From the NCBI RefSeq assembly GCF_035581345.1, contig NZ_CP141608.1, forward strand, positions 4,866,501 through 4,930,500: 64,000 nt of DNA, in the 5' to 3' direction. The position numbers and the translations under genes were made by a program. The notes below the pieces were generated by a model. It saw only the letters and a list, made by a program, of their open reading frames with translations, had not been told where the DNA came from and made no database searches. The stretch is from Pseudomonas sp. JQ170C (GTDB taxonomy: Bacteria; Pseudomonadota; Gammaproteobacteria; Pseudomonadales; Pseudomonadaceae). This document shows positions 1 through 64,000 of this stretch, piece after piece (position 1 is the first letter of the stretch; every line of letters starts with the position of its first letter).

Positions 1-299
1 CAACTGGCGCCGGCCACCAGCGCGAGCACTCCGCCGCCCTGGCGCAGCAAACGCCGACGACCGAGATTGACCGGCTCCGGCGTCACGGCCGTGCGCAGTT
101 GTGGCGTCAGCCGGTGCACCAGCTGCCAGCGCTGCTCGGCTTCCTGCCAGGCCCGCTCGTGCTCACCGCTCTTGCTGCGCCAGCGCTCCAGTTGGCCGCG
201 CACCTGATTGACCCGCTCGGGGTCGTCGCTGTGCAGCGCGGCCAGATACGTCAATGCCTGCTGCACCTTGCGCGGGGAAGCGGGGGCCGAATCAGGCAT
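1..299 (-). CDS. FecR-family anti-sigma/transducer protein, N-terminal part only (runs off the window)
   Basis: Only the first 99 codons are inside the window. Reading down from the ATG at 299-297, the protein has the small N-terminal FecR region (a hydrophilic stretch ending in a tryptophan-rich segment around residues 45-60), then RRRLLRQGGG and the beginning of a membrane segment (VLALVAGAS), as in inner-membrane FecR proteins. The start overlaps the end of the upstream ECF sigma gene by 8 bp, the usual translationally coupled sigma/FecR arrangement. By family, it should hold or activate its sigma factor in response to a TonB-dependent receptor. That receptor, if present, lies outside the window. 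Confidence 0.8.
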   Translation of the reverse strand, partial: MPDSAPASPRKVQQALTYLAALHSDDPERVNQVRGQLERWRSKSGEHERAWQEAEQRWQLVHRLTPQLRTAVTPEPVNLGRRRLLRQGGGVLALVAGAS

Positions 300-831
300 C
301 GCGGACCGCCAGGCTCAGCTCGGAAAGATCGAACACCGCCCGGCCGATATGCAGCTCGACCGCCTTGGCCGACAGCTCAAGCTCGGCACACACCTGGCGA
401 TGGCTATGGCCATGCAGGCGCACCCGCACGAACACCTCGCGGCGCAGGCGCGGCATGCGTTCGATGCGCTCGATCAGCTGTTGCAGTTGCTCACGGGCAA
501 TGAGGATGTCTTCCACACTCGGCGTCAGCACATCGGCGCGGGTCAGCCAGTCTTCCAGGGCCGATAGTTCGTTGCTCCGACGCCGGTGCTGGTCGATGCA
601 CAGGTTGCGCGCGGCCTGAAACAGCAACGCCCGGGCATTGATGACCGGGGCGTTGAGGGCATGGGCATAGACCTGGGCGAAGCTTGACTGGGCGATATCG
701 GCGGCATCATCCGGATTGCGAAGCCGGCCGCAGAGGTAGCGACGCAGGTCGCTGTAATGCGCCAGCAAGTCGTGGACGACCTCCGGCAAAACTGCGGCGC
801 AGGCGGTCCAGGGCGAGGAAAGCGAAGTCAT
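292..831 (-). CDS. ECF sigma factor, FecI-like
   Basis: The 179-residue protein has the two helical domains of an ECF sigma factor: a sigma-2 region at about 22-88 (containing NPDDAADIAQSSF and ARNLCIDQHRRR) and a sigma-4 helix-turn-helix at about 120-170 (LRREVFVR, HSHRQVCAELELS). Length and order fit the iron-starvation FecI group, and the next gene is a FecR, overlapping by 8 bp. A degenerate Fur-box-like sequence lies just upstream, which suggests repression by iron. It probably directs transcription of a TonB-dependent siderophore or heme receptor beyond the left edge. Confidence 0.88.
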   Translation of the reverse strand: MTSLSSPWTACAAVLPEVVHDLLAHYSDLRRYLCGRLRNPDDAADIAQSSFAQVYAHALNAPVINARALLFQAARNLCIDQHRRRSNELSALEDWLTRADVLTPSVEDILIAREQLQQLIERIERMPRLRREVFVRVRLHGHSHRQVCAELELSAKAVELHIGRAVFDLSELSLAVRDA

Positions 832-869
832 TGAAGGCCGGCGTGAAGGAATGAAATGAAGTCATGAAT

Positions 870-892
870 AGGAATTCATATCATTCTCACAT
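870..892 (-). promoter_or_regulatory. Possible Fur box upstream of the first ECF sigma gene
   Basis: On the minus strand the sequence GAGAATGATATGAATTC lies about 45 bp upstream of the sigma-factor start. It matches about 12 of 19 positions of the Fur consensus GATAATGATAATCATTATC by eye. It sits in a short AT-rich patch in otherwise GC-rich DNA. Confidence 0.5.
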
Positions 893-916
893 GATTGCGC
901 GGCCTTGTGCCAGCCC

Positions 917-1552
917 TCAGGAGCGCGGCATCAGCCCCGGCAAGGCATGCATCAGCGCGTTGATGGCAAAGCCGATGAACATCACCCCGCAGGCACGGGT
1001 GATCCACAGTTCATAGCGGGTATAGAGGGTGCGCACATGACGGGCGCCGACGATGGCGATCAGGATCACGTAAGCCAGCAAACCGCCGAGAAAACTCAGG
1101 GCGATCAGCGCCGGCAGCATCGACCACTCCAGGGTTTCGGCGCGACTGGAGATCAGTGCGGTAAAGGTCGCCACGGCCACCGGATAGGCCTTGGGGTTGG
1201 TCAGGCCGAAGACGATGCCATGCCAGAACGGCTTGCGCACCGGCCCTTGCTCGCCGTTGCCACTGCCCGGGCGGCTGCGCAGGGCGCGCAGGCCGAGCCA
1301 GAACAGGTACAGGCCGCTGAGCAAACCGAGGATGTCGAACACCGAGCTGCCGATCTGCCGAGCGCCGACGATCGCTACCAGCGCCGTGCTGCACCACAGC
1401 ACATCGCCCAGCAGGTGCCCGCAGAGAAACCCGGCCCCGGCCTTGCGCCCGCGGGATGCGCCAATGCCCAGCACCGCAAGCACGCCCGGGCCCGGGGTAA
1501 TGCCATAGATGAATCCGGAGGCCAACACGGCAAACAGCAGCGAAAAGGTCAT
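917..1552 (-). CDS. LysE/RhtB-family amino-acid exporter
   Basis: This 211-residue, very hydrophobic protein has the LysE/RhtB pattern: an N-terminal helix followed by TPGPGVLAV at 19-27, about six membrane segments, a short basic cytoplasmic loop near 92-107 (RSRPGSGNGEQ), and GLTNPKAYP at the start of the fourth helix. The family exports amino acids such as lysine, threonine or homoserine lactones across the inner membrane. The substrate cannot be inferred here. It is probably monocistronic: the neighbours are an iron sigma factor and a phosphodiesterase. Confidence 0.85.
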   Translation of the reverse strand: MTFSLLFAVLASGFIYGITPGPGVLAVLGIGASRGRKAGAGFLCGHLLGDVLWCSTALVAIVGARQIGSSVFDILGLLSGLYLFWLGLRALRSRPGSGNGEQGPVRKPFWHGIVFGLTNPKAYPVAVATFTALISSRAETLEWSMLPALIALSFLGGLLAYVILIAIVGARHVRTLYTRYELWITRACGVMFIGFAINALMHALPGLMPRS

Positions 1553-1622
1553 GGGCGAGGGAATCCTGAGCGATTGCGCAAAGCGCGGAGTCTACGGTAG
1601 CCGCAGGCGCCAGGCCAGATCC

Positions 1623-2696
1623 TCAATAGCCGTTGGCCTCGAGAATCTGCGCCTCGCCGAGCGCTGGCGAACGCGAGTAATAGCGCAGCAATTGGCCGCT
1701 GCGGTTGGTGAAGATGCCATCGACGCCGGCCGCCATGACCTTGTCGAAATCCACCGCCTCATCGACGGTGTACACATGCACCAGCAAGCCCTTGTCGTGG
1801 CTCATGCGGTTCATCCACGGCTGCACCAGGTCGGCATAACTCTGCGCACCGCCCGCCGTGCGAGCCGCAGACGGCCCGGTACCGATGGCACCGGCTGCCC
1901 TGGCGTAATCGAGCCAGCGCTCGAACTCGGCGTTGCTCCGGGGTTGCTGGCGGGCATAGAACGCGGCCTTGTCGGTTTCACCCGACTCGGCGAAGGTCTG
2001 CCCCGATGCCGATGCCATGCCCCCCTTGCCCACCCACAACAACAGTATCTTGGGCACCTGCGGCATGTGCTGGTGCAGCAGCGCCAGGCTGCTGCGATCA
2101 AAGCTCTGCAACACCACCCGACCGGGCTTGTCCAGCCAGCCACGGGCCTGCAACTTCGCCTTCAGGTCCGCTTCGATACCGGGGAACAGGCTGGGCACCT
2201 TGGTCTCGATGTACAGCCCGGGGCGGCGCTGCGCATTGCCCTGGGCGATGTCCATCACCTCATCCAGGGTGAGTATCTGCAGGCCCTTGAAGCGCTCGCG
2301 CGCCCGTTCGGGGTAGGCCTGATTGAACCAGCTGCCGGCATCCAGTGACTTGAGTTCGGCCAGGGTGAAGGCACTGACCGGGCTGCCCTGGCGCTCAGGA
2401 AAACGCTGAGCCACATCGCTGGTGCGTAGCAGATCGTCGTCGTGCACCGCCACCAGCACGCCGTCCCGGGTGCGCTGCAGGTCCAGCTCCAGATAATCGG
2501 CGCCCAGCTCCCGGGCCAATACATAGGCCGGGGCCGTGGACTCCGGCGCATCGAACGAAGCGCCGCGATGAGCGATCACCGCCGGGTACGGAATACCTTG
2601 CCTGGCCGCCAGTTCACTGCCCTGCCCCGCGTTGACCAGCCCGGCCAGCGACAGCAACGCCAGACAGCACCCCCTGCGCACACCCTTGCCCCCCAT
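1623..2696 (-). CDS. glpQ: Periplasmic glycerophosphodiester phosphodiesterase
   Basis: The protein hydrolyses glycerophosphodiesters to sn-glycerol 3-phosphate and an alcohol. The GDPD signature is clear: AHRG with His43, then Glu52, YLELD around 69-72, and HDDDL starting at His85, as in GlpQ-type enzymes. Residues 1-23 form a signal peptide with cleavage after VNA, so it should be periplasmic. I chose the ATG at 2696 because the AGAGGA ribosome site is about 9 nt away. The in-frame ATG at 2702 lies almost on top of it. Length (357 aa) is normal for periplasmic GlpQ. No glp transporter is adjacent. Confidence 0.85.
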   Translation of the reverse strand: MGGKGVRRGCCLALLSLAGLVNAGQGSELAARQGIPYPAVIAHRGASFDAPESTAPAYVLARELGADYLELDLQRTRDGVLVAVHDDDLLRTSDVAQRFPERQGSPVSAFTLAELKSLDAGSWFNQAYPERARERFKGLQILTLDEVMDIAQGNAQRRPGLYIETKVPSLFPGIEADLKAKLQARGWLDKPGRVVLQSFDRSSLALLHQHMPQVPKILLLWVGKGGMASASGQTFAESGETDKAAFYARQQPRSNAEFERWLDYARAAGAIGTGPSAARTAGGAQSYADLVQPWMNRMSHDKGLLVHVYTVDEAVDFDKVMAAGVDGIFTNRSGQLLRYYSRSPALGEAQILEANGY

Positions 2697-2806
2697 GAGC
2701 ATTCCTCTTCATTGATTGCGAACCCAGCATAGTCGCCGAGCCTGATGACAGGGTGGTTGCGTGCTAAAGTCGCGCCGATCGAAACACATGCCCAACAGAG
2801 AACCCC

Positions 2807-3829
2807 ATGCCCCACGCCGACCTCGACGCCAGCCTCCACCTCTGGCCAGATCTGAACCGTGCACACCCCAGCACCGGCCTGCTGCTGGGCAACGGTGCCA
2901 GTCGTGCGCTGTGGCGACCGTTCACTTATTTTTCGCTGTTTGAAGAAGCCCAGCGGGTGCGGCACAAGCCCCTGAACCTGACCGACCAGGCGCTGTTCAA
3001 GTCCCTGGGCAGCGAACTGTTCGAGCCGGTGCTCAGTGCCCTGAACGCCACGGTGCGCATCAACGCGGCCCTGGCCATCAGCTCGTCGGCACCGCTGAAC
3101 CGCTACTACACCATCAAGGAAGCCCTGATCCACGCCGTGCGCAGCGTGCATGTTCCCTGGCGGTTGCTGCCGAAGAGCACCCTGCAGCGCCTCAACGCCG
3201 AGCTGCGCACTTACCAGAGCGTCTATTCGAGCAACTACGACCTGCTCTGCCACTGGGCCGCCAGCCAGGCCCCGGAAGGCTTCCAGCCGTTATTCGATGA
3301 AGAGGGCCACTTCGACATCCGCCAGACCCGCCGCCCCGGCACCCGCCTGCTGTACCTGCACGGCGGCCTGCACCTGCTCAAGCAACCGGATGGCACCACC
3401 CGCCAACGCAGCGCCAGCGATGGCCAGTTGCTCGACGGCTTTGCCGTAAACACCCCGGGTGATGTGCCGTTGTTCGTCAACGAAGGCAGCAGCGACGACA
3501 AGCTCAAGGCCATCCGCAGCTCCGACTACCTGAGCTGGTGCCTGGGCGAACTGGCCGTGCATCAAGGCGGGCTGTGCCTGTTCGGCCAGCACCTGGACAG
3601 CAGCGACCGTCACCTGCTGCAGGCCATCAAGCAGGCACGCCCGGCGCACCTGGCCATTGCCATACGGCCCTTGAGCGAGGCGTCGATCATCAGCCAGAAG
3701 CAGCACTACACCCAGCGCTTTGCCGACGCGCCGGAACTGGCGCTGCACTTCTTCGATGCCAGCAGCCACCCCCTGGGCGCCGCCGACCTTGAAATTCCGG
3801 TGCCGGTGACAGCGCGCAAGCGCCGTTGA
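2807..3829 (+). CDS. DUF4917-type protein with SIR2-like motifs
   Basis: This 340-residue soluble protein resembles the DUF4917 family, whose function I do not know. It carries, in the right order, motifs of a SIR2-like NAD-binding fold: LLLGNGAS at 25-32 (like GAGAS), YSSNYDLL at 140-147 (like TTNYD), YLHGGLHL at 183-190, and LFGQHLDSSDRHLL at about 258-271 (like the GxSxxD motif). Proteins with this architecture bind NAD or ADP-ribose, and several SIR2-like domains in defence systems are NADases. Here it stands alone between glpQ and an ECF sigma gene, with no membrane segments. The SIR2 relation is my motif reading. Confidence 0.7.
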   Translation: MPHADLDASLHLWPDLNRAHPSTGLLLGNGASRALWRPFTYFSLFEEAQRVRHKPLNLTDQALFKSLGSELFEPVLSALNATVRINAALAISSSAPLNRYYTIKEALIHAVRSVHVPWRLLPKSTLQRLNAELRTYQSVYSSNYDLLCHWAASQAPEGFQPLFDEEGHFDIRQTRRPGTRLLYLHGGLHLLKQPDGTTRQRSASDGQLLDGFAVNTPGDVPLFVNEGSSDDKLKAIRSSDYLSWCLGELAVHQGGLCLFGQHLDSSDRHLLQAIKQARPAHLAIAIRPLSEASIISQKQHYTQRFADAPELALHFFDASSHPLGAADLEIPVPVTARKRR

Positions 3830-3849
3830 GCCGATACGATTTACTCATA

Positions 3850-3868
3850 GCAAATGACAATTATTCTC
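3850..3868 (+). promoter_or_regulatory. Fur box upstream of the second ECF sigma gene
   Basis: The sequence GCAAATGACAATTATTCTC matches 14 of 19 bases of the Fur consensus GATAATGATAATCATTATC. It lies 47 bp upstream of the sigma-factor ATG, so it should overlap or abut the promoter. This implies that the sigma/FecR pair is induced when iron is scarce. Confidence 0.72.
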
Positions 3869-3914
3869 GATACCATTCGCGACTTTCCATCCCGGTCCCT
3901 CCTGGAAAGCTTGC

Positions 3915-4454
3915 ATGCAACGCCGCAAACCCGACCCCATAGCCCATGACACCTGTCGTGGGTTCTATGCCGACATCCTGCATTTCTTGCGCAAGCGCAC
4001 AGACAATGCCAACGATGCCGCCGACATGACCCAGGACGTTTTCACCCAGTGGCTGGGGTATCGGGATCGCGCCCGGGTGGAGCAACCACGGGCGTTTCTG
4101 TTCCAGATGGCGCGCAATTTGTTGAGCGATCATTGGCGTCGGCAGAAGGTGCGCCACACCGTGCTCGAAGAAAGCACCGAGGCCAATGAACAGGCACCGG
4201 CCGACACCCGCAGCGACCCGCTGCATCATGCCCAGCACCAGCAACGCCTCGAACAATTGAAGCAGGTGCTCGCCGACCTCTCGCCGCGCCGCCGCGAAGC
4301 CCTTATGCTGCACCGCTTTGAAGGTTTGACGCAGGCGCAGATCAGTGAGCGCATGGGGATTTCGGTAAGCATGGTGGAAAAACACATCGCTGCTGCCCTG
4401 CTGCAGTGCAAGCAACGCCTGGACAGTGACAACGGCATGGAGCAGCCCGAATGA
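3915..4454 (+). CDS. ECF sigma factor, FecI-like, iron-starvation type
   Basis: This 179-residue ECF sigma factor has sigma-2 at about 10-80 (ANDAADMTQDVF, RAFLFQMARNLLSDHWRR) and sigma-4 at about 118-168 (LSPRRREALMLHRFEG, TQAQISERMGIS). It follows a good Fur box and overlaps the next gene, fecR, by the ATGA at 4451-4454, so the two should be cotranslated. By family it would recruit RNA polymerase to the TonB receptor gene at 5518 after a signal passes receptor to FecR to sigma. The ligand is unknown. Confidence 0.9.
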   Translation: MQRRKPDPIAHDTCRGFYADILHFLRKRTDNANDAADMTQDVFTQWLGYRDRARVEQPRAFLFQMARNLLSDHWRRQKVRHTVLEESTEANEQAPADTRSDPLHHAQHQQRLEQLKQVLADLSPRRREALMLHRFEGLTQAQISERMGISVSMVEKHIAAALLQCKQRLDSDNGMEQPE

Positions 4455-5401
4455 ACCCCACTCTCGACACCGACAAGCCCTCGGTCGATGCCCAGGCTGC
4501 CAGCTGGTTTTCCCACAACCGCAACAAGCCTTCGCGCGATGCGCGCAAGGCATTTGCCCAGTGGATGCAGCACCCCGAACATGCGCGCGCCTACACCCAG
4601 TTTGAACAACTCTGGGATGACCTGGCGCTGCTCAAACGCATGAACCAACCCGTGACGCTGGTGCCGCGCAAAGTGCGGAACTGGCGCCCGGCACTGGCGA
4701 CTGCCGCAGCCCTGGTGTGCGCCTTGCTGGTGGGCAACCTGGGCGTGGTACCTGCTCACTCGACACAGAGCGTGGCGGTGTCCGACGAGCAACCACGAAC
4801 CCTGACACTCCCCGATGGCAGCCAACTGAGCGTCAACGCCCACACACGCCTGCGCATCGACTTTGACGCCGAACGCCGGCTGATTCACCTGGACCAGGGC
4901 CAGCTGTACATCGACGTCGCCGCCGACAAGGAGCGCCCGTTGTTCGTCGATGCCGGCAGCGCCATGGTGCGCGTGGTCGGCACTGCCTTCGACCTGCGCC
5001 GCGGCCAGCGGGAGCTGGTGCTGAGCGTGGCCCACGGCCAGGTCGCCCTCGACACACCCGGCGAGGAGCGCGACCCGGCCCTGCTCGGCGCACGCCAGCG
5101 CGCCGTCTACGACCCCGCCCGCGGCAGCCTCAGCGTGCAGCCCGTAAGCGATCAGGAAGTGGCCGACTGGCGCAGCGGCCACGTGACCTTTCGCGACCGC
5201 GAGCTGAGCAGCCTGATCGATGAGATATCGCTCTACCGGCCAGCGGCAATCGTGCTGGCCGACCCGGCGCTGGGCCGTCACAAGGTGTCGGGCAATTTCG
5301 CGGTCAACGACCCCGATGCCCTGCTCAATGCCCTGCCGGCCCTGCTGCCGGTCAATACGGTGACGTTGGCCGACGGCCGCCTGCGGATCGAGCGCAGGTA
5401 A
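4451..5401 (+). CDS. FecR-family transmembrane regulator of the adjacent ECF sigma factor
   Basis: The 316-residue protein has the standard FecR layout: an N-terminal cytoplasmic sigma-binding region (about 10-58, with tryptophans in AASWFSHN and FAQWMQHPEHARAY), one membrane helix at about 78-100, a periplasmic FecR domain (about 105-210; TLPDGSQLSVNAHT, VVGTAFDLR), and a C-terminal part (VADWRSGHVTFRDREL onward) that contacts the receptor's N-terminal domain. It is cotranslated with the sigma gene upstream. A TonB receptor with the matching signalling domain follows, giving a complete three-component surface-signalling system. Confidence 0.92.
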   Translation: MNPTLDTDKPSVDAQAASWFSHNRNKPSRDARKAFAQWMQHPEHARAYTQFEQLWDDLALLKRMNQPVTLVPRKVRNWRPALATAAALVCALLVGNLGVVPAHSTQSVAVSDEQPRTLTLPDGSQLSVNAHTRLRIDFDAERRLIHLDQGQLYIDVAADKERPLFVDAGSAMVRVVGTAFDLRRGQRELVLSVAHGQVALDTPGEERDPALLGARQRAVYDPARGSLSVQPVSDQEVADWRSGHVTFRDRELSSLIDEISLYRPAAIVLADPALGRHKVSGNFAVNDPDALLNALPALLPVNTVTLADGRLRIERR

Positions 5402-5517
5402 AAATCTGAGAATATTTTTCATTCGCATATGAGGATTTTGCGCAACACCACGTCTTCCTCCCGTCTGCGTATTCATTGCAGGCCTTTTTGGCCTTTGTTG
5501 CCGTACTGGGGGATTTC

Positions 5518-8070
5518 ATGTTGTCTGCGTTTCGTCCGTTCACACCCTTGTCTGCCCGTCCAACGCTGCTGGCAGCCTGCCTGGCCCTGAGCCTGCAGAC
5601 CGAGGCGGCGCCGGTGGCGATCAACCTGCCGGCGCAATCGCTGGCCGTGTCGCTGAGCCAACTGGCCCAGCAGGCCAAGGTGCAGTTGCTGTTCGACGAA
5701 TCGTTGCTGCGCAGCGTGCAAGCCCCGGCACTCAAGGGGGCTTTTGAAGCCGAAGACGCCATCGCCCAACTGCTGCGCAACAGCCGCTTTGCCGTGGTCA
5801 AGGTCGGCAGCACCTACGTGGTACGCCTGCGCGAAGACAACCCGACCGCCGACAACGGTATCCAGCTCGGCGCCCTGAGCATCGTCGGCGATGGCCAGCA
5901 AGTGGACCCGAGCACCGTCGGCCGCTCTACCCTGACCCAGGAAGAGATCGACCGCTACCAACCCAGCAACATTCCCAGCGTGCTCTCGACCCTGCCTGGC
6001 GTGAACATGGGCGGCTCGGCCAAACCCGGCGGCCAGACCATCAACATCTGGGGCCTGGGCGACGCCGAAGACGTCCCGATGACCGTCGACGGCGCCACCA
6101 AGAGCGGCTTTGAGCGCTATCAGCAGGGCACCGTGTTCATCGAGCCGGAGCTGATCAAGGACATCGAAGTCGAAAAAGGCCCGCACTCGATCTACACCGG
6201 CAACGGCGGCTTTGGCGGCAGCGTCAACATGACCACCAAGGATGCCCCGGACCTGCTGCAGGAAGGCCGCAACAGCGGCGCGATGGTCAAGTACGGCTAT
6301 GCCAGCAACGATCACCAGCAGGTGTACAGCTCGGCCCTGTTCGGCCGTACCGATGATGGCCGCATGGACGCCCTGGTCTACCTGACCAAGCGCGACGGCG
6401 GCGACATGAAACTGGCCGACACCCTGCCCGATCCCGAGAATGACTACCCGATCAACCCCAAGCGTCTGCCCAACAGCGCCCTGGACCTGGACGGCGCGCT
6501 GCTCAAATTCAACCTGCACCTGACCGACGAGCACAGCCTGGGGTTTTCCTGGTCGCGCTCGGAAAGCGAACGCTGGGCACCGTTCTCGTCCACGTCCTAC
6601 CCGACGCCGCCGACCCAGTCCGATATCGACAAGTACGGCTACGACAACGCTCTCAAGCGCTTCCTGGCCAATCGCACCACCACCGACACCACCTGGTCGA
6701 CCACCTACAAGTACCAGCCCATCGAAAACCCGCTGGTAGACCTGCAGGTGAAGTACTCGGTGTCGGATACCGAGCAGACCGACGAGCGTAATGAAACCGC
6801 GTTCTTCCAGCCGGCCACCGGCGGGCGCAAGATGGACACCGAGTACACCGACCAGATGCTCGATGTGCGCAACACCAGCCTGTTCAACACCGGCCCGCTG
6901 GAACATGCGCTGTCCGCGGGGTTCCAGGTACGCCGCCACGAGCGCGACACGCAAATGTGGATGCCGGGCAAGACCTACGACGTACCCAAGTACAACTACG
7001 GTCTCTATCAGCCGTACTTCATGCCCAGTGGCAGCGTCGACAGCCAGGGGTACTTCATCCAGGACGCCATCACCCTGGGCGAGGTGACGCTCACGCCGTC
7101 CCTGCGCTACGACCACGTCGCCAACAAGGGCAAGGAAAACCAGGCGCCGTACTACAACGACCCGAAAATGGGCCACGACTACAGCGAGAAGACCTACAGC
7201 GGCTGGTCGCCGCGCCTGTCCGTGTTCTGGAAAGCCAGCGAGCAGACGGCCTTCTTTGCCGACTACAGCAAGACCTGGCGCGCCCCGGTGCTGGATGAGC
7301 AATACGAAGTCCAGGGCATCGGCAGCCGCACCGCCAGCAGCCGCAACCTGGACCCCGAACGCATCACCGCCCTGCGTGCCGGCAACATCACCAACCTGTC
7401 CAATGTGTTCACCGACCAGGACCGCGTGCTGATCCGCACCACCCTGTTCCGCAACGAGATCAAGGACGAGATCTTCAAGGCCACCGGCATCGGTTGCCCG
7501 GAGCAGCTGGTCGACGGCGAGAGCATTTCCAAGGTCTGCGGCGGTGGCTTGATGTCCAACTACCGCAACATCAAGGGCGTGACCATCAAGGGCTTCGAGG
7601 TTGAAAGCTTCTACGACTCCCCCTACCTGTTCGGCTCGGTGTCGTATTCGTGGATCACCGGTCGCCATGAAGGCGCCTACACCAACCCCTGGGGGCCGGA
7701 CGTCTGGGCCAAGGACATTCCCGCGCCGAAATGGATCACCACCCTGGGCGTGAAGATCCCCAGCTGGGATGCCAAGGTGGGCTGGCAAGCGCAGTTCGTG
7801 CGCAAGACCGACCGCCTGCCCAGCGACAACTACCGCGAAGGCCCGGGCAGCGCCCTGGGTGACCGCTACTACGACCACTACGCCAACGAGGACTACGAGA
7901 TCCACGGCCTGTTCGCCAACTGGAAACCCCAGCAGCCGTACCTCAAGGGCACCGAGGTCAACCTGACCATCGATAACCTGTTCAACAACGACTATCGCTC
8001 CGAACTCAGTGGCGCCTACGCCTACAGCCAGGGCCGCAACGCCAAGGTCAGCATCACCCGTTTCTTCTAG
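5518..8070 (+). CDS. TonB-dependent receptor with N-terminal signalling (STN) domain, possibly heme/hemophore type
   Basis: This is an 850-residue outer-membrane receptor. After a signal peptide ending near LQTEA comes an STN domain (about 35-105, LPAQSLAVSLSQLAQQAKV), then the plug (from about 120; IPSVLSTLPGVNMGG, VEKGPHSIYTGNGGFGG) and a 22-strand barrel ending in the terminal Phe (KVSITRFF). The region WRAPVLDEQYE followed by SRNLDPE resembles the FRAP/NPNL region of heme receptors such as HasR, and the sigma-FecR-receptor order is that of has loci, but no hemophore gene is present. Start 5518 is preferred over 5476 because GGGGGA precedes it by 5 nt and the signal peptide begins there. 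The ligand assignment is inference. Confidence 0.85.
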   Translation: MLSAFRPFTPLSARPTLLAACLALSLQTEAAPVAINLPAQSLAVSLSQLAQQAKVQLLFDESLLRSVQAPALKGAFEAEDAIAQLLRNSRFAVVKVGSTYVVRLREDNPTADNGIQLGALSIVGDGQQVDPSTVGRSTLTQEEIDRYQPSNIPSVLSTLPGVNMGGSAKPGGQTINIWGLGDAEDVPMTVDGATKSGFERYQQGTVFIEPELIKDIEVEKGPHSIYTGNGGFGGSVNMTTKDAPDLLQEGRNSGAMVKYGYASNDHQQVYSSALFGRTDDGRMDALVYLTKRDGGDMKLADTLPDPENDYPINPKRLPNSALDLDGALLKFNLHLTDEHSLGFSWSRSESERWAPFSSTSYPTPPTQSDIDKYGYDNALKRFLANRTTTDTTWSTTYKYQPIENPLVDLQVKYSVSDTEQTDERNETAFFQPATGGRKMDTEYTDQMLDVRNTSLFNTGPLEHALSAGFQVRRHERDTQMWMPGKTYDVPKYNYGLYQPYFMPSGSVDSQGYFIQDAITLGEVTLTPSLRYDHVANKGKENQAPYYNDPKMGHDYSEKTYSGWSPRLSVFWKASEQTAFFADYSKTWRAPVLDEQYEVQGIGSRTASSRNLDPERITALRAGNITNLSNVFTDQDRVLIRTTLFRNEIKDEIFKATGIGCPEQLVDGESISKVCGGGLMSNYRNIKGVTIKGFEVESFYDSPYLFGSVSYSWITGRHEGAYTNPWGPDVWAKDIPAPKWITTLGVKIPSWDAKVGWQAQFVRKTDRLPSDNYREGPGSALGDRYYDHYANEDYEIHGLFANWKPQQPYLKGTEVNLTIDNLFNNDYRSELSGAYAYSQGRNAKVSITRFF

Positions 8071-8170
8071 GCCGGGCGAACTGTACGGATGAACTTGTGA
8101 CCAACTGTAACAAGATCATCCGCGCCGCCTGTGGCTCAATGGACGTACTTACCCGCCACAGGCGCTTGCC

Positions 8171-9058
8171 ATGTCCAGCCGCGAAAACACCGGGATGGCC
8201 CTTGGGCTGCTCGGTGTCATCATTTTCAGCCTGACCCTGCCCATGACCCGAATCGTCGTGCAGGAACTGCATCCTTTGCTCAATGGCCTGGGCCGCGCCC
8301 TGCTGGCGGCGATTCCGGCGGCGGCGCTGCTGCTGTGGCGGCGGGAAAAGTGGCCAACCTGGCAGCAGATCAAAGGCCTGAGCCTGGTGGCGCTAGGTGT
8401 GATCCTGGGTTTTCCGGTGTTTTCGGCCTGGGCCATGCAAAGCGTGCCGGCCTCCCATGGCGCCCTGGTCAATGGCCTGCAACCGCTGTGCGTGGCGTTC
8501 TATGCCGCCTGGCTGTCCCATGAGCGTCCGTCAAAAGCCTTCTGGGCCTGTGCCGCGCTGGGCAGTGCGCTGGTGTTGGCGTATGCGGTCATCATGGGCG
8601 CTGGACAGATTCAGGCCGGTGACCTGCTGATGCTGGCAGCGATTGCCGTGGGCGGGCTGGGCTATGCCGAAGGCGGCAGGCTGGCGCGGGAGATGGGAGG
8701 CTGGCAGGTGATCTGCTGGGCGCTGGTGCTGTCGGCGCCGTTGCTGCTGGGGCCGGTGGTGTACCTGGCCTTGCAGCATCAGGGACCGGTGAGTGCCAAA
8801 GCCTGGTGGGCGTTTGGCTATGTGTCGCTGTTCTCGCAGTTCATTGGCTTCTTTGCCTGGTATGCGGGGCTGGCGCTGGGCGGGATTGCGCGGGTGAGTC
8901 AGATCCAGCTACTGCAGATCTTCTTCACCATCGCCTTTTCGGCGCTGTTCTTTGGCGAGCAGGTCGAGCCGATTACCTGGGTGTTTGCGGCAGGCGTGAT
9001 CGGCACCGTGGTGCTGGGGCGCAAGACCCGTGTGTACCCGGCAGCGCAAACCACCTGA
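8171..9058 (+). CDS. EamA/DMT-family inner-membrane transporter
   Basis: The 295-residue protein has about ten hydrophobic helices in two EamA repeats (roughly 8-135 and 148-285), the layout of drug/metabolite transporters. Visible family features are the N-terminal LGLLGVIIFSLTLPMTR and, in the second half, FIGFFAWYAGLALGGIARVSQIQ and GEQVEPITWVFAAGVIGTVVL. It probably exports a small metabolite, of unknown identity. It stands alone between the TonB receptor and an oppositely oriented methyltransferase, with an inverted REP-like repeat after its stop. Confidence 0.85.
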   Translation: MSSRENTGMALGLLGVIIFSLTLPMTRIVVQELHPLLNGLGRALLAAIPAAALLLWRREKWPTWQQIKGLSLVALGVILGFPVFSAWAMQSVPASHGALVNGLQPLCVAFYAAWLSHERPSKAFWACAALGSALVLAYAVIMGAGQIQAGDLLMLAAIAVGGLGYAEGGRLAREMGGWQVICWALVLSAPLLLGPVVYLALQHQGPVSAKAWWAFGYVSLFSQFIGFFAWYAGLALGGIARVSQIQLLQIFFTIAFSALFFGEQVEPITWVFAAGVIGTVVLGRKTRVYPAAQTT

Positions 9059-9070
9059 CAGCACCGACTC

Positions 9071-9175
9071 TGTAGCCGCTGCCGCCAGGCTGCGATCGGC
9101 TGCGCAGCAGTCGCCGACGGGCCTTGGATGGTGGCCGCTTCGCGCCCAATCGCAGCCTCGCGGCAGCGGCTACCA
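9071..9175. repeat. Inverted pair of REP-like elements (second REP family)
   Basis: The 26-bp arm at 9071-9096 (TGTAGCCGCTGCCG then CAGGCTGCGAT) recurs inverted at 9149-9175 (ATCGCAGCCT then CGGCAGCGGCTACCA), about 50 bp apart. This differs from the GCGGGCTTGCCCCGCG family found elsewhere in the window. It sits between the 3' ends of two convergent genes, a common place for REP pairs, and may act as a bidirectional transcript end. Confidence 0.75.
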
Positions 9176-9181
9176 CACAGC

Positions 9182-10405
9182 TCAGGCCTGGGCGTTGATC
9201 AAGCCATCGGCCTGTAGCAACGTCTCCAGGCAATGCTCCTTGACCCCGTAGAATTCCTTGAGCTGCCGGATCTTCTCCAGCAAGGCCGTCGGGTCCACCG
9301 GCGTCTGGCGCTTCACCGCCAGGATCATCTTGTTCTTGTTGGTGTGCTCGAGGGAGATGAACTCGAACACCTTGGTCTCGTAGCCACAGGCTTCCAGGTA
9401 CAGCGCTCGCAGGCTGTCGGTGAGCATTTCGGCCTGCTGGCCCAGGTGCAGCCCGTACTGCAGCATCGGTTTGAGCAACCCCGGGGTCTGCAATTGCGGG
9501 CGGACCTGTTTGTGACAGCACGGCGAACACATGATGATGGCCGCGTCACAGCGGATGCCGGTGTGAATCGCATAGTCGGTAGCGATGTCGCACGCATGCA
9601 GGGCAATCATCACGTCGATGGCGGCAGGCACCACACTGCGTACATCACCGCACTCGAATACCAGCCCCGGGTGCTCCAGGCGCGCAGCCGCTGCGTTGCA
9701 CAACTCGACCATGTCCGGGCGCAATTCGACGCCGGTGACCTGGGCCTCTCGCTGCAGGGTGTTGCGCAGGTAATCGTGGATGGCGAAGGTCAGGTAGCCC
9801 TTGCCCGAGCCAAAGTCCGCCACGCTCAGGGGCTGGTCGGCCGCCAGCGGCGCCGAAGCGAGGGCATGGGAAAACACTTCGATGAACTTGTTGATCTGTT
9901 TCCATTTGCGCGACATCGACGGAATCAGCGCGTGCTGCTTGTCGGTCACGCCCAGGTCGTGGAGAAACGGCCGGCTCAGTTCCAGGTAGCGCTTTTTCTC
10001 GCGGTCATGCTCGCCTGCCGGGGCCTGCAGCGTTTGCTGCACGGCTTTGCTGTGGAGCATCGGCTTGCCCTTCTTGCTGAACTCCAATTGGGCTTCGTCG
10101 CTCAGGCTCAGCAGGTGCGCATTGCGAAACGAACCCGGCAGCAGCTCGTCCACCAGCGCCAGGGCTTCATCATTGGCCAGGTTGCGGGTGATGTCGCGCG
10201 TCTTGTAGCGGTAGACCAGCGACAGGCAGGCCTGGCCCTTGACGGTCAGCGGCTTGGCGATGATTCGCTGCAGGGCTTCGTCGGTGCCGACATGGCGCGC
10301 CAGCACCAGCTTGATCAGGGCGTTCTGTTGCAGGCTGGTGGCGAGCAGGCTCAGAAACTGCGCACGCGCATCCGGCGCGGCCTGGGCGGTGGGGGTATCG
10401 GACAT
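9182..10405 (-). CDS. Class I SAM-dependent methyltransferase
   Basis: The 407-residue cytoplasmic protein contains the SAM-binding glycine motif VADFGSGKGYLTF around residues 195-207, a second motif VTGVELRPDMVELC, and an ALHACD / MCSPCCHKQ segment. The latter is typical of a methyltransferase subgroup with relatives in eukaryotes, often annotated as putative RNA methyltransferase. The N-terminal 180 residues are a separate domain of unknown role. The substrate cannot be told from sequence. It is transcribed alone, convergent with the EamA transporter. Confidence 0.8.
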   Translation of the reverse strand: MSDTPTAQAAPDARAQFLSLLATSLQQNALIKLVLARHVGTDEALQRIIAKPLTVKGQACLSLVYRYKTRDITRNLANDEALALVDELLPGSFRNAHLLSLSDEAQLEFSKKGKPMLHSKAVQQTLQAPAGEHDREKKRYLELSRPFLHDLGVTDKQHALIPSMSRKWKQINKFIEVFSHALASAPLAADQPLSVADFGSGKGYLTFAIHDYLRNTLQREAQVTGVELRPDMVELCNAAAARLEHPGLVFECGDVRSVVPAAIDVMIALHACDIATDYAIHTGIRCDAAIIMCSPCCHKQVRPQLQTPGLLKPMLQYGLHLGQQAEMLTDSLRALYLEACGYETKVFEFISLEHTNKNKMILAVKRQTPVDPTALLEKIRQLKEFYGVKEHCLETLLQADGLINAQA

Positions 10406-10510
10406 CGGGGTGGGTGCCTCGGGTTGCGGAGGGAGCGGCTAGGCGCAATGGCGGGCATTTTACGTGGATGGCCGCCCCGCGCACAGCTTTTGTCGATCAG
10501 CGTTCCCGGC

Positions 10511-11128
10511 TCAGACCAGCACCACCAGGCGGTTGGGCAGTTCGTTGCGCTCGTGGGTCAGGGGCACATGCTGGCGCAGGAGCTCGCCACAGGCCTCGAT
10601 GCAACTGACAAAACCCTGCAGGGTCTGCCCCTGGCGCACCTGCTCGGTGAAGCGCTGGACGATGCCTTCCCACACCTCGTTGCCCAGGTGCCGGGAGATG
10701 CCCTCATCCACCAGGATCTCGACGTAGCGCTCAGCCTCGCTGACAAAAATCAGCACACCGGTACTGCCCACCGTGTGGTGCAGGTTCTGTTCGAGGAACT
10801 GCCGCCGGGCAAGGTTGGAGGCGCGCCAGTGGCGTACCGAACGTGGAATCAGGCGGGTGGTGAGGCTGGGAAGGCGAAACAGCAGGCACAGTGCAAGAAA
10901 GGTCAGCCACTGGACGATCAGCAGGCTGTTAACGCTGAACCAGCCGGTGAGATAGAACAGCAGGCCCGGCACCAGCAGGGCCACCAGGCTGGCCCAGAGC
11001 AACGGGATATAGGCGTAGTCGTCGGCGCGACTGGCCAGCACCGTGACCAGCTCCGCGTCGGTGTGCTGCTCGACCCGGGCAATCGCCTCGGCGACCTGGC
11101 GCTGTTCGTGTTCAGTGAGCAAAGTCAT
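10511..11128 (-). CDS. TPM-domain membrane protein, third gene of a lemA operon
   Basis: The 205-residue protein starts with TEHEQRQVAEAIARVEQHTDAELVTV, the beginning of a TPM domain. This is interrupted by two or three membrane helices at about 40-85, and the domain then continues (GVLIFVSEAERYVEILVD, about 115-170). An AGGGGA ribosome site lies 9 nt before the ATG. It follows the glycine-rich TPM protein by 27 bp on the same strand, so it belongs to the lemA-TPM-TPM operon. The biochemical role is unknown. TPM domains have been linked to acid phosphatase activity and to repair of membrane complexes. Confidence 0.8.
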   Translation of the reverse strand: MTLLTEHEQRQVAEAIARVEQHTDAELVTVLASRADDYAYIPLLWASLVALLVPGLLFYLTGWFSVNSLLIVQWLTFLALCLLFRLPSLTTRLIPRSVRHWRASNLARRQFLEQNLHHTVGSTGVLIFVSEAERYVEILVDEGISRHLGNEVWEGIVQRFTEQVRQGQTLQGFVSCIEACGELLRQHVPLTHERNELPNRLVVLV

Positions 11129-11155
11129 GTGCAGGTGTTCCCCTTGATTGTTGTT

Positions 11156-11878
11156 CTACCAGCCACCGGAGGACCCACCACCACCGAAACCGCCGCCTCC
11201 CCCGCGGCCGCCACCCAAGCCGCCAAAACCACCGCCGAATCCGCCGCCCATGCCGCCACGACCGCCCCGGCCGCTGCCGCCAAGGCCCATGGACTGCAAG
11301 GCAAAGACAATCACGATCAGCAAGATGAACAGGCCGACGGACCAACCCGGTGCCTCGTCCCCGCCCCCGCCGCCCTGGGCCCGTGACGGCTCGGCCAATG
11401 GATTGCCACCCAGCACCTGGAGGATTGCCGCCGTTCCCTGGACGATGCCCAGGCTGAACTCGCCGCGACGAAATGCCGGTGTGATGATGCCGTTGATGAT
11501 GACGGAGGCCTGGGCGTCGGTCAGGCGCTCTTCCAGGCCGTAACCGACTTCGATGCGCAGCTTGCGCGCCTTGGGGGCGACGATCAACAACGCCCCGTTG
11601 TCCTTGCCCTTCTGGCCGATGCCCCAATGGCGCCCCAACTGATAACCGAAGTCTTCAATGGGCAAGCCTTGCAAGTCATCGACCGTCACCACCACGACCT
11701 GCTCGGTGGTGGCCTGCTCGTGGGCCGCCAGCATACGTTCGAGCTGGCTGCGGCTACCGGCATCGAGCAGGCCGGCGTTGTCCACCACCCGGCCGGTCAG
11801 GGCCGGGAACGTCGGCTCGGCCTTCAACGGCGTGACGATGAACAGCGCCAGCAGCAGCGCCAGATGCACCAGGCGCAT
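11156..11878 (-). CDS. TPM-domain protein with C-terminal membrane anchor and glycine-rich tail (YgcG-like)
   Basis: The 240-residue protein has a signal peptide (1-20, ending PLKA), a periplasmic TPM domain at about 25-150 (VVDNAGLLDAGSRSQLERML, VVVTVDDLQGLPIEDFG), a membrane helix at about 176-198, and a tail of some 40 residues composed mostly of glycine with scattered F and R, ending SSGGW. This is the YgcG/'repair' architecture. Its start codon shares one base with the lemA stop (TGATG), so the two are translationally coupled. The low-complexity tail is encoded by a G/C-biased tract at about 11156-11290. Confidence 0.85.
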   Translation of the reverse strand: MRLVHLALLLALFIVTPLKAEPTFPALTGRVVDNAGLLDAGSRSQLERMLAAHEQATTEQVVVVTVDDLQGLPIEDFGYQLGRHWGIGQKGKDNGALLIVAPKARKLRIEVGYGLEERLTDAQASVIINGIITPAFRRGEFSLGIVQGTAAILQVLGGNPLAEPSRAQGGGGGDEAPGWSVGLFILLIVIVFALQSMGLGGSGRGGRGGMGGGFGGGFGGLGGGRGGGGGFGGGGSSGGW

Positions 11879-12480
11879 CAGAATTTCACTTCAGGGGCTT
11901 TGTCGGCGTCGCTGGCAGTGGCCTCGAAGTTCTCCCGCAGCGGCAGGCTGCTGTACATCACGGTGTGCCACAAGCGGCCCGGGAAGGTGCGGATCTCGGT
12001 GTTGTAGCGCTGCACGGCGGCAATGAAGTCCTTGCGTGCCACGGCGATGCGGTTTTCCGTGCCTTCGAGTTGCGACTGCAAGGCCAGGAAGTTCTGGTTC
12101 GATTTCAGGTCCGGATAGCGCTCCGAAACCACCATCAACCGGCTCAGCGCCCCGGTCAGCTGCGACTGGGCCTGCTGGAACTGCTGCAGTTTCTTCGGAT
12201 CGTCCAGGGTGCTGGCATCGACCTGGATCGAGGTGGCCTTGGCCCGCGCTTCAATGACCGCCGTCAGGGTTTCCTGCTCCTGCTTGGCGTAGCCCTTGAC
12301 CGTTTCGACCAGGTTGGGAATCAGGTCGGCGCGGCGCTGGTACTGGTTCTGTACCTGGGCCCAGGCGGCCTTGACCTGTTCGTCGTAGTTGGGAATGTTG
12401 TTGATGCCGCAACCGGACACAAGGCTTGCGAGCATCAGCAACAGCCCCACCCTGATGCCCTTGAACTGGATTACCTGCAT
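11878..12480 (-). CDS. lemA: LemA-family lipoprotein
   Basis: The 200-residue protein has a lipobox SLVSGC with lipidated Cys24, followed by the LemA core of long helices: IPNYDEQVKAAWAQVQNQYQRR at about 29-50 and RRADLIPNLVETVKGYA at about 49-65, then ALSRLMVVSERYPDLK near 110. AAGGAG precedes the ATG by 9 nt. It heads an operon with two TPM-domain genes, the commonest context for lemA in proteobacteria. The lipid anchor would hold the helical bundle on a membrane facing the periplasm. Function is not established. Confidence 0.88.
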   Translation of the reverse strand: MQVIQFKGIRVGLLLMLASLVSGCGINNIPNYDEQVKAAWAQVQNQYQRRADLIPNLVETVKGYAKQEQETLTAVIEARAKATSIQVDASTLDDPKKLQQFQQAQSQLTGALSRLMVVSERYPDLKSNQNFLALQSQLEGTENRIAVARKDFIAAVQRYNTEIRTFPGRLWHTVMYSSLPLRENFEATASDADKAPEVKF

Positions 12481-12663
12481 TTTGCCTTGCTCCTTGATCA
12501 GCGTGAGTCATCGTACTTGAGGCATAATCCGTCACCGCCGCTGGATCGTAATGGCCCGATCGGCTAAAAGATGCCCCAGCAAACTACAACAATAGCCGCT
12601 TCCCCAACTTCGGCTGGGCAGTATCACCGTGAACACTGCCGCTAGCCCCGAGAACTGAATTCA

Positions 12664-14955
12664 ATGAACAAGCTGTGTTTGCTGGGCCTTCTTGTCAGCC
12701 TGGCCAGTCAGTCGGCGTTTGCCGAAACCCCTGCCGAGCCGCTGAAGAACAAACAGGCGTTCATCGCCGACCTCATGCAGCAGATGACCCTGGACGAAAA
12801 GATCGGCCAGTTGCGCCTGATCAGCATCGGCCCGGAAATGCCCCGGGAGATGATCCGCAAAGAGATCGCCGCCGGGCGCATCGGCGGCACGTTCAACTCG
12901 ATCACCCGCGCCGAAAACCGTCCGATGCAGGACGCCGCGGGCCGCAGTCGCCTGAAGATCCCCATGTTCTTCGCCTACGACGTGATCCACGGTCACCGCA
13001 CCATTTTTCCGATCAGCCTGGCCCTGGCGTCGAGCTGGGACATGGGCGCGATCGCCAAGGTCGGCCGGGTTTCTGCGCTGGAAGCAGCCTCCGACGGCAT
13101 CGACATGACCTTCGCACCGATGGTCGACATCGCCCGCGACCCACGCTGGGGCCGCACCAGTGAAGGCTTTGGTGAAGACACCTACCTGGTCTCGCGCATC
13201 TCCAAAGTGATGGTCGAGTCGTTCCAGGGCAAAAGCCCGGCAGAACCCACCAGCCTGATGGCCAGCGTCAAGCACTTCGCCCTGTACGGCGCAGTGGAAG
13301 GCGGGCGCGACTACAACACCGTCGACATGAGCCCGACCAAGATGTTCAACGACTACCTGCCCCCCTACCGCGCGGCCATCGACGCCGGCGCCGGGGGCGT
13401 GATGGTTGCCCTGAACTCGATCAACGGCGTACCGGCCACCTCCAACACCTGGCTGATGAACGATCTGCTGCGCAAGGACTGGGGCTTCAAGGGCGTGACC
13501 GTGAGCGATCACGGCGCGATCACCGAGCTGGTGCGTCATGGCGTGGCCCGCGATGGCCGCGAAGCCGCCAAGCTTGCCATCAAGGCCGGCATCGACCTGA
13601 GCATGAACGACTCGCTGTACGGCGAAGAGCTGGCCAGCTTGCTCAAGGCCGGTGAAATCAACCAGGCCGACATCGACAACGCCGTGCGCGAAGTGCTCGG
13701 CGCCAAGTACGACATGGGCCTGTTCGCCGACCCGTACCGTCGCATCGGAAAGGCCAGCGAAGACCCGGCCGATACCTACGCCGACAGCCGCCTGCACCGC
13801 GCCGAGGCCCGTGATGTCGCGCGCCGCAGCCTGGTGCTGCTGGAAAACCGCGAGCAGACCCTGCCGCTGAAAAAGGCTGGCACGATCGCCCTGGTCGGCC
13901 CGCTGGCCGACGCCCCCATCGACATGATGGGCAGTTGGGCCGCCGCCGGACGTCCGGCCCAGTCGGTGACCGTGCGCGAAGGCATGCGCCAGGTGCTGGG
14001 CGACAAGGCCAAGGTGATCTACGCCAAGGGTTCCAACGTCACCCACGACAAGGCCATCCTCGATTACCTGAACTTCCTCAACTTCGACGCGCCGGAAATC
14101 GTCGACGACCCACGTCCTGCCGCGGTGTTGATCGACGAAGCGGTCAAGGCTGCCAAGCAGTCCGACGTGGTAGTGGCGGTGGTTGGCGAGTCGCGTGGCA
14201 TGTCCCACGAGTCCTCCAGCCGCACCACCCTGGAAATCCCGGCCGCCCAGCGCGAACTGATCAAGGCCCTGAAGGCCACCGGCAAGCCGCTGGTGCTGGT
14301 GCTGATGAATGGCCGTCCGCTGTCGCTGACCTGGGAGCGTGAGCAAGCCGACGCCATCCTCGAAACCTGGTTCAGCGGTACCGAAGGCGGCAACGCCATC
14401 GCCGATGTCCTGTTCGGCGACTACAACCCCTCGGGCAAGCTGGCGATCACCTTCCCGCGCTCGGTCGGGCAGATCCCGATGTACTACAACCACCTGAGCA
14501 TTGGCCGCCCCTTCACCCCGGGCAAGCCTGGCAACTACACCTCGCAGTACTTCGAGGAGCCCAACGGCCCGCTGTACCCCTTCGGCTACGGCCTGAGCTA
14601 CAGCGACTTCAGCCTCTCGGCGCTGACCCTGTCGAGCAAGACCCTGAAAAAGGGCCAGAGCCTCGAAGCCAGCATCCAGGTGAAGAACACCGGCAAACGT
14701 GACGGCGAAACCGTGGTTCAGCTGTATGTGCAAGACATCGCCGCCTCCATGAGCCGCCCGGTCAAGGAGCTCAAGAACTTCCAGAAAGTCATGCTCAAGG
14801 CCGGTGAAGAACGCACCGTGCGCTTCACCCTCAGTGAAGATGACCTGAAGTTCTACAATACCCAGCTGCAATGGGCAGCCGAACCTGGCGAGTTCAACGT
14901 TCAGGTCGGGCTGGACTCTCAGGTCGTGCAGCAACAGCGCTTCGAGCTGCTGTAA
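12664..14955 (+). CDS. bglX: Periplasmic beta-glucosidase, glycoside hydrolase family 3
   Basis: This 763-residue enzyme hydrolyses terminal beta-linked glucose from oligosaccharides in the periplasm. Signal peptide 1-20 (SQSAFA). The GH3 N-terminal barrel spans about 30-370 with GRTSEGFGEDTYL, KHFALYGA and the nucleophile Asp282 in VTVSDHGA. The C-terminal alpha/beta domain spans about 380-620, and a fibronectin-III-like domain (about 670-760, GETVVQLYVQDI) closes the protein, as in E. coli BglX of similar length. It is followed closely by a sensor kinase in the same direction, with a stem-loop in the 60-bp gap. Confidence 0.93.
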   Translation: MNKLCLLGLLVSLASQSAFAETPAEPLKNKQAFIADLMQQMTLDEKIGQLRLISIGPEMPREMIRKEIAAGRIGGTFNSITRAENRPMQDAAGRSRLKIPMFFAYDVIHGHRTIFPISLALASSWDMGAIAKVGRVSALEAASDGIDMTFAPMVDIARDPRWGRTSEGFGEDTYLVSRISKVMVESFQGKSPAEPTSLMASVKHFALYGAVEGGRDYNTVDMSPTKMFNDYLPPYRAAIDAGAGGVMVALNSINGVPATSNTWLMNDLLRKDWGFKGVTVSDHGAITELVRHGVARDGREAAKLAIKAGIDLSMNDSLYGEELASLLKAGEINQADIDNAVREVLGAKYDMGLFADPYRRIGKASEDPADTYADSRLHRAEARDVARRSLVLLENREQTLPLKKAGTIALVGPLADAPIDMMGSWAAAGRPAQSVTVREGMRQVLGDKAKVIYAKGSNVTHDKAILDYLNFLNFDAPEIVDDPRPAAVLIDEAVKAAKQSDVVVAVVGESRGMSHESSSRTTLEIPAAQRELIKALKATGKPLVLVLMNGRPLSLTWEREQADAILETWFSGTEGGNAIADVLFGDYNPSGKLAITFPRSVGQIPMYYNHLSIGRPFTPGKPGNYTSQYFEEPNGPLYPFGYGLSYSDFSLSALTLSSKTLKKGQSLEASIQVKNTGKRDGETVVQLYVQDIAASMSRPVKELKNFQKVMLKAGEERTVRFTLSEDDLKFYNTQLQWAAEPGEFNVQVGLDSQVVQQQRFELL

Positions 14956-14973
14956 ACCGTTGTCACGCTCCAG

Positions 14974-14995
14974 GGGAAGGCCAGGAGGCCTTCCC
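14974..14995 (+). other. Stem-loop between bglX and the sensor kinase gene
   Basis: GGGAAGGCC and GGCCTTCCC form a perfect 9-bp stem around the 4-nt loop AGGA. No U-tract follows, so it is more likely an RNA-processing or stability element, or a weak terminator, than a strong factor-independent terminator. Confidence 0.45.
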
Positions 14996-15015
14996 GAACC
15001 GCCGGGACTTGCACC

Positions 15016-16767
15016 ATGCCTTATTCCTTTCGCGCCCTGCGTCTGGGGCTGATCGTTTTCTTCATCCTCGCCGGCACCCTGTTCACGGCTGGCTGGGCCA
15101 TGCACCACGCCAAGCGCCAGTCGATGGTCGAGGAAGCCGGTCGCGCCAGCCAGCAACTGGGCCTGTATGCCACCTCGCTGCAGACCCTGATCGAACGCTA
15201 CCGCGCCCTGCCCGCCGTACTGGCCCTGGACCCGGAGCTGATCAGCGCCCTGCAGGGCCCGGTCGACGGCCCGGTACAGGACGCCCTCAACCGCAAGCTT
15301 GAGCGTATCAACGGCGCGGCCAACTCCTCGACCCTGGAACTGCTCGACCGTACCGGCCTTGCCGTGGCAGCCAGCAACTGGCGCTTGCCCAGCTCCTACG
15401 TCGGCTCCAACTACGGCTTTCGCCCCTACTTCAAGCAGACCCGCAGCCAGGGTACCGGCCGCTTTTATGCCGTGGGCGTGACCAGCGGCGTGCCGGGCTA
15501 CTTTCTCTCCAGCGCGGTGATGGACGAAAACAGCCGCTTTCTCGGCGCCATGGTGGTCAAGCTGGAGTTCCCGGAGCTTGAACGCGAATGGCGCCAGGGC
15601 AATGACATTTTGCTGGTCAGCGATGCGCGCGGAATCATCTTCATCGCCAACCAGGACGGCTGGCGCTACCGCGAACTCCAGCCCTTGAGCAGCGCCGACC
15701 GTGCCGAGCTGGCCGCCACCCGCCAGTACGACAAGCAACCGCTGGTGCCACTGCAGCACCAGGTACTCAACCGTTTCGACGACAACAGCCACCTGATGCG
15801 CGTGCAGGGCCCCGAAGGCACCACAGAGTACCTGTGGGAGAGCCTGCCCCTGGAAACCGAAGGCTGGACGCTGCACCTGCTGCGCAAACCCCAGGTCAGC
15901 GAAGACGGGCGCAATGCTGCCCTGGCGGCTGCGGCCGTGTGGCTGAGCCTGGTGTTCGCGCTGTTGTTCATCAGCCAGCGCCTGCGCCTGGCCCGCCTGC
16001 GCCAGCGCAGCCGCGAAGAACTCAAGCGCCTGGTCGAAGAGCGCACCCGCGACTTGCGCACCGCCCAGGAAGGCCTGGTGCAATCGGCCAAGCTGGCCGC
16101 CCTGGGGCAGATGTCGGCGGCCCTGGCCCATGAAATCAACCAGCCGCTGACCACCCAGCGCATGCAACTGGCGACCCTGCGCCTGCTGCTCGACAACCAG
16201 CGCTACGACGAAGCCCGCCGGGCCCTGGAGCCGCTGGAGCAAATGCTCACGCGCATGGCGGCCCTCACCGGTCACCTGAAGACCTTCGCCCGCAACAGCC
16301 CCAGCGGCCTGCGCGAGCGCCTGGACCTGGCCACCGTGGTCGATCAGTCGCTGCAACTGCTCGATGCGCGGATTCGTGCCGAACAGGTGGATGTCGCCTT
16401 GTACCTGGCTCGCCCGGCCTGGGTGCGCGGTGATGCCATCCGCCTGGAACAAGTACTGATCAATCTGTTGCGCAATGCCCTGGACGCCATGGCCGGCAAG
16501 CACTTCAAGCGCCTGGAAGTGCGCATCGAAGCCCAGGCCGATCAATGGCGCCTGAGCGTACTCGACAGCGGCGGCGGCATTGCCGCCGAACACCTGGCCA
16601 ATGTCTTCGACCCGTTTTTCACCACCAAGCCGGTGGGTGAAGGCCTGGGCCTGGGGTTGGCGATATCCTATGGCATCATTCATGAGGCCGGTGGGCGCCT
16701 GTCGGTCGAGAACCAACCCGGCGGCGCCTGCTTCAGCCTGACCCTGCCCTGCGATCCGGAGCCTTGA
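15016..16767 (+). CDS. DctB-type sensor histidine kinase
   Basis: The 583-residue inner-membrane kinase has a first membrane helix at about 8-30, a periplasmic double-Cache sensor domain (about 35-295; [25 protein letters not shown]), a second helix at about 300-322, a coiled linker, and a HisKA/HATPase core. The H-box ALAHEINQP gives His372 as the phosphorylated residue. The N-box ([10 protein letters not shown]), G1 (DSGGGI) and G2 (GLGLGLAIS) follow. This is the family that senses C4- or C5-dicarboxylates. Its stop overlaps the regulator's start (TGATG at 16765-16769). With the KgtP-like transporter downstream, 2-oxoglutarate or a related acid is the likely signal, as for MifS of P. aeruginosa. 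Confidence 0.88.
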
Positions 16768-18101
16768 TGTTCAATTCGGTAATGGTTGTCGATGATGAAG
16801 CCAGCATCCGTACTGCCGTGGAGCAGTGGCTGAGCCTGTCAGGCTTCGATGTACAGCTGTTCAGCCGTGCCGAAGACTGCCTCAGGCAACTGCCTGGGCA
16901 CTTTCCCGGCGTCATCCTGAGCGATGTGCGCATGCCGTGCATGGACGGGCTGCAGCTGCTTGAACAGCTTCAGGCCCGCGACCCCGACCTGCCGGTGATC
17001 CTGCTGACCGGCCATGGCGACGTGCCCATGGCGGTGGAGGCCATGCGCAATGGCGCCTACGACTTTCTCGAAAAGCCCTTCAGCCCGGAAAGCCTGCTGG
17101 GCAGCCTTCGCCGCGCCCTGGAAAAACGCCGGCTGATCCTGGATAACCGCCGCCTGCACGAGCAGGCCGACTTCAAGGCGCGCCTGGAACTGAACCTGCT
17201 GGGCATGTCCCAGGGAATGCAACAGCTGCGCCGCCAAGTGCTGGACCTGGCCAGCCTGCCGGTCAATGTACTGATTCGCGGCGAGACCGGCAGCGGCAAG
17301 GAACAGGTCGCACGCTGCCTGCACGACTTCGGGCCGCGGGCCGACAAGCCGTTCGTGGCCCTCAATTGCGCTGCCATTCCCGAACAATTGTTCGAGGCCG
17401 AACTGTTCGGCCATGAAAGCGGTGCGTTCACCGGCGCCCAGGGCAAGCGCATCGGCAAGCTCGAATACGCCAACGGCGGCACGGTGTTTCTCGATGAAAT
17501 CGAGAGCATGCCCCTGGCCCAGCAGGCCAAGTTGTTGCGCGTCCTGCAGGAGCAGAAGCTTGAACGCCTGGGCGCCAACCAGAGCATCAGCGTTGATCTA
17601 CGCATCATCGCCGCGACCAAACCCGACCTGCTCGAAGAAGCCCGCGCCGGGCGCTTTCGCGAAGACCTGGCCTACCGCCTGAATGTCGCCGAACTGCGCC
17701 TGGCCCCCCTGCGCGAGCGGCGCGAAGACATTCCGCTGTTGTTCCAGCACTTTGCCCGCAACGCCGCAGAACGTGTGGGCCGTACCGCCCCCTTGCTCAG
17801 CGGTGCGCACCTGGGCCGGCTGCTGAGCCACGACTGGCCCGGCAACGTCCGCGAGCTTGCCAACGCCGCCGAGCGCCACGCCCTGGGCCTGGGTGACCCT
17901 GTGGTTGCAACGGTGGAGTCCGGCCAGTCATTGGCCGCCCAGCAGGAAGCCTTTGAGGCCCAGTGCCTGCGTGCCGCCTTGAATCGGCACAAAGGCGAGA
18001 TCAAGGCAGTGATGGAAGAGCTGCAGATCCCCCGGCGCACCCTCAACGAAAAAATGCAGCGCCACGGCCTCCAGCGGGAAGATTTCCTCGGCCCCCACTG
18101 A
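16767..18101 (+). CDS. Sigma-54-dependent response regulator, DctD/MifR-like
   Basis: The 444-residue protein has a receiver domain (1-120, phospho-acceptor Asp53 in LSDVRMP), a sigma-54 AAA+ domain (about 145-375; Walker A GETGSGK at 172-178, GAFTGA at 219-224, Walker B GTVFLDEIE), and a Fis-type helix-turn-helix at the end (KGEIKAVMEELQIPRRTLNEKMQ). All residues needed to activate sigma-54 polymerase are present. I chose the ATG at 16767, overlapping the kinase stop, over the TTG at 16764. The target is probably the adjacent transporter, which has a sigma-54 promoter and two candidate enhancer sites. Confidence 0.92.
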   Translation: MFNSVMVVDDEASIRTAVEQWLSLSGFDVQLFSRAEDCLRQLPGHFPGVILSDVRMPCMDGLQLLEQLQARDPDLPVILLTGHGDVPMAVEAMRNGAYDFLEKPFSPESLLGSLRRALEKRRLILDNRRLHEQADFKARLELNLLGMSQGMQQLRRQVLDLASLPVNVLIRGETGSGKEQVARCLHDFGPRADKPFVALNCAAIPEQLFEAELFGHESGAFTGAQGKRIGKLEYANGGTVFLDEIESMPLAQQAKLLRVLQEQKLERLGANQSISVDLRIIAATKPDLLEEARAGRFREDLAYRLNVAELRLAPLRERREDIPLLFQHFARNAAERVGRTAPLLSGAHLGRLLSHDWPGNVRELANAAERHALGLGDPVVATVESGQSLAAQQEAFEAQCLRAALNRHKGEIKAVMEELQIPRRTLNEKMQRHGLQREDFLGPH

Positions 18102-18110
18102 CGCCCGATG

Positions 18111-18157
18111 AGCGGATTCTTGCCTATCACCCCTCGGCCAATAGGCGGATTTCCGCT
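18111..18157 (+). promoter_or_regulatory. Candidate enhancer sites for the sigma-54 regulator
   Basis: Two related sequences, AGCGGATTCTTGCC (18111-18124) and GGCGGATTTCCGCT (18144-18157), have GCGGAT exactly 33 bp apart, three helical turns. The second is an imperfect palindrome (GCGGA-TT-TCCGC). They lie about 45-90 bp upstream of the sigma-54 promoter, where dimers of an NtrC-type activator would bind. Assignment to the adjacent regulator is inference. Confidence 0.5.
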
Positions 18158-18199
18158 TAACGCGCTGCGAAAACCCTTCTAGAACGGGCCTTCGGCACC

Positions 18200-18215
18200 T
18201 GGCACAGCTCCTGCT
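18200..18215 (+). promoter_or_regulatory. Sigma-54 promoter of the KgtP-like transporter
   Basis: TGGCACAGCTCCTGCT matches the -24/-12 consensus TGGCACG-N4-TTGCW with the essential GG and GC at the exact spacing. Transcription would start near 18226, leaving a leader of about 50 nt. The leader also has AACAACT at 18254-18260 just ahead of the AGAAGG ribosome site, a near match to the Hfq/Crc catabolite-repression motif. Confidence 0.8.
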
Positions 18216-18274
18216 ATAGACCTGCCAGGCTGCGTTTCGGCGCGCTCCACAAAAACAACTAGAAGGTTCCGTCC

Positions 18275-19594
18275 ATGGACAACTCCTCTACCCTGCCTGC
18301 TGGGGCGGCTATTGCGCCTGCCGCAGAAAAAACCACCCGTAGCCGCCTCAAGTCGATCTTCAGTGGTTCGATCGGCAACATGGTCGAATGGTACGACTGG
18401 TACGTCTACGCCGCGTTTTCCCTCTACTTCGCCAAAGCCTTCTTCCCGGCCGGCGACACCACCGCACAACTCCTGAACACCGCCGCGATCTTCGCCGTGG
18501 GCTTCTTGATGCGCCCGATCGGCGGCTGGCTGATGGGTATCTATGCCGACCGCAAGGGCCGCAAGGCGGCGCTGATGGCGTCGGTATTGCTGATGTGCGC
18601 CGGTTCGCTGGTCATTGCCCTGACCCCAGGCTATGAAACCATCGGCGTTGCCGCCCCTGTCCTGCTGGTGGTCGCCCGCCTGATGCAAGGCCTGTCGGTG
18701 GGGGGTGAATACGGCACCTCGGCCACCTACCTCAGCGAGATGGCCACCAAGGAACGCCGTGGCTTCTTCTCCAGCTTCCAGTACGTGACCCTGATCTCCG
18801 GCCAGCTCATCGCCCTGGCGGTGCTGATCGTCCTCCAGCAGACCCTGACCACCGAGCAGCTGTATGCCTGGGGCTGGCGCGTACCCTTCGTGATCGGCGC
18901 CCTGTGCGCGGTCGTGGCCCTGTACCTGCGTCGTGGCATGGAAGAAACCGCCTCCTTCACCAAGAAGGAAAAGTCCAAGGAAAGCCTGATGCGCACCCTG
19001 ATGCGCCATCCCAAGGAACTGGCAACCGTGGTCGGCCTGACCATGGGCGGCACCCTGGCGTTCTACACCTACACCACCTACATGCAGAAGTACCTGGTGA
19101 ACACGGTGGGCATGAGCATCAGCGACTCGACCACCATTTCGGCGGCCACGCTGTTCCTGTTCATGTGCCTGCAGCCGATCATCGGCACCCTGTCCGACAA
19201 GATCGGCCGTCGCCCGATCCTGATCGCCTTCGGCGTGCTGGGTACCCTGTTCACCGTCCCGATCCTGACCACCCTGCACACCATCCAGAGCTGGTGGGGC
19301 GCGTTCTTCCTGATCATGGCGGCGCTGATCATCGTCAGCGGCTACACCTCGATCAACGCCGTGGTCAAAGCCGAACTGTTCCCCACCGAGATCCGCGCCC
19401 TGGGCGTCGGCCTGCCTTACGCCTTGACCGTGTCGATCTTCGGCGGCACCGCTGAATACATCGCGCTGTGGTTCAAGAGCATCGGCATGGAAACCGGTTT
19501 CTACTGGTACGTGACTGCCTGTATCGCCTGTTCGCTGCTGGTGTACCTGTTCATGAAGGACACCCAGAAACACTCGCGAATCACCACTGACTGA
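18275..19594 (+). CDS. kgtP: MFS dicarboxylate/2-oxoglutarate permease, KgtP-like
   Basis: The 439-residue protein is a 12-helix metabolite:H+ symporter. The N-terminal region has GNMVEWYDWYVYAAFS at about 35-50, followed by the MFS motif [30 protein letters not shown] near 140, and a second-half SDKIGRRP. These are characteristic of the MHS subfamily (KgtP, ShiA, PcaT). The two-component pair directly upstream and the sigma-54 promoter support a C5/C4-dicarboxylate substrate. By family it couples substrate import to proton entry at the inner membrane. It resembles PcaT in this window but is a separate paralogue. Confidence 0.85.
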   Translation: MDNSSTLPAGAAIAPAAEKTTRSRLKSIFSGSIGNMVEWYDWYVYAAFSLYFAKAFFPAGDTTAQLLNTAAIFAVGFLMRPIGGWLMGIYADRKGRKAALMASVLLMCAGSLVIALTPGYETIGVAAPVLLVVARLMQGLSVGGEYGTSATYLSEMATKERRGFFSSFQYVTLISGQLIALAVLIVLQQTLTTEQLYAWGWRVPFVIGALCAVVALYLRRGMEETASFTKKEKSKESLMRTLMRHPKELATVVGLTMGGTLAFYTYTTYMQKYLVNTVGMSISDSTTISAATLFLFMCLQPIIGTLSDKIGRRPILIAFGVLGTLFTVPILTTLHTIQSWWGAFFLIMAALIIVSGYTSINAVVKAELFPTEIRALGVGLPYALTVSIFGGTAEYIALWFKSIGMETGFYWYVTACIACSLLVYLFMKDTQKHSRITTD

Positions 19595-19619
19595 GGCGTC
19601 GGCCAAAGCCAGCAAAGAA

Positions 19620-19649
19620 GGGGCGTCCAGCGATGGACGCCCCTTTTTT
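19620..19649 (+). terminator. Factor-independent terminator of kgtP
   Basis: GGGGCGTCC and GGACGCCCC form a 9-bp GC-rich stem with a 6-nt loop, followed by six T residues, 26 bp after the kgtP stop. Confidence 0.93.
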
Positions 19650-19695
19650 CGTTTAACGGGCAATTAATCCGGTGGATTCATCGTGGGGATGTGGA

Positions 19696-19743
19696 TCGCG
19701 GGGCAAGCCCGCTCCTACCGGTAGGAGCGGGCTTGCCCCGCGA
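19696..19743. repeat. REP inverted pair (48-bp perfect palindrome)
   Basis: Two REP half-elements (TCGCGGGGCAAGCCCGCTCC and its complement) meet head-to-head at ACCGGT with no spacer, giving a 48-bp perfect palindrome between the kgtP terminator and the repeat-protein gene. Confidence 0.92.
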
Positions 19744-19768
19744 ACATACATCGAATTAACAGATTATT

Positions 19769-19791
19769 AAGCGCATGTTTTTGCGCTTTTT
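19769..19791 (+). terminator. Small hairpin with T-tract upstream of the repeat-protein gene
   Basis: AAGCGCA / TGCGCTT pair with a 6-nt T-rich loop and are followed by further T residues. It could be a second weak terminator after kgtP, or part of the upstream region of the next gene. It is too short to be certain. Confidence 0.4.
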
Positions 19792-19860
19792 AATCAATTT
19801 AATCGGCGTAGCATTGAACCCATAGAAACAAACAACCTTCACCCCCCCGGAGCAACGACC

Positions 19861-20265
19861 ATGAAAAGCAAACTGATCCTGACCCTGGCCTTCTCGGTAC
19901 TGGCTGCCAACGCTTTCGCCGAAGATGGCTTCGACCGCACCAACGCCCACAGTTTCAGCGCCATCCAGAGCCAGTCGGCTACGTATGCAGAAGATGGTTT
20001 TGATCGCACTGGCGCTGCCAAATTCGCCGAAGACGGTTTCGATCGCACTGGCGCTGCCAAATTCGCCGAAGACGGTTTCGATCGCACCGGCGCTGCCAAA
20101 TTCGCCGAAGACGGTTTCGATCGCACCGGCGCTGCCAAATTCGCCGAAGACGGTTTCGATCGCACCGGCGCCGCCAAATTCGCCGAAGACGGCTTTGATC
20201 GCACTGGCGGTGCCCGCTTCGCTGAAGATGGCTTCGATCGCACCCAGGCCCACCGCATCAGCTAA
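19861..20265 (+). CDS. Exported protein built of eight EDGFDRT repeats
   Basis: The 134-residue precursor has a clear signal peptide (1-20, ending ANAFA). The rest is repeats: a first unit of 23 residues (21-43), then seven units of exactly 13 residues, five reading EDGFDRTGAAKFA, one EDGFDRTGGARFA, and the last EDGFDRTQAHRIS. The core EDGFDRT thus occurs eight times without variation. At DNA level the 39-bp unit recurs from 19990 to 20262 with few, mostly synonymous changes. The mature chain is acidic and has no Cys, Trp or Met. CGGAG lies ahead of the ATG and a terminator follows, so it is its own transcript. I do not know the function. Options include a precursor of short peptides, a metal-binding protein or a cell-surface adhesin. 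Confidence 0.88.
   Translation: MKSKLILTLAFSVLAANAFAEDGFDRTNAHSFSAIQSQSATYAEDGFDRTGAAKFAEDGFDRTGAAKFAEDGFDRTGAAKFAEDGFDRTGAAKFAEDGFDRTGAAKFAEDGFDRTGGARFAEDGFDRTQAHRIS
19990..20262 (+). repeat. Seven in-frame tandem 39-bp repeats inside the EDGFDRT gene
   Basis: Units begin at 19990, 20029, 20068, 20107, 20146, 20185 and 20224. The central copies are almost identical, suggesting recent expansion by slippage or unequal exchange. The outer copies have diverged more. Copy number is therefore likely to vary between strains. Confidence 0.93.
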
Positions 20266-20284
20266 CCCCTGATGGGATGCAGTC

Positions 20285-20314
20285 AGCCCGGCTTCGGCCG
20301 GGCTTAATCGTTTT
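20285..20314 (+). terminator. Terminator after the EDGFDRT-repeat gene
   Basis: AGCCCGGC-TTCG-GCCGGGCT is a perfect 8-bp stem with a stable tetraloop, followed by TAATCGTTTT. The imperfect T-tract is still convincing given the position 20 bp after the stop. Confidence 0.8.
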
Positions 20315-20378
20315 CAGCCAGGTCAAGCCTTGGCACACTAGGCGCTTTCTCACAGGGAAGGCCTTACGGCCAGCGCAG

Positions 20379-20990
20379 ATGTACTACTACGAACCCGCAA
20401 AAGGCCACGGCCTGCCCCACGACCCTTTCAATGCCATCGTCGGCCCGCGCCCCATCGGCTGGATTTCCTCCCAGGATGCCGAAGGCCGGCTAAACCTTGC
20501 GCCCTACAGCTTTTTCAACGCCTTCAATTACATTCCGCCGATCATCGGCTTCTCCAGCGTCGGCCGCAAAGACAGCCTGAACAACATCGAGAAGACCGGT
20601 GAGTTCGCCTGGAACCTGGCCACGCGCCCGCTGGCCGATGCCATGAACCAGAGCTGCGCCGCCGTTTCGCCCGAGGTCGACGAGTTCGCCCTGAGTGGTC
20701 TGACCCCCGTGGCGTCCAAGGTGATTGCCGTACCTCGGGTGCAGGAAAGCCCGGTGTCGTTTGAATGCAAGGTCACCCAGATCATCCAGCTGCAACGGGC
20801 TGACCAGGTGCTGGTGCCGAGCTGGTTGATCCTGGGGGAAGTGGTGGCGGTGCATATTGCCGAGCATCTGCTCAAGGACGGCATCTACGATACCGCCGCG
20901 GCGCAGCCGATCTTGCGTGGGGGTGGTCCTGCGGACTACTTCGAGCTGGGCAACCTGTTCAAGATGGCCCGCCCGCAGGTCAACGGCTGA
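20379..20990 (+). CDS. Flavin reductase-like FMN-binding protein
   Basis: The 203-residue protein begins MYYYEPAKGHGLPHDPFNAIVGPRPIGWISS and contains LAPYSFFNAFNYIPPIIGFSS, both typical of the flavin-reductase-like split-barrel family that binds FMN. I start it at 20379: the longer reading from 20277 passes through the preceding terminator and encodes nothing family-like. By family it may use NAD(P)H to reduce flavin or act as an FMN-dependent oxidoreductase. No partner oxygenase is adjacent, so the substrate is unknown. Confidence 0.82.
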   Translation: MYYYEPAKGHGLPHDPFNAIVGPRPIGWISSQDAEGRLNLAPYSFFNAFNYIPPIIGFSSVGRKDSLNNIEKTGEFAWNLATRPLADAMNQSCAAVSPEVDEFALSGLTPVASKVIAVPRVQESPVSFECKVTQIIQLQRADQVLVPSWLILGEVVAVHIAEHLLKDGIYDTAAAQPILRGGGPADYFELGNLFKMARPQVNG

Positions 20991-21221
20991 TTACCAGACC
21001 AGCTCGGCGTCGTCGCTGACGCCCTGCAGGCGCTCAAGCTCGGCGCAGGCCGCTTCGTCAGCAGCCAGTGCGGTCTTGAAGGTCTGCCCTTCAAGGACTT
21101 TGTGAAAGCGCGGTGCGCCAGTGGCGCCCAGGCCTTTGACGGCGATTGCTGCGTTATAGCCGTCTTCACCGCGCACGGCTGCCGAAACGGCTTCAAATTG
21201 CGAAAACTCTTTACGTGCCAT
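20991..21221 (-). CDS. Small hypothetical protein (76 aa)
   Basis: The ATG at 21221 gives a 76-residue acidic protein (MARKEFSQFEAVSAAVRGED...), with an alternating hydrophobic N-terminal half resembling a small alpha/beta fold and a helical Ala/Glu-rich C-terminal half. Its stop abuts the stop of the flavin reductase gene on the other strand. I do not recognise a family. Codon use and GC3 match the neighbours, which supports a real gene. Confidence 0.65.
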   Translation of the reverse strand: MARKEFSQFEAVSAAVRGEDGYNAAIAVKGLGATGAPRFHKVLEGQTFKTALAADEAACAELERLQGVSDDAELVW

Positions 21222-21259
21222 GTGCCTCAAATCCACATCGGTTGCCTGAAAGCACCATT

Positions 21260-21568
21260 CTAACCCGCAGACGGCTCGCCAAAGGTATGCAGGTCGAGGC
21301 TGGCGACCACCTGGGCCTGAACCAGCTCGCCGAACAGGTCCAGCGTCGGCGAGGCAAAGTAGCCGCTCATCGCCTGGTGATCGCTCCAGAAACCGCTCAA
21401 CAGCCACAGATCGGCATCGACCTGGGACTGTTGCAGGTTGAAGTGCAGGCAGCCCGGTGCCTGTCTCGACGGCTCGAGCAGTTGGCGCAAGCGCTCGCCC
21501 AGTTCCACTGAACGACCGCTGCTGGCCCGGATAAAAGCAAGGTGGGTGACCGAATGCGACGAGGTCAT
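21260..21568 (-). CDS. Antibiotic-biosynthesis-monooxygenase-like (YgiN-type) protein
   Basis: The 102-residue protein (MTSSHSVTHLAFIRASSGRS...) has the length and ferredoxin-like pattern of the ABM superfamily: LRQLLEPSRQAPGCLHFNLQQSQ, then WLLSGFWSDHQAMSGYFAS. Small dimeric members act as cofactor-free monooxygenases on quinols or polyketides. Start 21568 is chosen because AGGAG lies 8 nt upstream. The ATG at 21574 abuts the ribosome site. It diverges from an AraC regulator across a gap containing a long palindrome, so that regulator may control it. Confidence 0.75.
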   Translation of the reverse strand: MTSSHSVTHLAFIRASSGRSVELGERLRQLLEPSRQAPGCLHFNLQQSQVDADLWLLSGFWSDHQAMSGYFASPTLDLFGELVQAQVVASLDLHTFGEPSAG

Positions 21569-21659
21569 GAGCATCTCTCCTAGAGCAGCCAGTTGTTGTT
21601 GCCAGGCTGCACAGGTTAGGCGACGCCTCGCGCGTGCCGTTAGGCCATTCCTGTCGTGC

Positions 21660-21696
21660 GCTTGCCTGATCCTGCGCGCGGCAGGATCAGGCAAGC
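21660..21696. promoter_or_regulatory. Perfect 16-bp inverted repeat between the ABM gene and the AraC regulator
   Basis: GCTTGCCTGATCCTGC and its exact complement flank a 5-nt centre. A separate direct repeat GCTGCACAGGTT occurs on both sides (about 21606 and 21740). The position between divergent genes suggests operator sites for the AraC protein, although a hairpin role in RNA is possible. Confidence 0.55.
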
Positions 21697-21770
21697 AGAC
21701 GACAGCATCCGGCTAGCGCCACTGCTTGCACAAACCTATGCTGCACAGGTTCTTATCCGGAAGCGTCGCC

Positions 21771-22700
21771 ATGACCACTGCCACCCCCGACCGCCTGATC
21801 CTCGATCCCGCACTGGAACAGCAGCGCCAGGAGCTGGCGGACCTGGTGCGTCGCCATGCCCCGAGCGCCTCCAGCGTCGAATCGGCTATCGAAGACCTGT
21901 ACCTGGTGCAGTACACCGAAAGTGTCCGCTCGATGTCGGCCCTGGCCCAGCCGGCGCTGTGCATCCTTGCCCACGGCAGCAAGGAGATTTGCCTGGGCGA
22001 TGAGCGCTACGTCTATGACCCGCTGCACTACATGGTGCTGTCGGTGGCATTGCCCATCAGTGGTGTGTTGCTGGAGGCGAGCCCGGAGAACCCGAGCCTT
22101 GGTGTGCGGATGAACATCGATCCTGCGCAGATCAACAACCTGATCGCCGAGGCTGGACCCATGGGCGTGCCGGGGCTGCCTTCGGGCAGGGGCCTGTATG
22201 TGGAACGCACCGATCCGCAATTGCTCGATGCCTTGCTGCGCCTGATGCGCCTGCTGGATACGCCCAAGGACATCCCGGTACTGGCGCCGCTGATCCGCCG
22301 CGAAATCCTCTACCGCCTATTGCGCGGGCCACAGGGTTGCCGGCTGTATGAGATTGCCATGTCCAGCAGCCAGACCCATCGGGTGTGCCAGGCCATCGAA
22401 TGGCTGAACCAGCATTTTCATCGCCCGCTGCGTATCGATGACCTGGCCCGGGAAGTGAATCTGAGCAGTTCGACCCTGCACCACCGCTTCAAGGCAGTCA
22501 CCTCCATGAGCCCGCTGCAATACCAGAAGCAGCTGCGCCTGCAGGAGGCGCGGCGGCTGATGCTCAATGACGGGCTGGAGGCGGCGGTGGCCGGGTATCG
22601 GGTGGGCTATGAGAGCCCGTCGCAATTCAGCCGCGAGTACAGTCGCCTGTATGGCGCGCCGCCGGTACGCGATCTGGCACGCTTGCGCAGCACCCTGTAG
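21771..22700 (+). CDS. AraC-family transcriptional regulator
   Basis: This 309-residue regulator has an N-terminal AraC_N cupin-like ligand domain (about 20-195; YLVQYTESVRSMSALAQPALCILAHGSKEI) and two C-terminal helix-turn-helix motifs (about 205-300; PLRIDDLAREVNLSSSTLHHRFKA, and AGYRVGYESPSQFSREYSRLYG). Start 21771 has GGAAG 8 nt upstream. The earlier ATG at 21726 lacks a ribosome site. Its TAG stop is supplied by the first bases of a REP element. It diverges from the ABM-like gene and may regulate it. Confidence 0.87.
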   Translation: MTTATPDRLILDPALEQQRQELADLVRRHAPSASSVESAIEDLYLVQYTESVRSMSALAQPALCILAHGSKEICLGDERYVYDPLHYMVLSVALPISGVLLEASPENPSLGVRMNIDPAQINNLIAEAGPMGVPGLPSGRGLYVERTDPQLLDALLRLMRLLDTPKDIPVLAPLIRREILYRLLRGPQGCRLYEIAMSSSQTHRVCQAIEWLNQHFHRPLRIDDLAREVNLSSSTLHHRFKAVTSMSPLQYQKQLRLQEARRLMLNDGLEAAVAGYRVGYESPSQFSREYSRLYGAPPVRDLARLRSTL

Positions 22701-22787
22701 GAGCGGGCTTGCCCCGCGAGAGGCCGTTACATCCAGCCCGTCTGGTATTGCCTGGAACACGCTATCGCGGGGCAAGCCCGCTCCTAC
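22697..22787. repeat. REP pair, inverted, 45-bp spacer
   Basis: GTAGGAGCGGGCTTGCCCCG at 22697-22719 and its inverse at 22765-22787 flank 45 bp of unique sequence. The element lies between convergent genes, and its TAG is the stop codon of the AraC gene. Confidence 0.92.
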
Positions 22788-24223
22788 ACGGCCCGCACCA
22801 CATGCTTGATTTCCTGGAACGCACTCAAGCCCCAAGGCCCGAGTTCCCGCCCGATGCTGCTCTGCTTGTAACCTCCCCAGGCGGTCTGCGGGAAAATCAC
22901 TTGCGGTGCGTTGATCCACACCAAGCCCGCCTGCAAGGCATTCGCGACCCGCTCAGCGGCATCCAGGTCCTTGCTGATGACACTGGACACCAGGCCGAAC
23001 TCACTGTCATTGGCCAGGGCAACTGCCTCGGCTTCATTGGCCACCGGCCGCACACACAGCACCGGGCCAAAAATCTCCTGGCGCCACAGCGCGCTGTCCA
23101 GCGGCACGTCGGTGAACACCGTAGGGCTGATGAAATAGCCGCAGGGAAGATCCAGCGGACGCCCCCCACCGCACAGCAACCGGGCACCGGCCTCCAGGCC
23201 CGCTGCGATATGCCCTTGCACGCGCTGGTACTGCAAGGCGTTCACCAAAGGGCCCATTTCGCTATCGCCGGTGAACGGCTCGCCGACCCGGATCGCCTCA
23301 GTGCGCGTTTTCAAACGGGCGATAAAGTCCGGGTACAAGGCCTCGGCGACCAACACCCGGCTGGTTGCCGAGCACATTTGCCCAGCGTTGAAAAAGCCGC
23401 CCAGGCAGGCCAGCTCAACCGCCAATTCAAGGTCGGCATCCTCCAGCACCAGCAATGAGGATTTGCCGCCCAGTTCCAGGCTTACGCCCTTGATGGTTTC
23501 AGCGGCGCGCTGCATGACCTGCACACCCACCGCGTTGCTGCCGGTAAACGAAATCTTGGCGATGCGCAGGTCCGCCGCCAGCGGGGCGCCTACGGCGATA
23601 CCGGTGCCGCACACCAGGTTGAACACGCCCTGCGGCAAGCCGGCTTCGGCAATGATCGCCGCCAGTTCCAGCTCTGCCAGCGGGGTGACTTCCGACGGCT
23701 TGAGGACCACACAGCAGCCGGCTGCCAGAGCGGGCGCCAGCTTCCAGGCCGTGGTGACCATCGGGAAGTTCCACGGCACGATCAGCCCCACCACACCACA
23801 AGGCTCACGTCGCAGGCGGGCGACAAAGTCGTCGCTGGGCAGTGCCACCGCGCTGTCCTGCGCGGCGTCCAGGCCATCGGCCAGTTCGGCGTAGTAACGG
23901 AAGGTGGCGATCACATCGTCGACATCCAACTGCGCTTCGCCCTGCGGCTTGCCGTTGTTGCTGGCCTGCAGAAACTCCAATCGCTCACGGCGTTGCTCGA
24001 CACCCTCGGCGATGGCCCGCAGCACCTTGGCGCGCGCGGCGCCGCTGCTGCCCGACCAGGCGCCAAGGGCGGCCTTGGCCGCCACTGCGGCGCGGTCCAC
24101 GGCGGCCCCGTCGCCGCCGGCCACTTCAGCCAGCAACTGCTCGTTGCTCGGATTGATCACCATCAGCGGATGCGAGCCGTGTTGCCACACACCGTCAATG
24201 TAGAGACCTGGCAGCTTCATCAT
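22784..24223 (-). CDS. NAD(P)-dependent aldehyde dehydrogenase
   Basis: The 479-residue enzyme oxidises an aldehyde to the acid. The ALDH landmarks are present: VPWNFPMVTTAWKLAPALAAG, the general-base Glu in LELGGKSS, the catalytic Cys in FNAGQMCSATSR, and EIFGPVLCVRP. Its ATG at 24223 overlaps the stop of the upstream TPP decarboxylase (ATGA), so the two are cotranslated and very likely act in sequence: decarboxylation of a 2-oxo acid, then oxidation of the aldehyde. Related pairs serve arginine breakdown (2-ketoarginine to 4-guanidinobutyrate). The exact substrate is inference. Confidence 0.88.
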   Translation of the reverse strand: MMKLPGLYIDGVWQHGSHPLMVINPSNEQLLAEVAGGDGAAVDRAAVAAKAALGAWSGSSGAARAKVLRAIAEGVEQRRERLEFLQASNNGKPQGEAQLDVDDVIATFRYYAELADGLDAAQDSAVALPSDDFVARLRREPCGVVGLIVPWNFPMVTTAWKLAPALAAGCCVVLKPSEVTPLAELELAAIIAEAGLPQGVFNLVCGTGIAVGAPLAADLRIAKISFTGSNAVGVQVMQRAAETIKGVSLELGGKSSLLVLEDADLELAVELACLGGFFNAGQMCSATSRVLVAEALYPDFIARLKTRTEAIRVGEPFTGDSEMGPLVNALQYQRVQGHIAAGLEAGARLLCGGGRPLDLPCGYFISPTVFTDVPLDSALWRQEIFGPVLCVRPVANEAEAVALANDSEFGLVSSVISKDLDAAERVANALQAGLVWINAPQVIFPQTAWGGYKQSSIGRELGPWGLSAFQEIKHVVRAV

Positions 24224-25857
24224 GCTTGCACCGCCTGCTGCCACTGTTGCTGGTCGATTTCGATCAGGCTTGGGCCCTTGCGGTCGCACGCCTGGCGCAA
24301 TGCTGCACGCAACGGCTCGACGCCTGCCACGGTCTCGGCGGCGCAACCCAGCGCTTTGGCCACACCGATGAAGTCCGGGGTGTGGATATCCACGCCTACC
24401 GGCTCAATGGCGCGGTTGACCATGTATTTCTTGATTTCTTCGTAGCCCTGGTTGTTCCACAGCAGCACGATCAGCGGCACCTGCGCTTCGGTGGCACTGG
24501 CCAGTTCGGGCAGGGTGAACTGCAAACCACCATCGCCAATCAGGCAGACTACCGGCGCCCGCTCGTTGATGGCTTCAGCACTGCCCAGCCAGGCCCCCAT
24601 GGCCGCCGGCAAGGCGTAGCCCAGGGTGCCGTAGCCGGTCGAGGCATTGAACCAGCGACGCGGCTGGTCCATGTCCAGGGTCAGGTTGCCGGTGTAGACC
24701 GGCTGGGTCGAGTCGCCGACCAGAATCGCGCCCGGCAGGGTGTCGAGCAGGGTCTTGAGCATGCGCGTCTGGCTGTGCATCGGCAGGTCCCAGTCGGCCA
24801 GCAGCGTTGCACGCAAACGCTCGGCGCGACTGGCGCCCCAGTCACTGCCGCGCACGGGCGCCGGCAGTTCGGCCAGGGCCACCAGCAAGGCATCGGTGGC
24901 GACCGTGGCGTCAGCCACCAGGGCAACCTCCGGCGGATAGTTGCGCACGGTCTGGTCCGGGTCGATGTCGATACGCAGCAAGCGGCCCGGAATCTCGAAG
25001 CCGCCTTTGAAGGTGACGTCGTAATCGGTTTCGGCAAGCTCGGTGCCGATGGCCAGCACCACGTCCGCCTCGGCCACCAGGGCGCGGGTGGCCACCAGCG
25101 ACTGGGTCGAACCGATTTGCAGCGGATGGCTGGAGGGCAGCACGCCCTTGGCATTGATGGTCAGGGCCACCGGTGCCTGCAGGTACTCGGCCAGACGGGT
25201 CAGCGCGGCGCTGGCGTCGATGGCGCCGCCACCGGCGAGAATCAGCGGTCGGCGCGCGCCGGCCAGCAAGGCAGCCATCTGCGCCACCGGCGCTGGGGCG
25301 GCACCGGCACGGGCAACCCGTACCGGTGTACTGGCCAGCAGGTGGTCGGCGTCTTCAACCAGTACATCCAGCGGAATCTCGATATGCACCGGACGCGGCC
25401 GGGCACCGTCGAATACGGCGAAGGCGCGGGCCAGCACCATCGGCAGGTCATCGGCGCACATCAGCGTATGCGAGAAGGCGGCGACACCGGCCACCAGGCT
25501 GCCTTGGGCCGGCAGTTCGTGCAGCTTGCCGCGTCCGCCACCCAGCGCATTGCGCGACTGCACGCTGGAAATCACCAGCATCGGGATCGAGTCGGCATAG
25601 GCCTGGCCCATGGCGGTGGTGATGTTGGTCATGCCAGGGCCGGTAATGATGAAGCACACGCCGGGCTTGCCACGGGTACGGGAATAGCCGTCAGCCATGA
25701 AGCCTGCGCCTTGCTCATGGCGCGGGGTGATGTGCCGGATGGAAGAGCGCGCCAGCCCCCGGTAGAGCTCGACGGTATGCACGCCGGGAATTCCGAAGAC
25801 ATGGTCCACGCCATAGCCTTCAAGGAGTTTGACCAGTACTTCGCCGCAAGTCGCCAT
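24220..25857 (-). CDS. TPP-dependent 2-oxo-acid decarboxylase, AruI-like (acetolactate synthase family)
   Basis: The 545-residue protein has the three-domain layout of the acetolactate-synthase/decarboxylase family: pyrimidine-binding domain with the activating Glu in PRHEQGAGFMADGYSR, a central domain, and the pyrophosphate-binding motif GDGG...NN (GDGGLQFTLPELAS to LLWNNQGY) near 425-455. The start MATCGEVLVKLLEGYGVDHVFG resembles 5-guanidino-2-oxopentanoate decarboxylase (AruI), which turns 2-ketoarginine into 4-guanidinobutyraldehyde. The coupled aldehyde dehydrogenase fits that second step, but no AruH transaminase is nearby. I start at 25857. The upstream extension is not family-like. 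A LysR gene diverges from it. Confidence 0.75.
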   Translation of the reverse strand: MATCGEVLVKLLEGYGVDHVFGIPGVHTVELYRGLARSSIRHITPRHEQGAGFMADGYSRTRGKPGVCFIITGPGMTNITTAMGQAYADSIPMLVISSVQSRNALGGGRGKLHELPAQGSLVAGVAAFSHTLMCADDLPMVLARAFAVFDGARPRPVHIEIPLDVLVEDADHLLASTPVRVARAGAAPAPVAQMAALLAGARRPLILAGGGAIDASAALTRLAEYLQAPVALTINAKGVLPSSHPLQIGSTQSLVATRALVAEADVVLAIGTELAETDYDVTFKGGFEIPGRLLRIDIDPDQTVRNYPPEVALVADATVATDALLVALAELPAPVRGSDWGASRAERLRATLLADWDLPMHSQTRMLKTLLDTLPGAILVGDSTQPVYTGNLTLDMDQPRRWFNASTGYGTLGYALPAAMGAWLGSAEAINERAPVVCLIGDGGLQFTLPELASATEAQVPLIVLLWNNQGYEEIKKYMVNRAIEPVGVDIHTPDFIGVAKALGCAAETVAGVEPLRAALRQACDRKGPSLIEIDQQQWQQAVQA

Positions 25858-25957
25858 GTTCGTGTGCCTGTTGTTGTGCTGAAAACAGGCTTTATTGGAC
25901 CGCCGGCCCGCTACCGGCACAATGCATAAAAGCTCATACTAGCCATGTCCACAGATC

Positions 25958-26854
25958 ATGGCTGACCTCTCAATGAAACGCCTGCCTCCCCTGCCCGCCC
26001 TGCACACGTTTCTGGTCACCGCCCAGTGCTGCAATTTCACGCGCGCAGCGCAATTGCTGCACATCACCCAGGGCGCCGTCAGCCGACAGATCGCCGGGCT
26101 CGAAGAGCATCTGGGCTATGCCCTGTTCCTGCGCCAGGCCCGCGGCCTGAGCCTGACCCGTGAAGGCCAGGACTGGCTGCCACGGGTCCAGCAGGTGTTC
26201 GCACTGATCGAGGAAGGGGTGCAGCAAGTCGGCGAACGCAGCGCCACCCTGCAACTCAAGGCGCCGACGTGTGTCATGCGCTGGCTGTTGCCACGGCTGA
26301 TGGAGTGGCAGGCATTGCGCCCGGATGTGCCGGTGGAGCTGACCACCACGGTGCAGCACGGTGTGGACTTTCGCCGGGAAGTCTTCGATGCGGCCGTGGT
26401 GTATGGAGCGGCGCCCAACCACGGCTTGCACAAAATGAAGTTGTTCGATGAACAACTGACACCGGTCTGCGCGCCGCAATTGCTTGCGGGCCCGGTGCCG
26501 TTGCAACAATTGGCGGACCTGGAGCAGCACATGCTGCTGCACCCGACCCGCGATCAGCACGACTGGAATGTCTGGCTCGGTGCGGCCGGTGCCCACCTGC
26601 CTGGACATGGCAAGAACCAGCACTTCGAGACCCTGGACATGGCGATGTCCATGGCCTCGCAGGGGACCGGGGTGGCGATCGGCGATTGGTCGCTGATCGG
26701 TGATGACCTGCGCTGCGGGCGGCTGGTAACCCCCTTCCCGCTCAAGGTCAACACCGGCCAGGCCTATTACCTGGTGCGCCCGCAAGGCGCGGCGTCGCCG
26801 GCCTTGCAGGAACTGCTCGACTGGCTATGTGACCGCGCCCGCACCGTCCTGTAG
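25958..26854 (+). CDS. LysR-family regulator, GcvA-like, divergent from the decarboxylase operon
   Basis: This 298-residue regulator has the GcvA-type N-terminus LPPLPALHTFLVTAQCCNFTRAA with the winged helix-turn-helix at about 22-65 (ITQGAVSRQIAGLEEHLG) and a substrate-binding domain from about 95. An alternative start is 25973, and neither has a strong ribosome site. The 100-bp gap to the divergent decarboxylase/dehydrogenase operon is the usual place for its operator. The TAG stop comes from a REP element. It probably activates the operon in response to the pathway substrate. Confidence 0.85.
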   Translation: MADLSMKRLPPLPALHTFLVTAQCCNFTRAAQLLHITQGAVSRQIAGLEEHLGYALFLRQARGLSLTREGQDWLPRVQQVFALIEEGVQQVGERSATLQLKAPTCVMRWLLPRLMEWQALRPDVPVELTTTVQHGVDFRREVFDAAVVYGAAPNHGLHKMKLFDEQLTPVCAPQLLAGPVPLQQLADLEQHMLLHPTRDQHDWNVWLGAAGAHLPGHGKNQHFETLDMAMSMASQGTGVAIGDWSLIGDDLRCGRLVTPFPLKVNTGQAYYLVRPQGAASPALQELLDWLCDRARTVL

Positions 26855-26873
26855 GAGCGGGCTCGCCCCGCGA
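26851..26873 (+). repeat. Single REP half-element
   Basis: GTAGGAGCGGGCTCGCCCCG differs from the common form by one base (TTG to TCG). The LysR gene's stop codon TAG lies in its second to fourth bases. Confidence 0.88.
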
Positions 26874-26887
26874 AAGCAATCACCCCG

Positions 26888-27505
26888 TCACACAGCTCCA
26901 ACGGTGAAGCGCTGACGCGAATGAGCAGGCTTTTCCACTTCATCGAGCATGGCGATGGCGTAGTCGGCGAAGCTGATCCAGCTCTTGCCATCGTCACCAA
27001 TGAGCAAGTGGTCCTTGCCGATGTTGTAGCGGCCGGTGCGCGGCCCTTCGACGAACTCGGCCGAGGGTGACAGGAAGGTCCAGTCCAGCTCCTTTTCCTG
27101 GCGCAGGGTGTCGAGGTAATGACCGCCGGCGGTGGCTTCGGCCTTATAGGCTTCCGGGAAGTCCGGGCTGTCGATGACCTTGTGCCCCGACGGCAGCAGC
27201 AAACTGCCTGCCCCGCCAACCACCAACAGGCGCTTGACCCCGGCCTTCTTCACCGGCTCGATGATCGCCTGGGGCTTGATGCTGGAAAAATGCGCCGCGC
27301 TGAGCACCACGTCATGCCCAGCCAACGCCTGCTCCAGCGCCGCGGCATCGCTGACATCCAATGCCACGGTCTTCACACCTTCCCGGCCCTGCAGCTTCGA
27401 CGGATCACGGGCGATGGCGGTGACGCGATGACCACGACGCAGCGCTTCTTCCAGCAATTGGCTGCCTGCACGTCCGGTCGCCCCAATGATTGCAATGTTG
27501 CTCAT
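26888..27505 (-). CDS. NAD(P)-binding oxidoreductase, atypical SDR (NmrA/YwnB-like)
   Basis: The 205-residue protein opens with the Rossmann motif NIAIIGATGRAGSQL, then RRGHRVTAIARDPSKL, and continues as an atypical short-chain dehydrogenase (VVGGAGSLLLPSG, DWTFLSPSAEF). Length and motifs match small NAD(P)H-binding proteins that bind the cofactor but often lack the YxxxK catalytic pair. GGAGGTG sits 4-5 nt before the ATG. It lies just upstream of the metallo-hydrolase gene on the same strand... reading downstream toward the LysR stop, so the two may be cotranscribed from the promoter near 28480. Confidence 0.83.
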   Translation of the reverse strand: MSNIAIIGATGRAGSQLLEEALRRGHRVTAIARDPSKLQGREGVKTVALDVSDAAALEQALAGHDVVLSAAHFSSIKPQAIIEPVKKAGVKRLLVVGGAGSLLLPSGHKVIDSPDFPEAYKAEATAGGHYLDTLRQEKELDWTFLSPSAEFVEGPRTGRYNIGKDHLLIGDDGKSWISFADYAIAMLDEVEKPAHSRQRFTVGAV

Positions 27506-27535
27506 GAAACACCTCCAGTCAGGATTGAATGTTGC

Positions 27536-28420
27536 CTACCACTTCATCTCGCCCTTGGCGACCTTGGCGCCGAGCTCAAGCGAGCTCACCTCACCAAGGT
27601 CCGGGTAACGTTTTTTCATCGCCGCAATCAGCTCGGCGGCATTGCCGGCCTTGGCGGTTTCCTGGTCGAACGCGCGGATGTAGCCAGCGGTAAAGTGAAC
27701 CGCTTCAAGCGACGTGCCGGGCTGTCCCAGGTAATGCCCTGGCACCACGACCTGCGGCTTGAGCTGCTCGATGCGCGCAAGGGTCGCCAGCCAGTCCTTG
27801 TGCGACTGCGCCGTCTGGGTGTCGGCCATCCACACATGAAGGTTTTGCGCGACCACCACACCGCCGACGACCGCCTTGATCGAGGGGATCCAGACGAAGC
27901 TGCGATCCGGCTGCGGACCATCGAGGCCGATCACTTGCAAAGGCTGCCCTTCAAGCACCAGTTGATTGCCTTCCAGGATGCCCGGCACCACCAGCCTGTC
28001 CGGTTTGTCGGCGCCCATCTGCGGGCCCCAGTAGGCCAGCTTGCCGTCCATGGTCTGTTTGATGTGCGCCACCGTTGCCGCCGAGGCCACGACCCTGGCG
28101 TGAGGATAGGCGTCGGTCAGGGTCTGCAAGCCGAAGTAATAGTCCGGATCGCCATGGCTGATATAGATGGTGGTCAACTGCTTGCCGCTGGCCCGCAGCC
28201 GGGCCAGGACCTGTTCCGCCTGGCCTTTGCCGAACTGGGCATCGACCAGAATGGCGTCATGCTTGCCACTGACGATGACCGAGCTGACCGGGAACAAGGC
28301 ATCCGTCCCCGGATTGAAGACATCCAGCTGCAGCGGCTGCTCGGCAGCATTTACCTGGGCCAGCGCCCCCAGGGTGGCGAAAGCCAGCAGCAAGCGGCGA
28401 AAGGAGAATGAACGACGCAT
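27536..28420 (-). CDS. Exported metallo-beta-lactamase-fold protein with altered metal motif
   Basis: The 294-residue protein has a signal peptide (1-25, ending VNA) and an MBL-fold body: PVSSVIVSGKHDAILVDAQFG, then ISHGDPDYYFG in place of the usual HxHxDH, followed by VVPGHYLGQPG. Two of the four histidines of the main metal motif are thus replaced by Asp and Tyr, so metal binding may be altered or partial. AGGAA precedes the ATG at 28420. The longer reading from 28525 would overlap the divergent LysR start. It may form an operon with the oxidoreductase gene that follows 30 bp downstream. Substrate is unknown. Confidence 0.8.
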   Translation of the reverse strand: MRRSFSFRRLLLAFATLGALAQVNAAEQPLQLDVFNPGTDALFPVSSVIVSGKHDAILVDAQFGKGQAEQVLARLRASGKQLTTIYISHGDPDYYFGLQTLTDAYPHARVVASAATVAHIKQTMDGKLAYWGPQMGADKPDRLVVPGILEGNQLVLEGQPLQVIGLDGPQPDRSFVWIPSIKAVVGGVVVAQNLHVWMADTQTAQSHKDWLATLARIEQLKPQVVVPGHYLGQPGTSLEAVHFTAGYIRAFDQETAKAGNAAELIAAMKKRYPDLGEVSSLELGAKVAKGEMKW

Positions 28421-28523
28421 CAAGCAATTCCTGTGGGTGAGCAATGAGCAACAGCTTAGTTGCACGAACCGATACAAAAAATGCGAAGATCGGACATAGT
28501 TTGTTTCTTGAATCGGGCAAATC

Positions 28524-29432
28524 ATGGATCGTCTGACCGCTATGCGGGTGTTCGTCAGCGTGGTCGACCTGGGCAGCCAGTCGGCGGCGGCTGAGCATCT
28601 GGACCTTTCACGGCCGGTGGTTTCACGCTACCTGGCAGCGCTTGAGGACTGGGTCGGGGCCCGCCTGATGCAACGCACCACACGTCGCCTGAGCCTGACC
28701 GCCGCCGGCCAGGAAACCTTGCCGCGCTGTCGGCAGATGCTGGAGCTGGCGGGCGATCTGCAAGCGGTGGTGAGTGCACCAAACGATACGCCACGGGGCG
28801 AGTTGCGTATCAGTGTCAGCACCTCGTTTGGCCAGGCGCAGTTGATGGATGCGCTGGCCGACTACGTCAAACGCTATCCCGGGGTGAAAATTGACCTGCA
28901 GATGCTCGATCGCACGGTCAACCTGGTGGACGAGCGCATCGACTTGGCCATCCGTACCAGCAACGAACTTGACCCCAACCTGATCGCCCGCCGCCTGAGC
29001 GTCTGCCGCTCGGTGATCTGCGCCTCCCCTGCCTACCTGCGCGAACACCCGGCCCCTGAGCAGGTCCAGGACCTGGTCCGGCACAATTGCCTGACCCACT
29101 CCTACTTCGGCCGCAGCCTCTGGCAATTCGACGTGGAAGGCGACGTGGTGTCGGTGCCGGTGCAGGGCAACATCAGCGCCAACGAGGCCATGACCCTGCA
29201 ACGTGCGGCGCTGGCCGGCGCCGGTATTGCCATGCTGCCGACCTATCAGACCGCCGCCGCCCTGCGCAGTGGCGAACTGGTTCGCCTGCTGCCTCAGGCC
29301 CGCCCGCAGGACCTGAACCTGACCGCCGTCTACACCTCGCGCAAGCACATGCCGGCCACCTTGCGCAGCATGCTCGACTTTCTCGCCGAGCGTTTTACCG
29401 CCGAGCCGGAATGGGACCGCGATCTGCTCTAG
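28524..29432 (+). CDS. LysR-family regulator, divergent from the MBL-fold gene
   Basis: The 302-residue protein has a typical LysR N-terminus (MDRLTAMRVFVSVVDLGSQSAAA; recognition helix LSRPVVSRYLAALEDWVG) and a type-2 periplasmic-binding-like effector domain from about 90. Subgroup features (TPRGELRISVS, ANEAMTLQRAALAGAGIAMLP) match the CrgA/YhjC-like cluster, whose members often regulate adjacent oxidoreductases. It diverges from the MBL-fold/oxidoreductase pair across a 103-bp AT-richer gap, so it likely controls them. Confidence 0.87.
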   Translation: MDRLTAMRVFVSVVDLGSQSAAAEHLDLSRPVVSRYLAALEDWVGARLMQRTTRRLSLTAAGQETLPRCRQMLELAGDLQAVVSAPNDTPRGELRISVSTSFGQAQLMDALADYVKRYPGVKIDLQMLDRTVNLVDERIDLAIRTSNELDPNLIARRLSVCRSVICASPAYLREHPAPEQVQDLVRHNCLTHSYFGRSLWQFDVEGDVVSVPVQGNISANEAMTLQRAALAGAGIAMLPTYQTAAALRSGELVRLLPQARPQDLNLTAVYTSRKHMPATLRSMLDFLAERFTAEPEWDRDLL

Positions 29433-29503
29433 CCCGGGCACTCCTGGAAAAGCTGACCTATGCTTTCAATAGCACCTGTGTGCCGTTGAAAGAGGTGAGC
29501 ATC

Positions 29504-29677
29504 ATGGGCCTCAAATCCAGAAAGTGCGCCGTTGTCTTTGCCATCGTCTCGGTGGTCGGGCTCTACGCCGCAGCCGCCTATCGCGTCGAAATGGCTCGAC
29601 ATCAGCCGTATTCGGCAGCCAGTTGCAGCCTTGCCCATTGCGTGCCGCACACCGCAACCCTGAGCGCCCTGAGGTAA
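29504..29677 (+). CDS. Small membrane-anchored or exported protein (57 aa)
   Basis: This short ORF starts at ATG 29504 with AGAGGTGA 5-6 nt upstream. It encodes a basic N-terminus (MGLKSRK), one hydrophobic helix (CAVVFAIVSVVGLYAAAAY, about 8-26), and a 30-residue tail with two cysteines four apart (SCSLAHC). No family is recognised. Good ribosome site, helix and codon bias support translation. It may be a small inner-membrane protein with its tail in the periplasm. Confidence 0.5.
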   Translation: MGLKSRKCAVVFAIVSVVGLYAAAAYRVEMARHQPYSAASCSLAHCVPHTATLSALR

Positions 29678-29727
29678 TTCCGGGGCAGACGCTTAGCAAG
29701 CTATCGAGTAGACTGGCCAGCACTCAC

Positions 29728-29750
29728 TTCCGCAGCACAAGCCTGCGGAA
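29728..29750. other. Stem-loop upstream of the EmrB-type exporter gene
   Basis: TTCCGCAG and CTGCGGAA form a perfect 8-bp stem with a 7-nt loop, ending 25 bp before the GTG start of the exporter gene. No T-tract follows. It could be an operator or a leader hairpin. Confidence 0.4.
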
Positions 29751-29774
29751 CAACCCTGCCTTCCGAGCTGGCCT

Positions 29775-31232
29775 GTGACGCAACTCAATACCCCGCAACC
29801 CGTGCTGCGCAGCGTGCTTGTCGCCCTGATGCTGGCGATTTTCCTTGGCGCGCTGGACCAGACCATTGTTGCCGTGTCGATGCCGGCGATCTCCGCGCAA
29901 TTCAATGATGTCGGCCTGCTGGCCTGGGTGATTTCGGGCTACATGGTCGCCATGACCGTGGCCGTGCCGATCTACGGCAAGCTCGGTGACCTGTACGGCA
30001 GGCGGCGGATGATCCTCACCGGCACCGCGCTGTTTACCCTGGCGTCACTGTTCTGCGCGCTGGCGCAGAACATGGAGCAACTGGTGTTGGCGCGTGTGCT
30101 GCAAGGGATTGGCGCCGGCGGTATGGTCTCGGTCAGCCAGGCGATCATCGGCGACTTCGTGCCGCCACGGGAACGCGGCCGCTACCAGGGTTATTTCAGC
30201 AGCATGTATGCGTTGGCCAGTGTCACGGGACCGGTATTGGGCGGGTATCTGACCGAGTACCTGTCCTGGCGCTGGGTGTTCTGGCTGAACCTGCCGCTGG
30301 GGCTGACGGCCTGGTGGGTCACCCGCCGTGCGCTGCGAACCCTGGTGGTGCCGCAAGGTCGGGCGCGGGTCGACTACGCGGGCGCCGCACTGCTGATTTT
30401 CGGTTTGAGCAGCTTGCTGCTGGGCATCACCCTGATCGGTCAGGGGCACCCCTGGCACGCTTTTGAAGTTGCCAGCCTGCTGCTCTGCGCGCTGGTCGGG
30501 TTGTGGGTATTCGTAGTTCACGAACGCCGTGCGCCCGAGCCCTTGCTGCCACTGAAGCTGTTCTCGAACCCCGTCGCCACCCTGTGCTGGTGCACCATTT
30601 TCTTCACCAGTTTCCAGGCCATCTCCCTGACCATGCTGATGCCGCTGCGCTACCAGAGCATTACCGGCGCAGGCGCCGACAGCGCGGCCCTGCACCTGCT
30701 GCCGCTGGCTATCGGCTTGCCGATCGGGGCTTATTGCGGGGGGCGGCTCACCAGTTTCACCGGTCGCTTCAAACCCCAGATACTGGGCGGTGCATTGCTG
30801 ATGCCGTTCGCCATCGTCGGCATGGCGTTCACGCCTCCCCAGGCTGCCTGGCTCAGTGGCCTGTTCATGATCCTGACCGGGATTGCCTCGGGCTTGCAGT
30901 TCCCCACCTCGCTGGTGGCGACCCAGAGCGCGGTGGAGCCGCGGGATATCGGCGTGGCCACCAGCACCACCAATCTGTTCCGCTCACTGGGCGGCGCCAT
31001 GGGCGTAGCATGCATGTCGGCACTGTTGCTGACGATGTTGCAGGACGGGGGCCTGAGCCTGGCGGGAGATGCGCTGCTCGGCAGCCTCAAGGCGGGCGAG
31101 CCGAGCCTGCAGATTCAGGAAGAGCTGACGATGACGTTCCGCAATCTGTTGCTCGGCAGCGCGATGGTCTCACTGCTCGGGCTGACAGCGGCATTGGCAT
31201 TACCGGATAGGCAATTGCGCGGACGGCAGTAG
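29775..31232 (+). CDS. EmrB/QacA-family (DHA2) multidrug exporter
   Basis: The 485-residue protein is predicted to have 14 helices and to export toxic compounds by proton exchange. Family signatures are visible: LDQTIVAVSMPAIS in helix 1 (motif D1), GKLGDLYGRRRMI (motif A), and GPVLGGYLTEYLSWRWVFWLNLP (motif C) around 155-177. Translation starts at GTG 29775, and no ATG fits. It lies next to, and converges with, ttgR. Nothing in the sequence shows TtgR control. Confidence 0.88.
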   Translation: MTQLNTPQPVLRSVLVALMLAIFLGALDQTIVAVSMPAISAQFNDVGLLAWVISGYMVAMTVAVPIYGKLGDLYGRRRMILTGTALFTLASLFCALAQNMEQLVLARVLQGIGAGGMVSVSQAIIGDFVPPRERGRYQGYFSSMYALASVTGPVLGGYLTEYLSWRWVFWLNLPLGLTAWWVTRRALRTLVVPQGRARVDYAGAALLIFGLSSLLLGITLIGQGHPWHAFEVASLLLCALVGLWVFVVHERRAPEPLLPLKLFSNPVATLCWCTIFFTSFQAISLTMLMPLRYQSITGAGADSAALHLLPLAIGLPIGAYCGGRLTSFTGRFKPQILGGALLMPFAIVGMAFTPPQAAWLSGLFMILTGIASGLQFPTSLVATQSAVEPRDIGVATSTTNLFRSLGGAMGVACMSALLLTMLQDGGLSLAGDALLGSLKAGEPSLQIQEELTMTFRNLLLGSAMVSLLGLTAALALPDRQLRGRQ

Positions 31233-31240
31233 GAATATGA

Positions 31241-31277
31241 GTGAAGGCTGTGGAAACAAATCATCACAAACCTTCAC
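31241..31277. other. Inverted repeat between the convergent exporter and ttgR genes
   Basis: GTGAAGG (31241-31247) and CCTTCAC (31271-31277) are inverted 7-mers with a 23-nt spacer in the 51-bp gap between two convergent stops. It is a weak candidate for a shared transcript end. Confidence 0.3.
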
Positions 31278-31283
31278 AAAGTG

Positions 31284-31916
31284 TCATTTGCGCAAGGTCG
31301 GACTCAAGCGCAGCATATCCAGCCCAGTATCGACCCAGTGCTCCGCTTCACCCAAGAGGTCGAAACTTTCCGGCAACAGCAGCCAGCGGCGAATCAGGCC
31401 ATCGATATAGAAGTAGATCGCCATCGCTGCACGCTCGGGATCTACATCGGCGGGCAATTGCCCGCGCTTCACTGCATTGCCCAGCGACAGCGCGATATGG
31501 GCATGACATTCCACCGTCGAGGTCTGCCGTTGCTGGCGAATCTCGCACATATCGTCGGTGAACTCGCACTTGTGATGCAGAATTTCATTGATTCGCCGGG
31601 TTTTCGGGTCAAGCACCATCTGGTGCATCAACTGGACCAGCAACTTGCGCATGCAGCCAAGCGGATCAAGCTCCTCTTCGCTTTCACTGGCCCGGGCCAG
31701 GGCGTCAAGGGGCTCGTGCAGGCTATCGAGCATGGCTTCGACCAGCTCGGCCTTGTCATTGAAGTGCCAATAGATAGCACCACGGGTAACGCCGGCAAGC
31801 TTGGCGATATCCGCCAACGTGGTTCGCGCTACTCCGCGCTTGTAGAAGGCCTTTTCCGCAGCTTCCAGAATCTGGGCGCGGGTTTCCTGGGCTTCTTCTT
31901 TGGTTCGACGGACCAT
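31284..31916 (-). CDS. ttgR: TetR-family repressor of the ttgABC efflux pump
   Basis: This 210-residue TetR repressor begins [20 protein letters not shown], with the helix-turn-helix [21 protein letters not shown] at about 32-52. It includes [22 protein letters not shown] and ends [13 protein letters not shown], closely matching TtgR of P. putida as I remember it. TtgR binds antibiotics, flavonoids and solvents in its C-terminal pocket and then leaves the ttgR-ttgA operator. The gene diverges from ttgA across that operator. Confidence 0.95.
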
Positions 31917-32043
31917 GGCAGTACGACCTCATCAAAACCCGGGTGCATGCACGGGCACCTGGGGGCTGAGCCGGATCAACTTTTTACAGGTTGTTACCGG
32001 TTAGATTCTGGGCTTGCGACGACGTGGGGCATCGCCTGCAAGG

Positions 32044-32072
32044 TATTTACAAACAACCATGAATGTAAGTAT
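32044..32072. promoter_or_regulatory. TtgR operator between ttgR and ttgA
   Basis: TATTTACAAACAACCATG followed by AATGTAAGTA is an imperfect inverted repeat (TTTACA...TGTAAG) matching the known TtgR operator. It lies about 100 bp upstream of the ttgA start and 130 bp from ttgR, so one dimer pair can silence both divergent promoters. Confidence 0.88.
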
Positions 32073-32173
32073 ATTCCTTAGCAAGCTATTTATCCACACG
32101 ACAACTTTTTTTCTATTCGCATCCTTTCCATTTATTCTTGAGCGTCTTCAGCTCTTGCGACCCGAGGATCTTC

Positions 32174-33325
32174 ATGCAATTCAAGCCAGCTGTTACCGCT
32201 CTGGTATCCGCCGTCGCCCTGGCAACACTGCTCAGCGGCTGTAAAAAGGAAGAGGCCGCGCCAGTAGCGCAAGTTCCTCAGGTCGGCGTCGTCACCCTGC
32301 AAACCCAAGCCTATACCCTCACCTCCGATCTGCCGGGGCGTACCACTGCCTACCGTATCGCCGAAGTGCGCCCCCAGGTCAACGGCATCATCCTCAAGCG
32401 CCTGTTCAAGGAAGGCACCGAGGTCAAGGAAGGCCAGCAGCTCTACCAGATCGACCCTTCGGTGTACGAAGCGACCCTGGCAAGCGCTCAGGCCAACCTG
32501 CAATCGACCCGTTCGCTGTCCGAGCGCTACAAGCAGCTGGTAGCCGAACAAGCGGTCAGCCGCCAGGAATACGACGACGCACAAGCCAAACGTTTGCAAG
32601 CTGAGGCTGCACTGCGCAGCGCCCAGATCGACCTGCGCTACACCAAGGTCCTGGCGCCGCTGAGTGGCCGTATCGGTCGCTCCGCAGTCACTGAAGGCGC
32701 GCTGGTCAACAACGGCCAGGCCGACGCCATGGCGGTGATCCAGCAGCTTGACCCGATCTACGTCGACGTCACCCAGTCTTCGGCAGAGCTGCTCAAGCTG
32801 CGCCGTGAACTGGAAAGCGGCCAGCTGCAGAAAGTCGGCGACAACGCCGCCAAGGTCACCCTGACCCTGGAAGACGGCAGCACCTATCGCCAGGAAGGCC
32901 GCCTGGAGTTCTCGGAAGTCTCGGTCGACCCGACCACCGGCTCCGTGACCCTGCGCGCCGTGTTCCCGAACCCTGAGCACAACTTGCTGCCCGGCATGTT
33001 CGTCCACGCGCGGCTGAAGGCCGGTGTCAACGCCCAGGCGATCCTCGCCCCGCAACAAGGCGTGACCCGCGACCTCAAGGGCCAGCCAACCGCCCTGATC
33101 GTCAACCAGGAGAACAAGGTCGAGCTGCGCCAACTCAAGGCCACGCGTACCGTCGGTAGCGACTGGCTGATCTCCGAAGGCCTGAACGCCGGTGACCGCG
33201 TGATCACCGAAGGCTTGCAGTTCGTCAAGCCGGGTATCGAGGTCAAGGTCAGCGAAGCCACCAACGTCAAGCCTGCTCAGCCAACCCAGGCCAATGCAAA
33301 GACTGCAGGGGCCAAAGGGGAGTAA
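32174..33325 (+). CDS. ttgA: RND efflux periplasmic adaptor lipoprotein
   Basis: This 383-residue membrane-fusion protein links the TtgB pump to the TtgC channel. The lipobox LLSGC gives lipidated Cys23. The body shows the lipoyl halves (YRIAEVRPQVNGIILKRLF), a helical hairpin (about 100-170; VAEQAVSRQEYDDA), and beta-barrel and membrane-proximal domains (EFSEVSVDPTTGSVTLRA). I start at 32174, which places the signal peptide at the N-terminus. The reading from 32138 adds a non-signal extension. It is the first gene of ttgABC, 3 bp before ttgB. Confidence 0.95.
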   Translation: MQFKPAVTALVSAVALATLLSGCKKEEAAPVAQVPQVGVVTLQTQAYTLTSDLPGRTTAYRIAEVRPQVNGIILKRLFKEGTEVKEGQQLYQIDPSVYEATLASAQANLQSTRSLSERYKQLVAEQAVSRQEYDDAQAKRLQAEAALRSAQIDLRYTKVLAPLSGRIGRSAVTEGALVNNGQADAMAVIQQLDPIYVDVTQSSAELLKLRRELESGQLQKVGDNAAKVTLTLEDGSTYRQEGRLEFSEVSVDPTTGSVTLRAVFPNPEHNLLPGMFVHARLKAGVNAQAILAPQQGVTRDLKGQPTALIVNQENKVELRQLKATRTVGSDWLISEGLNAGDRVITEGLQFVKPGIEVKVSEATNVKPAQPTQANAKTAGAKGE

Positions 33326-33328
33326 ACC

Positions 33329-36300
33329 ATGTCGAGATTTTTTATCGATCGCCCGATCTTTGCCTGGGTGATCGCCTTGGTGATCATGCTGGTCGGCGCA
33401 TTGTCGATCCTGAAGTTGCCAATCAACCAGTACCCAAGCATCGCGCCGCCGGCCATCGCCATCGCCGTGACCTACCCGGGCGCCTCGGCGCAAACCGTGC
33501 AGGACACCGTGGTGCAGGTGATCGAGCAGCAGCTCAACGGTATCGACAACCTGCGTTATGTATCGTCGGAAAGTAACTCCGACGGCAGCATGACCATCAC
33601 CGCGACCTTCGAGCAGGGGACCAACCCCGACACCGCCCAGGTCCAGGTGCAGAACAAGCTGAACCTGGCTACCCCGCTGCTGCCGCAAGAAGTACAGCAG
33701 CAGGGTATCCGCGTGACCAAGGCAGTGAAGAACTTCCTGCTGGTGATCGGCCTGGTATCCGAAGACGGCAGCATGTCCAAGGACGACCTGGCCAACTACA
33801 TCGTCTCCAACATGCAGGACCCGATCTCGCGTACCGCAGGTGTCGGTGACTTCCAGGTGTTCGGTGCCCAGTACGCGATGCGCATCTGGCTCGATCCGGC
33901 CAAGCTGAACAAGTTCCAGCTGACCCCGGTCGATGTGCGCACCGCCGTGGCGGCGCAGAACGTCCAGGTATCGTCCGGTCAGCTTGGCGGCCTGCCTGCC
34001 CTGCCCGGCCAGCAACTGAACGCCACCATCATCGGCAAGACCCGCCTGCAGACCGCCGAGCAGTTCGAGAAGATCCTGCTCAAGGTCAACCGTGACGGCT
34101 CGCAAGTACGCCTGAAAGATGTCGCCACCGTAGGCCTTGGCGGTGAGAACTACGCCGTCAGCGCCCAGTTCAACGGCAAGCCGGCCTCCGGTCTGGCGGT
34201 CAAGCTGGCAACCGGGGCCAACGCCCTGGACACCGCCAAAGCCCTGCGCAAGACCATCAGCGACCTGGAACCCTTCTTCCCTGAAGGCATGAAGGCGGTG
34301 TTCCCGTACGACACCACGCCCGTTGTGACCGAGTCGATCAGCGGGGTAATCCACACCCTGATCGAAGCGATCGTGCTGGTGTTCCTGGTGATGTACCTGT
34401 TCCTGCAGAACTTCCGCGCCACCATCATCACCACCATGACCGTGCCTGTGGTACTGCTCGGCACCTTCGGCATCCTGGCCGCGGCGGGCTTCAGTATCAA
34501 CACCCTGACCATGTTCGGCATGGTGCTTGCCATCGGCTTGCTGGTGGACGATGCGATCGTCGTGGTGGAGAACGTCGAACGGGTAATGGCCGAAGAGGGC
34601 CTGTCACCCAAGGAAGCCACCAAGAAGTCCATGGGCCAGATCCAGGGCGCCCTGGTCGGTATCGCCCTGGTGCTCTCGGCGGTACTGCTGCCCATGGCGT
34701 TCTTCGGTGGCTCCACCGGTGTGATCTACAAGCAGTTCTCGATCACCATCGTGTCGGCCATGGCCCTGTCGGTCATCGTTGCGCTGATCTTCACCCCGGC
34801 CCTGTGCGCCACCATGCTCAAGCCGATTCCAAAGGGTGAGCATGGCACGCCAAAGCGCGGCTTCTTCGGCTGGTTCAACCGCAACTTCGACCGCAGCGTC
34901 AAAAGCTACGAGCGCGGCGTGGGCAACATCCTGCGTCACAAGGCGCCGTACCTGCTGGCCTATCTGCTGATCATGGTCGGCATGATCTGGCTGTTCATGC
35001 GCATCCCCACCGCGTTCCTCCCCGAGGAAGACCAGGGCGTACTCTTCGCCCAGGTGCAGACCCCGGCCGGCTCCAGTGCCGAACGGACCCAGGTGGTGAT
35101 CGATGAAATGCGTGCCTACCTGCTCGACAAGGAAGCCGATACCGTTGCCTCGGTGTTCACCGTAAACGGCTTCAACTTCGCCGGTCGCGGCCAGAGCTCG
35201 GGCATGGCCTTCATCATGCTCAAGCCGTGGGGCGAGCGTTCTGCCGAGAACAACGTGTTCAACCTGGCAGCCCGTGCCCAGCAGCACTTCTTCAGCTTCC
35301 GCGACGCGATGGTGTTTGCCTTTGCCCCGCCTGCGGTACTGGAGCTGGGTAACGCCACCGGTTTCGACGTGTTCCTGCAAGACCGTGCCGGTGTCGGCCA
35401 CGACAAGCTGATGGAAGCGCGTAACCAGTTCCTGGGCCTCGCAGCTCAAAGCAAGATCCTCTCGGCAGTACGTCCGAACGGTCTGAACGATGAACCGCAG
35501 TACCAGCTGACCGTCGACGACGAGCGCGCCAGTGCCCTGGGCGTGACCATTGCCGATATCAACAACACCCTGTCGATTGCCCTGGGTGCCAGCTACGTCA
35601 ACGACTTCATCGACCGCGGTCGGGTCAAAAAGGTGTACATCCAGGGTGAGCCTGGCTCGCGGATGAGCCCGGAAGACCTGCAGAAGTGGTACGTGCGCAA
35701 CGCCGCTGGCGAGATGGTGCCGTTCTCCTCCTTCGCCACCGGCGAATGGATCTACGGTGCACCGAAGCTGTCGCGTTACAACGGCGTAGAAGCCATGGAA
35801 ATCCTCGGTGCACCGGCGCCTGGCTACAGTACCGGTGAGGCCATGCTCGAGGTCGAGCGCATTGCCGCGCAACTGCCGGCAGGTATTGGCTACTCCTGGA
35901 CCGGCCTGTCGTACGAGGAGCGCCTGTCGGGCTCCCAGGCGCCGGCGCTGTACGCCCTGTCGCTGCTGATGGTGTTCCTGTGCCTGGCGGCGCTGTATGA
36001 AAGCTGGTCGATTCCGATCGCGGTCATGCTCGTGGTACCGCTGGGGATCATCGGTGCGCTGCTGGCTACCAGCCTGCGCGGCCTGTCCAACGACGTGTAC
36101 TTCCAGGTGGGCCTGTTGACCACCATCGGTCTGGCGGCGAAGAACGCGATCCTGATCGTCGAATTCGCCAAGGAACTGCATGAGCAGGGCCGCAGCCTGA
36201 TCGATGCGGCCATCGAAGCCTGCCGGATGCGTCTGCGGCCGATCATCATGACCTCGCTGGCGTTCATTCTCGGCGTGGTACCGTTGGCTATCTCCAGCGG

Positions 36301-36481
36301 TGCGGGCTCGGGCAGCCAGCATGCGATCGGTACCGGGGTAATCGGCGGCATGCTGACCGCCACCGTACTGGCCATCTTCTGGGTACCGCTGTTCTTCGTT
36401 ACCGTGTCGTCGATGTTCGGCAGCAAGAAGCCTGAAGAAGACGCCGCACCTGAAACTCCACGCTATGAGGCTGGGCAATGA
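33329..36481 (+). CDS. ttgB: RND multidrug/solvent efflux transporter
   Basis: The 1050-residue inner-membrane pump of the HAE1/AcrB type has 12 helices and two large periplasmic loops. It begins [20 protein letters not shown] and carries the helix-4 proton-relay pair in [18 protein letters not shown]. The docking-domain region [11 protein letters not shown] and [17 protein letters not shown] in helix 10 are present. It exchanges protons for antibiotics, toluene and other hydrophobic compounds. The stop overlaps the ttgC start by 4 bp, so the three genes form one operon controlled by TtgR. Confidence 0.96.
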
Positions 36482-37932
36482 GTAAGTCCCTGTTGTCCCT
36501 GGCGGTAACCGCTTTCATTCTTGGCGGCTGCTCGCTGATCCCCGACTACCAGACCCCGGACTCGCCGGTGGCCGCGCAGTGGCCGCAAGGCCCTGCCTAT
36601 TCGCCGACCGAGTCGGCGGATGTGGCCGCCGCCGAGCAGGGCTGGCGTCAGTTCTTCAATGACCCGGCGCTGCAGCAACTGATCCAGGCCTCGCTGGTCA
36701 ACAACCGCGACCTTCGGGTCGCGGCACTGAACATCGATGCCTACCGGGCGCAGTACCGCATCCAGCGGGCTGACCTGTTCCCGGCAGTCAGCGCCAATGG
36801 CAGCGGCAGCCGTCAGCGGATGCCGGCCAACTTGTCGCAGACCGGTGACTCCGAGATCACCAGCCAGTACTCGGCCACCCTCGGGGTGAGCTCCTACGAG
36901 CTGGACCTGTTCGGTCGGGTGCGCAGCCTCACCGAGCAGCAACTGGAAATCTACCTGTCCAGCGAAGAGGCCCGGCGTTCTACCCAGATCAGCCTGGTGG
37001 CCAGCGTTGCCAACGCCTACTTCACCTGGCAGGCCGACCAGGCCCTGCTCAAGCTGACCGAAGACACCCTCAAGACGTACGAGGAAAGCTACGCGCTGAC
37101 CTTGCGCAGCAACGAAGTGGGTGTGGCTTCGGCCCTGGACCTGAGCCAGGCGCGTACCTCGGTTGAAGGTGCCCGGGTCAAGCTGGCCCAGTACCAGCGC
37201 CTGGTCGCCCAGGACCTGAACAGCCTGACCGTGCTGGTCGGCACCGGCCTGCCGGCCGACCTGCCGGCGGCGCGCAGCCTGGACAGCGATGTGCTGGCCG
37301 AAGTACCGGCCGGCTTGCCGTCCGAGGTGCTGCAACGTCGTCCGGACATCCAGGAAGCCGAGCACCTGCTCAAGGCCGCCAACGCCAACATCGGTGCGGC
37401 CCGTGCAGCGTTCTTCCCAAGCATCAGCCTGACCGCCAACGCCGGGACCCTGAGCCCCGACATGGGTGGACTGTTCAAGGGTGGATCGGGCACCTGGCTG
37501 TTCCAGCCGCAGATCAACCTGCCGATCTTCAACGCCGGTGCCCTGCGCGCCAGCCTCGACTACTCGAAGATCCAGAAGGACATCAACGTCGCGAAATACG
37601 AGAAAACAATCCAGACCGCCTTCCAGGAAGTCTCCGATGGCCTCGCCGCGCGCAAGACCTTCAACGATCAGCTGCAGGCCCAGCGCGACCTGGTCGCCGC
37701 CAACCAGGACTACTACCGCCTGGCCGAGCGTCGCTACCGCATTGGTGTCGACAGCAACCTGACCTTCCTCGACGCCCAGCGTCAGTTGTTCAACACCCAG
37801 CAGGCGTTGATCAGCGATCGTCTGTCGCAGCTGGTCAGCGAGGTCAACCTGTACAAGGCCCTCGGTGGCGGCTGGTACGAGCAGACCGGTCAGGCGCAGC
37901 AGCAGGCTGCGGTTGATTCGCCAAAAAGCTAA
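36478..37932 (+). CDS. ttgC: Outer-membrane efflux channel lipoprotein
   Basis: The 484-residue OprM/TolC-family protein has lipobox ILGGC (Cys18) and two outer-membrane-efflux repeats (about 60-260 and 270-470), each with strands and long helices: [45 protein letters not shown]. It trimerises to form the exit duct of TtgAB. The ATG overlaps the ttgB stop (ATGA). A strong terminator 15 bp after the stop ends the operon. Confidence 0.95.
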
Positions 37933-37946
37933 GCGTTAGCCGAATG

Positions 37947-37976
37947 AAAAAACCCACCCCTGCGGTGGGTTTTTTT
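37947..37976 (+). terminator. Terminator of ttgABC
   Basis: AAAAAACCCACC and GGTGGGTTTTTT form a 12-bp stem with a 5-nt loop and a T-tract, 15 bp after the ttgC stop. Confidence 0.95.
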
Positions 37977-37989
37977 ATGCCAGCTCAAA

Positions 37990-38012
37990 GTAGGAGCGGG
38001 CTTGCCCCGCGA
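37990..38012 (+). repeat. Single REP half-element
   Basis: GTAGGAGCGGGCTTGCCCCG followed by CGA, just downstream of the ttgC terminator. No inverted partner within 100 bp. Confidence 0.88.
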
Positions 38013-38040
38013 TCCAGCCAAAACTAACCAACCAGTTAGC

Positions 38041-38055
38041 GTTCGATTATCGCCC
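38041..38055 (+). promoter_or_regulatory. PcaR-like box upstream of the OprD porin
   Basis: GTTCGATTATCGCCC shares its first 12 bases with the perfect-looking PcaR box upstream of pcaI in this window (GTTCGATTATCGAAC at 54445). It is about 160 bp upstream of the porin ATG. It suggests the porin belongs to the PcaR regulon although it is separated from the pca cluster. Confidence 0.6.
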
Positions 38056-38213
38056 GATTCCGCCTGTAACGAATTGATTCACCCCCACCCGCCACCGCAC
38101 CATCCTTCGCAGCTTCTCCCACGTTTCTACCCAAAGATCGTTGCCCGGCCTGTGACCGTTAACCGTCACAGCGGATGGCTTCGGCTTACATAAAAACAAG
38201 AGACACATACAAA

Positions 38214-39467
38214 ATGACCGCACTCCCACCCGCACGACACCTGCTTCCCGGCCTGCTGGCCATGACTTGCGCCCTGCCCGCCTTCGCGGCCGAAGGGGGC
38301 TTTGTCGAAGACGCCAAGGCCAGCCTCAACCTGCGCAACTTCTACATCAACCGCAACTTCGTCGACCCCGCCAACCCCCAGGGCAAGGCCGAGGAATGGA
38401 CCCAGAGCTTCATCCTCGACGCCCGCTCCGGCTTCACCCAGGGCGTGGTCGGTTTCGGCGTGGACGTGCTGGGCCTGTACTCGGTCAAGCTCGACGGCGG
38501 CCGGGGCACGGCAAACACCAATCTGCTGCCGGTGCATGATGACGGCCGCCCGGCCGATGACTTCGGTCGCCTGGGCGTGGCGCTCAAGGCCAAGGTGTCG
38601 AACACCGAGCTGAAGGTGGGGGAATGGATGCCGGTGCTGCCGATCCTGCGTTCGGACGACGGCCGCTCGCTGCCCCAGACCTTCCGTGGCGGGCAAGTCA
38701 CGTCCCAGGAAATTGCCGGGCTGACCCTGTACGCCGGCCAGTTCCGCGGCAACAGCCCGCGTAACGACGCGAGCATGGAAGACATGTCGATGAACGGCCG
38801 CGCGGCCTTCACCTCCGACCGCTTCAACTTTGCCGGCGGCGAGTACAGCTTCAACGACAAACGTACCCAGATAGGCCTGTGGAACGCCGAGCTCAAAGAC
38901 ATCTACAACCAACAGTTCATCAACCTGATACACAGCCAGCCGCTGGGCAACTGGACCCTGGGCGCCAACCTTGGCTACTTCATCGGCAAGGAAGACGGCG
39001 CCGCCCGCGCAGGCGACCTGGACAACCGCACCGCCTCGGCGCTGCTCTCGGCCCGCTATGGGGCCAGCACCTTCTACGTCGGTCTGCAGAAAGTCAGTGG
39101 CGATGATGCCTGGATGCGGGTCAACGGCACCAGCGGCGGTACCCTGGCCAACGACAGCTACAACTCAAGCTTCGACAACGCCCAGGAGCGCTCGTGGCAA
39201 GTGCGTCATGACTTCAACTTTGCCGGGGTGGGTGTACCGGGCCTGACCTTGATGAACCGCTACATCAGCGGTGACAACGTGCACACTAGCGCGATCACCG
39301 ATGGCAAGGAATGGGCGCGGGAGTCGGAGCTGGCCTATGTGATCCAGTCCGGCGCCCTGAAGAACCTGTCGTTTAAATGGCGCAACTCGACCATGCGCCG
39401 GGACTACAGCAGCAATGCCTTTGATGAGAACCGCCTGATCGTCAGCTATCCGATCAGCATTCTCTGA
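38214..39467 (+). CDS. OprD-family outer-membrane porin, probably for aromatic acids
   Basis: The 417-residue protein has a signal peptide (1-25, ending AFA), then the OprD family start GGFVEDAKASLNLRNFYINRNF, and motifs LDARSGFTQGVVGFGVDVLGLY and a C-terminal strand ending SYPISIL. OprD porins are 18-strand channels for carboxylated substrates. The start at 38214 has AAGAGA about 10 nt upstream and begins the signal peptide. A PcaR-like box in its promoter region points to uptake of 4-hydroxybenzoate, protocatechuate or similar acids (PcaP/BenF/OpdK-like), which is inference. Confidence 0.87.
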   Translation: MTALPPARHLLPGLLAMTCALPAFAAEGGFVEDAKASLNLRNFYINRNFVDPANPQGKAEEWTQSFILDARSGFTQGVVGFGVDVLGLYSVKLDGGRGTANTNLLPVHDDGRPADDFGRLGVALKAKVSNTELKVGEWMPVLPILRSDDGRSLPQTFRGGQVTSQEIAGLTLYAGQFRGNSPRNDASMEDMSMNGRAAFTSDRFNFAGGEYSFNDKRTQIGLWNAELKDIYNQQFINLIHSQPLGNWTLGANLGYFIGKEDGAARAGDLDNRTASALLSARYGASTFYVGLQKVSGDDAWMRVNGTSGGTLANDSYNSSFDNAQERSWQVRHDFNFAGVGVPGLTLMNRYISGDNVHTSAITDGKEWARESELAYVIQSGALKNLSFKWRNSTMRRDYSSNAFDENRLIVSYPISIL

Positions 39468-39472
39468 AACCC

Positions 39473-39521
39473 TCGCGGGGCAAGCCCGCTCCTACCCGGT
39501 AGGAGCGGGCCTGCCCCGCGA
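39473..39521. repeat. REP inverted pair (49 bp)
   Basis: Two half-elements, the second with one change (TTG to CTG), meet head-to-head around CCCGG. The pair lies between the convergent porin and atsK genes, six bases after the porin stop. Confidence 0.92.
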
Positions 39522-39527
39522 TTGCTA

Positions 39528-40433
39528 TCAGACCCCGCGCGTGGTCCGGCTACGCTGCCCGGTCACCCCCACCGGCACATCCCCCTGCAAGGTCACCCGA
39601 CGCACCACGCGCCCTTGGGTGCCGTAGTCATCCACCGCGTAATGCTGGGTGGCGCGGTTGTCCCAGATCGCCACGTCACCGGCCTGCCAGCGCCAGCGCA
39701 CGGTGTTCTCCAGGCGGGTAACGTGGCTCTGCAGCAGATTGAACAGGTGGGTGGAATCAAACTGCGAGTAGCCCTTCAGGCGTTTGACGAAGTGGCCCAG
39801 CAGCAGGGTCTTCTCACCACTGACCGGATGCACGCGCACTACGGGGTGTTCGGTTTCATACACCGTTGAGGTGAAGATCCGGCGATAGCTCTCCTGCTGC
39901 TCCAGCGTAACGTTCGGCTTGGCCGCCGCGTAGTCGTACTCGTTGCTGTGCACCGCCCACAGCTGATCGGCCAGCGCCTGCAACTCGGCCGGCAGGTCCT
40001 GATAGGCCGTCGCCGTGTTGGCCCATACGGTGTCGCCACCAAAATCTGGCGCTACCACCGAACGCAGGATCGACGCCTTGGGATAGGCATCCACGAAGGT
40101 TACATCGGTGTGCCAGGAGTTGGCCCGGCGCCCTTCGCCGCCATCCAGTTCCAGCACGTAGCGCGTGCCTTCGCGCACCGGCACCGTGGGGTGGGCAATC
40201 GGCTCGCCGAGCAGATGGGCAAAGGCCTCCTGGCCCTGGTCATCAAGGTGCTGCTGGGCGTGGAAGAAGATCACCTTGTGCTGCACCAGCGCGGCCTGGA
40301 TGGCCTCGATCACGGCAGGTTCAAGGTCGGCGCTCAACTGCACCCCACGGATCTCGGCACCGATGCGTCCGGCGACCGGGTGGATGTCCAGCGCATGGCT
40401 GACGGATGCTACGGCGCGTGCGGCATTGCTCAT
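39528..40433 (-). CDS. atsK: Alpha-ketoglutarate-dependent alkylsulfatase (sulfate ester dioxygenase)
   Basis: This 301-residue TauD/TfdA-family enzyme oxidises alkyl sulfate esters with 2-oxoglutarate and O2, releasing sulfate and an aldehyde. The iron ligands fall at His108, Asp110 (SWHTDVTF) and His264 (ATQHYAV), the same numbers and total length as I recall for AtsK of P. putida S-313. GAGGG lies 7 nt before the ATG at 40433. The longer reading to 40499 is not supported. The gene diverges from a LysR regulator and is part of the ats sulfur-scavenging locus. Confidence 0.9.
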   Translation of the reverse strand: MSNAARAVASVSHALDIHPVAGRIGAEIRGVQLSADLEPAVIEAIQAALVQHKVIFFHAQQHLDDQGQEAFAHLLGEPIAHPTVPVREGTRYVLELDGGEGRRANSWHTDVTFVDAYPKASILRSVVAPDFGGDTVWANTATAYQDLPAELQALADQLWAVHSNEYDYAAAKPNVTLEQQESYRRIFTSTVYETEHPVVRVHPVSGEKTLLLGHFVKRLKGYSQFDSTHLFNLLQSHVTRLENTVRWRWQAGDVAIWDNRATQHYAVDDYGTQGRVVRRVTLQGDVPVGVTGQRSRTTRGV

Positions 40434-40471
40434 GGTATGACCCTCATCTGGCTGCTTTGCGAAAAGTGCCG

Positions 40472-40554
40472 ATGAAACACTTGCGCTATCTATATGCAAA
40501 TAAGCTCTAACAAATTTGCAAGTGCTTCATTGACGGAATAAGAGCTTGCATTTA
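40472..40554. promoter_or_regulatory. Candidate operator between atsK and its LysR regulator
   Basis: ATGAAACACTTGC (40472-40484) and GCAAGTGCTTCAT (40518-40530) are inverted, matching 12 of 13. A second inverted 7-mer, AAGCTCT/AGAGCTT, lies at about 40503 and 40541. The AT-rich gap between the two divergent starts is where a LysR protein, or CysB, would bind. Confidence 0.5.
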
Positions 40555-40615
40555 AAACCTGAGCCTTCGTGGCGGCAAATACCTTCGCCGTATTTTTGGA
40601 ATGCCGGGAAAGCAT

Positions 40616-41542
40616 ATGGATCTTCGCCAACTGCGTTACTTCATCGCCCTCACTGAACACCGCAGTTTTGTCCGCGCGGCCGACGCCATGGGCATCACCC
40701 AGCCAGCCTTCAGCCGCAGCATCCAGGGCCTGGAGCAAGAGTTCGGGTGTGTGCTGGTGGACCGCGGCAACAAGGACCTGCGCCCGACCCCCGAAGGCCA
40801 GGTGGTGCTGCAGCACGCCTTGCGCCTGGTGCAGGGCGCAGCCCTGCTCAACAGCGAAGTCCTGCAGATGACCAAGCTCGACGCCGGCGAATTGCACTTC
40901 GGTTGCGGCCCGGCGCCTGCCGTGCACCTGGTGCCCCGGGCGCTCGCGCAGTTTCTCGACGCCCACCCCAAGGTGCGCACCAGCCTTGAAGTGGATAACT
41001 GGGAAAAGCTCAGCCGGGCCTTGAACCGGGAGGAAATCGAGTTTTTCGTGGCCGATATCCGCCAGTTCGAGGCCGATCCCAACTTCCACACCTTGCCGCT
41101 GAGCCCCCGCCGCGGGCTGTTCTTCTGCCGCCCGGGGCACCCCTTGCTGGCCAAGGACAGCCTGTCGACCAACGACATGTTCGATTACCCGCTGGCCACC
41201 ACGCTGATCCCGCCCGGCGTGCGCAAGCTCCTGGCCAATCTCAGCGGCAAGACCGACTTCACCCCGCAGCTGCAAACCGAACACCTGCCAACCCTGGTAC
41301 GCCGGGTGCTGGGCAGTGACGCCATCGGCATCGGTACCGAGGAGGCCTTCGCCGACGAGATCCAGCACGGTCGCCTGATTCGCCTGCATTGGCGCAATTT
41401 GCCGGCCAACCTGGACAGCCTCAACGCCCGCTGCGGCATCGTCAGCCGCAGCGGTTATCGCCTGTCGCCAGCGGCGAAGGCGATGATCGACACCCTGATC
41501 AGCCTCGATCAGCAGCCAGCGCTACAGGTGCTGGCCGGATAG
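40616..41542 (+). CDS. LysR-family regulator of the ats locus
   Basis: The 308-residue protein has a standard LysR N-terminus (MDLRQLRYFIALTEHRSFVRAA; recognition helix ITQPAFSRSIQGLEQEFG) and effector domain from about 90. I start at 40616, preceded by GGGAA, not 40601. It lies between atsK (divergent) and atsR (convergent), and its last 44 bp overlap the 3' end of atsR on the other strand. By position it is a candidate equivalent of SftR, the sulfate-ester regulator of P. putida S-313. Homology to that protein specifically is not shown. Confidence 0.85.
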   Translation: MDLRQLRYFIALTEHRSFVRAADAMGITQPAFSRSIQGLEQEFGCVLVDRGNKDLRPTPEGQVVLQHALRLVQGAALLNSEVLQMTKLDAGELHFGCGPAPAVHLVPRALAQFLDAHPKVRTSLEVDNWEKLSRALNREEIEFFVADIRQFEADPNFHTLPLSPRRGLFFCRPGHPLLAKDSLSTNDMFDYPLATTLIPPGVRKLLANLSGKTDFTPQLQTEHLPTLVRRVLGSDAIGIGTEEAFADEIQHGRLIRLHWRNLPANLDSLNARCGIVSRSGYRLSPAAKAMIDTLISLDQQPALQVLAG

Positions 41543-42545
41543 CCTGTGGGGCCAGCCACTGGGCAACCTTGAACGGTTTGCGGATCAGGCGTTGCTCGGC
41601 GGCCAGGTCGACCGACGCCTGCAACTGGTCAAGGAACGGCTGGTCCAGGCTGGAACGGAAGGTGTGCTTGAGCGGCTCGTCCTGCAAGTCACGCTCGAGG
41701 ATCACTTTCGGGTAGCTCGCCAACCCTGACACCAGCTGGATATAGGCGTCCTTGTTGGCCTCGTCGCTCAACCATTGCACCGCCTGCTGCTGGGTATCGA
41801 GCAGGCGTTGAACCAGCTCGGGATGCGCATCGACAAACGCGCCCGCCCCCACCAGCACCGCCTGGATGCTGCCGGCACCGCCCAGGTCGCGGGTGTTGAG
41901 CGGCAGATCGGCCAGGCCGCGTGCCTGCAGGGCCGTCAGCCCCGACAGCCCCCAGGTGGCATCGATCTGGCGGGCGGCCAGGGCGGCGACGGCGGCGTTG
42001 AAGTCCAGGTTGATCACCTTCAGGTCCTTCTCGCTCAAGCCCTGACTGGCCAGGGCGGCGTCGAACGACAGCTGGCTGGCAGTGCCACGGAAGATCGCCA
42101 CACGCTTGCCCTTGAGATCCTGCAGGGTCTTGATATCGCTGCCGGGCACCACGCCCAGGTAATGCTTGACGCCCCGCGCGGTGGCCGAGAGCAAGCGCGT
42201 GTCGACACCATTGGCCTTGCCGATGATGGCGGCCAGATCCCCCAGGTAGGCGAAATCCACCTGGCCGTTGGCGAAGGCTTCGTTGATCACCGGGCCCGCG
42301 CCCTTGAAGTAGTTCCACTGGATGGTGATGCCGTCGGCGGCAAAGGCTTTTTCCAGCAACTGCTGATTGCGCAGCACATCACTGACCCCGCCCCCCGAAT
42401 TTTGCGTACCCGCACTCAGGTCCGGCACGGCGATACGGATTTCCCGCACGGCACTGGCCTGGGCCAGCGGCGGTAGCCAACCGACCACGGCAGCCAGGGC
42501 GGGGGCGGCAAACAGACTGAAAACACGGTTGATCGACAGGTTCAT
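41499..42545 (-). CDS. atsR: Periplasmic binding protein for sulfate esters
   Basis: The 348-residue SsuA/AtsR-type solute-binding protein has a signal peptide (1-30, ending AQASA), then REIRIAVPDLSAGTQNSGGG and the family segments QWNYFKGAGPVINEAFANGQVDFAYLGDL and KGKRVAIFRGTASQ. It delivers substrate to the AtsBC transporter, transcribed divergently 278 bp away. AAGGAG lies 9 nt before the ATG at 42545. The 3' end overlaps the convergent LysR gene by 44 bp. Confidence 0.88.
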   Translation of the reverse strand: MNLSINRVFSLFAAPALAAVVGWLPPLAQASAVREIRIAVPDLSAGTQNSGGGVSDVLRNQQLLEKAFAADGITIQWNYFKGAGPVINEAFANGQVDFAYLGDLAAIIGKANGVDTRLLSATARGVKHYLGVVPGSDIKTLQDLKGKRVAIFRGTASQLSFDAALASQGLSEKDLKVINLDFNAAVAALAARQIDATWGLSGLTALQARGLADLPLNTRDLGGAGSIQAVLVGAGAFVDAHPELVQRLLDTQQQAVQWLSDEANKDAYIQLVSGLASYPKVILERDLQDEPLKHTFRSSLDQPFLDQLQASVDLAAEQRLIRKPFKVAQWLAPQAIRPAPVALAADRG

Positions 42546-42823
42546 GGCACGCGACTCCTTGTAGTGGTGCGGCCACGCTAACCACATCCAGCACCTTCAA
42601 ATAAATACTAATAAATTACATTTTAATAACTGATAAACATAAGCGAGCTACCACGGGGCTTGCGCCGAACGATGCCTGTGGCACACGAAAAATATGCTTC
42701 AAAGGCATTGGATACGGCGTTGGGCACCTGGTTTAAATGCACACTCTTATGAACTATTCGCATTGATACAAAGAAAAATATATCCGAAAGGAATATGTAA
42801 ATTTCAATCCACGGAGGTCCGCC
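42546..42823. promoter_or_regulatory. AT-rich divergent promoter region of atsR and atsBCA
   Basis: This 278-bp gap is much richer in A and T than the surrounding genes, especially at 42597-42640 and 42760-42815. That is typical of sulfur-starvation promoters controlled by CysB. I see no confident -35/-10 pair. The only clear element is GGAGGT 5 nt before the atsB ATG. Confidence 0.45.
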
Positions 42824-44419
42824 ATGGCCCGAGCATCATTTTCCAGCCCCTCGCTGAGCGCGCCTGCGCAGCGTCCGAGCGTGGCCGGCAGGTTGCCCTG
42901 GGCACGGCTGCAGGCCTGGTACCTGCCTTTGGGCCTGGCCCTGCTGTGGTGGTTGGCCAGCCGAAACCAGTGGATGAGCGAACAGATACTGCCCGCCCCC
43001 AGCCTGGTCTGGCAGAGCGGGCTAGAGCTAGCCCGAGGCGAGCTGTGGGCGCACCTGGCAATCAGCCTGCAACGCCTGCTGCTAGGGCTGTTGGCCGGTG
43101 TTGTCAGCGGCGCGGTGTTAGGTGCCTGGCTGGGTTTCAGCCGCCGCGCCGAGCGCCTGGTGCTGCCCACCTTCAACGCCTTGGCGCAGATCCCGACCCT
43201 GGCCTGGGTGCCGCTGTTCATGGTGCTGTTCGGCATCGGCGAGCTGCTCAAGCTGGTGGTGCTGGTCAAGGCGATCATTGTCCCGGTCACCCTGCATACC
43301 CTGGTCGGCGTGCGCGATGCCCAGCCGCGCCTGCGTGAAGCCGCGGCAGTGCTCAGGCTGCCGCCGCCTTTACTCATCACCCGGCTGATCCTGCCGGCCG
43401 CCTTGCCCGCCTTCCTGGCCGGTGTGCGCCTGGCCCTGGCTACCGGCTGGTCATCGCTGCTGGCGGTCGAACTGCTCGCCTCCAGCGAAGGCATCGGTTA
43501 CCTGATGGTCTGGGCGCGGCAATTGTTCATGCTCGATATCGTCTTCGTCTGCATCGCCGTGATCGGCCTGCTTGGCTTTGCCATGGACCGTGGCCTGGGC
43601 TGGCTGGACCGGCGCCTGGTGCATTGGCCGCATCCGGCCGGGGCGCAACTGCGGGTGCAGCAGCTGCGTGGTGTCGAGCGCCTGCACGCGCTGTGGCTGC
43701 CGCTGGGGTTACTGCTGCTCTGGCAGTTGGCCAACCAACTGCAGTGGGTTGATGCGCAGATCCTGGTCGCGCCCTGGCAAGTGCTGAGCACCGCCTGCAA
43801 CGGTGTGCTCGACGGCTCGCTCACCTCGGCCCTGGCGGTGAGTGTCGGCCGCGCCCTGGGCGGGCTGCTGCTCGGTGGCGGGCTGGGGTTTGTCCTGGGC
43901 CTGTGGCTGGGCTTGTCGCGCCCTGCCGAACGCGTGCTCGGCCCTACCCTGGCCGGGCTTCGGCAGATCGCAATCTTTGCCTGGGTGCCATTGCTCACGG
44001 CCTGGTTCGGCCTCGGCGAACTGGCCAAGTGGGTATTCGTCGGCCTGGCCGCCTTCTTCCCCCTGTTCATCGCCACCCAGCGCAGCGTCGCCAACCGTTC
44101 CCCGCAACTGGACGAGGCCGCCCGGGTGCTGCACCTGAACCTGCGCCAGCGCTTGCTGCGCCTGGTGCTGCCGGGGGCGGCACCGGGGATTTTCGCCGGC
44201 CTGCGCATAGGCTTGATCTACGCCTGGCTGGGCACCATCGGCGCCGAATACTTCATGCCCTCCGGGGGCGGCATCGGCAGCCTGATGATCGGCGCCCAGC
44301 AACTGCTGCGCATGGACCTGATCATGGCCGCCATGCTTCTGGTCGGCCTCACTGGCGCGCTGTTGGGCGCCCTCGGACAACACATCGAATCGCGTGCCAC
44401 GCGCTGGAGACGAGCATGA
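42824..44419 (+). CDS. atsB: ABC transporter permease, two fused permease domains
   Basis: The 531-residue inner-membrane protein contains two copies of the BPD_transp_1 permease domain in tandem (about 75-260 and 320-515). Each has the EAA loop (LREAAAVLRLPPPLLITRLILPAALP in the first, LDEAARVLHLNLRQRLLRLVLPGAAP in the second). A single polypeptide thus replaces the usual homodimer, as described for AtsB. It imports sulfate esters with AtsR and AtsC. A strong ribosome site precedes the ATG, and the stop overlaps atsC (ATGA at 44416). Confidence 0.9.
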   Translation: MARASFSSPSLSAPAQRPSVAGRLPWARLQAWYLPLGLALLWWLASRNQWMSEQILPAPSLVWQSGLELARGELWAHLAISLQRLLLGLLAGVVSGAVLGAWLGFSRRAERLVLPTFNALAQIPTLAWVPLFMVLFGIGELLKLVVLVKAIIVPVTLHTLVGVRDAQPRLREAAAVLRLPPPLLITRLILPAALPAFLAGVRLALATGWSSLLAVELLASSEGIGYLMVWARQLFMLDIVFVCIAVIGLLGFAMDRGLGWLDRRLVHWPHPAGAQLRVQQLRGVERLHALWLPLGLLLLWQLANQLQWVDAQILVAPWQVLSTACNGVLDGSLTSALAVSVGRALGGLLLGGGLGFVLGLWLGLSRPAERVLGPTLAGLRQIAIFAWVPLLTAWFGLGELAKWVFVGLAAFFPLFIATQRSVANRSPQLDEAARVLHLNLRQRLLRLVLPGAAPGIFAGLRIGLIYAWLGTIGAEYFMPSGGGIGSLMIGAQQLLRMDLIMAAMLLVGLTGALLGALGQHIESRATRWRRA

Positions 44420-45240
44420 ACGCCCTTGCCCATCCCTTGGTCAGCTTCAATCAGGTCGGCAAACACTTTGCGGTGGCCGGCGGCGAGCTGGAAGCCATCC
44501 GCGACTTCAACCTGCACATCGCCGACGGCGAATTCGTCGCCATCGTCGGCGCCAGCGGCTGCGGCAAGTCGACCCTGCTGCGCCTGTTGATCGGCCTGGA
44601 CAGCGACTACCAGGGGCAGATCCTGATCGACGGCCAGCCGCTGACCGGTATCGGCCGCGAGCGCGGCATCGTGTTCCAGGAACATCGCCTGTTTCCCTGG
44701 CTGACAGTGCGGGAAAACATCGCCCTGGGGTTGGTCAACGAGCCGCTGAGCAGCGAACAGCGCGACCAGCGGATTGCCCATTACATCGCCCTGGTCGGGC
44801 TCGAGGACTTCAGCCAGGCCTATCCGCACCAATTGTCCGGCGGCATGGCCCAGCGGGTGGCGATTGCCCGTGGCCTGGTGGCCAGCCCGCGCATCCTGCT
44901 GCTCGACGAACCCTTCGGTGCCCTCGATGCCCTGACCCGCCAGCAAATGCAGGAAGAGTTGCTGGCGATCCGCGAACGCGCACGCATCACCACCCTGCTG
45001 GTGACCCACGATGTCGAGGAAGCCCTGTTTCTGGCTGACCGCGTGGTGGTGCTCGAACCGCGCCCAGGGCGCATCAAGCACATCCACAGCATTGACCTGC
45101 CCCACCCGCGCCAGCGCTCGAGCCTGGACTTTCATCGCCTGCGCGAAGCCCTGCTGCACGAGCTGACCGCCGATGACCGCTACCTGCCGGCCGCACCGGT
45201 ACAGATCCACAACCTGCCCCTGTCCTACCTTGCCTATTGA
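44416..45240 (+). CDS. atsC: ABC transporter ATPase for sulfate esters
   Basis: The 274-residue ATPase of the nitrate/sulfonate/taurine importer family has Walker A GASGCGKST near 50-58, the Q-loop in GIVFQEHRLFPWLTV, signature LSGGMAQRVAIARGL, Walker B ILLLDEPFGALD, and the H-loop His in LLVTHDVEEAL. It powers AtsB-mediated import. The start overlaps the atsB stop, and atsA follows after 9 bp, so atsB-atsC-atsA form one operon. Confidence 0.93.
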   Translation: MNALAHPLVSFNQVGKHFAVAGGELEAIRDFNLHIADGEFVAIVGASGCGKSTLLRLLIGLDSDYQGQILIDGQPLTGIGRERGIVFQEHRLFPWLTVRENIALGLVNEPLSSEQRDQRIAHYIALVGLEDFSQAYPHQLSGGMAQRVAIARGLVASPRILLLDEPFGALDALTRQQMQEELLAIRERARITTLLVTHDVEEALFLADRVVVLEPRPGRIKHIHSIDLPHPRQRSSLDFHRLREALLHELTADDRYLPAAPVQIHNLPLSYLAY

Positions 45241-46851
<1,611 letters not shown>

Positions 46852-46862
46852 CTTGCAGGCTA

Positions 46863-46911
46863 TCCTGAGGGGAGTGAGGCCCGCCCGCTCCCCTCAGGAG
46901 GAACAATAATG
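46863..46911 (+). promoter_or_regulatory. Hairpin overlapping the ribosome site of the DUF962 gene
   Basis: TCCTGAGGGGAG (46863-46874) pairs with CTCCCCTCAGGA (46888-46899), a perfect 12-bp stem with a 13-nt loop. The 3' arm contains the first bases of the AGGAGG ribosome site (46896-46901). AACAATAA (46902-46909), a full match to the Hfq/Crc motif AAYAAYAA, fills the space to the ATG. No T-tract follows, so translational control is more likely than termination of atsA. Confidence 0.55.
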
Positions 46912-47409
46912 AAAACCCTGGTCGAACACCTCAGTCAGTACGCCGCCTACCACCGTGACCCGCGCAACATCGTCACCCACTTTGTCGGTATCCCGATGAT
47001 CGTGGTGGCAGTCACCGTGCTGCTGTCACGCCCGGGGGTCGCCATGGCCGGCATGTGGCTGTCGCCGGCCTTGCTGGTGGCATTGGCGTCGGCCTGGTTT
47101 TACCTGCGCCTGGATCAACGCTTCGGCCTGATCATGGCCTTGCTGCTGGGCTTGTGCCTGTGGGTCGGGCAACTCCTGGCCGTGCAGAGCACGCCGGTGT
47201 GGCTGGGCGCGGGGCTTGGGTTGTTTGTGGTGGGCTGGGTGATCCAGTTTGTGGGGCATTACTACGAAGGGCGCAAACCGGCCTTTGTCGATGATGTCAG
47301 CGGGCTGATCATCGGGCCTCTTTTCGTGGTGGCGGAACTGGCGTTCCTGCTGGGGCTGTGCCCGGAACTGAAGCAGGCAGTGGAGCGCAATGCCGGGCCT
47401 GTGGTCTGA
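46909..47409 (+). CDS. DUF962/Mpo1-like membrane protein
   Basis: The 166-residue protein has four hydrophobic helices and the conserved histidine-containing segments of the Mpo1/YGL010w family: YHRDPRNIVTHFVGIPMIV at about 14-32, and QFVGHYYEGRKPAFVDD near 111-127. The yeast member is an Fe-dependent dioxygenase that alpha-oxidises 2-hydroxy fatty acids. Bacterial members are uncharacterised. The gene is just downstream of atsA on the same strand but has its own upstream hairpin, and is unlikely to belong functionally to ats. Confidence 0.8.
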   Translation: MKTLVEHLSQYAAYHRDPRNIVTHFVGIPMIVVAVTVLLSRPGVAMAGMWLSPALLVALASAWFYLRLDQRFGLIMALLLGLCLWVGQLLAVQSTPVWLGAGLGLFVVGWVIQFVGHYYEGRKPAFVDDVSGLIIGPLFVVAELAFLLGLCPELKQAVERNAGPVV

Positions 47410-47417
47410 CTACGCCA

Positions 47418-47468
47418 TCGCGGGGCAAGCCCGCTCCTACCGCGCGTAGGAGCGGGCTTGCCCCGCGA
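47418..47468. repeat. REP inverted pair (51 bp)
   Basis: TCGCGGGGCAAGCCCGCTCC and its inverse flank the short centre CGCGC, between the convergent DUF962 and pcaC genes. Confidence 0.92.
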
Positions 47469-47490
47469 TGCGATCACTCGAACACAAGAC

Positions 47491-47883
47491 TCAACTCCGC
47501 GACTCGACCCCCAACTCATCCCACACCGACTCGGCCAGGTGGAAGGTGGCATTGGCCGCCGGAATGCCGCAGTAGATCGCACTCTGCATCAGCACTTCCT
47601 TGATTTCTTCGCGGGTTACGCCGTTGTTGGCGGCCGCGCGCAGGTGCAGCTTGAGCTCTTCATTGCGGTTCATGCCGATCAGCATGGCAATGGTAATCAG
47701 GCTGCGGGTATGCCGCGGCAGGCCCGGGCGGGTCCAGATATCGCCCCAGGCATGGCGGGTGATCATCTCCTGGAACTCGCCGTTGAACTCGGTGAGATTG
47801 GTCAGGCTGCGATCGACATGGGCATCGCCAAGCACCGCGCGACGCACCTTCATACCCTCTTCGTAGCGTTGTTTCTCGTCCAC
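47491..47883 (-). CDS. pcaC: 4-carboxymuconolactone decarboxylase
   Basis: The 130-residue enzyme converts gamma-carboxymuconolactone to 3-oxoadipate enol-lactone. The family motif is clear: ITRHAWGDIWTRPGLPRHTRSL followed by ELKLHLRAAANNGVTREEIKEVLMQ, with HLRAAANNG carrying the conserved His. The start is GTG at 47883 with AGGAG 7 nt upstream. It is the last gene of the pca operon, 10 bp after pcaD. Confidence 0.94.
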   Translation of the reverse strand: MDEKQRYEEGMKVRRAVLGDAHVDRSLTNLTEFNGEFQEMITRHAWGDIWTRPGLPRHTRSLITIAMLIGMNRNEELKLHLRAAANNGVTREEIKEVLMQSAIYCGIPAANATFHLAESVWDELGVESRS

Positions 47884-47893
47884 GGAATACTCC

Positions 47894-48685
47894 TCAGCGG
47901 GCCAGCAGAAAGTCGATCACGCGGCGGCTGAACGGCTCGCCCACTTCGACGTTGGACAAGTGCGCGGCATGGAACTCAGCATATTCGGCGCCCTGCACAT
48001 TCTCCTGGATGAACAGCCCGCCCGACGGCGGCGTGACCGCGTCATGACTGCCCGACACCACCAGCATCGGCACCTTGATTTCGCCCAGCTGATCGCGAAA
48101 ATCGGCATCGCGCACCGCACCGCAGTTGGCCGCATAGCCTTCTGGCGAGGTGGCGGCGAGCATGTCGGTGATGCGTTTGGCCTGATCCGGATGGCTCGAG
48201 GAAAAGCCCGGGGTGAACCAGCGCTCGATCGAGGCATCGCGCAAACCGACCATCGCTGCCTGGCGATCACGCAGGACCATTTCGATACGCGGATTCCAGG
48301 TGTCTGGCGAGCCGATCTTGGCGGCGGTGTTGCACACCACCAGGCGGTTCAGCCGCGCGCCGGCATTGATGCCCAGCCACTGGCCGATAAGGCCGCCCAT
48401 GGACAAGCCGCAGAAGTGCGCGCGTTCGATTTTCAGCGCGTCGAGCAGCGCCAGTACGTCCTGGCCCAGTTGCTCGATGCTGTACGGCCCTTCCGTCACC
48501 AGCGAGCCGCCGTGGCCACGGGTGTCGTAACGCAGTACGCGAAAGTGCGCGGCAAAGGCCGACACCTGGGTGTCCCACATGTGCAGGTCGGTGCCCAGGG
48601 AGTTGGACAGTACCAGCACCGGTGCGCCTTCAGGCCCATCGAGTTGGTAGTTGAGTGCGCCATCGGCGAGTTGTACCTGTGCCAC
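47894..48685 (-). CDS. pcaD: 3-oxoadipate enol-lactonase
   Basis: The 263-residue alpha/beta hydrolase opens 3-oxoadipate enol-lactone to 3-oxoadipate. The nucleophile elbow is GLSMGG (Ser near 98), the acid is in SGSHDAVTPP, and the His in AHLSNVE completes the triad. The start is GTG at 48685 with AAGGAGG 5 nt upstream. It sits between pcaB and pcaC. Confidence 0.93.
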   Translation of the reverse strand: MAQVQLADGALNYQLDGPEGAPVLVLSNSLGTDLHMWDTQVSAFAAHFRVLRYDTRGHGGSLVTEGPYSIEQLGQDVLALLDALKIERAHFCGLSMGGLIGQWLGINAGARLNRLVVCNTAAKIGSPDTWNPRIEMVLRDRQAAMVGLRDASIERWFTPGFSSSHPDQAKRITDMLAATSPEGYAANCGAVRDADFRDQLGEIKVPMLVVSGSHDAVTPPSGGLFIQENVQGAEYAEFHAAHLSNVEVGEPFSRRVIDFLLAR

Positions 48686-48696
48686 TGCAGCCTCCT

Positions 48697-50061
48697 TCAG
48701 GCATTGAAACGGTGATGTTCGGCCAGCGCCCGCTCAACCCAGGCGCGCGCCTGGCCAAGGTAATGGGCGGGGTCGAGCAGACGATCGAGCTCGTCGGGTG
48801 AAAGTTCGGCGCTCACCTGGGGGTCGTCGCCGAGCACGGCGCGCAGGTGACGCTGTTCGGCCACTGCACGCTTGCAGCAGCTTTCGAGCAAATGATGGGC
48901 GCTGTCGCGGCCCAGGCGTTGAGCCAAAACGATGCTCACCGCTTCGGCCAGCACCAGGCCCTGGGTCAGGTCGAGGTTCTGGCGCATGCGTTCGGCGTCC
49001 ACTTGCAGGCCATCGGCGATGATCTGGGCCTGGCGCAACGCACCGGAAACCAGGCAGCAGATTTCCGGCAGGGTTTCCCATTCGGCATGCCACAGGCCCA
49101 GGCTGCGCTCGTGCTCCTGGGGCATGGCGGCAAACATCGTCGACACCAGCCCCGGCACCCGGGTCGCAGCGCTGATCAGCACGGCAGCGCCGACCGGGTT
49201 GCGCTTGTGCGGCATGGTCGACGAACCGCCCTTGCCCGGTGCCGACGGCTCGAACACTTCGCCAGCTTCGGTCTGCATCAGCAGGCTGACGTCGCGACCC
49301 AGCTTGCCCAGGCTGCCGGCGATCAGGCCCAGCACCGAGGCGAACTCCACCAGGCGGTCGCGCTGGGTGTGCCAGGGCTGTTCGGGCAGTTGCAGGCTCA
49401 GTTGCCGGGCCAGGGCTTCGGCCACCGGCAATGCCTTGTCACCCAACGCCGCCAGGGTGCCGGAGGCGCCGCCGAACTGCAGGGTCAGCAAGCGTGGCTT
49501 GAGCTCTTGCAGGCGCTGGCGGTGACGGGTCACGGCGCCCAGCCAGCCGGCGATCTTCATGCCCAGGGTGACCGGCGTTGCATGCTGCAACCAGGTACGT
49601 CCGGCCAACGGCGTATCGGCATGGGTCTGGGCCTGCCGCGCGAGAGCATCGGCCAGGCGCTGCAGATCGTCTTCGATCAGGCCCAAGGCCTCACGCAGCT
49701 GCAGGACCAGCCCGGTATCCATCGCGTCCTGGCTGGTGGCCCCCAGGTGCACATAGCGTTCGGCCTCGGGCACGTCGCTGGCGATCACCTTGCCCAGTGC
49801 GTTGACCAGCGGGATGGCCGAATTGCCGGCAATGCCGATGGCCTCGGCCAGCGCTGCATAGTCATAGCGCTCGGCCTGGCAGGCGGTCTCGATGGGCGCC
49901 ACCGCCACCTGCGGGATCACCCCCACGGCCGCTTCGGCGCGGGCCAGGGCAGCCTCGAAATCGAGCATGCCCTGTACCCGGCCACGGTCACTGAATACCT
50001 CACGCATGGCGGCGGCGGTGAAGTAGGCATCGAACAGCTGATTGCCCGGTCGCGGGTTCAT
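48697..50061 (-). CDS. pcaB: 3-carboxy-cis,cis-muconate cycloisomerase
   Basis: The 454-residue fumarase/aspartase-superfamily enzyme cyclises 3-carboxymuconate to gamma-carboxymuconolactone. The superfamily signature GGSSTMPHKRNP lies at about 281-292, with GRTWLQHATPVTLG near 152-165. AAGGA precedes the ATG. It lies between pcaT and pcaD. The ring-cleavage dioxygenase (pcaGH) that feeds it is not in this window. Confidence 0.94.
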   Translation of the reverse strand: MNPRPGNQLFDAYFTAAAMREVFSDRGRVQGMLDFEAALARAEAAVGVIPQVAVAPIETACQAERYDYAALAEAIGIAGNSAIPLVNALGKVIASDVPEAERYVHLGATSQDAMDTGLVLQLREALGLIEDDLQRLADALARQAQTHADTPLAGRTWLQHATPVTLGMKIAGWLGAVTRHRQRLQELKPRLLTLQFGGASGTLAALGDKALPVAEALARQLSLQLPEQPWHTQRDRLVEFASVLGLIAGSLGKLGRDVSLLMQTEAGEVFEPSAPGKGGSSTMPHKRNPVGAAVLISAATRVPGLVSTMFAAMPQEHERSLGLWHAEWETLPEICCLVSGALRQAQIIADGLQVDAERMRQNLDLTQGLVLAEAVSIVLAQRLGRDSAHHLLESCCKRAVAEQRHLRAVLGDDPQVSAELSPDELDRLLDPAHYLGQARAWVERALAEHHRFNA

Positions 50062-50080
50062 CTACAAGTCCTTCAACAGG

Positions 50081-51370
50081 TCAATGGTCGTGGTGCAGGT
50101 AGGCGGCCTGTTTCGGCAGGCGCAGGCTGAACAGGAAGGCAATGGCCATCATGGCGGTAACGTACCAGTAAAAGGTGTTTTCCAGGCCAATGGACTTCAG
50201 CCCCAGCGCCACGTACTCGGCCGAACCGCCAAACAGAGCGTTGGCCACCGCATAGGCCAGGCCCACACCCAGTGCGCGCACCTGCGGCGGGAACATCTCG
50301 GCTTTGACCAGGCCGCTGATCGAGGTATAGAAACTGACGATGCACAGCGCCAGGGTGATCAGCACGAAGGCCAGGAACGGGCTGGTGACGGTCTTCAGGG
50401 CCAGCAGGATCGGCACGGTGCACAAGGTGCCCAGGGCCCCGAACCAGAGCATCGAATTACGCCGGCCGATTCGGTCGGAGAGCATGCCGAACAGCGGCTG
50501 CATGCACATGTACAGAAACAGCGCGCCGGTCATGATGAAGCTGGCAGTCTTGGCGCTCATGCCGGCGGTGTTCACCAGGTACTTCTGCATGTAAGTGGTG
50601 AAGGTGTAGAAAATCAGCGAGCCGCCCGCGGTGTAGCCAAGCACGGTGATAAAAGCTGCCGTGTGGTTGCGGAACAATCCGCTGATGCTGCCGGCCTCTT
50701 TGTCGTTACGGGTTTGCGCGCTGCTGGTTTCTTCCAGCGAGCGACGCAACAGCAACGAAATCACCGCGGCCACGGCGCCGACCACGAACGGAATCCGCCA
50801 GCCCCAGGCGCGCAGTTCATCTTCGCTGAGCAGTTGCTGAAGAATCACCACCACCAGCACCGCCAGCAACTGGCCGCCGATCAGGGTCACGTACTGGAAC
50901 GAGGCAAAGAAACCGCGCTGGCCACGCAGGGCCACTTCACTCATGTAGGTGGCGGTGGTGCCGTACTCGCCGCCCACCGACAGGCCCTGGAACAGCCGCG
51001 CCAGCAACAGCAGCGCCGGCGCCCAGGCGCCGATCGAGGCATAGGTCGGCAGGCAGGCAATGACCAGGGAACCGGCGCACATCATCAGCACCGAGATCAT
51101 CATCGAATTCTTGCGGCCATGACGGTCGGCCACGCGGCCGAACAGCCAACCGCCAATGGGGCGCATCAAAAAGCCAGCGGCAAATACCCCGGCGGTGTTG
51201 AGCAGTTGCACCGTCGGATCGTCGGAGGGAAAGAACGCCGGAGCGAAGTAAATGGCGCAGAAGGCGTAGACGTAGAAGTCGAACCATTCCACAAGGTTGC
51301 CCGAGGAAGCGCCGATGATGGCGAAGATGCGCTTACTGCGCTCCTCACCGGTGTAATAGGCTGAAGTCAT
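50081..51370 (-). CDS. pcaT: MFS transporter of the pca operon, PcaT-like
   Basis: The 429-residue MHS-family symporter has [21 protein letters not shown] near 24-44, [14 protein letters not shown], and [18 protein letters not shown]. It resembles KgtP. PcaT of P. putida transports 3-oxoadipate and related dicarboxylates, and the position between pcaF and pcaB matches that gene. The 119-bp upstream gap contains an inverted repeat that may be an operator. Confidence 0.9.
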
Positions 51371-51389
51371 GACAGTTCACTCTTTGAGG

Positions 51390-51418
51390 GTTACTGGAGT
51401 CTAGACACAACCAGTAAC
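51390..51418. promoter_or_regulatory. Inverted repeat upstream of pcaT
   Basis: GTTACTGG and CCAGTAAC are inverted with a 13-nt spacer, starting 20 bp before the pcaT start. It does not resemble the PcaR box. It could be an operator or a leader hairpin. Confidence 0.4.
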
Positions 51419-51489
51419 ACTCTTGTTCCACAAGCAATCACCCCAGACCCGCGACCCTGCGTGGGGGCCGCCTGTCCGGGGTCATTGGT

Positions 51490-52692
51490 TTACACCCGCT
51501 CGATCGCCAAGGCCAGGCCCTGCCCTACGCCCACGCACATGGTCGCCAGGCCCTTGCGCCCGCCGGACTTCTCCAACTGGTGCAAGGCGGTGAGGATCAA
51601 ACGCGCACCGCTCATGCCCAGGGGATGGCCCAGGGCAATGGCGCCGCCGTTCGGGTTGACCTGCGGTGCGTCGTCGGCCAGGCCGAGTTCGCGCAGCACG
51701 GCCAGGCCTTGGCTGGCGAAGGCTTCGTTGAGTTCGATCACGTCGAAATCACTGACCGCGACGCCCAGACGCTCGGTCAGCTTGCGCACCGCAGGCACCG
51801 GGCCTATGCCCATGACGCGCGGGGCAACGCCGGCGCTGGCCATGCCCAGTACCCGGGCACGCGGCGTCAGGCCGTGCTTTTTCACTGCCTCGGCCGAGGC
51901 CAGGATCAAGGCTGCCGCACCGTCGTTGACGCCCGAGGCGTTGCCGGCCGTGACCGTCTTCTCCGGGCCGTTGACCGGCTTGAGGCGGGTCAGGGCTTCG
52001 AGGGTGGTGTCGGCCCGTGGGTGCTCGTCCTGCTCGACGATGGTTTCGCCTTTTTTATGGGCGATACGCACCGGCACGATTTCTTCGGCAAAGAAGCCTG
52101 CGGCCTGGGCCGCGGCGGTGCGCTGCTGGCTACGCAGGGCAAAGGCGTCCTGGTCGGCGCGGGACACCTGGTAATCGTCGGCGACGTTGTCGGCGGTCTG
52201 CGGCATGGCATCGACGCCGTACTGGGCTTTCATCAAGGGGTTGATGAAGCGCCAGCCGATCGTGGTGTCTTCCAGTTTCATGTTGCGCGAGTAGGCGCTG
52301 TCAGCCTTGCCCATCACAAACGGGGCGCGGGACATCGACTCGACGCCGCCGGCAATCGCCAGCTCCATCTCGCCGCTGGCAATGGCGCGAAACGCAGTGC
52401 CTACCGCATCCATGCCCGAGGCGCAGAGGCGGTTGAGGGTCACACCCGGCACGCTGTCCGGCAGGCCGGCCAGCAACAGTGCCATGCGGGCAACGTTGCG
52501 GTTGTCTTCACCGGCCTGATTGGCGCAGCCGAGGAACACTTCGTCCACCTGATCCCATTGCACCTGTGGGTTGCGCTCGATCAGGGCCTTGATCGGCACC
52601 GCCGCCAGGTCGTCGGCACGCACACCGGCCAGGGCACCGCCAAAGCGGCCGATGGGGGTACGGATGGCATCGCAGATAAATACGTCACGCAT
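51490..52692 (-). CDS. pcaF: Beta-ketoadipyl-CoA thiolase
   Basis: The 400-residue thiolase cleaves 3-oxoadipyl-CoA to acetyl-CoA and succinyl-CoA, the last pathway step. The catalytic residues are Cys90 (NRLCASG), His356 ([10 protein letters not shown]) and Cys386 (CVGVGQG), at the expected places for a 400-aa thiolase. Its start overlaps the pcaJ stop by one base (TGATG), so pcaI-pcaJ-pcaF are cotranslated. Confidence 0.95.
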
Positions 52693-53471
52693 CAGGCTTC
52701 TCCTGGCGCTTGGCCGTGGGCGGCGGCAGTGCGCGCTTCCAGGTCACGCAGGGCGGTGAGCTCGACGTCGCTTGGCTCAGCGGTGGTCGCCACATCGTCA
52801 GCGAAACGGATGGCCCATCCGGTGGCGGCAATGATCTGCTCGCGGGTCACGCCCGGGTGAATGGAGGTCACCACGAACTCGTGGGTGCCGGCTTCCGGCT
52901 CCATGATGCACAGGTCGGTGATGATGCCCACCGGCCCCTCGCCTGGCAGGCCCAGGCGCTTGCGCGAATCACCGCCCTCGCCGTGACCGACCGAGGTGAT
53001 GAAGTCGAGCTTGTCGACAAAGGCGCGGTTGGACTGCTTGAGGATAATCAGCACCTGCTTGGCGGAACCGGCGATTTCCGGCGCGCCGCCAGCACCTGGC
53101 AGGCGCACTTTCGGCTGGTGGTAATCGCCCACCACGGTGGTGTTAATGTTGCCGAAGCGGTCGACCTGGGCGGCGCCGAGGAACCCCACGTCGATGCGGC
53201 CACCCTGCAGCCAGTAACGGAAGATTTCGCCGGTGGGCACCACGGTATCGGCGGTTTCGGCCAGCTCGCCGTCACCGATCGACAGCGGCAGTACGCTCGG
53301 CTTGGCGCCGATCGGGCCGGATTCGTAGATCAGCACCACGTCGGGGGACGAGGTCAGGCGGGCCAGGTTGGCGGCCTTGGAAGGCAGGCCGATGCCCACG
53401 AAGCACACTGCACCATTGCGCAGACGACGGGCTGCGGCGACGGTCATCATTTCATTGGTGGAGTAGCTCAT
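52692..53471 (-). CDS. pcaJ: 3-oxoadipate CoA-transferase, beta subunit
   Basis: The 259-residue beta subunit carries the catalytic Glu50 in LIYESGPIG, followed by [22 protein letters not shown] typical of family I CoA-transferases. With PcaI it transfers CoA from succinyl-CoA to 3-oxoadipate. The start overlaps the pcaI stop (ATGA), and the stop overlaps the pcaF start. Confidence 0.95.
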
Positions 53472-54328
53472 TGTGCAGCCTCCGAAGCGCTGGCCAGTTT
53501 TGCCTTGAATTCGTTGAAGTCGGCGGTGCCGCGAATGTATTCGTCGATCCAGGCGGTGAAGGTTTCACGGTTGCGGGCAATCGGGTCCCAGGCCTGGTAG
53601 AAGCGGTTGTCACGCTCGTAGTAGCCGTGGGCGTAGGACGGGTGAGCACCGCCCGGCACCAGGCAGACTGCCGACAGTGCCCAGGTGGGCAGTACGCAGG
53701 CGTTCATCGGCGCGTTCAGGTCGTCGACGATTTCCTCGACGGTGACGATGCAGCGTTTGGCCGCCAGGGCCGCTTCTTTCTGCACGCCAAGAATGCCCCA
53801 GAGCAGCACATTGCCCTTGCGGTCGGCCTTCTGTGCGTGGATGACGGTGACGTCCGGGCGAACCGACGGCACGGCGGCCAGCACTTCACCCGTGAATGGG
53901 CAGGTGACGCTCTTGATCAGTGGGTTGACCTTGGGCAGATCGGAACCTGCGTAGGCACGCAGTACCGCAAACGGCAGGCCCGAAGCACCGGCGACGTAGG
54001 CGTTGGCCAGGTCGGCGTGGCTGTGTTCTTCGATTTCCATGGCCTGGGGCCACTGCTTTTCCACCGCGTCGCGCAGGCGGTGCAGGGAACCGACCCCCGG
54101 GTTGCCGCCCCAGGAGAAAATCAACTTGCGGGCACAACCGGAACCGATCAGTTGGTCGTAGATCAGGTCAGGCGTCATGCGCACCAGGGTCAGCTCTTTC
54201 TTGCCCTGACGAATGATTTCATGCCCGGCGGCGGTTGGAATCAAGTGGGTGAAGCCTTCGAGGGCGACGCTGTCACCGTCGTGGACGAACTGCTTCACGG
54301 CGTCGTGGAGCGAGAGGATTTCAGCCAT
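53468..54328 (-). CDS. pcaI: 3-oxoadipate CoA-transferase, alpha subunit
   Basis: The 286-residue alpha subunit has the family start LHDAVKQFVHDGDSVALEGF and THLIPTAAGHEII, then FSWGGNPGVGSLHR. AGGAG lies 7 nt before the ATG. It is the first gene of the pcaIJF unit and has its own PcaR operator about 100-130 bp upstream. Confidence 0.94.
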   Translation of the reverse strand: MAEILSLHDAVKQFVHDGDSVALEGFTHLIPTAAGHEIIRQGKKELTLVRMTPDLIYDQLIGSGCARKLIFSWGGNPGVGSLHRLRDAVEKQWPQAMEIEEHSHADLANAYVAGASGLPFAVLRAYAGSDLPKVNPLIKSVTCPFTGEVLAAVPSVRPDVTVIHAQKADRKGNVLLWGILGVQKEAALAAKRCIVTVEEIVDDLNAPMNACVLPTWALSAVCLVPGGAHPSYAHGYYERDNRFYQAWDPIARNRETFTAWIDEYIRGTADFNEFKAKLASASEAAQ

Positions 54329-54428
54329 TGCAGACTCCTGGATATGCTGAGTCGAGGTCGGTGTGCAAGGCGCCTTGAGCGGCGCCGGTATGGGTTCAGA
54401 TTACGGATGGGCTTCGGCCGCTACAATC

Positions 54429-54459
54429 CGATAATCGACTAACTGTTCGATTATCGAAC
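54429..54459 (-). promoter_or_regulatory. PcaR operator of pcaIJF
   Basis: CGATAATCG (54429-54437) and GTTCGATTATCGAAC (54445-54459) are inverted copies of the PcaR box (known form GTTCGATAATCGCAC), about 100-130 bp upstream of pcaI. In P. putida, PcaR bound here activates transcription with 3-oxoadipate as inducer. Confidence 0.82.
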
Positions 54460-54473
54460 CGATTGTATGACCT

Positions 54474-54595
54474 GTAGGAGCGGGCTTGCCCCGCGATAGC
54501 GATGTGGATGGAAGGCCGCTATCGCGGGGCAAGCCCGCTCCCACAGCAAGTCCTCTCCACAGCAAGCCCTCTCCCACAACAAGCCCGCTCCTACG
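54474..54595. repeat. REP pair followed by three degenerate REP-derived direct repeats
   Basis: A normal inverted pair lies at 54474-54496 and 54522-54544. It is followed by three shorter copies in direct orientation, beginning CAGCAAGTCCTCTC, CAGCAAGCCCTCTC and CAACAAGCCCGCTCCTAC. The last copy supplies the TAG stop codon of pcaK. The block separates pcaK from the pcaI operator. Confidence 0.85.
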
Positions 54596-55937
54596 TGGCA
54601 TCGGCGTGGCTGACCACGCCTTTGATGATCACTGCCACCGTGGCGATTGCCGCCGGGATCACCAGCGCGGTGAGCACTTGCTCGAAGTTCCAGCCCAGGC
54701 CCAGCAGGGTGGCACCCATCCAGGCACCGAGGATGGCGCCGAATCGACCGATGCCCAGCATCCACGAAACCCCCGTGGCCCGGCCTTGAGTCGGGTAGAA
54801 ACGCGCCGCCAGCGACGGCATGGCCGATTGCGCGCCGTTGACGCACATACCGGCAATCAGCACCAGGGTCGCCAGCAGCGTGATGTTGCCCAGGCTCTGC
54901 CCTACTGCGTAGGCAAATACCCCGGCCAACAGATAGAAGATGCCAATCACCTTGTGCGGGTTGTAGCGGTCCATCGCCCAGCCCACAGCGACGGCACTGA
55001 GCACGCCGCCGAACTGGAACAGCGCACCAATGAACGCGGCCTGCTCCATGCTCGCGCCACTGTCGCGCATCAGGGTCGGCAGCCAGCTGGTCAGCAGGTA
55101 CACAATCACCAGGCCCATGAAGTAGGTCAGCCACAACAGCAAGGTGCCGACGCTGTAAGTGCCCGAGAAGATCACGGCAAAGACGTTGCGCGCCTTGACC
55201 GTTTTCTGTTCCGGCACGCTGAAGCTCGATGCCTGGCCGACAATGGCCGGTTCGATCGGCGCCAGGGTCTTGCGCACTTTGTCGGTGCCACGGTTGCGTA
55301 CCACCAGATAGCGCGCCGATTCCGGCAACCAGAACAACAGCACCACCGCCAGGATCAGCGGCAACACGCCGCCGATCAGCAGCAGGCTGTGCCAGCCGAA
55401 GGCCGGGATCAGTTTGGCCGAGATGAAACCACCACCGGCCATCCCCAGGTTGAAGCCGCAGAACATGCTGGTCACCAGCAGCGACTTGTGCCGTTCCGGG
55501 GTGTATTCGGACAGCAGCGTCGTGGCATTGGGCATGCCTGCGCCCAGGCCCAGGCCGGTCAGAAAGCGCAGCACCAGCAGTTGGTCGACGTTGGTGCTGT
55601 AGGCCGATGCCAGGCTGAAGGCGCCGAACAACACCACCGCCCCTACCAGCACCACTTTGCGCCCGAAACGATCAGCCAGCGGCCCGGACCCCAGGGCCCC
55701 GAAGACCATGCCGATCAGCGCGGCACTCATCACCGGGCCCAGGCTTGCGCGGTCAATGCCCCAGTCCTGTGACAGCGCCGGCGCAATAAAGCCCATCGCC
55801 GCCGTGTCCAGGCCATCGAGGAAAACAATCAGAAAACACAGGATCACCACCCGCCACTGATAGCGCGACAGCGGTTGTTGATTGATGAAGGACTGCACAT
55901 CAAGGCAGTTTCCAACAGCAGCGTGGGGACTGTTCAT
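54591..55937 (-). CDS. pcaK: 4-hydroxybenzoate transporter and chemoreceptor-like permease
   Basis: The 448-residue MFS protein of the aromatic acid:H+ symporter family imports 4-hydroxybenzoate and protocatechuate. It begins with the PcaK-type segment CLDVQSFINQQPLSRYQWRVVILCFLIVFLDGLDTAAMGF. The Asp in LDGLDTAAMGF and the motif GPLADRFGRKVVL are the family's functional signatures. The ribosome site is weak. A 19-codon ORF and a PcaR-like palindrome lie in its long leader. The stop codon is donated by a REP remnant. Confidence 0.93.
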   Translation of the reverse strand: MNSPHAAVGNCLDVQSFINQQPLSRYQWRVVILCFLIVFLDGLDTAAMGFIAPALSQDWGIDRASLGPVMSAALIGMVFGALGSGPLADRFGRKVVLVGAVVLFGAFSLASAYSTNVDQLLVLRFLTGLGLGAGMPNATTLLSEYTPERHKSLLVTSMFCGFNLGMAGGGFISAKLIPAFGWHSLLLIGGVLPLILAVVLLFWLPESARYLVVRNRGTDKVRKTLAPIEPAIVGQASSFSVPEQKTVKARNVFAVIFSGTYSVGTLLLWLTYFMGLVIVYLLTSWLPTLMRDSGASMEQAAFIGALFQFGGVLSAVAVGWAMDRYNPHKVIGIFYLLAGVFAYAVGQSLGNITLLATLVLIAGMCVNGAQSAMPSLAARFYPTQGRATGVSWMLGIGRFGAILGAWMGATLLGLGWNFEQVLTALVIPAAIATVAVIIKGVVSHADAT

Positions 55938-56021
55938 TATTTTTATCCAGTAGGAGCGCGCAGGTGTGCGGGTGCGCGCGTGAACGGCACAAACGGTGAG
56001 GATCGGTTTAGGGCGTGCGGA

Positions 56022-56081
56022 TCAGCCGCGCAGCAGGTACTGAAATAACTGCAGGCGGTGTTTGAAGGGGATGACAGTCAT
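56022..56081 (-). CDS. Possible 19-codon leader ORF upstream of pcaK
   Basis: Starting at ATG 56081 and ending TGA at 56022, the frame reads MTVIPFKHRLQLFQYLLRG, with GAGAGG about 10 nt upstream. It lies in the 280-bp gap between pcaR and pcaK, 84 bp before pcaK. Its hydrophobic/basic makeup and ribosome site suggest a translated leader peptide that could couple to or attenuate pcaK expression. It is too short for statistics, so confidence is low. Confidence 0.35.
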   Translation of the reverse strand: MTVIPFKHRLQLFQYLLRG

Positions 56082-56170
56082 GGGGCATTCGCCTCTCGCT
56101 CATTATTATGGGCGGTCAGGGCAGGCTGACCGATGCGAGGGACATTAATAAGACACTGGAACCGGCGCAA

Positions 56171-56202
56171 TTCGATAAACGCATCTGTGTGCGTTTATCG
56201 AA
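56171..56202 (-). promoter_or_regulatory. PcaR-like palindrome between pcaR and pcaK
   Basis: TTCGATAAACGCA and TGCGTTTATCGAA are a perfect 13-bp inverted repeat with a 6-nt centre. The outer halves contain TTCGATAA, the core of the PcaR box. It lies 15 bp after the pcaR stop and about 234 bp upstream of the pcaK start, and is the likely operator of the pcaK promoter. Confidence 0.7.
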
Positions 56203-56216
56203 CAGGAACTGCAGCG

Positions 56217-57092
56217 TCAGGCAAACAGCTGGGCACTCAGGTCACGGCTGGCCGCGAGCATGATGGGCAGGAAACGTTGCTCAAGTTCGGTGCGGCTGAC
56301 CCGGCCCGCATGGGTGCTGACGTTCAGCGCAGCCAGCACCTGGCCGGAGGCATCGTAGACCGGTACGGCAATCGAACGCAGGCCCTGCTCCAGCTCCTGG
56401 TCGACCACGCACCAGCCCTGCTGACGGACTTGTTGCAGGCAGTCGAGCAGCGCCACCGGGTCATGAATGGTGCGGCTGGTCTTGGCTTGCAGGTCGGCAT
56501 GCTCCAGGTATTCATGCAAGGTGGCATCGTCCAGGGCCGCCAGCAGGATTCGTCCCATGGAGGTGCAATAGGCCGGCAGCCGTCCCCCCACCGAGAGGTC
56601 GACCGAAATCAGGCGCTGTACCGTCGCCGAGCGGGCGATGTAAAGAATGTCATCGCCTTCGAGCGTGGCCATGTTGCAGGCCTCGTGCAGTTGGTCGCTC
56701 ATGCGGTCCAGGTACGGCTGCGCCGAAACGGCCAGCGGCGTCGACGACAAATAGGCATGCCCCAGGGTCAGTACTTTGGGCAACAGCGAGTAGGTTCGCC
56801 CGTCGGTGGTGGCGTACCCCAGCTTCATCAGGGTGTGCAGGCAGCGGCGCACGGCGGCGCGGGGAATTTCGGTGCGGTGGCTGATCTGGGCGATGGTCAG
56901 GTGGCGCTTGCGCTCCTGAAACGCCTGAACCACAGCCAGCCCCCGGGCCAGCGACGTCATGAAATCGGGGTCACCGGTGAAGGCCTGGATACGCTTGGCC
57001 GGTGAAGCGACGATGGGGGGTGCCAGCGACGCAAACGAACTGCGCACCTGATCGTTCAATCCGGGCCCTTTGGGCGGTATTTCTTCTGTCAT
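56217..57092 (-). CDS. pcaR: IclR-family activator of the pca regulon
   Basis: The 291-residue regulator has a winged helix-turn-helix at about 48-95 (LTIAQISHRTEIPRAAVRRCLHTL) and an IclR effector domain (about 110-285; GRILLAALDDATLHEYLE). The order of neighbours and the boxes at four sites support PcaR, which activates pca genes with 3-oxoadipate. GAGGTG lies 5 nt before the ATG. An inverted pair of PcaR-box cores lies 30-60 bp upstream, consistent with autoregulation. Confidence 0.93.
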   Translation of the reverse strand: MTEEIPPKGPGLNDQVRSSFASLAPPIVASPAKRIQAFTGDPDFMTSLARGLAVVQAFQERKRHLTIAQISHRTEIPRAAVRRCLHTLMKLGYATTDGRTYSLLPKVLTLGHAYLSSTPLAVSAQPYLDRMSDQLHEACNMATLEGDDILYIARSATVQRLISVDLSVGGRLPAYCTSMGRILLAALDDATLHEYLEHADLQAKTSRTIHDPVALLDCLQQVRQQGWCVVDQELEQGLRSIAVPVYDASGQVLAALNVSTHAGRVSRTELEQRFLPIMLAASRDLSAQLFA

Positions 57093-57120
57093 GGTTCACC
57101 TCGGCAACACGGTCACTGGG

Positions 57121-57150
57121 GCGATTATCGAACCAACGACCGATAATCGC
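57121..57150. promoter_or_regulatory. PcaR-like inverted boxes between pcaR and a divergent transcript
   Basis: GCGATTATCG (57121-57130) and CGATAATCGC (57141-57150) are a perfect 10-bp inverted repeat with a 10-bp centre, both carrying the PcaR core. They sit 30 bp upstream of pcaR and immediately upstream of the -35 hexamer of a promoter pointing the other way. Confidence 0.78.
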
Positions 57151-57152
57151 AA

Positions 57153-57278
57153 TTGACCGCTACCCTCAATTGCTTATACCTTTCTACCGCCACCATGTGG
57201 CTTCTTGGAGAGACTGGTCAGGTACCCACCGTAGAAGTCCCAGGCACGGCCTTGCCCACGAAGCGAGGCCGTTTTTTT
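57153..57278 (+). ncRNA. Candidate small RNA divergent from pcaR
   Basis: A sigma-70-like promoter (TTGACC at 57153-57158, 16-bp spacer, TATACC at 57175-57180) is followed about 65 bp later by a strong terminator. Transcription from about 57187 would give an RNA of about 90 nt. No convincing coding frame exists in it: a 78-codon frame runs straight through the terminator stem. The start region overlaps PcaR-like boxes, so the RNA may be under PcaR control. I do not recognise it as a known Pseudomonas RNA. Confidence 0.45.
57246..57278 (+). terminator. Terminator of the candidate small RNA
   Basis: ACGGCCT and AGGCCGT form a 7-bp stem with a 13-nt loop, followed directly by seven T residues. 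No protein gene ends upstream of it on this strand, so it must serve a transcript that starts in the pcaR intergenic region. Confidence 0.82.
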
Positions 57279-57662
57279 CCTCCGGGACATTTGTTTTATC
57301 GCTATCCTGTGAACAGAAGCCCATGCGATAGTCCGGTTTTGTTCCAGCCTCGACAAGTGTGTAACAACACGCAGCCCTTGCTGTCATAAGCATCGTTATA
57401 TAAGTTGCAGGCTAGTTCGTACCCACTGCCTGGCAGGCGTTCGGCGGATCCGATTCATACCTGCCGGAACTCATCGGGTAGCGGACAGACACAATTACCG
57501 CAAGGTTGAATACGCAGTTGTTCATATTTGTGTGCATACTCAAAACCTACTGTTGCTGCGACAGTCATGCCCCTCTGGCAGCGTAGCCGCATTGCAAGTT
57601 GTGCTGTTGCACCGCTCTAATGCGTTAACGCCAGAGTTTATTCATAACCAACAGGTAGCACT
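57279..57662. other. Gene-poor stretch between the small RNA terminator and the 66-aa ORF
   Basis: These 384 bp are less GC-rich than the surroundings and contain no open frame with a ribosome site, no REP element and no recognisable RNA. The promoter of the small gene at 57663 must lie here. TATATA at about 57397 is a possible -10 but lacks a clear -35. Confidence 0.5.
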
Positions 57663-57863
57663 GTGACGAAAGACGAACTGCGCGCGGAACTTGAGCGCCA
57701 GGAACAACGTTACAAGGAAGTTTACGGCGGAGAAGTCACCACTTATGCCGCCCAGCCCGACCCTGAACGCAAGCCTTGGCGCAAACGCGCAAGCATCCGC
57801 GACCAGGCCTTTGCCCAGGAATTGCAGAAAATCGAAAAAGAGCTCAAGCCCGACGAGGGCTAG
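57663..57863 (+). CDS. Small conserved-looking hydrophilic protein (66 aa)
   Basis: From GTG 57663 the frame reads [20 protein letters not shown]..., a charged helical protein: helix about 3-20, a proline-containing middle ([17 protein letters not shown]), and a second helix about 45-63. CAGGTAG lies 7 nt upstream. It has no membrane segments and no recognised domain. The composition suggests a small nucleic-acid- or protein-binding helix pair. It may be cotranscribed with nothing: pit has its own promoter. Confidence 0.7.
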
Positions 57864-58137
57864 CATGTGCCGGTCGCTACCGCCTGCCTGATGCAGGCGG
57901 TCGACGCTGCAACAGAGGAAAGTCCGTAGCGGCAATCGTTACACTGCCTACAGCAGCTCGTAATGGAATCTCACAAATTTCATACGGCCGTTTGAATCTT
58001 TCATTGCAGCCAGGGAGCGCCCTAAACCTTTAAATTTTCAGGATTTTCCCTGATTTTCAAGGGTATTTTCCTAGTCGATCCCGGCACTTTCACCCTCGGC
58101 ACGACGCCGAAAAGGCCAAGACCAGTCAGCAGCAAGT
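57864..58137. other. Non-coding stretch before pit, with a long hairpin and an RNase-P-like 12-mer
   Basis: ACCGCCTGC/GCAGGCGGT (57879-57887, 57893-57901) forms a perfect 9-bp stem. Just after it comes AGAGGAAAGTCCG (57914-57926), identical to the conserved core of RNase P RNA. The remaining parts of RNase P RNA are absent, so this is not rnpB. Nothing else is recognised in the stretch. Confidence 0.4.
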
Positions 58138-58151
58138 GCATCGATTAGCAG

Positions 58152-58197
58152 GGTTTTCTGGCATAATCGCGCCCCCTTATGACCGGGTCAGAAAACC
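58152..58197 (+). promoter_or_regulatory. pit promoter region with inverted repeat near the start codon
   Basis: CATAAT at 58162-58167 is a likely -10. GGTTTTCTG (58152-58160) and CAGAAAACC (58189-58197) are inverted 9-mers flanking it, the second ending 4 nt before the ATG. No Shine-Dalgarno sequence is visible in the short leader. Confidence 0.5.
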
Positions 58198-58200
58198 TTC

Positions 58201-59673
58201 ATGATCGATTTATTCAGCGGACTTGATGCCTGGGTACTGGTGAGCTTGCTGCTCGCTTTGACCTTCGTACTCGCCTTCGAGTTCATTAATGGCTTTCATG
58301 ACACCGCCAACGCGGTTGCTACAGTCATTTATACCAAAGCCATGCCGCCGCACCTGGCGGTGTTCTTCTCCGGGGTGTTCAACTTCCTCGGCGTTCTGCT
58401 CGGCGGTGTCGGGGTGGCCTATGCCATCGTTCACCTGTTGCCGGTAGAGCTGCTGATCAATGTGAACACTGGCCACGGCCTGGCCATGGTCTTCTCCCTG
58501 CTGGCCGCAGCCATCGCCTGGAACCTGGGCACCTGGTACTTCGGTATCCCGGCGTCCAGCTCCCACACCCTGATCGGCTCGATCCTCGGCGTAGGCCTTG
58601 CCAACGCCCTGATCAGCGACATTCCACTGGGTGACGGGGTCAACTGGCAAAAAGCTGTCGACATCGGCATGTCCCTGGTGCTCTCGCCCATGGCCGGCTT
58701 TGCCGTGGCAGCCCTGGTGCTGCTGGGCCTGAAGTGGTGGCGCCCGCTGTCGAAGATGCACAAGACGCCGGAACAGCGCCGCAAACTCGACGATAAAAAG
58801 CACCCGCCGTTCTGGAACCGCCTGGTTCTGGTGATTTCGGCCATGGCTGTGAGCTTCGTACACGGCTCCAACGATGGCCAGAAAGGCATCGGCCTGATCA
58901 TGCTGGTGCTGATCGGTATCGTTCCGGCGCAGTTCGTTCTGGACCTCAACAGCACCACCTACCAGATCGAGCGTACCCGCGACGCCACCCTGCACCTGAG
59001 CCAGTTCTACCAGCGCAACGAAGCGACCCTGGGTGAGTTCCTGGCCCTGGGCAAAGCGCAAGATGCCGACCTGCCGGAGCAGTTCAGCTGCAATCCGCAG
59101 CAGACCGAGCCGACCATCAATGCCTTGCTGCAATCGCTCAAGGGCGTGACCGAGTACCGCTCGCTGAGCCCGGAAAAGCGTATTGAAGTACGCCGCTACC
59201 TGCTCTGCCTGGACGACACGGCCAAGAAAGTCGGCAAGCTGCCGGGCCTGCAGCCACGTGAAAAGGCTGACCTGGACAAACTGCGCAAAGACCTCACGGC
59301 CACCACCGAATACGCACCGTTCTGGGTAATCCTGGCGGTAGCCCTGGCCCTGGGCCTGGGTACCATGGTCGGCTGGAAGCGTGTGGTTCTGACCATCGGT
59401 GAGAAGATCGGCAAGCAGGGCATGACCTATGCCCAGGGCATGTCGGCACAGATCACCGCGGCGTGCGCCATCGGCATGGCCAACATCTTCAGCTTGCCAG
59501 TGTCGACCACCCACGTACTGTCGTCGGGTGTGGCCGGTACCATGGTCGCGAACAAAAGCGGCCTGCAAGGCGGCACCGTTCGCACCATCCTGCTGGCCTG
59601 GGTACTGACCCTGCCGGCAACCGTGGGCCTGTCGGCAGCCTTGTTCTGGCTGGCGACCAAGTTCATCGTCTGA
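58201..59673 (+). CDS. pit: Low-affinity inorganic phosphate transporter
   Basis: The 490-residue Pit-family permease imports metal-phosphate complexes with protons. The duplicated PHO4 signature is visible: EFINGFHDTANAVAT near 27-41 and SFVHGSNDGQKGIG near 220-233, with IPASSSHTLIG and LPVSTTHVLSSG as the paired SSH/TTH motifs. A cytoplasmic loop of about 120 residues separates the halves (about 250-370), as in E. coli PitA. The PhoU-like DUF47 partner often found upstream is absent. A bidirectional terminator follows. Confidence 0.94.
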   Translation: MIDLFSGLDAWVLVSLLLALTFVLAFEFINGFHDTANAVATVIYTKAMPPHLAVFFSGVFNFLGVLLGGVGVAYAIVHLLPVELLINVNTGHGLAMVFSLLAAAIAWNLGTWYFGIPASSSHTLIGSILGVGLANALISDIPLGDGVNWQKAVDIGMSLVLSPMAGFAVAALVLLGLKWWRPLSKMHKTPEQRRKLDDKKHPPFWNRLVLVISAMAVSFVHGSNDGQKGIGLIMLVLIGIVPAQFVLDLNSTTYQIERTRDATLHLSQFYQRNEATLGEFLALGKAQDADLPEQFSCNPQQTEPTINALLQSLKGVTEYRSLSPEKRIEVRRYLLCLDDTAKKVGKLPGLQPREKADLDKLRKDLTATTEYAPFWVILAVALALGLGTMVGWKRVVLTIGEKIGKQGMTYAQGMSAQITAACAIGMANIFSLPVSTTHVLSSGVAGTMVANKSGLQGGTVRTILLAWVLTLPATVGLSAALFWLATKFIV

Positions 59674-59686
59674 ACTGTCCCGCATT

Positions 59687-59715
59687 GAAAAAGGCGCCTT
59701 CAAGGCGCCTTTTTC
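59687..59715. terminator. Bidirectional terminator between pit and the HerA-like gene
   Basis: GAAAAAGGCGCCTT and AAGGCGCCTTTTTC are perfect 14-bp arms around one base, so the RNA from either strand has a GC stem followed by U residues. It serves both convergent genes. Confidence 0.95.
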
Positions 59716-59726
59716 ATGCCTGCGGT

Positions 59727-61205
59727 TCAGCGTTTCTTGCTGCCACCGAGCAATGAGCCCATCAACCCGCGCACCAGCTGACGACCGAACTGGTTGGCTG
59801 CCTGACGCACCGCCGACTTGATCGCTTGCCCCGCAGCGCTCTGCAGGAACTCGCCAGCCTTGTCGGCCAGGCTCTCCTCGGCAGCGGCCGGGGCTTGCCC
59901 GGGTGTCGGTGCCCCGCCCTTTCGCGCGGTGAGCATTTCGTAGGCCGACTCACGGTCCACGGGTTTGTCGTAGCGCCCGGCCAGCGGGGACGATGCAATC
60001 AACGCGGCGCGTTCGGCCGCGCTCAATGGCCCTATCCGTGACTGCGGCGGCGCGATCAGCACCCGCTGGACCATACCCGGCGTGCCTTTTTCCTGCAGGG
60101 TACCCACCAACGCTTCACCAATGCCAAGCTCGGTCAGCACGCTCAGGGTGTCGAACGCAGGATTGGGGCGAAAGCCATCGGCCACGGCCTTCAACGACTT
60201 CTGCTCCTTGGCGGTGAACGCCCGCAGGCCATGCTGGACACGCAGGCCCAGTTGCGCCAAAACGTCATCCGGCAGGTCACTCGGCGACTGCGTAACAAAG
60301 TAGACCCCGACACCCTTGGAGCGAATCAGCCGCACCACCTGCTCCAGTCGATCCTGCAAAGCCTTGGGCGTGCCGTTGAACAACAAGTGCGCTTCATCGA
60401 AGAACAATGCCAGCAGCGGTTTGTCGGCATCGCCGCGCTCGGGCAGTTGCTCGAACAGCTCGGCCAGCAGCCACAGCAGGAAGGTTGCATACACCTTCGG
60501 CGCCTCGTGCACCAGGCGGCTGGCATCAAGCAGGTGGATGCGTCCGCGCCCCTCGGCATCCGGGCGCAAGATATCTTCCAACTGCAACGCCGGTTCGCCA
60601 AACAGCGCTTCGGCGCCCTGCTGCTCCAGGGTAGCCAGGCGCCGCAACAGCGCCTGACTGGAGCCGGTCGTCATCAGGGCACTGTCTTCGCCCAGCAATT
60701 GCGGGTTGTCCTTGAGGTGGGCCAGCAGCGCCTTGAGGTCCTTGATATCGAGCAGCAGCAGACCTTCACGGTCGGCCACTTTGAAGGCGGCATACAGCGC
60801 CGCCTGCTGAGAGTCGGTCAGTTCCAGCAAGTTGCCCAGCAGCAACGGGCCCATTTCGCTGAGGGTGGTGCGCAAGGGATGGCCGGATTGGCCGTGGATA
60901 TCCCACAGACTGACCGGATATGCCTGCGGCCGATGCTCAAGCCAGGGCATCCCGGCAATGCGCTCGGCCACCTTGCCCTGGGGATTGCCCACGGCGCCCA
61001 GGCCACACAGGTCGCCTTTGACATCGGCAGCGAATACCGCGACCCCGGCATCGCTGAAGGCCTCGGCCATGTGCTGCAGGGTCACGGTCTTGCCGGTACC
61101 GGTGGCGCCGGCGATCAGGCCGTGGCGATTGGCCAGGCGCATGGCCTGGGAGACCGGTTGGCCGGCAAGATCCGCGCCGAGCACGAACTGCGAAGAGTCA
61201 GGCAT
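59727..61205 (-). CDS. HerA-like DUF853 ATPase (YjgR family)
   Basis: The 492-residue P-loop ATPase of the HerA/FtsK superfamily has Walker A GATGTGKT at 33-40, Walker B LLALFFDEAHLLF near 270-282, an arginine-finger-type region QVVRLIRSKGVGVYFVTQSP, and an Ala/Gly-rich C-terminal tail ending GSLLGGSKKR. GAGGG precedes the ATG. The cellular role of YjgR proteins is not known. It is cut off from pit by a shared terminator and diverges from the chemoreceptor gene. Confidence 0.88.
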   Translation of the reverse strand: MPDSSQFVLGADLAGQPVSQAMRLANRHGLIAGATGTGKTVTLQHMAEAFSDAGVAVFAADVKGDLCGLGAVGNPQGKVAERIAGMPWLEHRPQAYPVSLWDIHGQSGHPLRTTLSEMGPLLLGNLLELTDSQQAALYAAFKVADREGLLLLDIKDLKALLAHLKDNPQLLGEDSALMTTGSSQALLRRLATLEQQGAEALFGEPALQLEDILRPDAEGRGRIHLLDASRLVHEAPKVYATFLLWLLAELFEQLPERGDADKPLLALFFDEAHLLFNGTPKALQDRLEQVVRLIRSKGVGVYFVTQSPSDLPDDVLAQLGLRVQHGLRAFTAKEQKSLKAVADGFRPNPAFDTLSVLTELGIGEALVGTLQEKGTPGMVQRVLIAPPQSRIGPLSAAERAALIASSPLAGRYDKPVDRESAYEMLTARKGGAPTPGQAPAAAEESLADKAGEFLQSAAGQAIKSAVRQAANQFGRQLVRGLMGSLLGGSKKR

Positions 61206-61223
61206 GTTTTTTCACCCTCTGTT

Positions 61224-61250
61224 TAAGCTTTGGCTCGAATCGGCCGATAT
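61224..61250 (+). promoter_or_regulatory. FliA (sigma-28) promoter of the chemoreceptor gene
   Basis: TAAGCTTT, an 11-bp spacer and GCCGATAT match the flagellar sigma-28 consensus TAAAGTTT-N11-GCCGATAA in 13 of 16 positions with exact spacing. It lies about 125 bp upstream of the chemoreceptor ATG and ties its expression to motility. Confidence 0.85.
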
Positions 61251-61375
61251 CAAGTTAGCGATAGACCACCAGAAAGACAGGAATAGCCCGACAAGGAGAG
61301 GGGACCTGCACTGCTTTCAAACTGTTCTTTGTGCAAACGAACCCGGATAACAAAACCTTAGCGGACCGACACGTT

Positions 61376-63256
61376 ATGAACAAAAGCCTCCGATTCAGCC
61401 ACAAGATCCTTCTGGCCGCTTCTCTGATCGTCATGATCGCGTTCACACTCTTTACTTTGTACAACGACTTCTTGCAGCGTAATGCCATTCGCGAAGATCT
61501 GGAAAGTTATCTTGCCGAGATGGGCGATAGCACTTCGACCAATATCAAGAATCTTTTTGATGGCCGCATCCTCTTGGTTCAAAACGTGGCACAAAACATT
61601 GCCACCTACCCGGATGCCGAACACATCGGCACATTGCTCGGCCAACAAGCGCTGGTATCAAGTTTTCTGACGATCTACCTGGGTGACGTCAACGGTGGCT
61701 TCACCATTCGTCCGCAAACCAAAATGCCCGATGGCTACGACCCGCGTGTGCGTCCCTGGTACAAGGACGGCATGGCTGCCAACGGACCGATCCTGACCGA
61801 ACCCTACATTGATGTCAGCACCGGCAAAATGGTGATTTCAGTCGTCGCCACCGCGGCACGCAACGTCGGTGTGATAGGCGGCGACCTGGCCCTGGACGGC
61901 CTGGTGGAGATCATCAATTCGCTGAACTTCGGCGGCATGGGCTACGCCTTCCTGGTCAACGACCAAGGCAAGATCCTGGTCCATCCAGACAAGAACCTGG
62001 TGATGAAGTCGCTGTCGGACCTGTTCCCGCAGAACACCCCGCGCCTGACCAAGGACCTCAGCGAAGTCCAGCTCAACGGCGAAACCCGCCTGCTGACCTT
62101 CGCCCCGGTCAAGGGTCTGCCGTCTGCCAACTGGTACATCGGCCTGTCAGTCGATAAAGACAAAGCCTATGCGATGCTCAGCGAGTTCCGGACTTCGGCG
62201 GTGATTGCCACCCTGGTCGCCGTGGTGATCATCATCGCCCTGCTCGGCCTGCTGATCCGCGTGCTGCTGCAACCGCTGAACACCATGACCCGGGCCATGG
62301 AAGACATCGCCGAAGGCGAAGGCGACCTGACCAAACGCCTGACCATCCATAACCACGACGAATTCGGCACCCTGGGTACGGCATTCAACCGCTTCGTGGA
62401 ACGTATCCACGGCTCGATCCGTGAAGTGTCGTCCGCTACCGAGCAGGTCAACGAAGTCGCCCTGCGGGTGGTCAGCGCCTCCAACTCCTCGATGGTCAAC
62501 TCCGACGAGCAGTCCAACCGCACCAACAGCGTGGCCGCGGCCATCAACCAGCTCGGCGCCGCCGCCCAGGAAATCGCCCATAACGCAGCGCAAGCTTCGC
62601 AACAGGCAAGCTCTGCCCGTCACCTGGCCGAAGAAGGCCAGCAGGTGGTCGATCGCAGCATCGCCGCGATGAACCGTCTGTCGGATTTGATCTGCACCTC
62701 CAGCTCGCACATCGAGACGCTCAACAGCAAGACCGTGAACATCGGCCAGATCCTCGAAGTGATCACCAGCATCTCCCAGCAGACCAATTTGCTCGCCCTC
62801 AACGCCGCCATTGAAGCGGCGCGCGCCGGTGAAGCCGGACGCGGCTTTGCCGTGGTCGCCGATGAGGTCCGCAACCTGGCCCACCGCACCCAGGAATCGG
62901 CGCAACAGGTGCAGAACATGATCGAGGAGTTGCAGGTCGGTGCGCGTGAATCGGTCGACACCATGGGCCAGAGCCAACGCCACAGCCAGGACAGCGTGGA
63001 AATCGCCAACCAGGCCGGCGAACGCCTGGGCAGCGTGACCTTGCGCATCGGTGAAATCGACGGCATGAACCAATCGGTGGCCACCGCCACCGAAGAGCAG
63101 ACCGCCGTGGTCGACTCGATCAACATGGACATCAACGAGATCAACATGCTCAACCAGGAAGGGGTCGAGAACCTGCAATCGACCCTGCGCGCCTGCGCCG
63201 ACCTGGAACAACAAGCCAGCCGCCTGAAACAGCTAGTGGGCAGCTTCCGCATCTAA
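61376..63256 (+). CDS. Methyl-accepting chemotaxis protein with amino-acid-type dCache sensor
   Basis: The 626-residue chemoreceptor has membrane helices at about 11-31 and 277-301, a periplasmic dCache domain between them, a HAMP domain (about 300-355) and a signalling domain with the conserved hairpin tip ([20 protein letters not shown]). In the sensor, Tyr121, Arg126 and Trp128 (YDPRVRPWY) and GGDLALD at 168-174 fit the amino-acid-binding motif of dCache receptors. From memory this resembles P. putida McpG (GABA). The start at 61376 places the first helix at the N-terminus. A FliA promoter precedes it. Confidence 0.93.
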
Positions 63257-63263
63257 GCGCCCC

Positions 63264-63292
63264 GGGCAGCGGCGCCCGCCGCTGCCCCTCCC
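63264..63292 (+). terminator. Likely terminator of the chemoreceptor gene
   Basis: GGGCAGCGG and CCGCTGCCC form a 9-bp GC-rich stem with a 6-nt loop 8 bp after the stop. The following tract (CTCCCCTT) is poor in T, so termination may be partial. Confidence 0.65.
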
Positions 63293-63407
63293 CTTAAGCC
63301 CGATCGAACAAACTATCCTTAACAGAGGTCAACCTTAGGGCGCGTCCTCAGGTGCATGCCAATGCCTGATGACACACTCTGAATGCGATCTCGGAGGGAT
63401 GCTGATC

Positions 63408-64000
63408 GTGCACATCGCTGACATCACCATGTTCTATGCCCCCGCCAGCGGCGGCGTGCGTACCTATCTTGATGCCAAACATCGCCGCCTAGGACTCACC
63501 CCCGATGTCCGCCACAGCCTGTTGATTCCGGGTGCCAGCGCCAGCCATGCCAATGGCATCTATCAGGTCCCGGCCCCGGCCCTGCCCTTCGGCAACGGTT
63601 ACCGTTTTCCGTTGCGCCTGGCCCCCTGGCGCAACGTGCTGCACGACCTGCAACCCGACCTGATCGAAGTCGGCGACCCCTACCTGACCGCCTGGGCAGC
63701 CCTGGATGCGCGGCGCCAACTCGATGTGCCAGTGATCGGGTTTTATCACTCCGATCTGCCGCTGCTGGTCAGTAACCGCATGGGCAACTGGTTCACGCCC
63801 AATGTCGAGGCCTATGTCAGCAAGCTGTATGGCAACTTCGACCGGGTCCTGGCCCCCAGCCAGGTGATGGCCAACAAACTGCGAGGCCTGGGCATCGACA
63901 ACGTGCATGTACAGCGCCTTGGCGTTGACCTCACGGCCTTTCACCCGCGTCACCGCGATAACACGGTGCGCCAAGCGTTGAACATTGCCGACAGCACTCA
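63408..64000 (+). CDS. Glycosyltransferase, GT4-like, N-terminal part (runs off the window)
   Basis: From GTG 63408, with CGGAGGG 9 nt upstream, the frame stays open to the window end (197 codons): MHIADITMFYAPASGGVRTYLDAKHRR..., then PDLIEVGDPYLTAWAALDA, VPVIGFYHSDLPLL, RVLAPSQVMANKLRGLGI and VQRLGVDLTAFHP. These are the N-terminal Rossmann domain and the start of the hinge of GT-B glycosyltransferases that use nucleotide-sugars. The in-frame ATG at 63399 is too near the ribosome site. The acceptor (lipid or polysaccharide) is not evident. Confidence 0.87.
   Translation, partial: MHIADITMFYAPASGGVRTYLDAKHRRLGLTPDVRHSLLIPGASASHANGIYQVPAPALPFGNGYRFPLRLAPWRNVLHDLQPDLIEVGDPYLTAWAALDARRQLDVPVIGFYHSDLPLLVSNRMGNWFTPNVEAYVSKLYGNFDRVLAPSQVMANKLRGLGIDNVHVQRLGVDLTAFHPRHRDNTVRQALNIADST

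Follow-up and report, generated by a model that had tools for sequence, protein, structure and literature searches.

The tandem-repeat gene described here lies in a stretch of 64,000 nucleotides from Pseudomonas sp. JQ170C, the whole of which is called the window below, and it stands between a gene for an MFS transporter and a gene for a flavin-reductase-like protein (Table 1). Directly upstream of the repeat gene (window 15016-19594) a sensor kinase, an NtrC-type regulator and the MFS transporter follow consecutively, a set which resembles dicarboxylate uptake genes and which we take to be DctB/DctD/KgtP-like. The palindrome that precedes the promoter is presumably a REP-like element, and a related arm, GCAAGCCCGCTCCCACA, recurs at window 54529-54591. 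Near the tandem-repeat gene no Rfam match was found. A terminator of its own had been ascribed to the gene by the sequence-only reading on which this analysis builds; a terminator-like hairpin does lie 3' of the gene, but it is weak evidence, the scan having found 2 such sites in the whole stretch against 1.1 expected from shuffles.

Table 1. Positions of the tandem-repeat gene, its promoter elements and its neighbours in the window
Feature	Position	Strand	Basis or remark
MFS transporter, upstream neighbour, outside the system	18275..19594	+	Pfam MFS_1/Sugar_tr
Perfect 24-nt palindrome between MFS gene and repeat-gene promoter	19696..19743	.	
LysR-type box ATCGAATTAACAGAT, ATC(N9)GAT interrupted palindrome	19750..19764	+	111 nt before ATG
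Second conserved promoter element TTTTTGCGCTTTTTAATCAATTTAATCGG	19778..19806	+	resembles its counterpart in azoreductase promoters
Likely core promoter, TTAATC - 16 nt - CATAGA	19799..19826	+	inferred from conservation
Tandem-repeat gene	19861..20265, stop included	+	134 aa, ATG start, frame open, GGAG upstream
Sec-type signal peptide MKSKLILTLAFSVLAANAFA, 20 residues	19861..19920	+	predicted by eye; conserved in family alignments
Repeat unit 1, 23 residues, EDGFDRT + spacer NAHSFSAIQSQSATYA	19921..19989	+	
Seven 13-residue units, EDGFDRT-xxx[KR][FI][AS]	19990..20262	+	
Terminator-like hairpin 3' of tandem-repeat gene	20285..20304	+	terminator scan
Flavin-reductase-like protein, downstream neighbour, outside the system as far as shown	20379..20990	+	Pfam PF01613; start moved by eye from 20277

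Gene product and repeat units

The predicted mature protein, 114 residues long, is made up entirely of a first unit of 23 residues and seven further units of 13, each of which opens with the heptad EDGFDRT, and the eight heptads are identical at the protein level. The earlier description of an exported protein of eight invariant EDGFDRT units, seven of them exactly 13 residues long, was confirmed for the frame, the unit lengths and the heptads, while the Sec signal is a prediction. Its statement that the units are acidic and lack Cys, Trp and Met also stood, though the mature part is only mildly acidic (net charge -9 per 114 residues). The signal junction is without Cys, and the window protein is therefore not lipoprotein-like. 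At the DNA level the array was detected as a 39-bp repeat of 6.5 copies with a 92% match (TRF). Two synonymous codons are used at five of the seven heptad codon positions among the eight window heptads with zero amino-acid changes, and because the synonymous codons differ in this way, the invariance of the heptad goes beyond recent copying.

Comparison of the window protein with Pfam and NCBIfam gave sub-threshold matches only and no accepted domain; those to Pfam Apex and TetR_N, and to the NCBIfam PtrA N-terminal domain (E 0.018), were dropped. The AlphaFold2 model of the window protein (pLDDT 44, pTM 0.13) fits disorder and equally a poor alignment. That of a paralogue with 16 repeats has low-confidence strands, about one per unit (pLDDT 48.5, pTM 0.33), and a repeat fold may be compatible with these weak per-unit strands.

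Family, distribution and labels

A search for such tandem repeats across Pseudomonas, suggested when the gene was first described, found a family match in 139 of 149 same-genus genomes, many of them with several, and none in the remaining 10; among the window gene and its orthologues the number of repeats per gene runs from 2 to 9 (strict motif count, 79 genes), changing mostly by 13 residues. One protein search, in which 7992 candidates were scored, gave at least 91 relatives. In a family-wide draw at least 77 of 148 genomes, from 10 of 19 genera, had a match, as had 24 of 25 genomes of the P. aeruginosa-like genus. A class-wide draw gave matches in 2 of 229 genomes, namely the window genome and one from another family; the latter match, which is short and N-terminal, covers profile positions of approximately 22-67 inside large open frames and was not counted as a family member. 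On these sequence searches the tandem-repeat family has so far been seen only in Pseudomonadaceae or nearby. Three of 80 named records bear other genus names (Pantoea twice, and one Paucimonas MAG) and are taken to be misnamed pseudomonads.

The window genome has a second family gene, built of AEGGSDRLLERNRV units. In the paralogues read, units are alike within one protein and distinct between paralogues, and arrays therefore look homogenised; judged by eye, the unit length of paralogues ranges between roughly 12 and 23 residues. Five consecutive family genes with near-identical promoters were observed at L032:5430-9906, where CAGC/CAGT runs precede two of them.

Among the matches listed, named relatives are called 'hypothetical', 'heme utilization protein' and, once, 'phage infection protein'; a second search, for which a P. 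aeruginosa-like member served as query, brought up the last label on several relatives. Although several family members in Pseudomonas records carry these two functional labels, the window protein has no match to a Pip/YhgE phage infection domain or a heme domain in Pfam or NCBIfam, and the labels look like old misnomers. The 'phage infection protein' of PMC7466150 is an abortive-infection gene outside the tandem-repeat family, and the 'heme utilization protein' of PMC5767178 is PA1302, which is unrelated. The available text of PMC8490769 places a 'phage infection protein' with a Sec signal in the InvF regulon, a link by label only. A tentative assignment of the KT2440 orthologue to PP_1399 was dropped, the literature match concerning another organism, and a literature text search with the motif strings found no paper.

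Selection and repeat number

Selection was read from the window gene and 78 orthologous loci, a set with a bias in that the loci were chosen by similarity; two contig-end fragments (L130, L131) were left out of it. A total of 366 thirteen-residue units were taken from 75 of the 79 genes, L059, L115, L118 and L122 having been dropped on account of a gap, a wrong start or contig ends. The spacing between units, measured over 375 intervals, is 13 residues in 295; a further 77 intervals, which correspond to the first unit, measure 23 residues, two measure 22, and one that spans an assembly gap measures 30. Along the heptad the identity per position is 95, 98, 99.7, 96, 99, 93 and 100% over the 366 units, and at the six spacer positions it is 53-81%. 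The most conserved heptad residues are T (366 of 366 units), G (365), D5 (361) and D2 (359).

The ratio pN/pS between neighbouring units of one protein (last unit omitted) is 0.027 in the heptad and 0.16 in the spacer, and for orthologues compared with the first 13-mer of the window it is 0.021 and 1.6, respectively; these are simple counts over related, non-independent genes, in which a codon with multiple changes was assigned entirely to the synonymous or entirely to the non-synonymous class, and this may inflate the ratio. The counts support the conclusion that the heptad letters are under purifying selection and the spacer is drifting, and the earlier proposal that selection acts on EDGFDRT itself agrees with the lower heptad ratio within arrays. 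Frameshifts or loss of the heptad in close relatives had been named as arguments against a functional peptide; no broken frame was seen in the 78 orthologous loci, among which two genes are truncated at the edge of a contig and a third contains an assembly gap, and the changes are of whole 13-mers.

These results bear on the explanation that the array is an expressed but functionless by-product of replication slippage. It would account for the free change of repeat number, the homogenised arrays within each gene and the 10 of 149 genomes without a match, but it is weakened by the selection result (heptad pN/pS near 0.02-0.03), by the presence of the family in 139 of 149 species genomes and by a promoter that is conserved and shared, and we regard it as very improbable.

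The conserved D-G-x-D, together with the low-confidence strands of the long paralogue, would suit a metal-binding, RTX-like repeat that folds on binding an ion (e.g. Ca2+), with DGxD as the ligand set. Neither the window protein nor eight relatives has a Pfam match to RTX or another metal repeat, the GGxGxDxUx nonapeptide is absent, and by eye a number of units in paralogues carry almost no net charge, all of which makes this an improbable account of the repeats.

Processing at the unit junctions

At the signal junction Ala occupies positions -1 and -3 in 75 of 75 genes. The junctions that follow 13-mers (n=291) have Ala at -1 in 282 cases and Arg or Lys at -3 in 290, and the junction after the 23-residue unit has Thr, Ser, Ala or Gly at -3 in 63 of 75 genes and Ala at -1 in 70 of 75. 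Signal peptidase requires small residues at -3 and -1. As judged from these residues, release of 13-mers by this enzyme is unlikely, because position -3 between them is basic in all but one junction; a single cut after the 23-residue unit would be possible, because the two positions there are mostly small, and some other protease may cleave the chain. The sequence-only reading, which had likened the unit junctions to the signal junction and thought of one protease for both, thus held for the Ala at -1 but not for the basic residue at -3.

A polyprotein precursor, from which an envelope protease would free many 13-residue signal or effector peptides outside the cell by cutting the junctions, is suggested by the exact 13-residue spacing of most intervals and the 23 residues of nearly all others, by the Ala before the next heptad with Arg/Lys two residues earlier, which suits a trypsin-like cut, and by the junction after the 23-residue unit, which mostly obeys the small-residue rule. 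We think such a precursor unlikely, since the spacer, which such a peptide would include, is free to drift, unit length varies among paralogues, position -3 between 13-mers is unlike a signal-peptidase site, and the immediate neighbours are the MFS transporter and the flavin-reductase-like gene, with no protease.

Promoter and LysR-type box

Upstream of the orthologues approximately 90 nt are strongly conserved. ATC(N9)GAT, an interrupted palindrome of the kind used by LysR-type regulators, was found upstream of 77 of the 79 genes of the window locus (shuffle mean 3.2) and of 57 of 541 other ORFs. A sigma-70 consensus scan found no match at the likely core promoter, such a scan being weak evidence.

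The consensus of the regulator MexT is given as ATYA(N7)YGAT in the available text of PMC11432991 and PMC11144800. Among the 27 other family genes in the genus, 22 have this form in their upstream region (shuffle mean 0.2), a count which includes five genes of one tandem cluster and in which L047 and L051 look window-type; so do 13 of 14 distinct P. aeruginosa-like family genes (shuffle mean 0.3, computed on 13 rows with one gene counted twice). It precedes 17 of 541 other ORFs, a control set that still includes family genes; family genes from other genera, L147, L148 and L157 among them, were left out of the box counts. The exact longer pattern ATYA(N7)YGAT(N4)ACYAT has two sites in the window genome (backward control 0), one of which lies in front of the second family gene, as its promoter. 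The other was observed at window 28139-28162 on the minus strand.

The box of the window gene itself reads ATCG-N7-AGAT and departs from the strict MexT form. Only 3 of 79 window-locus genes have the strict form (shuffle mean 1.2), whereas 44 of 79 fit once either A or G is accepted (shuffle mean 1.9), and the locus mostly has G or T at the position where the MexT form has A. A narrower pattern of the window type found no match in the own genome, the window gene itself included. Because the box fails the strict form, a LysR regulator other than MexT may act at the window locus; that MexT itself is the regulator there is proposed with moderate confidence.

Genes sharing the promoter

A sequence-only promoter model was built from 27 promoters, exclusively of tandem-repeat family genes. 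Within the own genome it matched its own site (E 4.5e-25; reverse strand, E 0.016) and an azoR promoter (E 0.003), the gene behind the latter being FMN-dependent NADH-azoreductase-like (Pfam Flavodoxin_2; NCBIfam azoreductase models below their cut-offs). Matches were found in 57 of 59 same-genus genomes, and the two others, G020 and G056, have family genes but no promoter-model match. The 71 matches read, comprising the own azoR site, 30 with a locus and the next 40 by E-value, are followed by 29 family genes, 32 AzoR genes, 6 genes for YqjG-type glutathionyl-hydroquinone reductase, 3 DoxX genes and, in one case, none, so that 70 of 71 precede one of these four types; the 29 family-gene matches are partly training set, and the other 41 of these 70 are independent of the model. 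The downstream genes were sorted by sequence motifs, and Pfam was used to check a single example each of AzoR, YqjG (GST domains) and DoxX.

The family thus has a promoter in common with AzoR, YqjG and DoxX genes, and shared control with the quinone enzymes is proposed with high confidence. The gene had been read as a stand-alone system with no obvious partner, which fits its immediate neighbours but not its control, the promoter being common to azoreductase, hydroquinone-reductase and DoxX genes. Of the ten genomes without a family match, the five that were in this draw (G003, G013, G014, G027 and G054) all have promoter-model matches, of which those read precede AzoR in G027 (L224) and DoxX in G054 (L258); the control system can therefore exist without a detected repeat gene. 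At L235 a conserved AzoR-type promoter was observed with no azoreductase found behind it and with a transporter like the one that follows the own-genome azoR, as if azoR had been lost behind its promoter.

A LysR gene was observed at L196:1490-2413 on the minus strand, about 0.5 kb from the own-genome azoR; the two genes are divergent, and a small gene may separate them. This LysR gene is a candidate for the regulator of the azoR/repeat-gene regulon; a comparison of its product to solved structures, under a strict cut-off, gave no match, and its NCBIfam matches were all below cut-off. A literature text search on LysR/MexT, azoreductase, quinone, glutathionyl-hydroquinone reductase and Pseudomonas found no paper.

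Relatives in P. aeruginosa and published expression data

Genome G270 is P. aeruginosa-like, the product of its family gene on L189 being 90% identical to P0120 and close to P. aeruginosa-named proteins. This gene lies directly behind cdrA/cdrB-like genes (L189:4211-9980, minus strand), which would encode a biofilm matrix adhesin and its exporter, and a further family gene, on L190, has as neighbours a ferritin-like gene and one for a molybdopterin oxidoreductase. By PAO1 gene order, the L190 gene is presumably PA4881 and the L189 gene PA4623. A family profile from an alignment without P. aeruginosa-like members finds the PA4623-like gene with E 3.2e-13 and the PA4881-like gene with E 1.0e-8. 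A MexT box stands 107 nt before the ATG of the PA4881-like gene; the PA4623-like gene has no strict MexT box in the 200 nt upstream, though PA4623 depends on MexT.

The log2 changes in a delta-mexT strain are -6.5 for PA4881, -5.8 for PA4623 and -2.5 for PA2813, and PA4881 tops the listed part of the PAO1 delta-mexT table with a drop equal to that of efflux-pump genes known to belong to MexT (available text of PMC12607905). The sequence-only reading knew of no described function, which holds for the protein itself; its relative PA4881, however, is already in print as an uncharacterised 'tandem repeat protein' under MexT, whose promoter is also bound by PA2206 and whose mutant had no extra peroxide sensitivity in disk tests (data not shown there; available text of PMC3557286). 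PA4881 and PA4623 are both raised by Z-ethylthio enynone, according to the available text of PMC10848761. When P. fluorescens In5 faces Rhizoctonia solani, azoreductases go up 142- and 10-fold, and with them a 'phage infection protein' (32x), YqjG (23.5x), DoxX (5.9x) and a pirin (43x), as given in the available text of PMC5557065. Apart from the pirin, the induced gene types are those of the promoter model, the link of the In5 protein to the family being by label alone.

The position of the L189 gene behind the cdrA/cdrB-like genes is what a surface or biofilm-matrix protein might have, with repeats that bind a matrix partner and stress control as a secondary matter. A 'heme utilization protein' of P. 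fragi, comparable by label only, falls from biofilm initiation to maturation (available text of PMC7921472). The promoter partners read, on the other hand, are reductases and DoxX with no matrix genes, and the domain comparisons of the window protein gave nothing to indicate an anchor; a matrix role is accordingly one we would not expect.

Proposed function

The reading we put forward, with nearly as much credence as doubt, is that a LysR-type (MexT-like) regulator controls the gene along with those of enzymes which reduce quinones and electrophiles, and that its product is a multivalent buffer of the envelope, every heptad providing a single binding site. When quinones or similar compounds arrive, the gene would be switched on by a LysR regulator responsive to redox state or electrophiles, predicted Sec export would put a predicted disordered chain of eight EDGFDRT sites into the cell envelope, and along this flexible chain the heptads would offer numerous binding sites, all equal and independent of one another. 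We infer that the window locus answers to a regulator of this class and, less firmly, that the product is retained in the envelope and binds a stress-related ligand (a metal, an aromatic or an electrophile). Confidence in the buffer role of the repeat chain is modest; a buffer of repeated sites would account for a motif that is fixed in an array whose repeat number, spacing and spacer sequence are free. Thiols or amines are unlikely to trap quinones covalently here, because the heptad is without Cys and Lys is not conserved; the conservation of D, D, R and T favours as ligand a metal, an envelope partner or a molecule that is charged or aromatic. More speculatively, and with a good deal more doubt, such DGxD-R-T arrays could form a class of Cys-free Pseudomonas envelope buffers, dosed by repeat number and gene number and driven by the promoter that also serves quinone reductases, which bind redox-active toxins, or metals set free by these, and neutralise them before they reach the cytoplasm.

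What is new here is the regulatory setting, the gene being a conserved, selected member of a known but functionally blank family. The orphan PA4881 is now tied to a family found in nearly every sampled Pseudomonas genome, and that family to concrete co-controlled enzymes annotated for quinones and hydroquinones. A 'hypothetical protein' thereby becomes a testable claim about envelope chemical defence in soil and plant bacteria that meet fungi and plant phenolics.

Comparison with known systems

RTX nonapeptide proteins have a G-x-D-x-hydrophobic core in tandem in common with some family paralogues, whereas the window protein has a 13-residue period, no GGxGxDxUx and no Pfam match. The bufferins and HvfA-type copper-binding RiPPs are like the window protein in being small, Sec-exported and stress-induced with a repeated motif, export and induction being predictions in the present case. 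Bufferins depend on repeated Cys, however, which the mature window protein lacks, and no bufferin-type modifying enzymes are found among the immediate neighbours of its gene. The DoxX protein at L237:130-561, under the shared promoter, resembles the HvfX of the bufferin/HvfA systems (NF050144, 68 bits, below the cut-off of 80), HvfX being a maturation partner of copper-binding RiPPs. Compared with PA4881 and PA4623, the window protein differs in its EDGFDRT units of 13-residue period, those of the P. aeruginosa-like proteins being longer (NGSERTIDRLHKDM..., about 18-23 residues by eye), and its gene has a box that departs from the strict MexT form, unlike the MexT box of the PA4881-like gene. 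These proteins are like it in that they, too, consist of exported repeats with G-x-[DE]-R-T-like motifs after a signal peptide.
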